DNA from: Trichopria drosophilae
Taxonomy: Eukaryota; Arthropoda; Insecta; Hymenoptera; Diapriidae
Assembly (NCBI GenBank): GCA_030407085.1
Contig: CM059585.1
Span: 120,137,001-120,201,000, forward strand
Length of the DNA stretch: 64,000 nucleotides
Direction of reading: 5' to 3'
Numbering within the stretch: the stretch's first letter is position 1; each line of letters starts with the position of its first letter. This document shows, piece by piece, positions 1 to 64,000 of this stretch. The notes beneath the pieces were generated by a model. The model was given only the letters and a program-made list of their open reading frames with translations. It searched no databases and was not told where the DNA came from. The translations under genes and the position numbers were made by a program.

Positions 1-420
1 CCTATCTCATCTTCTCTTTTCGTCCAACGCATGCAAGTATAAGTAAAAATTCTGTATAAATGCAGCCTCCTCGAACCAGATCTTTACTGCACTTTAAACG
101 CTACCCAGCGGTTGAGGGACAGTGACGACTTTAGACGCTAACCAGCGGTTGAGGTCGTTCCTAAATCAATCCTAAATATTCCTTTTCCCGAATAGCAAGT
201 AAGTAAAAAGAGAAATAAAATAAATATATTTATATATATAAAAAATGTTTTATTCACAATCTCCCTTCCCTACAGTTAATTCCCCTCGACCCGCTATCCC
301 TATAAATCCTCTCTAATAGCCGATGATGACGAAACGAGCAAAAAGGGATATGATATCCACAAAATTAATCAATTACTGATTAAATAAAAGCTCAATACTG
401 AGGTTATTTTCCCCTTCCTT
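1..420. mobile_element. Possible LTR-like fragment at window edge
   Basis: No gene is visible. A TATAAATGCAGCC box near position 56 is followed by two direct copies of CAGCGGTTGAGG (about 105-118 and 144-156), an AATAAA-rich stretch near 215-225 and a pyrimidine-rich CTCCCTTCCCTACAG run near 262-276. The order TATA box, short leader, polyadenylation signal resembles an LTR or the end of a retroelement. No second copy or target duplication can be seen because the window starts here, so the call is weak. Confidence 0.25.
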
Positions 421-2456
421 CCACTCATGATCATAGGCCAGCTCCCAGGTAAAGGGCTTAAGTGCCTTGACCAAAAAAATGGCCAACTAAATATGTTCCA
501 GATCTGCTTCTCAGATTTGGGATATAACACATCTTTTGGCGAAATCGAAATATTGGCCGAAAGAATGAAAATATGAAATCTTAACTAAACACCCAAATTT
601 TGCGTGAAATTACAAAAATTGTAACATCCAGTCATGAGGGTCAATTTTTAACCAATTCAAATAGACAAATAGGTCATTTTAATCGAAATTACGTATACTT
701 TCGTTTAAATCTTTGTGAGTCTTTAAGATACCGATGTAAATAATATAGCGTTGAAAAAAACATATCCTTCCTGTTTCCTAATAACGAAGAAATTTTAAAA
801 TCGAGTAAAAATTAATGAATCTGTGAATTACTTTTAAAAAAAAATGTAAAAAAACGTTTTTAAGTATAAAATGAGTTTTGGGGGTGTATGAAAATTAACA
901 AACATCATTTTCCTCAGTTTTTCACGTCCGACAAGATCTATCATGCCCCGTTAAAAGTATATTTTCACTGACACACCGTGTTATTCTTACTTATGTTTTC
1001 GAGGTTGTTGATTCCGAATCCGATATTAATTTTTCGAAATTCAAAATGACAGATCCAACATAACAAGCAATATTTTTAAAACTTAAGTAAAGTTCATGAG
1101 GATCAATACTCGGTGATTTTCGAGGTCGCTGATTACGAATCTTTTGTTTTTCAACGGTCAAGTGGCGGATCCAATAGGGCAGACAAATTTTTCAAAAATG
1201 AAACAACCTGTATTTGAATAGTCCTACATACTGCACAAGGTTTTGAAATTTTGTCGCCATATTGGCTTTGTCATTTTGAATTTCGAAAAACTGACATCAG
1301 ATTCGCAATCAGCGATTCCGAAAACTATGGGTGTAGCGTACACTTTTTCATTTGCATTTACAAAAATGCATCGTCTCAAAAATGAAAAAACGGGATTTTT
1401 TTTTCAGAGTATCTTATTGTATGAACGAGCATTAAAATTAAAAACTGTGAGAGCTACTGATGGTAGAAAGTAGCTGTCGAGGAAAAAGTGATGAATCGAG
1501 TGGCTAATATCGGGGGTGACCAGTATTCAGAAGGCTAATATTGGGAAGTGCTGTATCTAAATAGATCTTTTAATAAAAAATGAGCACTGAGGTAATAAAC
1601 ACACTTATATGAGTAATTCCGCGAAACTTTTAAAATTCGAGGTACCGTGTTGTAACGTTTCAATTTAAGGGATGCAATGATTTAAAAATTGTTTAATACG
1701 GTTAAATTGAGTTAAAAGAACAATATTCTATTACCAGAAATCGACCATAAGTCGTTAGAGTCATGCGTGATTACGAAAACATTCGAAATGAACTAAATTC
1801 TCAGGTGGTACCAAGAGAAATTCTTATCTGTTTAATGTAATAAAAAAAATGCATATTGTCCAAAGGATTCGAAAATGGAGTAAATTGTTCCTCTTACTCT
1901 ATATTTTCAAAAACTGAAGGTTATATGCATGTGTCTACCATGCACGACGTACTATAAACAAATATGTGGGAGTAACTCGATTTTCATGAAAATGGTTAAT
2001 TTTTGGAAAAAGCAATTTTAAAAAAATGACTTTCATGATCCGCAATATGTGAAAACGGAATATTACTTAGGACAGTTTAACGAATGAAATAGTCCCGGTC
2101 CCATAAGTGTGCGACTCATGCTAATTATTGATTGGCTGCTTTAAATATCACTATCTCTAGCGTATTTTGGTTTTAAAAATTACTTTTTTGCTTGTCACAC
2201 TCAAAAGGTAGAGAAATAATCACTTTTTTTTACTATGTTCCTTACATCTCAGTTATGAAATGATATAAAAAAAATATGTCAACTTTGAATTCAAAGCTTA
2301 TCATAAAAAAAATTCATGTCCATTATTTTGAAAATTTATCAACTTGATTTCATTTTTTGTTAGCACACAATTTCAATTAAAAAATAACATTTTCATCGTA
2401 CTTAACATTTTTACAACTTACATTCAGACTCTTGAAGAAGAGACTATAGTTTGTGT
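421..2456. other. Intergenic; degenerate copies of the GGATCC dispersed repeat
   Basis: No supported gene. Degenerate copies of the dispersed unit (CGCTGATTACGAATC ... TTCAAAATGGCGGATCCAATATGGCG) lie at about 1010-1170, with an inverted copy at about 1250-1345. The rest is AT-rich sequence in which I see no structure. Confidence 0.5.
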
Positions 2457-2577
2457 ACACTCTAAAATTGTTGGAGTGAAGTGTACTCCATAGGAGTGAA
2501 ATGGAGTGAAATGCATACCAAAAGAATAAAGTGTTTACTTTTTTGGAGTGGACTCCAACAATTTTAGTGAGTGTGTG
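2457..2577. mobile_element. Short MITE with 20-bp inverted repeats
   Basis: The ends read CACTCTAAAATTGTTGGAGT on the left and its near-complement ACTCCAACAATTTTAGTGAG on the right, around a short core rich in GGAGTGAA. About 120 bp, too small to code. Its right end abuts the TG microsatellite. Superfamily not assigned. Confidence 0.6.
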
Positions 2578-2584
2578 TTTTGTG

Positions 2585-2620
<36 letters not shown>

Positions 2621-2664
2621 CGTGCGTGTGTGTGTGAGCGTGTGTGTGTGTCTGTGTGTGTGTA

Positions 2665-2701
<37 letters not shown>
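2571..2701 (+). repeat. (TG)n microsatellite
   Basis: About 130 bp of alternating TG, interrupted by TGCG and TGAGCG variants. Cysteine/valine-rich open frames over it are translation of the dinucleotide repeat and not genes. Confidence 0.97.
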
Positions 2702-2704
<3 letters not shown>

Positions 2705-3066
2705 TTACATAATATTTACATGTAGGTTTAGTTATTATTTACTTCAGAAAATTACTAATAAAGGTTAATTTGTTTAATTTTATATTGTAGAAAATAAAAA
2801 ATATTTTCTTGACTATGTGAAATATATCGTAAAATGGTGTATTAAATGCCAATAACGGAGTATTAAACGTCAGTGGTATCAAAGATAACAAATGACGTTA
2901 AAATGCGCCAAACGTCATTGTCATTAATAGTCAACGTTGCCAGTTTTCAAATTCACAATCCCTCAGGGAAACATAATAACAATTGTCGGTAATGCAGATT
3001 CAAAGACAAAATATAGTTCTGTCGTTTAACGTCGTGCATAAAATAATATTTTGTAATTGCTTGCGT

Positions 3067-3715
3067 AGTATGGGTTCGCATTTAAAAAAAAAGTTGACCT
3101 TTAAATGACCTTAAAGGGAAAGCCCAAGGTCGAGGAAAAGGTCATTTTCGGAGTACTACTTGAATGATAATTCAGATCTGTCATTAATCCTTTTTCCAAT
3201 AGCCACTTATTTTGCAAGATTTTCTTGCAAATGTAATTTTAGCCTTATTTGACTTCTAGAGGTCACGTTGACCTTGAACCTCGAAGCTTATTTTAATGTA
3301 AAATTTTACGCTATTTCGAATCCCGACCTCAAAAGTATAGGTTCGCATTAAAAAAACAGTTTGACCTTCAAATAACCTTGAAGGAGGGGTCCAAAGTCGA
3401 GGAAAAGATAATTTTCGAAGTACTACTTAAATGATATTTCAGACCTGTCATTAATCCTTTTTCTAATAGCCACTTGTTCTGCAAGACTTTCTTGCAAACG
3501 TAATTTTAGCGTTATTTGACCTTTAGAGGTCACGTTGACCTTGAACTTCGAGACATATTTTAACGTAAGATTTTACGCTCTTTCGATTCCCGACATCAAA
3601 AGTATGGGTTCGTATTTAAAAAAAAGAAGTTGACCTTCAAATGATCTTGAAGGTTAGGTCCAAGGTCAAATCCAAGGTCATCACTGGATTCCTCGTTGAA
3701 TGTTACATAAGACTT
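3067..3715. repeat. ~267-bp tandem repeat rich in TGACCT/AGGTCA
   Basis: The phrase TATGGGTTCGCATTT recurs near 3069, 3337 and 3603, giving a period of about 267 bp with two full units and a partial third. Each unit holds GTTGACCTT, GAGGTCACGTTGACCTTGAA and TTGCAAGA blocks in the same order. The units differ by scattered substitutions, so the array is not recent. AGGTCA half-sites occur many times, and CAAGGTCA twice in the last partial unit. Confidence 0.85.
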
Positions 3716-4199
3716 GACCTTAATATTTTTTTTTCATCACCTACCCACTTAGATTTTCTGGGGTTTCCATACTTTTTCCTCACCCTGTATATATATTTGC
3801 ATTTATAAAAAATGCATCGTGTTAAAAATGGAAAACGGGCCTTTTTTAGTCCTTTCTTATGTGTATAGAAGTAGAAAAAACAAATTTTGCATGTGTGCCT
3901 TAAATTTTAATTTTTGAATTTTCTCGAACTCGAATTTTAAAAGTTCCACGGAATTACTCATATACGTCACTATTAACCGTTTTAGTCCCACCTACATGCT
4001 ATTAACTTTTCAACGTTTATGAGCAATTCCCTATCGATTTCGTTAAGGATTTTTGTTCCTGGCCTTCCTAAGACTCCAATAAATGTTAACAAACAATAAT
4101 ATTGCACAATTATTTAAAATAATTATTGATATAAACAAATTACTTTTAAAAAAAGCATAAATTTCAGAATAAATTCATGCTAGGATGAAGCAATATCAT

Positions 4200-4690
4200 T
4201 TTGCGATATTTGGTATATCCGGTGTTAGATTTTCAAAATTCAAAATGGCGAATCCAATATGGCCGACCAAACATTTAAAAAAATGGTCACGTTTTATCAT
4301 ATTTGGTATGTAGAGATTTTCGAGGTTGCTGATAACGAATCCGGTGTTAGATTTTCAAAATTCAAAATGGCGGATCCAATATGGCCGACCAGACATTTGG
4401 AAATTTGTAATTTTGTCTGATATTTGGTATATAGGGGTTTTCGAGGATACTGATTACGAATCCGGTGTTAGATTTTCAAAATTCAAAATGGCGGATCCAA
4501 TATGGCCGACCAAACATTTAAAAAAATGGTCACGTTTTATCATATTTGGTGTATAGAGGTTTTCGAGGTTGCCGATAACGAATCCGGTGTTAGATTTTCA
4601 AAATTCAAAATGGCGGATCCAATATGGCCGACCAAAAATTTGAAAAAACGGTCATGCTGTCTCATATTTGGTATATAGAGGGTTTGAAGT
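4200..4690. repeat. ~120-bp tandem array of the GGATCC dispersed unit
   Basis: Four consecutive copies of a unit of about 120 bp, each with TCCGGTGTTAGATTTTCAAA, then AATGGCGGATCCAATATGG, then CGACCA and a poly-A spacer (starts near 4220, 4339, 4463 and 4584). The copies are close to identical, so amplification here is fairly recent. The same core is scattered singly through the window. Confidence 0.85.
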
Positions 4691-4749
4691 AGTTGGTGAC
4701 GTATCGGATGTTAAGTTTTCGAAATTGAAAATGGCCGAGCTGATGTGGT

Positions 4750-5189
4750 AGATGAAAAATAAAACAAAATATATTTTATCAGAAATTTGATCTTTGAAGG
4801 TTTTGAAGTATTTGATCACAAACAATTGAAATATTCTAGATTTCTATGAAAATGCTTGTGAATTTCTATCTTTCATAATTATAATTTAATTTAATACTTT
4901 TTTTTTATTGTATATTTGCAAATTTTATTGGCAACAGCTCTCAGTCAAAACCAGAGACACTAACAAGGACGTGACTGATGAGGTCTCCATTTTTTTTTTG
5001 TATTTTTAAGAATTTTATTATTTTTTTTTATATTTTTAAGATTATTTAAGGAAAAATTCGTGACTGAAAGGGTTAATGAAGACAAAACCAACCTTGATTA
5101 TGCTTGCTTTTGAATTGTTCAAACCCAACGTGGCGATGTATCTCGATGTATGCTGGAGCTAAATGTAAAAATTAAATAGATAAATGCAT
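4750..5189. other. Intergenic, no recognisable feature
   Basis: AT-rich, with short T homopolymers near 4990-5035. A GGGTTAA near 5073 could be a stray end of a TTAA-type element, but no matching left end is visible. Confidence 0.4.
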
Positions 5190-5209
5190 TTCAATTACGT
5201 TCAGTGACA

Positions 5210-5215
5210 TTTATT
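5210..5215 (-). terminator. S6k: Candidate poly(A) signal of S6k
   Basis: AATAAA on the minus strand (TTTATT on plus), about 1.7 kb downstream of the S6k stop. It lies where the moderately GC-rich, repeat-free 3' sequence gives way to AT-rich repeat DNA. Other weaker A-rich signals cannot be excluded. Confidence 0.4.
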
Positions 5216-6924
5216 TGCAAATATGAATTAGATATACAAAAAAAAAAACACTATCGATGGATATCGACGACGGTTAAAATGTTCATGCCTTAAATGGAAG
5301 CATGTCCCTCATCGGCAGTTTGTTTGGCAATTGATACCACACTATTGTGTCAGTGGTCTTAACGGTAATGACTCGTGCCGCGAGGCGATGCGCGAAACAA
5401 AACGAGGTATGCGATTGTATGACTCGATTTTCCCGATTTCAAAATAATGATTCGTTTTACACGGTGAAAAATACTTTGTTAAAAAATTCTTAAACATCCG
5501 TTATACATCATATAAATGGTAATAATAATAATAATGTTATGAATAATATATCTTTAAAGCCATCTCTTCGCGTCTCGACAACGGTCGAAGCGACTGGGCA
5601 AATCTAAACAATATACCCAATGACGCTAACCAAAAAAAAAAAACACAAACGGAAGTAATGCATTCATTTAAAAACATAGATTCGTCGTTAAATTGGATGC
5701 ATCATCCCGTAACAAACAAAATGGGTAAATAATTCTGAACTCGATCGTTGCCGCGACTCGAATGAGAGAAATGCGCTTACAAAAAAGATTTAGCAGCGAC
5801 TGAATCGTCCACATCATATACGATTATCATAAAGAATCGATAATTATACTAGTTTTAGTGATGAGGTTCGCGTGTCGTCATGCTTCGAGAGCAAGATCTC
5901 GAACACTCTTTTATAATACACTTGCTTTAAGGACGACCTGCCTTCGTTCGAGTCGCGACTTCTCACATTTCCATGAAAATCAGCAAGCGTGAGAAGTCGA
6001 AATCTAGAGTTGGTCGTTCAAGAAGGTAAAAAACCCCCGAGAATGTTAGAATTACATCCGTTGCATTTCGAAAAGTTTTTTTTTTGGTTTTAAAAGCTGT
6101 CGGAACGCAACGGCAAAGTCACAACCCACCTCGGAACGTGACATGATTCGTTAACTGTTTTAGTATTAGTTTCGACAAGTCTGTACATATCCTACAAAAA
6201 ATGACACAAAGTTGCAATTAGCCGAGTCGCTGGCCGAAACTAAATCACCGACGCTTAAGTTGATTAAGACGGCTTGAACACTTGGGTAATATTCCAAATC
6301 TGCACATCGATCGGACACTGAATTTCGCAGCGAATAGAAAAAGTCACGGCGCCATTTCGTCGTTCGGAAGAACGAAACAAAACTTTCACAATGAGTTGCG
6401 TTCGCTAAAAAAAACAGACATGATCTATCTTAAACCTAATGGCACTCGGCCATCGAAAGCTTTCGTTTATAAAAACTGATTTCTTGATTTGTCGAAGCGC
6501 GCTTCGGCCTCATGTTTCGGTAAAGTCCAGTCTTAGAGATTTTTGCCGCCAAAATCGCCGGCTCACATTGCGGATTAAAAAAGAGAAATATTGTAAAAAG
6601 TAACCGTCGTTAAATGATTCGTCTGATTGCGTTTCGTAGGCCTTCGATGAGAATGCTTTTATCTCGAGGCAGCACCGCTGCTCGTCAAGTGTATTCAATT
6701 TCTTACCTAATGTATGCAGTTTCGTTAAGTGTGTGAAAAAAAAAAAGAAAAAAAAAAGATGAAGAATCTATGCGTAGCAGCTGGACGCCGATTTTCGATG
6801 CCGCTCGAAAGCCACCGTTTAAATTATTTATAAAATCTCTCCCTGAGACTCGAGGGCAGATCAACAGTGTTCAGCCGCTAAGCCAAAGATACTAAATGAT
6901 CTGAAGCTAGAACGGGACCGGCCA
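5216..6924 (-). other. S6k: Probable long 3' UTR of S6k
   Basis: This 1.7-kb stretch is less AT-rich than its surroundings, contains many CG dinucleotides, has no recognisable transposon, and follows the S6k stop codon directly. The open frames in it (for example 6282-6479 plus and 6510-6698 minus) show no family resemblance. I infer a 3' UTR; transcript data would be needed to fix the end. Confidence 0.5.
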
Positions 6925-18569
<11,645 letters not shown>

Positions 18570-18960
18570 ATCCGAATACTCCGAATTCTGCACTCCGTTC
18601 CTCGTGGAGGACGTTGGACGGGTAAGGGCAAGATCGGATACTCCGAGTTTGCCTTCGGTGGTGCAATATTGTCGCGGGTGGAATTGGAAAAAAAAAAAAT
18701 TCCTTACGGGAATTCCGATTGACGTATGCAGAGACAAGCAGCGCGCCACGCACACGAACGCACACGCACCTTCTGGGTTGGTTCTTGCGAAATGCGACTG
18801 CGAACGATGCCGAGAACTCTTTAGGACACGGCGTGGTTGGTCAATGCGGTAGGTACACACAATGTGCTCTCCAACTACTCAGAATAGGCACTTAGTCACC
18901 ATCTGAGACCCGACTGGTGGAACCACCCCCCAGACGACAAGACAGCAACTAAGGAGGATG
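18570..18960 (-). promoter_or_regulatory. S6k: S6k 5' UTR / promoter region, CG-rich
   Basis: About 390 bp upstream of the S6k start codon are richer in G, C and CG dinucleotides than the surrounding DNA and free of transposon repeats, as expected for a 5' UTR and core promoter. No TATA box stands out. Open frames on both strands here (18396-18860 minus, 18496-18852 plus) are read-through of exon 1 and its leader and match nothing I know. Confidence 0.45.
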
Positions 18961-19506
18961 GGCACGTGTAAGGGGACTTTCTATTTGTTTACGATTTTCC
19001 TTATTCTTTTTCCCGATTACAAAACTTTACTATTATGTATGAAAAACATTCTCTTTTCTCTCCCGCCCCTGCAACTCCCACCCATCATCCGTATCTTAGG
19101 CATTAGGAATTCCAATCACCGAAAAGCGCGGGATTCGAACAGTCCCTCCCACAAAATCTCTGTACCATTTTACAAAGTTCTAAACCATTTTTTTTATCTG
19201 ATTTTGAATGCAAGTGATGTACGAATTCGTAATCACGATTTCTAATTAGCAACAATGAATGTAACATAACCTAAGAAAATCTCTGAATCTGTGACCGCGA
19301 GGAAAAACCAGATAAGCATACATTTTTTAAAAAAAATGAAAAACTATCGAAACAGGATGGATTTTTTATATCATCACTCGATCAAATCGACGTTCTGTTT
19401 TAATACCGGAGTATTTCATATGAAAATTAAAGTTCAAACAAAATTGAATGTGTATTGTTATTTTCGAGATCGGTCATTTCAATGAAATTGTCAAAATTGA
19501 GCTATC
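18961..19506. other. Intergenic, no recognisable feature
   Basis: Open frames of 64-95 codons have no family features. I see no repeat or RNA gene here. Confidence 0.4.
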
Positions 19507-20816
19507 TTAACCCTTTAAGGACCAAATGTACAAAAATTTGACACGAAGTTTGTCAGTATTTTTTAGTATTTAAATTCAATAAAAAAAATTGTGGTATATA
19601 CGTTTCCAATTGCTCGAACCCCGCTCTTTCGAATGGTGGATGGTAAAATACTGTCAATTTTAAAATGAACGAATTACAGACCATTTTTTAACAAAAATAA
19701 TGAGATTTTAAAAGTTTTTTTTTTCATTTATCGTTTTTTTTATCACTTATAGCATTACTATGCCTCAGTTTGGTATAAATAACGTGACAAAAATGTCTAA
19801 GCTTCAAAATGGTGATATATGTTTTTATAAAATTCGAAATGGCGGTCCCGAAAATGGCGTCCTAAATGAAATTTTCTTGAAAAATTTGAGAACGCTCTGA
19901 CACAAAAATTATGAACTTTATAAAAAAAATGATAAGAGTAATAAGTTGTTAGAATTCATCGACGAATACACTGGAATTTTGTCAGATTTTTTTTATGATA
20001 TTTTAAAAAAATTTTTTTTTTGAAAATTTTTAAAAGTTTACCAAAAACTCTGAAAAAATTCTAGTATACTCTTTGATGAATTCTAAGCATTTTTTGTTCT
20101 TTGCAATTTTTTCTAAAAGTTGATAATTTCCGATGGAAAAAATATAAAATATATACATACATTTATATAAATACGCAACATTCGAGATTTATTTCTTCGA
20201 AAACTATCGACTTTAGGACAAAAATGCAAAGAACAAAAAAATGCTTAGAATTCATCAAAAAATGTACTCATTTTTTTCAGAATTTTTGGAAAAAAACAAT
20301 TAAAAATTTTTTCAAAATATCATAAAAAAAATCGGACAAAATTCCAGTGTATTCGTCGATGAATTCTAACAACTTTTTACTCTTATCATTTTTTTTCATA
20401 GTCATAGGTTCATAATTTTTGTGTCAGAGCGTTCTCAAATTTTTCAAGAAAATTTCATTTAGGACGCCATTTTCGGGACCACCATTTCGAATTTTATAAA
20501 AACATATATCACCATTTTGAAGCTTAGACATTTTTGTCGCGTTATTTATACCGAACTGAGGCATAGTAATGCTATAAGTGATAAAAAAAAACGATAAATG
20601 AAAAAAAACTTTTAAAATCTCATGATTTTTGTTAAAAAATGGTCTGTAATTCGTTCATTTTAAAATTGACAGTATTTTACCATACACCATTCGAAAGAGC
20701 GGGGTTCGAGCAATTGGAAACGTATATACCACAATTTTTTTCATTGAATTTAAATACTAAAAAATACTGACAAACTTCGTGTCAAATTTTTGTACATTTG
20801 GTCCTTAAAGGGTTAA
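19507..20816. mobile_element. 1.3-kb palindromic TTAA element A
   Basis: TTAA|CCCTTTAAGGACCAAATG at the left and CATTTGGTCCTTAAAGGG|TTAA at the right. The whole element (19511-20812) is a near-perfect palindrome: phrases such as GACACGAAGTTTGTCAGTAT return as complements at the mirrored place. No transposase frame. Ends and target site resemble piggyBac-type MITEs; the full-length palindrome is unusual for them. Confidence 0.85.
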
Positions 20817-22132
20817 CCCATTAACGCCTGAAATGGCATTTTTTATACTTCATTTTCAATCAAGTATTTCGTATGAAAATCGAAGTTGAACACAATTGAT
20901 AGGTACATATCCTATTGTTTTCGAGGTAGCTTTTCAAGATTCCGAGGTCAAAATTGAGTTTCAGCCATCAGGAATTCCAATATGGCGCCGAATTTTAAAA
21001 AAATTCCAAAAAATTGGTAATTATTTATTCCTATCAATTTTTTTCGAGCTATAAGAATATTGCAATTCTATTGGAACCGTCCATAATGGTGCATAAAACA
21101 GTTGAATTTTAAGAAAAAATTTTACTTTTATACCCCACATCATTGTAACGACCTCAAAATGGCGTCAACAATGAAAATTTCTTTGAAAAATTTCTGAACG
21201 TTCTAACTCAAAAACTACGTGCTCTTATAAAAAAATGCTAAGAATGAAAAGTTCTTAGAATTAATCGAAAAATATAGTGGAGTTTTTTCTGATTTTTGTG
21301 ATGACATTTTGAAAAATTTTTTTTCAAAATTTTTTTTCAAAATTTTTTTCAAAATTATAATTTATTTATGAAAAATTCTGAAAAAAATTTGGTGTATTCA
21401 CTTATGAATTCTACGAGTTTTTTGTTCTTTGCAATTTTTTCCAAAAGTTTTTGGAGGGAAAAAATCCTAAACTACAATATTTGAAATTCATTTCCTCGAA
21501 AACTATCAACTTTTCGAAAAAAATTGCAAAGAACATATAACTCTTACAATTCATCAGAAAATACACTACATTTTTTTCAGAATTTTTTGCAAATAAATTA
21601 CAATTTTTAAAAAAAATTTCAAAAAAAATTTATCAAAATGTCATCAAAAAAGATTGAAAAAATTCCACTATATCGCTTGATGAATTTTAAGAACTTTTCA
21701 TTCTAGGCATTTTTTTTAAAAGTTGGTAGTTTTTGGGTTAGACCGTCCAGAAATTTCTCAAAGAAATTTTCGTTGTTGACGCCATTTTGAGGTCGTTAGA
21801 ATGATGTAGGGTATAAAAATAAAATTTTTTCTTAAGATTCAACTGTTTTTTGCACCATTATGCAAGGTTTCAATAAAATTCCAATATTCTAATAGCTCGA
21901 CAAAAATTTATAAGAATAAAAAATTTCTAATTTTTTGGAAATTTTTTTCATATTCGACGCCATATTAGAATTTTTGATGGCTGAAACTCAATGGTGACCT
22001 CGGAATCTTGAAGAGCGACCTCGAAAACAGTAGGATACGTACCTCTCAATTGTTTTCAACTTTGATTTTGATACGAAATACTTGATTGAAAATGAAGTAT
22101 AAAAATTATTATTTCAGGCGTTAATGGGTTAA
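20813..22132. mobile_element. 1.3-kb palindromic TTAA element B
   Basis: TTAA|CCCATTAACGCCTGAAATG at left and CATTTCAGG-type complement ...GGCGTTAATGGG|TTAA at right (20813-20816, 22129-22132). Full-length inverted repeat. It shares its left TTAA with the right TTAA of element A. Same family as the element at 28499-29766. Confidence 0.85.
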
Positions 22133-22489
22133 TTACAAAATTAAAAATAACGATTTAAATGTCAAAAAACGCAAAAAATAGGATATACTTTTTTATAAAA
22201 CATTTTTTTATCACAGAAAGAGTATTTGCCGGCACAAAATTCGTTCGCTAAAGGTGAAGAAAATAGTTGTAGTATTAAGATATATTTTTTAGATATTAAA
22301 AAACTAACATCATGATCACAAAATGGCGACCGCGGTAAGATTTTTCTTTTTAAAACTTAACAAATGTTATTCATGAAAACTGCAAACTGTACAAAAAATG
22401 TTGTGAGAATAAACGTTTTTTAAAATGTGTCAAAGAATATTCTCAATTTTTTTCAGTATGTGTTCATACAATTTGTTATTTTTTGAAAA

Positions 22490-23779
22490 TTAACCCATTA
22501 AACCCCAAATGCACAGAAAATGTATACCAACTTCAACGCTAATTATTTCCAGTATGAAATAAATTTCGAAAAAAATCAAACTTACCAGATTCTACCTTTT
22601 TCGGAGTCGCTCTTTCGAGCGGTGAATAGAAAATTGTAAAAAATTCAAAATTTATCTATATACTTTAGCGAAAAATTTCTAAGCACAATTTCGTTTTAGA
22701 GTGAGTCATAGAATACCCTCGAATTTTTTCGAAATGTATTGTTAGAATTTTTAATTTTTCGAAAATTCGAAAAACCTAAATTTTGTATGTCAGTTGAAAA
22801 ATCTAAAAAAATTTTAGGGTATTCTCTTTATGGAAATTTTCTCAAAAGACTATTGTTATCAAGAAAATAAATTATTGGTCTAGATATCTACAAAGTTTAG
22901 TAATTTGTTTTCTGAAAAAGTATACAATTTAGAGAAAATTTGCACACAACAAAAATGTCTTAGAATTGGATCAAGAATGCCTTAAAATTTTTTTGACGCA
23001 TTTTTTACAAATATCGAGTTTTTGATACACTATGTTACTTTGAGTGAGCTAAAATATATTGCAAGGGTGCACTTGATAGTTGTACTTAAAAGATACACTG
23101 GTGTATATTTGAAATTTTCGATAAAGATTCAAAATGGCCACTGCATTTACAAATTCCTTTTCAAAATTCAAACATTTTTTTCTTGAAAACTATGGACTTT
23201 AAAGACAATTTTATAAAAACAATTATGTTCTAGAATTTTTTCATAATGCATTGCCAGAATTTTTTATTTTTGAAAAATTCGAAAAATCGAAATTTTGAAA
23301 AAAGTCATTTAAAAAATCTGAAAAAATTTAAGAGTGTTCTTTAACCAATTCTAAGACTTTGCTTTATGGAAATTTTCTTTAAACTCTCTAGTATTCAAGA
23401 AATTTAGTTATTAGTCTTGAAATCCATAAAAATCTTTTTTTTTGAAACTATAGACTTTGGCGCAAATATCCATAAAACAAAAACGTCTTAGAATTGGTTA
23501 AAGAATACTCTTTACTAATTTTAAATGACTTTTTTCATTTCGAATTTTTCAAAAATAAAAAATGTTGATAATACATTCTGAAAAAATTTGAGGGTACTCT
23601 TCGACTTATTCTATCATATATATATTTCAATTTTTAAAAAATTTTCTTACTACCATTCGAAAGAGCGGCCTTGAAAATGGTAGAATCTGATAGTTTTTAT
23701 TTTTTTAGAAATTTATTTCATATTGAAAATAAGCGTAGAAGCAGTAAACTTTGTGTGCATTTGGGCATTAATGGGTTAA
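22490..23779. mobile_element. 1.3-kb palindromic TTAA element C
   Basis: Ends TTAA|CCCATTAAACCCCAAATGC and GCATTTGGGCATTAATGGG|TTAA; element 22494-23775. The arms pair along most of their length (for example TTCGAAAGAGCGG-type blocks near both ends), but with more mismatches than in A or B, so this is an older or distinct subfamily. Non-coding. Confidence 0.8.
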
Positions 23780-23994
23780 ATAACTATTGAGAATCATAGG
23801 AAACATCGATTGGCAATATAGAAGTACTCATCAAGGTCAACAAATAGAATTCAAAGCTCAAAAATGAATACTTTTCAATCATTCTGAATCAATTTTCATT
23901 TCCATGCAACAAATTTGACACTGAATTTCTCAATTCGCATTGAATTTCGGCTCAATTCTTTGTCATTCTTATAAACAACTAAAAAAAATTTGCC

Positions 23995-24065
23995 CCCCGA
24001 AAATCGAACCCCGATTCACTCGCAGAATCTTTCCCAACAGTGAACACTCTGCCACAACTGTTTTG
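23995..24065 (-). ncRNA. tRNA-like sequence (tRNA pseudogene or SINE head)
   Basis: On the minus strand TGGCAGAGTG (box-A-like) is followed about 30 nt later by GGGGTTCGATTTT (box-B-like GGTTCGA). The stems are imperfect and no clean cloverleaf forms, so it is not a functional tRNA. A degenerate tRNA-derived SINE is the likeliest source. Confidence 0.35.
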
Positions 24066-24139
24066 ATAATTTGTCTCCATTTTTAAGGTGTCATCTTGAA
24101 TCTGGATATCGGATTAGTTTCATTTAGAAGTTGAGGATA

Positions 24140-25058
24140 CATATAATGATAACACAGGACCACACAAAAAGTTTGTTTTGAGATAACTTGAATCAGGAAT
24201 AGTGGATCTTATAGATTTTTAGCCGCTGAAAAAGAATTCGTTATTAGATTTGGCCCATCAAGTCAGGATTTTAAGATATGTGATCCGAAAAATACTCAAA
24301 AATATAGGTACTTTTTGGCAATTTAAGGTTAGGATATATGAAAACTCTGACACGATGAGTTAACTTGGACAAAGAATTCGTTGTCAGACCAAAAATCTAT
24401 AAGATCCTCCACTTCTGATTCAAGTTGTGTAAAAAAAAAACGCGGTCTTGTGTTATTTTTTTCGTGATGTATAAAACAATTTTTTAGGGGAGATAACTTC
24501 AATCAGAGATACTGGATCTTATATATATATATTTAGTCGCCGATAATAAATCAGGTGTCCAATTTGACCAGTGAGGTCAGACATTTCAAAAAGGACACTT
24601 TTGGCTATTTTTCGGAACAGATATCTTGAAATCCTGACGTGATGGGCCAATTTGGGTAACAAATTCGTTGTCAGCGGCCAAAAATTTATAGGATCCCCTA
24701 CTTCTGATTCAAGTTATCTCCCCTAAAAAATTGTTTTATACTTCACGAAAAAAAGACCATGTTTTTTTGACACAACTTGAATCAGAAGAGGAGGATCTTA
24801 TAGATCTTTGGTCGCTGAAAACGAATTCTTTGTCCAAGTTAACTCATCGTGTCAGAGTTTTCACATATCCTAACCTTAAATTACCAAAAAGTATAATTTT
24901 GTATATTTTTCGAATCACGTATCTTAAAATCCTGACGTGATGAGCCAAATCTAATAACAGATTCGTTTTCAGCGGCCAAAAATCTATAAGATCCACTATT
25001 CCTGATTCAAGTTATCTCGAAACAAATTTTTGTTGTAGTCCTGTGTAATTTGTATCAT
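24140..25058. mobile_element. Palindromic element with internal repeats
   Basis: AACACAGGAC at the left pairs with GTCCTGTGT near the right end. The block AACTTGAATCAGGAATAGTG is mirrored near 24990-25010, and TTATAGAT ... GAATTCGTT modules recur four times in alternating orientation. About 920 bp, non-coding; the 69-codon frame at 24731-24940 is an arm translation. Terminal motif and target site not resolved. Confidence 0.65.
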
Positions 25059-28000
25059 TTCGATGCATTTATTGCGATGAAAACAAGCGTGAAAGTAAAA
25101 AATATCCCTAAAAAAATTGTTTTTCATCGTTACACCCTCTGTAAATTTTTTATTTCAATTTTTTTGTCATTTTTAATAACGCCATCTGAAAGTTCACAAA
25201 ATTTTGCATACGGAACGGCACATTTTTTATATTTTCTCTAATGTTCATTAAAAGTAAGACCTCTAAAAGGCGCGGTCAGAGAGCATTTGTTGATAGGCTA
25301 ATTAATAAATGGCTTATATCTCAGATAATATCAATAATACGAGAAAAGTGATACAAAGGTTTTTTATTCTAGTTAAATAGACGATCATTCTTTATTGAAA
25401 CTTTTTTTACTACTCCTCTTTTAAGATGCGTCTATTCAAACAATTAAATTGTTAATTACAATTAACTTACCACTTTTTTCAATATTTTGCCGACATATTC
25501 GGATTCCGGAGGTCAAAATCTATAAGAACATTTAGGACGTAAAGTTCAAATCAAGTTTTTTACAATAAAACAATCATAAACTAAAATTCATTTCATTTTT
25601 ATGTGAATTCGTGAGGTCATTGTTACAAAAATAGTTTTTAAATAAGCTACAACATTTTTAATTAACTTTTAGGTAGCCTGTGAATGTTCCCAAATACCAA
25701 TAGCGCCATGCCGTCAGTTTAATTACTGACATTTTATGCCATAAACAAATAATTTAAACAATATTTCTTCTTCCAAAACTACTCTAAATATTCTAAAATA
25801 CATAAAATAACTTACTCTTATTCCATTTAACTAAATGATATAAAAAATACATTTAAAATCATATTCTTATTCACACTAAAAAAAAACTAATAAATACTAA
25901 ACAAATATTCGGAATTTTAAATTTGTATTTTAAAAATTAATTTAAAAAAAGAAATAACAAATGAATGAAATCGAAACTTGCAATAAAGAAAACAATTTGC
26001 TAAATTATTTTAAAAATACGACAAAATTTGCATATATTTAAATAAAAACTATTTTTAATAAAATAGCATTTTTTAGATATTTTAAATTATTCGAATATTC
26101 CAAATTCTGAAATATATTAAGATTGATAAATCGGTAAAACTTTAAGGAACATGAAAAACGATGTTAACTTTCAGTAACAAAAGTTTAATTTCTTTTTATT
26201 GATAAAAAAGATGGACACGATGTTTTCTCCATTTTTTTCAAATAAAAATTATTTTATTTAATCCTTCTATATCCTTATTTTAAATTTCCTCAAATTTTTT
26301 GGTTAAGAAAGAAATTTTCACTAGAGAACAATGCAAACTTCTGTTTGCCACATTTTGCAAATAAAGCTTAGGTGTGAAATCCCCACGGAATTTGGTACTC
26401 TTGGTTCCCAAAATGGATATAAGCTTCACCTAGCTCAGTACTGGATCGACCGATACGTGCCTTAAAGAAAGGATTTGCTTGAATCCTCTCTACAGATTCT
26501 GGATTTTATTGCAGCTGCATATACGCAGGCAAATGCTTGGACGTGTATCTCTCGATTTACAAAAGTAGTAATTAGCTTCGTGTCGAGAGGAAAATAAGAA
26601 TGTCCTTCAAACAAAATTGCAAAATGTTTCGGTGTGGAAAATCCAATCCTTGAAATTACGTCGAAACATCTGTTGTGGTGTGTGCGAAAAATTCAAAACA
26701 CGTGTTTCCAATCTTCTGTATTGTTATTTTATCCTAAACACATGTAGTCGATACATTCGTCACGTGACGAATACTCCTCTTATTTTAACGCGACTCTTCG
26801 TACTCTTCACTAAAGCGGTGGGAAATGTTGCTTCCCGAATTGTGAGTCGAAATATCAGTTGAGTAATCAGAGAGAAAATATGGAAAGCAGTTAAAATAAA
26901 GGAATTATTAAATGTAGTGGTTAAAATAAGAGATCCTATCGCAGTTTATGTTCGGAGTCAATCCGTTACTGATGGGAATAATGCCAAACACGTGTTTCCA
27001 ATCTTCTGCAGTTGTTATTTCATCCTAAACATATGGAGCCGATACATATATTCCATAATGAATATATAACTATTACCTATTCCTTGTTTATTTTAATAAA
27101 TAAAACAAAATTAATGCTGAATTTAAACAAAAATTAAAAATAAATATTTAGTGATTGTGAATAAAAAATCCTTCTTGTTTTCTGTGATTTTTTGTAATTT
27201 TTCGAAAAATTTTAGTTTTGTGCGATTTTTGAACGACCATAATTTACTGCAATTTTTTTTTAAATTGCAAAACATAAAAACGGATCGGATTTTTTATATT
27301 AATAATCATTCTGTAGATAGTATAGTTATTAGGATAAAGAGACGCTTTAAAATAAGAGAAGGAGCATTGTATGTTAGGTATAGGATTACCGCCACATATG
27401 TTTCACATAAAATGACGTTAAAAACACGTGTTTTTTCTTTTTCTGTTCTTCTTTTTGCAAGCAAATGATGAACAAAATACTTGGAAATCATTGTATTTTT
27501 GCAAATTGATTTTTAAGCTTGGGAAAAGGATAAAATAACCAAAAGAAACGCTATTTTCTGATTTAACCTTTTTTTTAATGGTTTATGGTTCCCTTACCAT
27601 ATTTTACACGTCTAAAGCCAATCTAAATCGCTCACTCGATACTGTAATAAACTTAAAATAAATACGATAAACATACTTTACAAAATTGCCCGTAAACACA
27701 AAATGGCGACCGCAATGACAATTGTCTTTTTAAAACTTTAAAAACTGTAAAATTTAGAAAAATTGGCAAAGAACACCTACATTATTTCATATGTCTTTTA
27801 AAACATTTTTTTTTTAAATCGGAAAATTAAAATTAAAAAAAGTCATCTTTCAAAATTGCGAATTTTTATTAACCAATTATAAGGTATTTTTTTATAAACT
27901 CACTACAGTTTAAAAACCATATTAATTAAAATTAATTATTATTAATATCTATTGTTAAACTGTAATATTACCATATACAATCTCCCTATTTTTTTTGTTT

Positions 28001-28494
28001 TTTTTTATGAATACTGAATGCGTTTGTGATGACCAATGAAAAATTAATCACGCGATAAACTCATAAATATATGGTTATCACGAATGATTTTACCATTCTG
28101 ACTAGTAACAATTTTTACAAGAGCATTTGAATGTCATAAACGTTTACGCGTCTGCACTAAAAAATTCCTGCAACCTAGTTACATTTGTCTCCGCTAGGCG
28201 CGTATACGATGCTCGTAATTGTGCTTGTGCTCCATTGTGGCTCCCGTTATAGAAATGTGTTTTCAATACCCCCTTTCAAAATCAGATGAAATGACAATCT
28301 GAAATAGTGCATCTAGTGTGTAAACAATCTAATGCTGAAGCAAACATTTCGATTTTTTAAAATTTTATCTAAATGTCTTCGATAAAGAACAAAAATACAG
28401 CAAACATAGAGAAATTATTATAAGCTAAAACAAATTAAACAAAAAAAAAAACACGCAAGTAAAAATACCACTTTATTATGATAAACATATTACA
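25059..28494. other. Gene desert; one ~290-bp duplication
   Basis: No gene found. The phrase AACACGTGTTTCCAATCTTC occurs near 26697 and again near 26987, both followed by TTGTTATTT and ATCCTAAACA, so about 70 bp are conserved in two copies 290 bp apart. Frames of 61-105 codons are low-complexity AT translations. Confidence 0.45.
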
Positions 28495-29770
28495 TTAACC
28501 CATTAACGCCTGAAATGACAATTTTTATACTTCATTTTCAATCAAGTATTTCGTATCAAAATCAAAGTTGAAAACAATTGAGAGGTACGTATCCTACTGT
28601 TTTCGAGGTCGCTCGTCAAGATTCCGAGGTCAAAATTGAGTTTCAGCCATCAGTCATTCCAATATGACGCCGAATATCAAAAAAATTGGGAATTTTTTAT
28701 ACTTATCATTTTTTTCGAGCTATTAGAATATTGGGATTCTATTGAAACTCTCAACAAAGGTGAACAAAATACTTCAATTTTAAGGAAAAATTTTACTTTT
28801 ATACCCTACATCATTCTAATGACCTCAAAATGGTGTCAACAATGAAAATGTCTTTGAGAAATTTCTGGACGCTCTAACTCAAAAACTACAAACTTTAACA
28901 AAAAAATGCCCAGAATGAAAAGTTCTTAAAATTCATCAAGCGATATAGTAGAATTTTTTCAAAATTTTTTGATTACATTTTGAGACATTTTTTTTCAAAA
29001 TTGTAATTTATTTACAAAAAATTCTGAAAAAAATTTAGTGTATTCTCTGATGAATTCTAAGAGTTATTTGTTATTTGCAATTTTTTCGAAAAGTTAATAG
29101 TTTTCGAGGAAATGAATTTCAAATATAATTTAGGATTTTTTCCCCCAAAAAACTATCAACTTTTGGAAAAAATTGCAAAGAACAAAAAAGCTCGTAGAAT
29201 TCATAAGTGAATACACCAAATTTCTTTCAGAATTTTTCATAAATAAATTATGATTTTGAAAAAAATGTTGAAAAAAAATTTCTCAAAATGTCATCACAAA
29301 AATCTGAAAAAAATCCACTATATTTCCCGATTAATTCTAAGAACTTTTCATTCTTAGCATTTTTTTATAACAGCATGTAATTTTTTAGTTAGAACGTTCA
29401 GAAATTTTCATTGTTGACGCCATTTTGAGGTCGTTACAATGATGTGGGGTATAAAAGTAAAATTTTTCCTTAAAATTGAAGTATTTTGTTCACCTTTGTT
29501 CAGAGTTTCAATAGAATCCCAATATTCTAATAGCTCGAAAAAAATTGATAGACATAAATAATTACCAATTTTTTGGAATTTTTTTAAAAGTTCGGCGCCA
29601 TATTGGAATTCCTGATGGCTGAAACTCAATTTCGACCTCGGAATCTTGAAGAGCGACCTCCAAAACAATAGAATATGTACCTTTCAATTGTTTTCAACTT
29701 TAATTTTGATATGAAATACTTGATTGATAATGAAGTATAAAAAATGCCATTTCTGGCGTTAATGGGTTAA
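28495..29770. mobile_element. 1.27-kb palindromic TTAA element D (same family as B)
   Basis: TTAA|CCCATTAACGCCTGAAATG and the right-hand complement ending GGCGTTAATGGG|TTAA; element 28499-29766. Closely similar to element B over both arms (shared TTTCGTATCAAAATCAAAGT and many others). Full palindrome. The 69- and 86-codon frames on opposite strands are the two arms of the same hairpin. Confidence 0.85.
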
Positions 29771-31842
29771 TTATTCTATATATCAATATTTTCCCATATC
29801 TGGAGTTTTCATGTAATATGAAAAATTTTTGTTCTGGAATAATGCAAATTGTTATTCAATAATGAAACGTTAATATTCTTTTTCCTATTTTTTTAAAGAT
29901 ATCTCCCTATAAAATTTCTCTCAGAGTGGACTTTACGGATAAAAAGGTAAGCATACTTTGCATTTCTTTCTTGCAGTTTTTGAGAATTTGGACTTTCCGA
30001 ATTAGTAAAAAAAAAAAACAAAACATTCTAAAAACAATTTGAGCGTATTCTTTGACCAATACTAAGAAATTGTTGTACTACGAAAATGTTCACTAATAAA
30101 ATGTTAAAATATTAATATTTGCCAAACCTATTTTTTTTTTGCATTTTCGAGATCTGTTTTCGATTTTTCGGTTTAAAAAGACTCTTAGAAAGATTGTTAA
30201 GGTTTTTTTTGCATAATCACTTTTTATCACGCGTTTTCCCAATGGATTCAAATGTTTAAAAAATCTCTATTCACTGGTTGCTAATGGATGTACTTAATCG
30301 GTGGACCTGAGAATTATACTAATCAATAGTGAAGGAAGATATTTTTTAGTTTATATGACGGTATCAAAATGGCGGTCAAAAGACGAAATTTTCCAAAATT
30401 CGCGTTATAAAGGTAATTGTTCCACCTAAATGCCACAATGAAAAGAACGAAGTAACAATTAAGGTTATTCATGTAATCGACATCTTGCATTATGCACACT
30501 TTTTAGTTATGGTATAATAAAGACATTATACAAATTCAATATGGCGGCCGAAATATTATAACGTACACTAAAACTCCCCATTAAGCACAAATTAAAAAAA
30601 TTATTACCTTATTACTTCTCAAATGACCTCATGCTCATTATACTTATAGCATATAAGAAGTAATATAAAAGGATTCTTTTTCGGTACTTTAGCCGTAAAA
30701 TCCGATTTTACGGCCTACTTTCAGTCCGTAAAATGACATTTTACGGATCACGTGTAACATGAATCTGTGCTGTCAAAAATATAACCCATACGGACTAAAT
30801 GCAGACCTCGAAATCGAATTTTTACAACTTTCAATAAGATTTTACGGCCTTGTATCGAAAAATACTATTTTAACAAATTTATTTATGATAATTGTAAATT
30901 AGCACGTATAAAATTATTAGTAAATAAGTGCCCAGTATTATAAAATGTATTCAAATATTCAAATATAAATGCATTTCGATGCATGAGAATTTTGAAAATT
31001 TGAAAAGTTGAAAATATCAAAGTTCTATAAAATAGCTTAAATCTTGGAAATTTCGAAGATTTTATAATTTTGAAAGTCATTCCCACTTAAATAGAATTAA
31101 TTTTGATTTTTCTTTTCTTACATTTTCTTAAGTGAAAGTAATCATAATTTTTTTTTTTTTTTTTTTTTTTTGTAGTAGTTTAATCTTGTATTTTTGAATA
31201 AGTTCTTGATGTTTCATTCCCACTTGATCCGAATGACGTTTCATTGTTCCTCTATTCGTGTAAATCAAACAATTGTTTTAAGAACGAAATGACGGATCTA
31301 AAATGGACATCAAAATGTCGACACATTACAAAAACGCATTATTTTTCATTTATAAGATGATCAGTCCATTTAATGCCATAATACTAAACAAAATGTAACA
31401 GCAAACAAAAATCGATTTAAATAGATTTAGATTTTGAATTATTTTGAATTATTTTGAATTCTTTGGAATTCACTTTTTGAAACTCTGGCGAATAATTGAC
31501 GAAAGTTTGTGAATATATCCACTGCGAGTTTTCATTATATCTTACAAGTATTAGTTTAGGATTATTTAAAAAAAAATAATTTAACCTCCATTTTGGAACC
31601 AAAATTTCGCTTAATGACCCCCATAATGCATACATAACCTTTCTTTTTCATTCATATGAATTAAAAAATTATAAGTAAGGAGAAGGCGTTCAAAATTATT
31701 AATGGATGATATTTTCAATACATCTGCATATATTGAATACAATTTGGAATATAGAAAGATTGGAAAATGTTCAGAAAGTGAATTCAAAGATTGAGCACAT
31801 AATTATTATTACATAATATTTTTCAATCTATTTCGTTTACGG
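29771..31842. other. Repeat-rich intergenic DNA
   Basis: No gene. A small cluster of CCGTAAAATC/GATTTTACGG inverted repeats at 30690-30850, a run of about 27 T at 31146-31172, and GGCGGTC- or GGCGGCCG-containing repeat fragments near 30370 and 30545. The phrase TTTTCTTAAGTGAAAGTAAT at about 31125 recurs near 43990. Confidence 0.4.
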
Positions 31843-33427
31843 CCCAGAAAATGAAAATTCATTGAAGATCCATTGAAATTAATTCACTGCATCACTTCTG
31901 AATCCGTTTTCTTAGTTTCTGTAATGAATTTTAATGAGAAAATGTGTTTCAATGATTTTGAATAGGAAAATAGTGGAATGAAGAAATGATTTCGTTGAAT
32001 GAATTTCAATTGAAAAGTGCGAATAGAACAATTGCAAGTTGAACGAATTTCAATGAAAATATAGTTATATTTTCCGTGAATGAATTTGAATGGATAGTTA
32101 ATTATTACAGAACAACAAATTTAATGATTTTGTATAAAAAAAAGTTTAGATGAAAATGCAACTGATATGAATGAAATCGAATGGGTTTATTACCAGTAGC
32201 AAGGTTGGGAGGTAAATGATTTTTAATGGAAATAAAATATTTAAATGAAACAATCGTTCAAAAAATACCAAAAAGTTGGTTCTTTAGTAATTTTTGAAGA
32301 TGATTTTCAAAGACAATATAATAAAAACTGCAACAAAATTTTTTGACCCAAAACAATTTTTTCCTCGAAAAGAAATGGAATTTTTTAAAATCCATGCGTA
32401 ATTATTTCGGAAATAGGTTTTTATATTTACCAAACTTTTTTTTAATGTTTAAATTAATTTAGCGAATTTTAATGGGTCAAAGGAATTCGTTCTTGAGTAT
32501 AACTTTTGACGCGGAACTCAGTGGTGTTGGAATAAAAAATGGAACAAAATTTATTTTTTAAATTTAATTTCTTTAAATCCATCCGTAATTTAAAAAAAAT
32601 GTGTTTCTATGATCACCCAAATTTTTAAGAGTTTCAAATACATTTAGAAGAGAATAGTATGAAAAAAATCGAAATTAAAAATTACTGAATCAAATTTTCA
32701 ATATTTGAGTTTCATAAAAGCAATTCTAACAATTTTTTATGCTCTCTTAAATAAAAATAAAAGGAATTTGTCGAGAATTGACCGAGAATTTTCTGCAATA
32801 TCGGAAAATCATGTATTCCAGAAAATTCTCAGCCAATTCCCTCTTTAATTGTTATTGATTCTTTTTAGAAGATAGTAAACAATTGTTAGAATTGCTTTTA
32901 TGAAGCCCGAAACAAAAAAAAATTATTAGGAACTTTTCAATTTACATTTTTTTAGCTTTGATTACTAATGGTACCTCCTTAAGATAGTGTACTCTACTCT
33001 AAACGATTTTAATTAATAAATATAAATTATTCCAACTTTGTTAGGTATTGTGCCTGATTTACACCTTGAAAAAAACCATGGTATAACTAGAAAATTACTA
33101 CAATTTAAATGTTACCAATAATATTTCCTTTCTATGTGAGAAGATGTACCATAAAGTAAAATAATTAGAAAAATAAATATATAAAATGTCCAACCTTTTA
33201 TTAATACAAAATCATTAAAAAATGCAAAAGCCAATGAAATTGAATAAATTTGAATAATATAATAAGCACACACTGAAATCAATGATTTCAAAACAATAGA
33301 AAATCATTGGTTATAGCTCTGTTGAATAGATTTCTATTCATATTTAGTGATTGAGCAAACCAATTCAAATCTATTGAGATTCATTCAAAATCATTCAATG
33401 AATTTCAATGAATTTTCGTTTGCTGGG
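31843..33427. mobile_element. Non-autonomous DNA element, CCCAG ends
   Basis: Left end CCCAGAAAATGAAAATTCAT and right end complement ATGAATTTTCGTTTGCTGGG form inverted repeats of about 20 bp. Both subterminal zones are packed with AATTTCAATGAA/TTCAATTGAA-like repeats. About 1.6 kb, no coding frame. A further right-end-like fragment (TGAATTTTCGTTTTCTGGG) ends near 34059. Confidence 0.6.
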
Positions 33428-33451
33428 ATGGTATTGTGATTAACATATATT

Positions 33452-33614
33452 CCCAGACAGCAAAATAACAAAGAATTTAGAATGATTTCTCGAATGAACT
33501 TGTTCATAAAGATCTCATAATGACATCGTATTTAGGAAACCCTCAAAAGTGGGACATCTGACTTCTTTCAGAGCACATTTCATAATCATTCTTTTCTATT
33601 TTGTTGTCTGGGAT
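33452..33614. mobile_element. 160-bp MITE, TCCCAGACA ends
   Basis: Left TCCCAGACAGCAAAATAAC and right complement TATTTTGTTGTCTGGGA are inverted repeats of about 17 bp with few mismatches, followed by AAGAAT/ATTCTT. Flanked by TAT-rich sequence; the target duplication is ambiguous. Confidence 0.65.
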
Positions 33615-34844
33615 ATTACTACGTTGGGAATGAGACGTATTAAATTACTTAAAAATAGACAAATAAGTAAGAATTTTCTTTTCCGCAATTTTGTTTCTTA
33701 AGTGAAAGTAATTTTAATATAGGAGATCTTGGAATAAATCGAACTAAATTAAAATAGATGTTATTTGGCCTTCATTCCAGCACTGATTTTTGCTCGCGGA
33801 GTGATCATTACCTTAAAAACTGTAAAAGTACATAATTATATAAATTGAAAAATTTATTTATCATCGAACGAAAGAAAAGATACAATATGTATATTAAAAA
33901 TATACATATTGCATCTTTTTTGTGGTGTTTCATCTCATACTTAAAAATAGAATTCATTATAATACATTTTAATGGATTCAAAGTACGAATAGAAGTGGAT
34001 TAACATTTTTATTCTGATTAATTTTTGGGTACCATTGCAGTGAATTTTCGTTTTCTGGGTGGGATGTACCATAATTTTACGGCTTTTTTCCGTGAAAAAT
34101 GTACACGATTATTGGTAAACATTTTTTATTTACAAAAATATACTAATACAAGAAAATTAAAAAAAAAAACAATAAAAAAAAAATAAGCAGAAATAGAACC
34201 TTCAATATTTTAAAAACTTCGACAAAACGTCGACCAAAAAAAAGAAACTATTTTCTTACATTAATATTTTGGTCACCTTGATGATTCGCCATTTTGGTTG
34301 TGCCTTTTTTGTTTGGTTCGCGGTAGTTTAAAAAAAAAAAGAAAAATTATGCGTTATCAAAAAGGAGGGATTTCGTGCCATTTTGTATACCAAATTTCAT
34401 CCAAATTCAGCTATTTTTTGCATTTCTATCCTCCATTTTGGATCCGCTATTTTGAATTTTGCCATTTTTAGTACACAATCGAAATTGGGGACTTCCTCAA
34501 GCTTCTAGTACCGAGTTTCATAAAAATCCAGGCACTTTTCGGAATTCGTACTGTCATATTGGATCCGCCATTTTGTATTTGGAAAATGCGATGAGAGATG
34601 CGTCATCAACGACCCATAAAAACCCTATGTACAAATTTTTGTAAAATCGAAAAATATTGTTTATTTTCGTCCGCCATATTGGATCTGCCATTTTAAATAT
34701 GGGAAATCTGATAAGAGATTCGTAATCAGCTACTAATAATACCAGAATATACCAAAATTTATGGAAATGTCATAAAAATGTAGTTGGCAAAATTGAAGTA
34801 CATAGCCGAAATTTTTCGTCTTCGAGCCGTCATTTTGGACGTCG
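33615..34844. other. Intergenic with dispersed GGATCC repeats next to the Transib element
   Basis: No gene. From about 34385 to 34720 there are inverted copies of the dispersed unit (CCATATTGGATCTGCCATTT and variants). A short hairpin of TATGTATATTAAAAATATACATA type lies at 33886-33912. Confidence 0.45.
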
Positions 34845-34893
34845 CACAGTGGGGCAAAGTCCCCATTTCGTGGCCAAAAATCGCAAATGACCT
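34845..34893 (+). repeat. Left terminal inverted repeat of the Transib-like element
   Basis: CACAGTG (34845-34851), GGGC, a variable stretch, then TGGCCAAAAATCGCAAATGA (34871-34890). The right end shows the same blocks at the same distances. CCAAAAATC at 34874-34882, 22 nt from the heptamer, matches 7 of 9 bases of the V(D)J nonamer consensus ACAAAAACC. Confidence 0.85.
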
Positions 34894-35310
34894 ATATGAG
34901 GGTTTTTGGGGTCGCTGATTACGAATCTGAGGTCAGATTTGAAAAATTCAAAATGGCGGATCCAATATGGCGGACTAAAAATTCGAATTTCTATTAATTT
35001 GACTGAATATGGTTACTCGGGGGGTTTTGGGGGTCGCTGATTATGAATCTGATGTCCGATTTTGTAAATTCAAAATGGCGGATCCAAAATGGCGGACTAA
35101 AAATTCTAATTTTTATTAATTTGACTGAAAATGGTTACTCGGGGGGTTTTGGGGGTCGCTGATTATGAATCTGATGTCCGATTTTGTAAATTCAAAATGG
35201 CGGATCCAAAATGGCGGACGAATGTGCGAAAATATTCTTTAACTGAAACGAAATTACTCATTTACGGATTTTTGGGGTCGCTGATTACGAGTCCGCAGTT
35301 AGATTTTAAA
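34880..35310. repeat. Subterminal tandem array inside the Transib-like element
   Basis: Four units of about 120-125 bp with GTCGCTGATTATGAATCTGA, TGTCCGATTTTGTAAATTC and AAAATGGCGGATCCAAAATG in order. Units 2 and 3 are nearly identical; units 1 and 4 are diverged. The same unit occurs outside the element in this window. Confidence 0.85.
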
Positions 35311-35475
35311 AATTGATAATAGCGGAAGTACATTATGAAAGTAAATGGTAATAATACGCACAAATAAGTAAAATTTATATGTCGGCTTTTTGGTAGTGAA
35401 ATTGAAGGAACTGGAAGAATGTCGGGATGTACTTGTAATCCAAAACTACAAAACTTCAAATGAAAAAATAATGCA

Positions 35476-35481
35476 TTTATT
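35476..35481 (-). terminator. Candidate poly(A) signal of the transposase gene
   Basis: AATAAA on the minus strand, 27 nt beyond the stop codon and before the subterminal array. Confidence 0.5.
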
Positions 35482-35507
35482 ATTATGTAATTCTGATGTA
35501 CAAAAAT

Positions 35508-38500
35508 TTAATAACAAAAATCTTGCTCTTCATCGGATTTATACATTGCTTCAGATTCGCTTTCCGATGTAGATGAATCTGATAAGTATGTAGCATTTTC
35601 TTGTGGCGAAATTTCCGGCGGCTTAAGAAGTCGTATAACTTCTGATGACAATGACTTCAACGGCTTTTGAGGCAGTTTGCGAATACTTGAAATGTACGGA
35701 TCAGAGGTAACTAGTAGTCTGTTAAAGATATCCTGTAAATTCGATGTTCTTGAACTTTTCCTCGAGAAATCCTCACGAAAACGTTTTATATCTTTATTGC
35801 GCGACTCCTGTGCATCCGCAGAAAGTTGACCAATCGGCAATAACGCATTTGCAATAATTTCTGGTCCGTGTATTAGCAATTTATGTATGGATGTTGGCAT
35901 ATAGTACCATGGATATAGGTTGACATATTGACGTGCCGTTTCCACAGAGTATTCCTTAAATTTTGTGTCATCTACATGATAGCCACTTGAAATAACTTGC
36001 AAAATGGTATGAAATCGACGAATAAGGCCTTCGTTCACTCCTGTTATTCTTGCGGATATTGTCGCATTTTCGAAGAATCGACGTGCCGTATTGCCGTCAT
36101 TCGTACTTCCAAACCCTGGCTTTGGGCAATCGACAGTAAGTCCGAGTTCGGCAGAAAATCCTTTTTGTATATTTGCTTTTCTTTCAGCAACTATCTTCTT
36201 TTCATCTTCTTTGCGCGCTTGCCATTTTTTACTTCCAAGTTTATAAGATAAATGCAGCATGCATTCAAAGCAGCGAATCCAGGCATGCAGAGTTGACATA
36301 CCAAATCTCAGATTGTCTACACATATTTCCTTAGCAAGCATCCTGTCAATGTCATTAAATTCTTTTGACGTTGCTTTACATAAGAAGCAACGCTGTGCCG
36401 AGGTAGTGCCACTTACAGAATTGCACACTTTTCCATCGATCATTGTGAAAAACATCTCGTATTTAACTGATACTGGAATTCCATGCATGACCCTTGACAA
36501 GGGTTCAAGGGCTTTGATCTGATTTTCAACATCTGTAACTTCATTCACTGTCAGTTGTACATCTTCATGAGCAAACTGTACTTTGATAGGCCGACAAAAC
36601 CGTGGAGAAGACGGCCTCGGGTTTTTCCAAACAATGACTTCCTTTTTCGTTCGGTTGTCTCTACCAACCATCTGTAGAGGTACTACTGATGTAAAAAATA
36701 TACTGTCGTCGCATTTTCCGTCTTCGCTGAACTTTTGTTTGTATACACTTTGGCCGGAACTACCGTCACAGCCCCACTTGCAACATAAGCATAAATTGTC
36801 GACAATTTCAGGTGGTAAGGTTGCAATGACATCTTCCTGTAACATTAAAATTCGGCCTGCAGTGTGGTCCAGTAGAGCTTGTAACTTCACTTCACCGCAA
36901 CTCTCACTGATAGAAATACTGGTTTTTGTTGGATAGCAACGAATTTTTGCACTCATCACCTCTTTATAAGACGGATACAATTTACAATAATTTTCTTTAG
37001 CGACATTTCGTATTCCTTGATAGGTTCGTTTTGAAAATCGATGTTCCACAAGTACCGAAAGTGCTGCATCCGCAGACAAAGTATTTTCACTCTTTGACTT
37101 TAAAGCTGAGATATACTGCGATGCTTTTGACGAGCTTGTAGAAGTGATATCTTGAATGATATTAGCAGCTTGCGATTGACCTGATGCCCTAAGACTCATT
37201 GTAGTCGCATAAGCCAATTCCGGTAAAGAAACGGTACTGCGTAAATCTTGTGTTTTTCTCCTCTTCGATCTTTCACTGGAAGCCGAAAATGACAGCGAAG
37301 GGCGACCAGATTGTACAATATTTTTTGACGGAGTTGATGTTTGACGTTCACTGCTAGGTAAGGTACTGAATTGTACGATACTATTTAACCATTCTTCGTT
37401 GTTTTTTAAAAACACTGCTTCTTTTCTATATGCCGCTGCCCATCGAGTTCTAATGTTGGAAAATAGCAAATTCATAGTATGCTTCATATCCGATTCTATT
37501 TCAATGATGTATCCTGTATTTGCAGCAATGGATGTTATCAAGCCATCGACTATGTTTTCGTTACTGTTTTTGATATTATTTTTAATTATGAAGAAAATAT
37601 CTTTTCTCGAGTAAGACAATTTTTTAGCAGATGTAGATGGTCCTGAAATGTAATAAATGTAAGATTAAAATGTAATACGATTTTAAAAAATATATTTAAA
37701 TTCTAATAAAAAAAATATATATATATGTACATATGGGTAAGTTAATTTCATTTTTTTAAGGGGAGGGTAAACCCAAAAAAATCACCTCTACGAAATACAG
37801 ATTTAAAAAATTGTAAATGTAATTATATATAGTCATATAATTTGATATGTTGAACAATTATCAATTACAAACGCTAGGACACTTTAATGTAAGAATAAAT
37901 AATAAAATATCTCTAAATGAAAATTTCAATTTTTATGAGAAATGTACCGAGCAGGTATGTCATTCTTTTCTTTTAATACTTGCTTTGTATAATGAAATAA
38001 CGGATCTCAAGTAAACATTCCTTTACAGGGAGCAGTCCTTTTATCTAATGTCGAATTGCAACAAAATAACTTACAATATACAAGACAGTTTTTACAACTT
38101 AATGGTTATAATTTAGATTTTATAAATTCATACATAAAAAAGCGTCTTAAGAAAATAAACAAATCAAATTGACGTTTTATTTAAGTTATCATATTTATTT
38201 AGCGCAATAAACTTAAAGTCATAGTAAAATAAGTAAAATTTATTAACTTATATTTTTGTAAAATATTTTGAAAAGATAATTGTTAAAAATATATTTACGT
38301 TTCAAAAAAAAAGAAATAATGCTATTGTACGCTTCTGCCACATACACTTCGATGCGTCGTCACGTCGCGTCGCTCGCGTCGGCGCCGCGCCGGCCGCAAC
38401 GGTCGTAAATTTCAACGTCGCACTAACATTTAATTAACAATTCGATCCGCAGTCCTCCGCAGCTGGTTTTTTTATGTATTAAAATTGACAATATACAGAA

Positions 38501-38691
38501 CATATTCCAATAAATATCGAAACAGGACCTCGCAAGACAGTTTTTAAAAGAACTTGTAAACATTATCTTCGCCGAAAACACAATTTGTTTATACAATTGT
38601 ATGTATATGTTGTTAAAAAATAAAAACACATGAAATTAATACTAGTTATGTGTGGAAATGTATTGTACATACCTCCAGGATGGTGTTCCAT
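35508..38691 (-). CDS. RAG1-like / Transib-superfamily transposase, 717 aa, two exons
   Basis: DDE-type transposase of the RAG1/Transib fold class. A 19-nt first exon (38673-38691, encoding MEHHPG plus one base, donor GTATGT) joins in frame to exon 2 (35508-37642, acceptor TTTCAG). Exon 2 alone has only a TTG at its 5' open end, which supports the splice. RAG1-type landmarks in order: Asp299 in KWGCDGSSG (RAG1 SCDG), Asp409 in MIDGK 16 residues before a CxxC at 425-428 (RAG1 GYDEK then CTLC), H-x4-H at 593-598 in IHKLLIHGPEI, and Glu619 in AQESRNKDIKRFRE. So a full DDE triad and the C2H2 zinc site are present. Residues about 90-150 are Ser/Thr-rich; the C-terminus is acidic. No frameshift or stop. 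Assignment rests on motif order and spacing recalled from RAG1; the exact family within Transib is unknown. Confidence 0.85.
38345..38405. promoter_or_regulatory. Short CG-dense patch in the transposase intron
   Basis: About 60 bp with CGTCGTCACGTCGCGTCG and GGCGCCGCGCCGGCC-like sequence, embedded in AT-rich intron DNA. It stands out sharply in composition. It could be an internal regulatory element or enhancer of transposase expression; function is inferred only from composition. Confidence 0.3.
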
Positions 38692-38914
38692 TTTTCGCTT
38701 GAATATTAATGAATGGTAACTACACTTTTTATTGCCGTACAGTTTCCGAATTTACACCTTCCAAATGCCACGCTCGTGCGCACGAACCGAAGGTCTACTT
38801 TACACTGACATATTGACGATTCCTAAGCATCCGGTAACTTACCCTTGTACAATTGTGTGGTGGGACGTTCCCAGAACCCATTACATACAACGATTTCCAG
38901 GTCAAAATAAAATA

Positions 38915-38963
38915 CTTCATTTTCGATATTTTGGCCAGCTTTTCGTGAATCGGCCCCACTGTG
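38915..38963 (-). repeat. Right terminal inverted repeat of the Transib-like element
   Basis: Read inward on the minus strand: CACAGTG, GGGC, 15 variable nt, then TGGCCAAAATATCGAAAATG. It matches the left end block for block with the same 19-nt spacing; only the stretch between is unrelated. Confidence 0.85.
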
Positions 38964-38968
38964 CGTCG

Positions 38969-39709
38969 CCATCTTGAATTTCAAAATGTTCACCTTCCAT
39001 TTTGAAGATCAGGGCCCATGTACACAAAATTAGTATCGAGACCATTTTTTATCCGATTTTGGTGGGAAAATGTTGAATAAAGAACATTATTTAGTGAAAA
39101 AATCGTAATTTTTTTAAAAATAAACAAATATAACTTCTTTTGTTTTTATTGTTAGAAAATTCTGATGGCAGATTTCTTAATTAAATTTCTTACATTTTAA
39201 CTGAAATTTTATTATTCACTACAATAATCATTATAGTGAGTTTTGTATCAAATTTTATCAAACGTACCTGTACAGAAATTAAAAAATAATATAAATAATC
39301 TTTATATCATTTACTTTCAAACTCAGTATAATTAGTAAATTTCTCGACTGTATGTTTAAAAATTTTCAGTAATTAGTAGCGGTTTAGTTAACTTTTTACT
39401 TAACGAGACCGCTACTAATTAATGAAAATTTTACTTTCAAACTCGATGAGAAAAGAATTTCAACGACTATTTTAAATTAAAAGATGCAGGCTACGTTCTT
39501 TACAAATTTGATTTTTTGTTTGTAATTAACTAAAATAAACTTTTATTTTAATTATGTTAATACCTACATATATGCATGCAACATTCTCTCCTGGAAAGGA
39601 AAACAAGAATTGTATAAAAAAATTACTTTATTTATGACATATATACATATTTACATAATGTACAATAATAAAAGTAAAGTTAGCATACGCAGTTCCGCAG
39701 TGTTTATAA
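38969..39709. other. Spacer between transposon and WDR3; one hairpin
   Basis: No gene. A hairpin at about 39357-39432 pairs AATTTTCAGTAATTAGTAGC with its near-complement, loop about 25 nt. It is flanked by direct repeats TTACTTTCAAACTC (near 39310 and 39430). The WDR3 3' end occupies the last ~80 bp. Confidence 0.5.
39627..39632 (-). terminator. WDR3: Candidate poly(A) signal of WDR3
   Basis: AATAAA on the minus strand, about 80 nt downstream of the WDR3 stop codon. Confidence 0.55.
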
Positions 39710-42373
39710 TCAATTACTTTTCGTTTCTTCCAATTCGCGTTGGGCGAAAGACATTCCGTGTAAATTGAAACCAATGGTATCTCTCAACGACGAAACTTGC
39801 TTTATAATTAAATTCTTAATTTCTTCGAATTGTGAGAGGAGTTCATGATTAGCCATGATTTGACGATGATGAGCTTGAATGAGGCTTACCATCAGCTTGG
39901 CTACTAATTCACTTTGATGATGATTTTTCAACAATGTGGGTAGTATTTTAAAAATTTCATAAGCAGTCGAATATGATATTGAAGAAAGTGCCTCGTCTAA
40001 TTCGCTTGCCCTGATGCGTGCAAACATTTTAAATATAAATTCTTCTATAGTATTGCATTTGTACGCCTGAACGAGTAACGGTAGTTCTGGAGTAGTATTC
40101 GCTGGCAAATCCAAGCATTCTTCGTTGTGTGCTTTTAATAAAGTAAGACCTTCCAAAAATAACTCAACATTTTTTCCGCCTTTCAAGATGGATGTTATGC
40201 TCGGGGCCTCTTCACCCGGGGCTGTAAGCGCAGCCGAATTAAGGGTTTCGTTCTCTTGTCTCTCCCGTTCCTCTTCTGCCTCGTCTTCCAAAACTAACAT
40301 TTCTGCGCTGCGCTCGTAGAGTCTCAATACTCGATCTGCACCACACGATAAAACATATTTGCCATTTGGTGAAATTGCGCAGGACCACGATTGTCCAAAA
40401 TGACCCTGTAGAGTAATGATCTTTTGGTAGTTGTCCGCATCCCACTCCTTTACTTTACCATCTTTACCGGTGGTAAACAGGTAATGTGTTTTAGGAACAA
40501 ACGACAATCCCGTGACGGACTCTTCGTGCGCCAGCATGGATTTGTGACAATCACCAAAGTCCATGCCCCAAATTTTGATATTGTGGTCAGCTGAACCAGT
40601 TGCGATAAGAGTAGAATCGCTGGATATGTCCATACACAATACTGGCATTTTATGACCGTATAAAGCGACAAAAAATTTAAGCGTGTCTACAAAGAAAATC
40701 TTAACCGAAGAATCCAAAAGTGCTACAGCAATAAATCGATTATTGGGGCTGAATTTCACACACAGAACGCTTTCTTCTAGTTTCAGAGTTCTAACGTGAA
40801 GGACGGACAGAACTTTGGCTTTATTGTTGCCGTCCGAATCATCGACAAGTTCAAATTGCCAAAATTTAACAGTTTGATCTCCTCCCCCGCTAGCGACTCC
40901 TTTCGAGTCCGGGAATAAAGTTACGCTCCACAATTCTTTTTGATGAGCTTGAATTTCTTCAAGAATGTTGCTCGAGGTAATATCAACGATTAGCATTTTT
41001 CCACTCTTTAAACCAACAATTAAATGCCTATCTCCGGGCACAAATGTTACCGATATTGCCTGCGAACATGGAACTGTTCGGGTGCAAGTCAATGTTGGTC
41101 TATTCCACAATTTTATTGAATCGTTGCTAACTGTAGCAAAAGCTAAATTATCAGAACTGAAACACAGTGCTCTAACATCCGTACGATGACCGGGAGAATT
41201 TAAGGAACGAATCAGTTGCGCTTCGTTGTTCTTGTTTGTCACTGTCAGAGAATGCAGCTCGACACTATTATCGCTCAAAATCGTACATATCCTGAGTTCA
41301 TCGTTCCTTCCCAGAACAAAATCGACTGCTTTTATTTTACTCGATGCTTTAATAACTTGCAGCCTAGAAATCTGGTTTTTCAATTTCACATCTGACAATG
41401 CATCCTTAACTTTCTGTTCTGCGTCTTCCTCACTCGCCGCATTATTTTTAATTTTCTTCAATTTCTTTTGTACTTTGCTACTGATTTGTTCTTCAGACAA
41501 GATGTGAAATAGCTCGACATTGTTGTCCAAACCGTAACATCCTATTATTTGACCCGAGGGATCCGAATTTATCGAAGCTACTCTTCCGCGTCCGGATCGC
41601 AAAATATTGCCAACTTTATCGCAGCGTAATTTACTTTTCAAACCAGTAATATCATCGTCATTAACAACATTAGCATCTTCAGTATTAATGTTTTCTTTTT
41701 TATCATCCGTAAAGTATATTTTCCAAACGAAAAGTTCGTTACTATTGCATCCGCTAAATAAAAATTGATCTTGAACTAATGCTAAACTCCACACTTCGGA
41801 TTGATGTCCAGTAATAGTTTTAAAGTTGTGTTGTATATCAAGATCCCAAAATTTGATAAACGTGTCCTTACTAGAACTAATAACGATGTCATGATCCCGC
41901 ATAAAGACAACTTTTGTAATTTCTCCTTTATGTCCTTCCAATCTGCAAATACCACGCTCGGCAATAACGTCCCATACTATGACATTAGTGTCTTTTGATC
42001 CTGACACTAATCGATGTCCAAGAGCGTCATATGCTAATGTCGTTATTGCCGAACAATGTCCCGAAAACGTGCTAATATGTTCAGCGGATCGTAGATCAAA
42101 AGTTTTTATTGTACCATCTTCGTAACCGACAGCAAGAAATCTTTTATTCGGAGCAGCAACCAAACATGTCACGTTGAATTTCTCTCCAGAAAGAACTTGG
42201 GCTTTTTCGCCAAGTCTCATATCCCATATGTAAACATGTTCGCCGGCCCCTACACATATGAACCGACCTTCTTGGCCTTCCAAGGTTATAAATGCAATAT
42301 TGCATTTTGGACTGGCTATTATATTCAAATTTCCTGCTGGAACGTAGCGTAAGTATTGTTTCGTTAACCCCAT
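39710..42373 (-). CDS. WDR3: WD repeat-containing protein 3 (Utp12/Dip2), 887 aa
   Basis: Nucleolar component of the U3 snoRNP / small-subunit processome, required for early 18S rRNA maturation. One uninterrupted frame of 887 codons, starting MGLTKQYLRYV as in WDR3/Dip2 proteins, which fixes the start. Numerous WD repeats fill residues ~20-700 and should form two beta-propellers; examples are GSKDTNVIVWD near 122-132, GHQSEVWSL near 190, GSADHNIKIWG near 600 and GKDGKVKEWDAD near 645. A lysine-rich charged insert lies near 300-325. The C-terminal ~140 residues form the Utp12-type helical domain (IEEFIFKMFARIRASELDEA onward). Human and yeast orthologues are about 940 aa, so this one is slightly shorter with no visible break. 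No intron in the coding part. A non-LTR retrotransposon ends less than 100 bp upstream of the start codon. Confidence 0.96.
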   Translation of the reverse strand: MGLTKQYLRYVPAGNLNIIASPKCNIAFITLEGQEGRFICVGAGEHVYIWDMRLGEKAQVLSGEKFNVTCLVAAPNKRFLAVGYEDGTIKTFDLRSAEHISTFSGHCSAITTLAYDALGHRLVSGSKDTNVIVWDVIAERGICRLEGHKGEITKVVFMRDHDIVISSSKDTFIKFWDLDIQHNFKTITGHQSEVWSLALVQDQFLFSGCNSNELFVWKIYFTDDKKENINTEDANVVNDDDITGLKSKLRCDKVGNILRSGRGRVASINSDPSGQIIGCYGLDNNVELFHILSEEQISSKVQKKLKKIKNNAASEEDAEQKVKDALSDVKLKNQISRLQVIKASSKIKAVDFVLGRNDELRICTILSDNSVELHSLTVTNKNNEAQLIRSLNSPGHRTDVRALCFSSDNLAFATVSNDSIKLWNRPTLTCTRTVPCSQAISVTFVPGDRHLIVGLKSGKMLIVDITSSNILEEIQAHQKELWSVTLFPDSKGVASGGGDQTVKFWQFELVDDSDGNNKAKVLSVLHVRTLKLEESVLCVKFSPNNRFIAVALLDSSVKIFFVDTLKFFVALYGHKMPVLCMDISSDSTLIATGSADHNIKIWGMDFGDCHKSMLAHEESVTGLSFVPKTHYLFTTGKDGKVKEWDADNYQKIITLQGHFGQSWSCAISPNGKYVLSCGADRVLRLYERSAEMLVLEDEAEEERERQENETLNSAALTAPGEEAPSITSILKGGKNVELFLEGLTLLKAHNEECLDLPANTTPELPLLVQAYKCNTIEEFIFKMFARIRASELDEALSSISYSTAYEIFKILPTLLKNHHQSELVAKLMVSLIQAHHRQIMANHELLSQFEEIKNLIIKQVSSLRDTIGFNLHGMSFAQRELEETKSN

Positions 42374-42460
42374 ATTTTTATCGCTTTAGAGCTCTCAAAT
42401 ACCAGGATAGTCCTCGCTAACTGCTGATAACACTGAAAAGTGAAACATAGTTCTTAGTTT
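42374..42460 (-). promoter_or_regulatory. WDR3: WDR3 leader, cut short by a LINE insertion
   Basis: Only about 85 bp separate the WDR3 ATG from the TTTA tail of the upstream retrotransposon. They hold a short 5' UTR (…GATAAAAAT|ATG). Any promoter elements farther up lie within or beyond the LINE, unless the core promoter fits in this gap. Confidence 0.4.
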
Positions 42461-42461
42461 T

Positions 42462-42492
<31 letters not shown>

Positions 42493-43672
42493 GAATCAAC
42501 GGCGAAAAGCCTATTACATAAAAATATAGTAACAATATTAGGTGAAACTTAACAATACATTAGAAAAATAGAAAAATAAGATAACAATTAAATCGCTATC
42601 CATAAATATGTAATTAACGTAAATAAAAAAATTCATGCAAAAGTGGAAAACATTAAAAAAATTCGAGATTTAAATATCGATAACGACTCCAGTTCTCGAA
42701 CTTCAGGCAAAAGTGAGTTCCATGCTCTCCGCAACCGAGTTATCGGAGCATAATACCCTATATCCGATCGATTAACCTCCTCAATTAATAATCTCTGTGA
42801 ACGAATGCTGTAAGCAATCTGATGTAAAGGAAAGGACTGTCTCAATTCGGTACACTTAATGATGCCCTTCATTATTTTAAAAGTATTGATTAAATCAAAT
42901 CTATTATGAATAGATTTAATGGAGGGCACATTAAAATACTTTGCCAGAGCGGAATAATCGTGATCAATAATACTCATTGGTGATCCTTTTTTATAAGCTA
43001 AATAACGTATAAATTTATACAAGACAGCAGACAACAATATAAAAGACTGGGTAATACAATTGATTTGAATATTGAGATAATCGCAGGGATACTACGAAAA
43101 TCTCTAGTAGATCTTTTTAGAAATCCCAATACAGATGTTGCGTTTGAGACTGTCCTAATTAAATGCTCTTTATAATTAAGAAAGTTATCTAAGATCCCGA
43201 GATCCTTCACAGAGCTTACAGAGTCTAGAGGCTGGTCATTAATCTTATAATTAGACCAGACAGGAGAGTGACTTTTAACAAACCGTACAAAGTTACATTT
43301 TTTAATATTTAGGGTCAATCGATTTAACACTGACCACTCGACCAGTGAGTCAGTGCAGATCCCTCTGCAACCTGGACACATCGGAAAGAGAATGAATTTC
43401 AACATAGAGTTTAACATCATCCGCGTATAACAAAATATTAGAAAATCTCAAACTCTGAGTTAAGTCATTCATAAAAAGAATGAACAATATAGGACCCAAG
43501 TGTGACCCTTGAGGTACACCAGAGGTTGCAACGAAGGGTTCAAACTCACAAGTACGCACTCGAACAACTTGCTCTCTGGCAGAGAGAAAAGAAGCTATCC
43601 ATTGAAGGATATTGCCCCATACTCCCATTTTAAATAACTTAGTTTTGTGAAATTTATTTATTAAAGTTCTCG
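42461..43672 (-). pseudogene. 5'-truncated, frameshifted non-LTR retrotransposon (LINE) reverse transcriptase
   Basis: Three consecutive minus-strand frames (43350-43628, 42998-43420, 42633-43037) form the C-terminal half of one reverse transcriptase. The first carries GVPQGSHLGPILFILFMNDL and the YADD active site (about 43416-43427). The second carries EWSVLNRLTLNIKKC and KDLGI, the third the thumb/tail with APITRLRRAWNSLLP. Two frameshifts (near 43360 and 43020) break it. The 3' end is a (TTTA)n tail on plus (42461-42493), typical of Jockey/CR1-like LINEs. The 5' part with the endonuclease is missing. AGTTCT occurs just outside both ends (42451 and 43663) and may be a worn target duplication. 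Lies in the same orientation as WDR3. Confidence 0.85.
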
Positions 43673-44129
43673 TTTCAAATTTTGTGAGTTTATCCTGGTA
43701 AAAATGGAGGCGTACACGAAGAGGACAGTAAGAGTGAAATTAAAGGTACATGAAGAGTACGTACGCTTACATACCGCTTCCCAAAGAGTACAATAAACGT
43801 ATGTACACTTAAATACTGCTTCCCAAAGTGTACAATAAGAGTACAATAAGCGAACAATAAGAATGATTTGGACATTAAGAGCGATATTAAATGGAAATGT
43901 TTCTTTCCACTCACAATAAGTAACGATGAAAGAAATTTGGAACATTCGTCAATGCATAGAATTAATTTTGATTTTTCTTTTCTGACATTTTCTTAAGTGA
44001 AAGTAATCATAAGTTCAGTCAATGCATTTTGATGTCAAATCGGGAACATGAATTTGTTTGCATTGTTCTGGAGATTAATGCTATGAGTTCTAAATAAAAT
44101 ATAAATATGAATGTAAATATAAAACACAT

Positions 44130-45461
44130 TTAACCCTTTGCGGCATACATTTTTCTTTACATGAAAATCAGCTGAAACTTGCTGCACGGAAAGCAATTGT
44201 AAGTAAATGCCACTGCTCAGGGAAGTAACAGCTACCGTACGATTTCTGACGAATTTCAAATGGCGGTTAACGTTCGAAATCGTTAAAAAGAACATTTTTA
44301 TAAGTAGATACACTTTTATTACACCTTTTTGAATAGTTATTCATAATTTTCCGACTATTTAGGTATTAATAATTAATTTTAATGATCTATAAATGCTGTT
44401 GAAACGGACAAATTTGGTATTTTTTTCGTTCTAAAGCTTCCGTATTGAAAACAGTGCAAGATACACTAAAAATGCACTGAAACTTTTTTGTAGAGCACAA
44501 AATTTCCTACAAAAAAGTCAGCAAAGGCCTTAGACTGAAGTTAATAGTTTAGCCATGAGCAACGATGGAATATGCCTCATATTTTACAAAAATTCTAAAA
44601 TATTCATAATTAACTTGTAAGACAAAATTCCAGCGTTATTTATAGATAATCTATTAACTTCAGACTAGGGCTCTCGCTGACTTTTTTTTAGGAAATTTTG
44701 TGCTCTATAAAAAAGGTTCAGTGCAGTTGTAGTGTATCTTGCACTGTTTTCAATACGGAAGCTTTAGAATGAAAAAAGTACCAAGTTTTTCCGTTTCAAC
44801 AACGTTTATAGATCATTAGAAATAATTATTAATAACTATATCGTCTAGAAATTATCAATAAATATTCTCAAAGGTGCACTCAAATTGGATCCGTTTATAA
44901 AAATTTTCTTTTTAACGAATTCGAATTGTAACCGTCATTTCAAATTTGTCAGAATCTGTGCGGTAACTACTACTTCCCAAAATGCTGTCGCATTGACTTA
45001 AAATTTCTTTGCATGTACTCGGGGGTTTTTGGGGTTGCTGATCACGAATCTGATCTCAGATTTTGAAAATTCAAAATGTCAGATGCAATATGGCGGGTCA
45101 AAAATAATTTTTTAAATTTAGATCCGCCATATTACATCCGCCATTTTGAAATTTGGAAAACTGGCCCTGGATTCGTTATTAGTGAACCGAAATACTTCAT
45201 ACAGATTTTTTTCAAATTTTTTTTACCATATAGTTTAGGCACAATTACATTTATTGTAAAAAAACGTGTTTTTTTAGACTTTTTTTATTTATTACAATAT
45301 ATGTATTTATCAATAAAAATGTTTGATGCCTTTAGTATAGTAAAGAATAGCATAGACTAAAAAATTTGGCTTTAAAACGTGTGAACTACTGTTCGAAAAT
45401 TGCGAATAAGTGAAGAGAAAAAGGTGTCACTCTGGAATGTCACTATGTCGCAAAGGGTTAA
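44130..45461. mobile_element. TTAA-flanked element E carrying a nested palindrome
   Basis: Ends TTAA|CCCTTTGCGGCATA (44130-44133 is TTAA) and TATGTCGCAAAGGG|TTAA (TTAA 45458-45461), an imperfect 14-bp inverted repeat with a TTAA target duplication. Most of its length is the foldback copy at 44187-45012 plus a piece of the GGATCC dispersed unit at 45015-45190. Confidence 0.75.
44187..45012. mobile_element. 0.8-kb palindromic foldback element, copy B
   Basis: Highly similar to copy A at 16356-17173 across the full length, with scattered substitutions and small indels (for example GGGAAGTAACAGCTACCG in both). The same inverted-repeat structure is kept. Nested in element E. Confidence 0.8.
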
Positions 45462-46295
45462 TTGAAACTTGTGCTTGTATAAAAATTGAAAAACGACGCA
45501 CTATATACAGAAATAAATAAATCAAAGCTGCTCACATTTTATTTGATATTTCATTTGTTACATTCCCGCCCTCTAACCTTGCTTCTTGTGTTTGACGAGA
45601 CTTGTTATATTCCTCATGTGTTTATGTTTTTATATTAATTGTAAGATCACCTGAACACGTTTTAATTTACAAACCTTTAAAGTATAAAGTTCTGAGTCAT
45701 TTCTTTTTATAAAGGCGTAATTTTTTTAGTTTATAAAAGCTAAATGCTTTATTTAGCATGTTAATGCATTAATTAATTCTTAACGAGAGCTGTATACTTA
45801 CATACGATTAGAAAATAAATGATCGAAAAAAAAATTTGTACGCTTTATCTTACACTTAATGGGAATATGGTACGCTAAAGTATAACTAGCAAAAGTGAAG
45901 AACGTTCCATGAGGTTCCATGAGGTACACACAAGTACTTTTAAAATGTCCAAATTCATTCTTGTACTCTCGGTAAGCAAAAGGGGACTTCAAAGTACAGG
46001 AAGCGTACATTTGCTTTAATGAAATGTATGTGTCCTTTGTGTATATTTCCTGTATCTTTCAGTGTACTCTTCATTTTTACCAGGGTACTTGGCAATAAGT
46101 AGATAAAAATATTTCATTTTGTTCATGTCTAATATGCTGGGAATTAAAGGAATTGTTTTGATTAAAATATTTAATATAATTTTACATCGTTCATCAACAG
46201 TTTTGATCACTAACGCATACCGCTATACAAATAATTATAACATTTATGCTTGTCTCGGGTGATTTTACTCCATTTTTGAAATATCTACAGTTGCT
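45458..46295. other. Right arm of the CCTGG element and spacer
   Basis: No gene recognised. Short frames at 45798-46210 on the minus strand are element-arm translations. AT-rich. Confidence 0.4.
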
Positions 46296-47000
46296 TAATT
46301 AGTGTTGAAAAATCTGTTAGAAATTTTTTCATGAAAATTCTTGGTAAGGTCGGTTCCATTAAAAAAGAAATAAAAAATAAAACAATATTTATTGACGTTT
46401 CGGCGGCATGATGTGCGCTCTCTTCAGTAATATAGAATAAAAAGTTTTTTTAGGATGTGTGCAACAATTTTTGTACAGAAAAATGAATTTTGTTTGTGGT
46501 TAAGAACGGCTAAATGGTATAATTTGACAGCTCAAAAAAGCCGGAATACGACTGGTATTTTTGTCGATCCATTGTGATGTTGAAAGCCTTGTTTTTTAAT
46601 TCGGTGACTTGTTCTTAAACACTTGTACTGTACAGAATTATAGTTGCACTGTTTTGAAATTATTACAAGTACAAGTGTTTAAGAACGAGTCGCCGAATTA
46701 AAAAACAAGGCTTTCAACATCACAATGGATCGACAAAAACACCAGTCGTATTCCAGCATTTTTGAGCTGTCAAATTATACCATTTAGCCGTTTTTAACCA
46801 TAAACAAAATTCATCTTTCTGTACAAAAATTGTTGCACACAGCCTAAAAAAACTTTTTATTCAATATTACTGAAGAGGGCGCACATCACGCCGCCGAAAC
46901 GTCAATAAATATTGGTTTTTTTAAATTTCTTTTTTAATGGGACTGACCTTACCAAGAAATTTCTTGAAAAAATCTCTAACAGATTTTTCAACACTAATTA
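46296..47000. mobile_element. 705-bp palindromic element with CGAAACGTCAATAAATATT motif
   Basis: TAATTAGTGTTGAAAAATCT at the left is mirrored at the right end. Both arms contain CTGAAGAG...CGCCGAAACGTCAATAAATATT in opposite orientation, and the two halves pair along nearly the full length, with a centre near 46650. Non-coding. A related but weaker CGTTTCGAC motif is seen near 13540. Confidence 0.75.
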
Positions 47001-47095
47001 TTACTAGCGGTCAAGAAACAAATTATAGAAATCAGGATGATGAAAAATCCTGTTCATTCCAGTATCTACATTTGCACTATACGAAACTCGCAATT

Positions 47096-47600
47096 ATAGG
47101 GTAAGTGAGGGTAATGTCGGCCACACATTTTCAATAATTTTTACGAAACGCATATGGTGGTCACATATGTAATTGGTATTATATCACAAATGGTATTAGT
47201 GGCCACTAGATAATTGTGGTACTCGACAATTTTAACTGATATATGCCCATTTTATGGCAAATGTCGCCATTCTCTCATATTTTTTGTAAGAAAGTAATAA
47301 TTTCTTTTAGAAACAACATTTTCCAAAGTTACATAGTTACGAAGTGCTGAACAATGGATTACTTAATTTGGTTAATTACGAATTAGAATGATACCTTACA
47401 GCAATAAATAACAAAATTCCTTTCTTTTAGAAGGTGGCCAACCACTACAGCATTTATGGTTTTCTTGTTTTTTTTTTTTTATTTATTTCGAAAAATAACG
47501 AAGTATAATTAAATACTACAGATATATTTAAGAATTAAAAAAATACAAAAATGCGGGACTTTGTCCTTAAGTGGCCGACTATACCCCCATGTATCCTATA
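47096..47600. mobile_element. ~500-bp MITE with GTCGGCCAC ends
   Basis: Left ATAGGGTAAGTGAGGGTAAT and GTCGGCCAC; right GTGGCCGACTATACCCCCAT and CCTAT form an imperfect inverted repeat of about 35 bp. No coding frame. Superfamily uncertain. Confidence 0.6.
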
Positions 47601-47611
47601 AGATTGTAATA

Positions 47612-48342
47612 TACACTGTAAAAAATGTAAATGAAATGTACAATGTTGTTGTGATTTTCATGTCTAAAAATATGGTGATATTACCACATTAAACGTAATT
47701 TTCCTAGGGGAGGTTAGGAATTTCATAAAAATTTGTAAATTCCCTACACTGAAGGTGGTAAATTTACAACGCAATGCAATAAAATTCATTATAAGATGTA
47801 TTTTAAAATTTTAAAGGTTTCTAGAGCTATAATCTTTTGTCGAAAGAAAACATTATATATAAAATCTTTTGTTGATAGTAAAACTTTGATCGTAAACAAA
47901 TTTTAGAGCTATAATCTTTTGTTGATACTAAAACTCTTGTCGAAAGAAAGCATTAAATCTAAATTCTTTTGTTGATAGAAAAACTTTCATCGAAAGCAAG
48001 TATTAGAGCTATAATCTTTTGTCGATAAAACTTTTGTTGGAAGAAAACGTTAAATCATAAAATCTGTACATAACCTAAAGTTTTTCCTATATTTTGTTGT
48101 AAATTTACTATTCTCTTGGAGAATTTAAACTTCTCTACGAGGTAATATTACCGTAACCTGTAAAATCCACTTTCAATTGTAAATTTACAATTATAAGTTG
48201 ACATTTACGCTCTAACAAAATAATATTCACAGTACGTATGTAAATTTACAATAATATTGCGTAAAAGACCTACTTGTAGCATGGGCAATATTGGGTCCCA
48301 CTATGCAAGTTGTAAATTTACATTCCCATTTTTTACAGTGTA
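47612..48342. mobile_element. 727-bp MITE, TA|CACTGTAAAAAATG ends, internal 90-bp repeat
   Basis: TA|CACTGTAAAAAATGTAAATG at left and CATTCCCATTTTTTACAGTG|TA at right, TA on both sides. Subterminal TGTAAATTTAC motifs recur in both orientations. The interior holds three copies, about 90 bp apart, of AGAGCTATAATCTTTTGT (47823, 47911, 48004) with GTCGAAAGAAA modules. Confidence 0.75.
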
Positions 48343-49071
48343 TAAATAAATAGAATAATTAATAATGATCGAAAATGTATCAAAGAGAGGTTAGGATACA
48401 CAAACAAAACATTTACCATAAAGTATATAATAAAACAGAGATTAAATATTGTAGGACAAGTAAATAAATTACCTGGTATATCTTTTATTTCCAGTCAAAT
48501 TATTTGTATAAATGCACAAGTTCGATTAAAACAAATTTTTCGAGTCTTTCCAACCATTTGTTGCACACATTGAACCACGTGGTCAGCTCCGGAATGCGGA
48601 ATTGGACTACTAATTCCAAAATTCCGCAGTCTAATTCGCTCACGTGACTTGATTTTACCCTCCCTCTTATTCCCCTCCATTGTTGCTACCCCCACTCCAA
48701 CAATATTTGAATTTTTGAAAATAAAACTCCGTTTTTTACAAATATAAATCCTATATTACAAATATGTAATAATATTTTACTAATATTCTAATGAATAAAG
48801 TTACATGCAATAGCAATTTCCTTCTTGTATTTAATTCTATCCTTGATGAAATTTGCATTTTAAAGGTTATGTTATGACGTCCTATTTTTTATCTTTTTAT
48901 CTCAAAGATATCCGTAAATTTCATCGATTGATAATAGGAAATACATAAATTGTAAAGTGGAAATCATAAAAGCAGTGCATTGTTGGCACGTTCACATCAG
49001 TAAATCACGGGATTCGAATATCGTTTTCGTTTCATTTTAAATTTTGATTTTCGAACGCATAATTTGGAAAA
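48343..49071. other. Upstream region of TXNDC17
   Basis: Mostly AT-rich. A less AT-rich patch at 48530-48700 contains two CACGTG E-boxes (near 48587 and 48640) and a 66-codon minus-strand frame with no recognisable domain. It could be an unrelated first exon or regulatory DNA for TXNDC17. The last ~70 bp are likely its 5' UTR. Confidence 0.35.
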
Positions 49072-49817
49072 ATGGTTGTCCGGCATCACGTTTCGGGATA
49101 CGAAGGTTTTTTGAAATTTGTGGATAACTTGAACGTTAAAGATCCGATTTTCGTTTTGTTTAGTGGAACCAAGTTACCCGATGGAAATAGTTGGTGTCCT
49201 GACTGTGTCGAAGGTACTTTCATCGCTATTTAACTATAAAATATCTATTTCTAATATCGGAGTAACATCTTTTATTCTTTAACAATTTTATCAAATTTGC
49301 AATCGTCAAATATCTTTAACTTATGACGGAATTGCCACACCCTCGCTGATAACAGCATACTACTTCATAATACTTAGGTATTAGCTAAAAAATCGTATTT
49401 AAAACGCTCCAATCATTTCGTTACTTAGAATTATTCAAAAACTTGAATCGTTTTCAGCGAAAAAGTGACACAAAATTATGATATATTTAATTAAACTTTC
49501 TTTAGCCGAGCCTCATATTGAAAAGGGAATTCAAGCAGCTCCGAAAACAGCTCAATACATCCATGTTGAAGTAGGCGATAGACCATTGTACGATTTAATT
49601 TTCGTCATATTTATAAAGTTCTTTTGTAAATTACTTTATTGTTAATACATTTACTATTTGTAGTTGGAAAGATCAGAACTGTCCATTCCGCAAAGACTCC
49701 AAAACAAGACTAAAAGTCTTACCTACGCTAATGAAGTGGGGCACTCAAATGCGTCTCGAAGGTGACGATTGTTTGAAAAGCGAACTTGTGGAAATGCTGG
49801 TCACGGATGAGGATTAA
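49072..49817 (+). CDS. TXNDC17: Thioredoxin domain-containing protein 17 (TRP14), 3 exons, 125 aa
   Basis: Cytosolic 14-kDa thioredoxin-related oxidoreductase that reduces selected disulfides and cystine. Exons 49072-49213, 49506-49587 and 49664-49817; introns begin GT and end AG, and all phases match. The protein has 125 aa (human about 123). The active site WCPDC lies at residues 41-45 (Cys42, Cys45), typical of the family and distinct from the WCGPC of classic thioredoxin. Exon 2 supplies the helix starting AEPHIEKGI. Exon 3 begins at the conserved WKD and holds the cis-Pro segment VLPTLMKWGT. The start is the only ATG before the beta-strand VSGYEGF. It converges with the SEC14-like gene, whose stop lies 262 bp away on the other strand; polyadenylation candidates (AATAAA near 49914) fall between. 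Confidence 0.95.
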
Positions 49818-50078
49818 ATACAGAATACATTGTACAGTACTAAAAATAATTTTAATCAAAATATTTTACACTTTAGCATGAGCCAGGAAGGGAAGTATTT
49901 TATGTATTGTAAAAATAAAATTTTCTATCACAAGGATGGTGTGAAATGTTGCCAACGAAAGTCCGCTGTAAAACCATTCCGTATTTATACATTCTTAACA
50001 TTGTATCTGTCATAAAATATATTTACAACAACAAAACATAATGTGTAAAGTAAACAAACAAAATATAGTAGACTATCT
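49818..50078. other. Convergent 3' UTRs of TXNDC17 and the SEC14-like gene
   Basis: 261 bp between two stop codons on opposite strands. AATAAA on plus near 49914 could serve TXNDC17. The two transcripts probably end close together or overlap. Confidence 0.5.
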
Positions 50079-53000
50079 TCAAGACAGTGTTAAATTCGCT
50101 TCTTCGAAGACTGTTGGAGGTATCACTCGAACAGAGTAGTGAATTTTTTTGTTTCGCAGAAGACTGTAACTGTTGTCAAAAACAACCGAATCTGTAACAA
50201 ATAAGGTTTTATTAAAGTTTTACAATCGTAAAGTTCAAGATTTTTTTTTGTTAATGCAACTCACAAGTAGACGGAACTTCTTCACACGTGACGATGCCAA
50301 TTTCATCCAACTGATGTGCCGAAACTCGACGGATTGGTACAATTTCAGTTAGTCCACCATCGTTAGTTTTTCTCATTATTCCAAATTTAATATCGTGATC
50401 TTCTGTTCGAAATTCCCAACTAAAGAGAAAATTGACAACATTAAACACTTTAAGAACAGTTTTTGAGTCATTTGATCTAAGTAATTACCTCAATAATGAG
50501 CCAACTTCGTCAGGAGAGAACTCCAATTTAAGTTTATCTCCTTTTCGGATTGTAACGGATGTAAAATCATTAGTATCTTTGTCATTTTTATTCGTGTACA
50601 AATCCTTTGGAACTTTTCCACCTTGACACACCTACATAAAGAAAGTAATGTTATTTCCTCATTTTAATTCGATAAATACTTTTTTACCTTTGAGAGAAGT
50701 TTTGGATTTCCATCGGGATCTGTCAAAGTTCCGCCAAAATGAGCAGGTAATTGATCAGCGTCGATGGCTTTCAACAATGCTGCTTTCCATCTACGACGAT
50801 CAGCTTTATGAATTTGAATCTTTGAGATAGTATATTCATTCATGAATCTCTTCGCAATAGAAAAGGCAATGGCAAAAACTTTTGGAGCTGAAAAAAAATG
50901 ATGAAACTAAATTTTTCTTATATTTATTAAATAACCGACAACTTACCATTAATAATATAACAACATTTAAGGATTTCTGGATAATTTGCTTCGTACATTT
51001 GGATCAAAGCTATCACAACTTCACCGGCTATTAAAAGAAAATATTTTTTAATATCTCGTTTGGTAAATTTGTGTAATTTTTCAAACATACCTGGACGCCA
51101 CATATACTGCTTCAGACTAAAATTTTCCATGTCAAATATCACAGTGATCTGTTGCGCAGTTGGACCATGCTTCTCGGCTTGTTGCTGACAGATTTTTAGG
51201 TAGTATTCCAGTAATCTTATTGTACCTCGTATCATATCTCTTCTTGAAACGACATGCAATATTCCATACAGGTCCAAGCCCTCGAACACTGTGACTACCA
51301 CTGAAAATACAAGCAAATTACATTTTAATAATGTCTTTTTGATCAATAGTATTAGTATTTATCTACATATTACACTCTGCAAGTAGTACAAACTAATTAT
51401 TTTACTACTACACACTAAAAAAATTAGTTTACTACCAGTGATTTGAATCTTTACAAAATTTGGAGTCGAAAATATGTAAATGAAAATGGCGGGCACAATA
51501 GTATGACAAAATGGCTGAAGATGGAGGTTACAGGAAGTTAACCTAAAAACTTTAGTTAAATGTCAACCACATTAGCAGAGATCTATAATCTCTGACATTA
51601 GATCTCCATTTTGAAATATTTATTCAGTGAAAGTAAAAATGTCACAAAAAGTTAAAAATTATTTAAAGTAAATGATCCTACGTTTCTATGCCAAACTTGA
51701 TATAATAAATTTATGAAAAATGTGTTACTTACGAGCACAATTGTTATAAATAAATAAATTCCTAAAAATCGTTTTTTTTTAAATAAATGTAATTCTAACT
51801 GAGTTACACGATAAAAAAATGTTTAAAAAATCTCTCCGAAGTTTACCGAGTTGCTGATTTTGAATCCGATATCCTTTTTTGAAAATTCAAAATGGTGATT
51901 TAATATGGATGCCAAAAAATTAAAGAAACTTTTTAATTTTAATGAAACTTGGTATATTATTGTTTTTGGAGACGCAAATCACGAATCAGATTTTCAAAAT
52001 TTAAAATTGAGGATTCAAGATGGCGGATCGATAATAATTAAATTTGTTTTCTGCAGAAAAGTTTAGAATTACACGTGGAATGTCGGTGACTTTTGGCATT
52101 TGTGTTCCAGATTGAATCCGCTATTTTTGTTTAAACCTAAAATTAATAAACAACCTTCTTCAAAAGTCTGCTTAGTATCCGGTTTCAGCATCAAGTACAA
52201 TGTAACGTTTACATTTACGTCGCTTCTCTGTCATTAGATCCGCCATTTTGAATTTTCAAAATAGATAAATTTATTTTCCGTGTAAAGAAAATGTATACAT
52301 ATTTCAAAGTGTTATTTCTTGCATTCACACTTTTTTTATGGGATTGACCTGAAACATATTACTCGCGGGTTTTAGGGGTCGTTGATTAAAAATTTCAAAA
52401 TTAAAAATGGCGGATAGAAATGCGAAATGTGATTTAATTTGTATGAAAATTGTTAATCGAATTTTTTTGTGTCGATGCTTTCGAATTTAATTTTAGAATT
52501 TCGAAATTCAATATGGGGAATTCAAAATGGCTGACCAAATCGCGAAAAGCAATTTGATTTTTATATACATGTTTCCGAATTAACTTATAATTTCAGGAAA
52601 TTTTATTTGTAATTCGTGATAAAGTTATAAATCAGGAAAATAACAAATTAAAGTACAATAACAAGTGGAAATTAAATTATTTTATATTTTGGCACTCCAT
52701 TTTGGATTAACAATTTTGTATTTTAAATTTTCTATCTCATATTCGGAATCAGCAACTAACATAATTGCAAGTTCAGATTCGTAATGAATTATCACAAAAA
52801 CTCACGAATTTCAGGTGAATTTATTGAATTTAAAGAAATTTGTCCGCCATATTGAATTCGCTATTTTCATTTTGAAATACTTCATAAAACTATCAAACAT
52901 ATATTATCATGTCACGTTTTATTATTGTCAGATTAAAAATGGAAGGCCTAAACAGATAGTTAAATCTTAAACAATCCTTCATTTCTCCTTCTCCACCTTT

Positions 53001-56000
53001 TTCTTTACGTATATTATGTATCAAAAAATCATTTTTGTTCACCTCCCACCCTTGAAAAGTATGCCTTCTGGGGAGATTATTAATATCAATTATTTTGTTC
53101 ATTATTTTTTATATTTTTCGACTTTTGTCATATTTTTCGAACGCATTTTGCTTTCAGAAACGAATCACGAGTTAAACCATTATATCTGGTTTATAAAAAA
53201 AAATTAACTGATTAAAGGCCATAAACCATTAATTTCCTTAGAATAGGGAATAAGATTAATTCTTGATTCATTCGTAGTACGACTAACATAATGTGATAAT
53301 TTATCCATCATTATCTTTACATTCTTACCACAATAAGTAGCGTAAAAATGTATACTATAAATATGTTCTTCATAATATTATTTTGTATTTAGTATTTAAC
53401 ATCATGGAATCAAATTAACAATTTTAAGTTCTTCAAATTTGGAACGGCATTACTTGGTCATAATACAAAACAAAATTAATTTCTGTAATAATTTAAGGAG
53501 TGCGTGGAATAACGGTATAAATCGAACTATAACATTCTTTATCTTTGTATAAAACATATACTTTTTTGTACCTATATCTTGTGCAGAATTATTGTAACGT
53601 TTGTTATACGTTAAATCAAATTCAATAATCACAAAAGTGGTAAAATGCCACTTATTTCTAGTAAGTTTGTAACAGGAGGAAATGAACGATTTCTCTTGGT
53701 AAGAGTCGGGCAACGTCCACTCTTTTACGGCAAAAAGTTTATATCTGCAATTAGCAACCTCAAAGACCCTTTAGTGACCATTTTAAAGAAAATACGTTAA
53801 TATTTTAGAATTGTCATCCGCCATATTGGTTCCGTCATTTTCAATTTTGAAAATCTGACCCCATATTTAAAATCAGCGACCCCAAAAACCTTATAATGCC
53901 AATTTTTAAGGAGATCCGTTAATGGTTTAAAAATGCCCTCCGCCATTTTGGTTACACCATTTTGAATTTTGAAAATCTAATCCTATATTTGAAATCAGCG
54001 ATACTAAAAACATTATACTGCCCATTTAAGGAAATCCGTTAATGTTTTAAAAATGTAATTCGCCATATTGGATCCGCCATTATGAATTTTGAAAACCTGG
54101 CCTTATTTTTGTAATCAGAGATTCAAAAAATATAAATTTGCGGTTATTCGCCAATTGCCGATTACGAAACTTCAATCGATTGATTAAAAATGAAATAATA
54201 TATAAATTTCGCACTTGGGCGCCATTTTGAAATTTTTAAAAAACACAGGCATCACTTTGAAGCTGAAATATTTTGAACGCGATATTTTGCACTGCCGACT
54301 CTTCTGCGTTACATTTTCGGGTGTAAATTGACGATTTATTAAAAATATATTTAAAAATTTCACGATTTTTTTGAAAAAAAAAAAACAGCTGTATCTTTTT
54401 TGGGAAGAGTTTTGGGCCAATTCTGTTCCTAGTATCTGAAAGAGCAGCTTTTTTTACGTAAGACATATTGGGTGCAGATTTTTTTCTTGGCTATAGCATT
54501 ATTCAGTATCCCGCTGAAGTTGGTGTTCAAAAAATGATGGTACCGTTTTTAAAGGGTGCCAAAATTTTCCTTGAATTTTCCTTGAACTTTTCTGCTGTAA
54601 GTTCTTATGCGTACTTTCCGATTCTGATCGTATAATTTTTGAAAAATACAATGCAGAAAAGATACAATGGATTATTTTACAAACAGTCGGATTTTTCCCT
54701 CTAATTTTTTTTTGTTATCAACAATATTGCGCCGAAATTAGACGAGGAGGTCACAATAAAGTGAAAATATGGCGGCTTGAAGCCGAAAATTAAATGACAT
54801 TTTCGATTTTGCCATTTTTAACAAGTTAAATTGATAAATTCTTACCGAAAATATGTCGCTAATCTCTGATTGGATGTCGAATATGCGAAATTCAAAATGG
54901 CGGATTCAATATGTCCAAAATTTTCAAATGTCCCCATTTTTATAAAAGTCTGCATTCACTGACTTTCTGCATTGTCGATGATGAAATTGATATTACAGAA
55001 TTCTAATGGCAGTTTATCACGATGTTCGTGATGTTCGTATATTTGTAAAGTTAATAAATAATCACATTTTACGTTCGTTAGCCGTCAAAACATTCGTGAT
55101 CAGCAACCCTAAAAACCACGGTATACCGGTTTTTATAATAAACCGAACCATTTCGAAAAATTTCGTCCTCGATATTGAATTTCCCAAACTCGACATTAGT
55201 GATTAGCGACACAAATAACTTTTAATAAACATATTTTTAGTGAGAATTTATAAATTTAACGTGTCAAATATGGCAAAATCCAAAATGTCATTAAATTTTC
55301 AGCTTCAATCCGTCATTTAAAGTTTGCTGTCCGAAGCCGAGAAATGTTCACTTCATAGTGACCACACATTTAATTTTGGCGCGAAATTGTTGATCGAAAA
55401 AATTTAGGGTGTAAAAATCCGACTTTTTGTTAAATAATCGATTGAATCTTTTTTGCATTATATTTTTAAAATTTCTTAAAGGTCATAATCGGAAAGTACG
55501 ATCAATTTCACGTTGAAAATGACAAGTCCAGAATTTTTTCAACATTGATGTCCTATTAGAATTTACAGTTGAAAAGTTCAAGAAAAATTCGTCCTTTTGA
55601 GACTTAAAGGGTTAAATAACACGTAAACACAGAAGTACTCCAAGTCAATGCAGTGCCAATTAAATAAAACTGGTGCAAACATTACTTAAAGTCCTTATCC
55701 GGCTATTCTTGGGTATGATCTTTCGATTGGTGCAGATTAAACTATTTTTTTTTTATTACAAATGTTTTTTATTAAACTACCCCGTAATACCACAAAAACA
55801 TGCGAATTTGATAGATTTAAGTTAAAAAAATACAATTTTTCGATCCATTATTTTTCAAACGTCATTTTTACCTTGAAGCGATTTTTTATTTGCATAAAGC
55901 GTTTTGAAATCTTACAATTAGAGCTCGAACTAATAAATTAGGTGCCTAGAACAATTAATGTCAATACATCGAATCCAATGTGTCGTCCGAAATGACGTAT

Positions 56001-56714
56001 TGGCAGGGTTAATTTTCGTAATTTTTTAACTCGAGTATCATCAATTTTTTTTTCAAGAAAAGGACAATTTCTATTTTAAGCAATATCATCAATAATAATA
56101 TTTTAAACCTTAAATGCATTTAAAAATATTGATGACTGTTAACCCTCAGAGTACACTATAAAACTGTAATATTTCATACACAAGTTTGATCAACTAAATA
56201 TTGGGATGTAATTCATGAATTGAAGGATTTGCTTTTTATTTACAGTAATTTTTTTAAAATTTTTATTAAATTTTTAATTTTTTGTGAATTTGCAGTAATA
56301 CAAAAATTTTCTCCGGTTATACCATACTGTAGGGAAAACATGACCAATACCATGACCCTGTCACTTAATTCGATCAGGAAAAATTGTTTTCTTGTTTCTA
56401 CTACGTATTTAAGTACACATTGCCTTTAAGAACATCGTGTATGTAAATAATTGCGTTAATGCACCGAGACTTAAAAAAATGCTAGAGAGAATACTTTGAA
56501 CTTTATGGATTCTGGGATCTGGCATTTATGTCGAATTATCGACTTCAGGATTCATTTCCTGCGGTCGTTTCTTTTTCTTTGCAAAAAAGAACTCACCAGG
56601 TGCTCCATCCTTATCGTACCCGCATAGGCCGTGCGGCAAATAAGTTTTTAAAATTTCCGGCGGGTCCCATTCGTCCAACTTGTCGACATCCCACTGCTTT
56701 CTCCATTCCAGCGA
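50079..56714 (-). CDS. SEC14-like lipid-binding protein (CRAL-TRIO + GOLD), N-terminus not found
   Basis: Cytosolic phosphatidylinositol/tocopherol-type lipid transfer protein of the SEC14L2 group. Exons (minus): 56597-56714, 51091-51300, 50947-51027, 50688-50887, 50489-50631, 50265-50419, 50079-50191; every GT/AG junction keeps frame, giving 339 residues plus stop. The first visible exon starts with SLEWRKQWDVDKL and has WDPPEILKTYLPHGLCGYD. CRAL-TRIO core features follow: VSRRDMIRG, TVIFDMENFSL, YEANYPEI, APKVFA, and HFGGTLTDPDGNPKL. The GOLD domain fills the last ~130 residues (GDKLKLEFSPDEVGSLL, FDNSYSLLRNKKIHYSV). About 55-60 N-terminal residues (CRAL-TRIO_N with an RWLRAR-like motif) are absent; they must lie in exons upstream, probably beyond this window. 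The ATG at 56721-56723 spans the acceptor (TTTCATGTTCCAG) and is not the natural start. A 5.3-kb intron (51301-56596) is full of repeats. Confidence 0.92.
53810..54115. repeat. Inverted run of three dispersed GGATCC-type units
   Basis: Three successive copies, period about 122 bp, of CGCCATATTGG...CCGCCATTTTGAATTTTGAAAATCTGA...ATCAGCGA...CCCAAAAACC-type blocks (near 53820, 53940 and 54062). This is the complement of the units at 4200-4690 and 34880-35310. Confidence 0.7.
54560..55615. mobile_element. Palindromic TTAA element, left end eroded
   Basis: The right end reads GACTTAAAGGG|TTAA (TTAA 55612-55615). Arms pair over about 500 bp each: GCGCCGAAATTAGACGAGGAGGTCAC near 54730 (key part GCGCCGAAATT) with AATTTTGGCGCG near 55375, and GAAGCCGAAAATTAAATGAC with its complement near 55290. 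The matching left TTAA|CCC is lost or mutated. Non-coding. Confidence 0.6.
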
Positions 56715-56889
56715 CTGGAACATGAAAGAAATAAAAACGTCATTTCGGGTCTACAAGATCAAGACGAAAGTATCCGCGATTTCGAAGGTGACCGACGTCT
56801 TACGGTCCGGCATTGTTCGCTTTTCGACTTTCTAATCGTAAAAAGTGCAATCTTCGGTTTCGCACACCGATATATATGTCCATACTTAC
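56715..56889 (-). other. Possible short intron leading to an alternative first exon of the SEC14-like gene
   Basis: A strong donor GTAAGT begins at 56889 on minus, and the real acceptor TTTCATGTTCCAG ends at 56715. Upstream of the donor, ATG TAT TAC CCC GGT (56890-56904) is in frame with the SLEW exon. This would give a protein starting MYYPG and lacking the CRAL-TRIO_N helices. Inference only. Confidence 0.3.
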
Positions 56890-57260
56890 ACCGGGGTAAT
56901 ACATTTACACCAATCCTAGTATCACGGATACGCGATAAGCATAACTGGAGATATAGGGAGAGAGCTAGTGGCTTTCTCGGAGTTAGGCTCGTTATTCTTA
57001 CACCAGAGTACATTGTGCGTTGCTCCTTAAACAACCGATTATGTGGAAAGTGTAACCTAATCGCTAACGACCGCTCGTAGAAAATTAGTTTCTGCTTTCA
57101 GCGAATTTAGATTGTTTCTTTAATCAATTTTTCCTTTCATGCACGTACGCCCCGTAACGTCTTATTGAGCCACCGCGTGAAAAACACTCGCTAAAGTAGT
57201 CGTAAACGTTGGCCAATGATCGCCAGCCGAGTGATTTATATACGACACGTGACGAAGTGA
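56890..57260 (-). promoter_or_regulatory. Candidate minus-strand promoter and first exon
   Basis: TATAAA on minus (57235-57240), CACGTG just upstream (57246-57251) and a CCAAT-type ATTGGCC about 25 bp downstream. The following ~350 bp to the donor at 56889 are less AT-rich than the flanks. It could be an alternative promoter of the SEC14-like gene. A 91-codon minus frame (56759-57034) crosses it but matches no family. Confidence 0.3.
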
Positions 57261-57690
57261 ACATTTTCTCAATTCCATGTTTTGTAGATTTTATTTAACC
57301 CGTTAGCTATTCATGATGGCTATCATCTAAATCAGGTGACCAACTGGGCGCAACTTAAAAAATAGGCTCAAACTTTTAGTACTTTAAACTTCTTATTAAT
57401 GGGTTTTCTAGGTCGGTGGCTGGTATTATATTGTCCAAATTCAAAATGATGTATAAACATAGAGGAATAATTTAATTTAAAAGGGCGACGTATTTACATA
57501 GATAGACGTCCGGTAGAAGGGATAAGGAGAGGTATCCCGTAGTCGTTCGTGAGAGTGATTTTCTGTTGTTAATGGGAGGTGTCGTTAGTGGGAGTGTCGT
57601 TAGTGAGAGGTCCTACTGTATGTTCATATACATAGGTTTTTGTATTTGCTCCTCTGGGTAGCAGATTTTGCTGCTGAATATTAGTTGGTG
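57261..57690. other. Intergenic or intronic, nothing recognised
   Basis: A GGGAGTGTCGTTAGTG-like phrase is repeated near 57565-57605. If the SEC14-like gene has upstream exons outside the window, this is intron. Confidence 0.35.
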
Positions 57691-58400
57691 ATGCAATAGC
57701 TGAATTTGTGCAAGATCTCACGTTAGCCTTAGAGAAAACTAAACCCTACATCACGATTTTCATTGATCTGACCAAAGTTTTTGACTCAAGAAATATAAAC
57801 TTACTCCTAGACAAAGCTGAAAATGGGGATTCGTGGTGTAGCCTGCGATTTGTTAAAGAGTTACTTGTTTCAACGGTATCAGAGAGTTAAAATCCGGAAC
57901 ACCTACAGTACCCTACGATAAATTATGGAATCCCGCAGGGTATACAGTATTAGGATCAATATTGTGTATGTTTATAAATTATATATTTGACATCCAGGCC
58001 AAAAGTAAATGTCTGCTTATGCAAATGTACCTCTAATCAGGTTCTTTGATAACTCGTTGACTCTAAAAATAGAAAAAATTAAGGTCGTGTATTTTGGATG
58101 CTACAAGAATAGTATCTCTTACGACCTATACACCAAGTTAAAAATCCCGTTCAATATAACCAGAACATTCATGATTGGAATATACAAATTGTCACGTAAC
58201 ACAAATATTTAATTCATATTTGATTCCAATCTAAAGCGGGGAACTCATAGGTACCAAGAAACTTTATTTTACGGTATTTTTCTTTTATCTTTGGAAGACT
58301 AGGTCAAATACTGAACTACTGAATTAAGAAAACTGTTCTCCATGCAGTATTTTTATCAATAATCTGATTGGGTCACCGGACGTCCTGTGGACCATGCAGG
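57691..58400 (+). pseudogene. Decayed non-LTR reverse-transcriptase fragment
   Basis: Translations in shifting frames recover RT motifs in order: ITIFIDLTKVFDS (usual DLxKAFD) at about 57745-57790, GIRGVACDLLKSYL near 57830-57870, YQRVKIRNTYSTLR near 57870-57920, then GIPQG and SILF-like residues near 57930-57970, and LTLKIEKIKVVYFG near 58055-58100. Several stops and frameshifts. The YADD box is not recoverable. A different LINE lineage from the copy at 42.5-43.7 kb. Long dead. Confidence 0.6.
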
Positions 58401-59728
58401 ACCAATCGACGTGAATTGAATTTTAGACGTGATCACTTTTGAATGACAATTGAACCTATAATAGATGAAACATTATACACGTCCATTCGCTAATTGGGTT
58501 AAAATGAATTTCAAACAAATTTAACAAATTTTCAAAAATTGTTCCGACACATTGACTTTTTAAAAACTGACATCTCTCTAACTTTCCCTTTGTTATCAAT
58601 TTTCTGAAAAATCCATTGAAATTTCAAAAATATCAGCTGAACATAGTTTTTTTCTAAAGAGTGAACAGTTTGTTGATATTCTGGAGATTAAGAACGTTAT
58701 TACGTCGGAATGAATAAGAACTACGCACAATTTGTACCGGTAGCATGCGTAAATATCACCATGATTAACAGAAACACGACAAAAAATAAAATTTTAAAGG
58801 TTTAACGAAATAGTTATAACCAACAAGTGTAATACTCTATTTTATTGAACAGTACCATCGTATATTAAATTTGCATGAATATTAAGTCTATGGCGACTTG
58901 TCTGTTCGTAAAAGTTTTAACATTAATATTTTGCTCTAAAAATGTGTACTTGTAGGTATTTACTATACGTTACTAATAACAAAATCAATATAATCAATTT
59001 TTGGTCCTCGATTTTCTGACGTAAAATCACATTTTACCCCGTCCATGAAGACATGGCTGAGACAGGAGTTTTCCACCCATCCCAGTTAAAAATTCGGGGT
59101 ATAACTTGGAATTTTACATCCGCTCGGGCGAAGAATACTGTTGATAAGTACGATTTTAATATTCCCAGCCAATGATGTGATGAATGGAAAATACGTGTGA
59201 GCTAAGTACAACTTTTCAAAAGAAAATTATCAAATAGAAAAATAAAAAAATAATGCAAATGTTTATGACGTTGCTGCAATAATGCCATAATTTAAACTGG
59301 CCGTGACATTGTCAGAAAAAGTCGTAGATGATCGATAGTTCGATTCGATCCTATACGTAATCTCAAAAATAGCGACAAGATTATTTTTCGTGTACATAAC
59401 TTCAAATGGATTTTCTTCAAATAGGAAAATTTTAAGATGTTGGTTAATTTTATGATTGATAATATTGTATTATATGAGTTAATTTATTAGTCAATAAAGA
59501 CGATTATTATTATTGTTATTGCCATCATATCTCAAATGGACTCGATGGGCCGATTCTGACCTCCAATTAAATTCTTGATATCTACGTTCGATTAAATTTG
59601 AATAATCAAGTTAATGCTGTAATAGACTGCAACTTTTAATTCTTTATAATTTGTTAATTATAGCACACTATTCAGATTACCGAAAAAGTACTAAACTTTG
59701 AATAATTTTGAATGCATCTCAGGATATT
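58401..59728. other. Intergenic, no recognisable feature
   Basis: AT-rich, with an (ATT)n stretch near 59502-59518 and an imperfect CGTAAAATCACATTTTACCCCG motif near 59019-59040. No gene seen. Confidence 0.4.
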
Positions 59729-60295
59729 TTAACCCATTAACGCCTAAAACTACATGTTTTACACTTCAACTTTAATCAAGTATTTAGTATCAAAATCTAT
59801 CAAAATTCGTCTAAATTTGCAACTAATATGTATTTAAAAAACTCGATTTTTTTAATACTTTTTTTTTTAATTTCATCGTTTCGCTCTCATACCGGAATAC
59901 AAATGCTCTAAAATATATTTGAATCGTGGATTCGATAGACTAAAAACTTACACTAATAGATATTTTAAATTCATGATGGCGTAATCAAAATGGCATCTTG
60001 AATGAAAATTTATTTGAAAAATTTGTGGACGCTTTAACTCAAAAGCAATGACCTTCCTTAAAGAAGTGAAAAGAATGAAAATTTATTCGAAAACACTGAA
60101 GATTATTACAGAAAACTTAATAGGGGTTTTACATAATATTTTGAGAAATTCTTTTCCCAAATTTGTTCAAAAGTCCTGAAAAAAATGAAGCATATTTTCT
60201 GCTGAACTCTATTCATTTTTTGTTGTTTGCTATTTTTTAAAAGTGTGAGACATTTCACTTCTGGAACAAATATGTTTATAATTTTTTTTTGCAAT
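59729..60295. mobile_element. Half of a B/D-type TTAA element
   Basis: Starts TTAA|CCCATTAACGCCTAAAAC and follows the arm of elements B and D (ATCAAGTATTTAGTATCAAA, GGACGCTTTAACTCAAAA and others) for about 560 bp. The second arm is absent and no GGG|TTAA is found. A single-arm relic. Confidence 0.6.
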
Positions 60296-60824
60296 TCAAA
60301 CGCCGATAATTTAATCCCGTCTTGTGGCAGTTATTATACATTTTTAAATAGAAAAGAAAAAAACTGTATAAAAAATTATATAAAGAATAATTTGTTGTAG
60401 CTAGAAACATAAACAATAATATCAAAAAAAACATGATTCAATTACCTGCATTTGTATTAAAAATATTAATATATATAAAGTCGAATCTCCCTTTACAGTC
60501 ACCTGCAGTAAAAAAATATACGAAAGTTAGATCCACATCTTGCTACTTAAGTAGTAGCGTTAATTAACTATTTTTTATGCAGATAAAGATTACGGTTAAC
60601 TACAATTACGATGGGATAATTGTACTAACTACGTTCATTAGTCTTAAATAAATCATTAATAGGAATAAAACTGGAATTATAAGTAATATCCTTACAAGAG
60701 TTTTGGATTCCATTAGTAACTAGTTATCTATTTATATTAAGTAAACCATTATTGTTATTGTTTAATTTTAATAGTTATTATCTAGAGTCAAGGAAATTTG
60801 AAATAAAAGCTTTTGTTTTCTATA
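60296..60824. other. Intergenic, nothing recognised
   Basis: AT-rich DNA without repeats or frames I can assign. Confidence 0.35.
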
Positions 60825-63073
60825 CACGGAAAAAACACCACGGTTGCTACAACCTAAGATATGGTTGCCTTGACCATATTATATTGATAAATATGTCCCT
60901 TCCATATCTATGGTTGCTGTGTCCATTTTCGATAGATAGCCTCATATGGTTGAAAGAAACATGTCCTATGGTTACCAGAGCCATATTTTTAGATACACTG
61001 ACAATAATTAATTTGGACGGACCAACAATAATTCGCAAACTTGATAGGATAACGTATGAATACAGTACATGTTCATACATATGTATGTATTATGGTATGT
61101 ATTAATTGTATGTACTTTCATCTTCATCCCAATAAACATTTCGAAGAGGGCATGTCTAAAAGATGTCTAAAAGATGTCTTTTTAAAGATGAGGCCTTTTC
61201 CCCAGAATAAACATAACCTCGAACTGTAAGATATATGTAGTGTCAAAACATGCACAAACATGATCCTTCAATAGATATTAATTTTGATATATCGACATAG
61301 CGACAAATGACTGAAATGTATTAGCTCTTTCAATGAAAATTTTATTATTACCACATTAAAATATTCAGTTCTCAAACAATTATTCAATAATGAATTTGCA
61401 TTAACCAGTTAGGCCTCTTCGTAGCTCTTACAGCACACTCGAATACTCAGCGTAAGGAATGACTGATTTCCATTTTCTGTTGTGAAGTTCCTTTTTCAAA
61501 TTCCTTTTTATAAACGTATATAACTTAATATATATAAGTTTATTAAGAGATGTGCAAGTTGTTCTTAAAATGTTGTAGGTCTAAAACAAACGTTGAAGAA
61601 TTGTTGGAAAAGTCGAGTCGGTCCTTAATTTGGATATATTTTTTATTGAGCATTTTCTCGGATTACAAGTTATGACATTTGATCCAATCAAATTTTTTCA
61701 GGGAAATGAGAATCTGGCATAACTCGAGACAAGGTTATAAAGTAATTTTGAAAAAAAAATTAGAAGAGATATAATGAGGACAAATTGTGTCATTATTCAT
61801 TCATTTTATTCTTCAGCATGAGTTTTATATTTATTTACTTTTCTTTAATTTTATAATTAGTTGGTTGTAAGCATTTGATAACATCAGTTGAATTGGTTCA
61901 AATCTACTATACCTTAGAAAACTAATTTAATATGCCTTGAATAACATTGAAAACATTAAAGCGTATACTGCAATTAGAGAAAAATGCCCCAATTTGTCAT
62001 CATTGTATCTCCTTCAATTTCGCATAAAAATGACCCTATAGCCTGGTCTCGAGTTATGCCAGAATCTCAAAAGCTTGCAAAAAATTGATTGGAACAAATC
62101 GCATAACTTCAAATAAGAGATAATGCTAATGAAAAAAAGGTCCAAATTGAACACCGATTCGACTTTTCGAACAGTTCCAAAGCAAGGTCTCACGGGCCTA
62201 CATCTTGAATTTCTTTATGCACATTTCTTATCGATTAATTATTTAATGCTAAATTCATTACAACTTGATCTTGCAGTAATAGATTTTCAATCATCAAAAG
62301 ACATAATAGATTTCAGCTACCGAAAGTCGAACATAGGTGAAAATATTTTCTACGTAGAATGTTTTCTGTCATTTCTGCATTGATACAGATCTTTTCAATT
62401 ATAATAAATATTTAAAAGTTCAGAATCAAAATACATTATACATTTATATCATAATATAAATAATGTTTATGAAAAATAATTAAATTTAAAAAAATATAAT
62501 TGAAATATAATGACTTTGGAAAAAATCAATTTAATGTATTTCATTGAACCAGCTTATTGCCGAATTAAATTTAAATTAAATGTAAAGGGTATATAATGTT
62601 TTAGACTTTCGATGTGTCTCATACATATGTACATGCTTGCTATTTCAGACAGTATATTGTTTTATCTTATTAAGCATTATAATATTTATATACCAACTCT
62701 ACGTAACCTTACTTTCTGTATTGACAGAGATTCCTCTGATATTATATATGATATCATTTACTAATTTAACTGCATGTCTGTTGCTATCACAAGGATTCCT
62801 TGTTATTTCAAAAATGTTCTATACTTTTACAACCATATGATCGGTTAACTATTTCTATGTGGCACCCGTAAGAATAGATATGGTTACTGTGTCCATATGC
62901 AGTGACACAGTAACCATATGATATAACCATGTAATATGGTTCACACAACCATTTATCTGTTGAAAGGGTTTCCATATGCAAAGTTCTCTTTACAATAGCA
63001 ATGGTTGACTTTTCAATATTTTAATTCACCATACTTCTATGGTCGGTACGACCAAACCCGTTTTTTCCGTGTA
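60823..63073. mobile_element. 2.25-kb non-autonomous element, CACGGAAAAAAC ends, CATATGGTT subterminal repeats
   Basis: TA|CACGGAAAAAACACCACGG at left and GGTTTTTTCCGTG|TA-type complement at right (CCGTG ends 63071, TA 63072-63073). Both ~250-bp subterminal zones carry repeated ATGGTTGC/ATGGTTACTGTGTCCATAT motifs in both orientations; I count at least six per side. The interior has no transposase, and the 117-codon frame at 60752-61105 is an end translation. A second palindrome is nested inside at 61597-62179. Confidence 0.75.
61597..62179. mobile_element. Nested palindromic element
   Basis: TTGTTGGAAAAGTCGAGTCG near 61600 pairs with CGATTCGACTTTTCGAACAG near 62155. Inside, ATCTGGCATAACTCGAGACA near 61715 is mirrored at about 62045-62065. 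About 580 bp, non-coding. No flanking duplication recognised. Confidence 0.6.
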
Positions 63074-64000
63074 CGTCATTTGTTAGTAAAATATCGTCTA
63101 CTGCATATCAAATTCTAATATACGACAGAACTAATAATGACTACTCGTAACTATTCTTGACTATAATTTTCTGGTTTAAATATTCATTTATTACTATTTG
63201 GAATTCTGTTTTTCCAAAAAATTCTATAGAATTATGTTTCGTGAGTTTCAACAGGGATTTTAGTAATAATTAGTTAAGGGTGATTTTATTACGTAATAAG
63301 TAACAAGCATTAATAATTAAACAATAGTTAATAATAATATGATTTTGATATACAATTGTCCCTATAACGAACTAAATTATAATTCTAAATGTGTTGAACG
63401 AATTTTAATAATGATCTTTTACTATTTCATGATTTAATCATATTCAATGGCTGACATTAAATGAAATATTGACGAAATCTTCATTTGTGAAGATCGATGC
63501 AAACTGTAATCCAAGTAGCTGTCAGTGAATGTCCCCCTGCGCTCTATGTTGTAGCAATTCACGTTAGGTGGCTACTTGGGAGTTACATTTTCTCGCAATT
63601 GCCAGAGAAATTTGTTTCTTTATTTCTTTGATTAATCGTCGTATAGGACAAAACCTTGCTATGTAGATAACGTTGAATTTAGTAGTAAAACCGGAACAAA
63701 ATTGATAGTTTATAGATATTTCATTTGTTGAACAGTTTAAAAAATACAGATTTTTTAAATCGAGCTGAATGTATAAAAATTTGACGATGAAGTAAACACC
63801 TTTATCGTTTTAATTAAAAACACATCTTTTCCTTAATTAAGCTCAAATAAAAGATTTCTAATACATCATACCTTCTGTCACTTGTACTCATTATAAGGTA
63901 AATAATTTTTCTAAAAACAATTAATCGAAAAATATTGAATATGCTTTGTGCATAATCTCACATACTCGAAAATGTACATGGAAGTACTGAATTGTATAGA
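63074..64000. other. Intergenic, nothing recognised
   Basis: AT-rich. A less AT-rich patch at about 63500-63600 shows no coding signature. I searched for the missing N-terminal SEC14-like exon here on the minus strand and did not see it. Confidence 0.35.

Follow-up and report, generated by a model that had tools for sequence, protein, structure and literature searches.

Is the element between positions 34840 and 38968 of the window, the 64,000-nucleotide stretch of Trichopria drosophilae DNA analysed here, a complete Transib transposon, how closely does it approach the RAG system whose heptamer it carries at its ends, and is its family still moving? We address these questions in turn, starting from the ends of the element and the protein that would act on them, proceeding to its copies and target sites across the genome, and ending with its place among known Transib and RAG-like systems.

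Architecture and termini of the element

The element spans 34845-38963 (4,119 bp) and is bordered on the left (34840-34844) and on the right (38964-38968) by the target site duplication CGTCG, exactly where an earlier note on this DNA had placed it; with both ends, a perfect duplication and an intact two-exon gene, it is also structurally complete, as that note had proposed. Its termini, described there as exact complements, are so only over their outermost 11 bp, CACAGTGGGGC, which include CACAGTG and are shared by both ends; further in, the ends differ apart from a second match of 9 bp, TGGCCAAAA, at end positions 27-35; over 40-bp arms that include the duplication, complementarity is 73%. 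Each end runs from the heptamer through a 22-bp spacer to an A-rich box. In the left TIR (34845-34882, plus strand) the heptamer occupies 34845-34851 and the nonamer-like box, CCAAAAATC, 34874-34882; in the right TIR (38926-38963, minus strand) the heptamer occupies 38957-38963 and the A-rich box, CCAAAATAT, 38926-38934. The RAG heptamer is CACAGTG and the RSS nonamer is ACAAAAACC, which the left box matches at seven of nine positions and the right box at five.

An 11-bp inverted repeat accompanied by a 5-bp duplication at a distance of 1.5-6 kb occurs three times in the real window and 25 times over 30 first-order Markov windows. Generic inverted repeats of this kind are common by chance, and only the specific heptamer ends are rare: the CACAGTGGGGC pair is found in 0 of 300 Markov windows, as is a pair of CACAGTG ends accompanied by any 5-bp duplication that matches. 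The reality of the element is settled by the copies elsewhere in the genome.

The transposase gene and its product

The element has one minus-strand gene of two exons. Exon 1 (38691-38673, 19 nt) encodes MEHHPG and supplies the first base of the next codon, and exon 2 (37642-35508) encodes the catalytic core, the zinc residues and the GRP motif; the 1,030-bp intron between them (37643-38672) has GT/AG borders. The spliced frame has a single stop, at its end, and specifies the open 717-aa transposase that the earlier note had described, while the uninterrupted frame covers 718 codons from stop to stop. Exon 1 is a predicted call, supported by the annotated relative P0013 from Nylanderia fulva, which begins MDCVPGG, and by the preservation of the same 19 nt and GT donor in all 16 two-ended copies of the family described below; the AG acceptor is present in 15 of the 16, the remaining one being unscored. 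Within the AT-rich intron lies a CpG-rich patch (38330-38425; 64% G+C, CpG observed/expected 2.1), possibly a promoter or captured sequence.

By sequence, the best solved match of the transposase is HzTransib (E 3.9e-123, 415.7 bits; 557.7 bits by profile). The Pfam RAG1 family matches at 37.1 bits, its cut-off being 25, and 13 of the 17 sequences in alignment A1 match it with E no higher than 0.1. A protein search returned 603 relatives at E up to 0.001 from 7,988 scored candidates; the top relative among the 120 listed is 79% identical and unnamed, and those of the 120 that are named come from ants, a bee, Leptopilina, a cricket and a beetle. In an alignment of the query with 62 of the 120 (63 sequences), the catalytic D, D and E are conserved in 61, 62 and 62 sequences, the zinc C, C, H and H in 63, 63, 62 and 63, and the G, R and P of the GRP motif (114-116 in P0001) in 57, 58 and 52. 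The DDE triad is D299/D409/E619 in the spliced protein (D294/D404/E614 in P0001); sequence and profile alignments alike place it at the positions given for Hztransib, D126, D225 and E436 (PMC6941560), with an offset of 17 of our own between the solved-chain and paper numbering.

A structure model built from the 63-sequence alignment (pLDDT 86.3, pTM 0.70) matches HzTransib in a fold search (6pqx_A; E 4.8e-39, TM 0.93 on the target, 43% identity), followed by RAG1 and amphioxus RAG1L at 14-18% identity. Alignments with RAG1 chains that are about 585-623 residues long extend over 631-658 columns, those with shorter chains (541-553 residues, among them an entry labelled 'without NBD domain') over about 558-567, a difference which suggests that the N-terminal third of the modelled transposase aligns with the nonamer-binding domain (NBD). 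A GRP-bearing NBD-like region is not new, since an NBD with GRP is already reported in both Transib subgroups (PMC9435367).

Ahead of the NBD-like region, residues 9-100 of P0001 form an N-terminal domain that is mostly confident in the model and missing from the solved HzTransib chain; a sequence search of solved chains with the first 196 residues revealed no convincing relative of it. That search gave 31 matches, 27 of them to designed armadillo repeats (best E 3.3e-4), which we read as probably compositional; three of these 27 list a stretch that passes by itself. Folded alone, the N-terminal 99 residues give a poor model (pLDDT 73.1, pTM 0.34).

Copies across the genome

In the 936-Mb genome (509 contigs), the left-end pattern CACAGTGGGGCNNAGTC has 21 exact occurrences and its reversed control none; resting on a single exact left-end pattern, the copy number is a lower bound. 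All 20 left-end loci outside the window were fetched for comparison. Both ends are present at 16 of the 21 loci, window included, 4,014-4,269 bp apart. The earlier note had asked for a search of this kind, with a lack of other such copies as a refutation; copies that share these ends and have different 5-bp duplications do exist. Of the remaining five loci, one is a fragment of the left end in L013; L014 is a truncated copy situated in an inverted duplicate of the copy at L013; and L009, L020 and L027 are diverged relatives in which no right end is recognised.

CACAGTG stands at both ends of all 16 copies, partly by construction, since a left 17-mer and a right 19-mer served to select them; the first 55 bp are free of any difference in 14 of the 16 on the left and in 15 on the right. 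Perfect 5-bp duplications flank 14 copies, the exceptions being L023 (CGGCG/TGTCG) and L026 (CGCCG/CGTCC). Because L015 and L016 have the same flanks and lie within an inverted duplication, the family represents 15 independent sites, 13 of them with perfect duplications. Two inverted duplications carry Transib insertions, that of L015/L016 (contig C5; 7.3 kb, 99.7%) and that of L013/L014 (contig C4; 3.9 kb, 99.8%), and these are either true palindromes or assembly artefacts.

The two-exon frame is intact in seven of the 16 copies (the window copy, L011, L015, L016, L021, L024 and L026), which encode 711-717 aa and keep their splice sites and both ends. The nine copies not scored intact include L017, whose exon 2 is unscored at the first base/acceptor; L018, in which part of the frame is missing; L022 and L023, with a common 29-bp deletion; and L010, L012, L013, L019 and L025, whose frames bear stops. 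Inward of the left TIR, a sub-terminal array of 122-bp repeat units (34885-35326, plus strand, in the window) has four cores in the window copy and three to five across the 16 copies (element positions 65-640); such variation within one young family implies that the array expands and contracts quickly.

Target sites and insertion context

The duplications at the 13 independent perfect sites have a G+C content of 83% and a palindromic form, CGNCG, with a full fit in eight of the 13 versus 0.33% of 20,000 background 5-mers from the fetched loci. A GC bias of the target is already known for ProtoRAG, Transib and vertebrate RAG (PMC8289069), and the target of hopper is likewise described as GC-rich and palindromic (PMC3276498). 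In the window, the joined flanks align across the junction with the core of the 122-bp repeat, matching three element-internal units (E 5e-6, 5e-6 and 0.003) and, weakly, four further copies elsewhere in the window (E 0.03-1.4); by this alignment, the left part of the target (34827-34844) and its right part (38969-38987) belong to one degenerate repeat copy. Homing of the element into its own 122-bp repeat was considered and rejected, as the junction falls within the repeat in one of 16 cases only, the window's own (E up to 0.01), and the common feature is the CGNCG-like target. Insertion into tRNA genes was also discarded, with 0 tRNAs across the 16 joined sites. At L024, removal of the element and one duplication leaves joined flanks that keep a 333-codon retrotransposon pol frame open, in which the junction separates a reverse-transcriptase RNase H from an integrase zinc-binding domain; this copy looks to be seated in the pol gene of an apparent LTR retrotransposon.

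The window around the element contains the host gene WDR3, which lies ~0.75 kb past the right end of the element; its closest match is from Nasonia vitripennis (66%), and its best-scoring named matches are nearly all from Hymenoptera, the one that ranks second in score being from a psyllid, Diaphorina citri. A broken retroelement marked by an RVT_1 fragment (43350-43739, minus strand; 48.9 bits) lies ~1 kb upstream of the WDR3 start, and a CRAL/TRIO domain fragment (50927-51358, minus strand; 32.2 bits) is probably a host-gene exon; Pfam searches covered 10 other frames, out of 28 with at least 95 codons, and two of the 10 matched. The 122-bp repeat family (AAAATGGCGGATCC... with GGTCGCTGATTACGAATC) is present inside the Transib as well as throughout the window, arranged in tandem or as inverted pairs, with window sites at 995-1325, 4217-4735, 12341-12625, 34422-34733, 45016-45153, 51850-52539 and 53740-54121. 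Near-palindromic long repeats of 0.8-1.3 kb (19507-20816; 20813-22133 with 28479-29785; 16354-17172 with 44186-45010), one pair of which is 94% identical, are probably non-autonomous inverted-repeat elements. Rfam (at gathering thresholds) and tRNA scans of the whole window found nothing, and no relatives were confirmed in viral contigs, for the repeat motif included, or in prokaryote genome contigs.

Age, decay and movement

Over the last 3,600 bp, the 16 copies diverge pairwise by a mean of 0.55% (0.11-0.95%), the range between the window copy and the other 15 being 0.28-0.64%. The insect mutation rate is about 3e-9 per site per generation, at which the family would, as a rough figure, be of the order of a million generations old or less. 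This low divergence and the perfect duplication bear out the recent movement that the earlier note had claimed: to judge from its copies, the family has jumped recently.

In 12 of the 16 copies the frame can be aligned, and the distinct codon variants among these 12 comprise 38 non-synonymous, 13 synonymous and five stop changes, against expected shares of 0.685, 0.277 and 0.038 with transitions weighted 4:1. Codon changes between copies look neutral, as expected of decay after insertion, and thus no single copy is demonstrably maintained functional. Comparison with the older relatives L009, L020 and L027 gives dN of 0.28-0.68 and dS of 1.5-3.4 or not computable, and with synonymous sites saturated these values are only a general sign of constraint; L009 and L027 share the left end, have broken frames and are 64-69% identical in DNA over the coding part.

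L013 (CGACG) and L019 (GGCCG) have unlike flanks and a common nonsense codon at position 480 (TGG to TGA); they share five minority-state substitutions, of which the stop is presumably one, and their grouping has a support of 0.97. The same stop at different sites means that an already disabled copy was probably mobilised in trans, by transposase made elsewhere.

Proposed mode of transposition and possible present activity

We hold it to be very likely that the element is an autonomous cut-and-paste Transib DNA transposon. By homology with HzTransib and RAG, we posit that its spliced mRNA would yield the 717-aa transposase and that a dimer of this protein would bind the two ends, with the NBD-like region on the A-rich box and the catalytic core on CACAGTG; a nick at the heptamer border would be followed by a cut via a hairpin on the flanking DNA, and the excised element would be inserted into a GC-rich site with a 5-bp stagger. 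This hairpin cut-and-paste chemistry we infer from homology.

That the family is still jumping today, through a native transposase whose NBD-like domain acts, at each end, on an A-rich box that 22 bp separate from a perfect RSS heptamer, is a tentative reading that we consider possible and somewhat doubtful. It is quite plausible, if short of probable, that the family is already dead: after a recent burst, the living population would now have no active transposase, and the window copy would be a well-preserved fossil. The nine copies not scored intact agree with such an extinction, as do the neutral changes between copies and the private substitutions found in every one of the 16 (five in the window copy), whereas the seven copies that retain frame, splice sites and both ends, and a divergence below 1%, argue against it.

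Two other explanations concern the nature of the element itself. An intact frame near the host gene WDR3 might suggest a host gene domesticated from Transib, with the ends as relics, but this is very improbable and already contradicted by the perfect duplication, by near-invariant ends across many dispersed copies and by the lack of purifying selection between copies. It is more improbable still that the element is a RAG-like (RAG1L-RAG2L) transposon: the Pfam RAG1 match and the position of RAG1 structures next in the fold search point that way, but HzTransib is far closer, and, where a RAG-like transposon would carry both genes together, the transposase is the sole frame of more than 121 codons in the element, with no second long frame and no RAG2-like gene among the long single frames covered. 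Judged from its sequence, the element is instead a Transib by every feature tested, namely homology to HzTransib in sequence and fold, the DDE triad, an RSS-like heptamer and a 5-bp GC-rich duplication, and its membership in the Transib/RAG1 family, asserted in the earlier note, is upheld by the protein alignments.

Relation to known systems

Hztransib of Helicoverpa zea, with 3,518 bp, a deduced protein of 489 aa and a GCTCG duplication (PMC1852546; PDB 6pqn, 6pqx), resembles the window element in its DDE at matching positions, its single gene, its TIRs and its 5-bp GC-rich duplication. In contrast, the window element is larger, its 717-aa protein is encoded in two exons around a 1-kb intron and exceeds the solved HzTransib chain by ~190 residues at the N-terminus, and it carries an array of 122-bp repeats and, at each end, an A-rich box; the TIRs of Hztransib are described as having little or no nonamer similarity in PMC8289069, which also ascribes symmetric TIRs to most Transib families. 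Transib TIRs with symmetric 20-22-bp spacers are on record (PMC8355894), and the window element is like these families in its heptamer, its 22-bp spacer at both ends and its nonamer-like box, and differs in sequence detail as far as the legend in that source conveys it. In Drosophila melanogaster, hopper and transib2 have many unfixed insertions in resequenced strains, 5-bp duplications and a palindromic target (PMC3276498), the motif being CCANTGG for these elements versus CGNCG for the window family. Transib is reported to be abundant in the wasp Leptopilina boulardi (PMC6035795), and among the titles on Transib in Hymenoptera, covering wasps, ants and Nasonia outside subscription papers, none concerns the window family. 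Five relatives from ants, a bee, Leptopilina and a cricket (P0013, P0015, P0020, P0023 and P0029), named uncharacterised or hypothetical, are 50-55% identical over 90-98% of the query and have the same motifs, a likeness at the level of the protein.

With vertebrate RAG1 and amphioxus ProtoRAG, the transposase shares the catalytic core fold, the DDE triad and an NBD-like GRP, and with RAG the element shares the heptamer CACAGTG; unlike them, it shows 14-18% identity in the fold matches, has no RAG2 partner and carries two 22-bp spacers instead of the 12/23 arrangement. The earlier note saw in such an element a direct relative of the ancestor of V(D)J recombination. The relationship to RAG1 stands, as a distant similarity, and the closeness to that ancestor was overstated: RAG1L and Transib are presented as two distinct clans, and most of the Transibs identified earlier fall into Subgroup II, the one farther from RAG1L (PMC9435367), and two origin models compete, Transib first and RAG-like transposon first (PMC7204232). 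Subgroup II is characterised by loss of the alpha11-alpha12 region and the CTT2 tail and is the only group for which the relevant account in PMC9435367 gives symmetric ends; the symmetric ends of the window element are compatible with this subgroup.

Earlier publications describe Transibs that move, 5-bp target duplications rich in G+C, an NBD-like region with GRP and symmetric spacers of 20-22 bp (PMC3276498, PMC8289069, PMC9435367, PMC8355894), and the window family leaves established views unchanged; what is new is one more Transib family. It is a very young one, whose 16 near-identical copies, seven intact frames and native full-length N-terminus make it useful for tests of end recognition. 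If the family is active today, it would be a second active Transib, more RAG-like than Hztransib, and would permit direct testing of bipartite end recognition.
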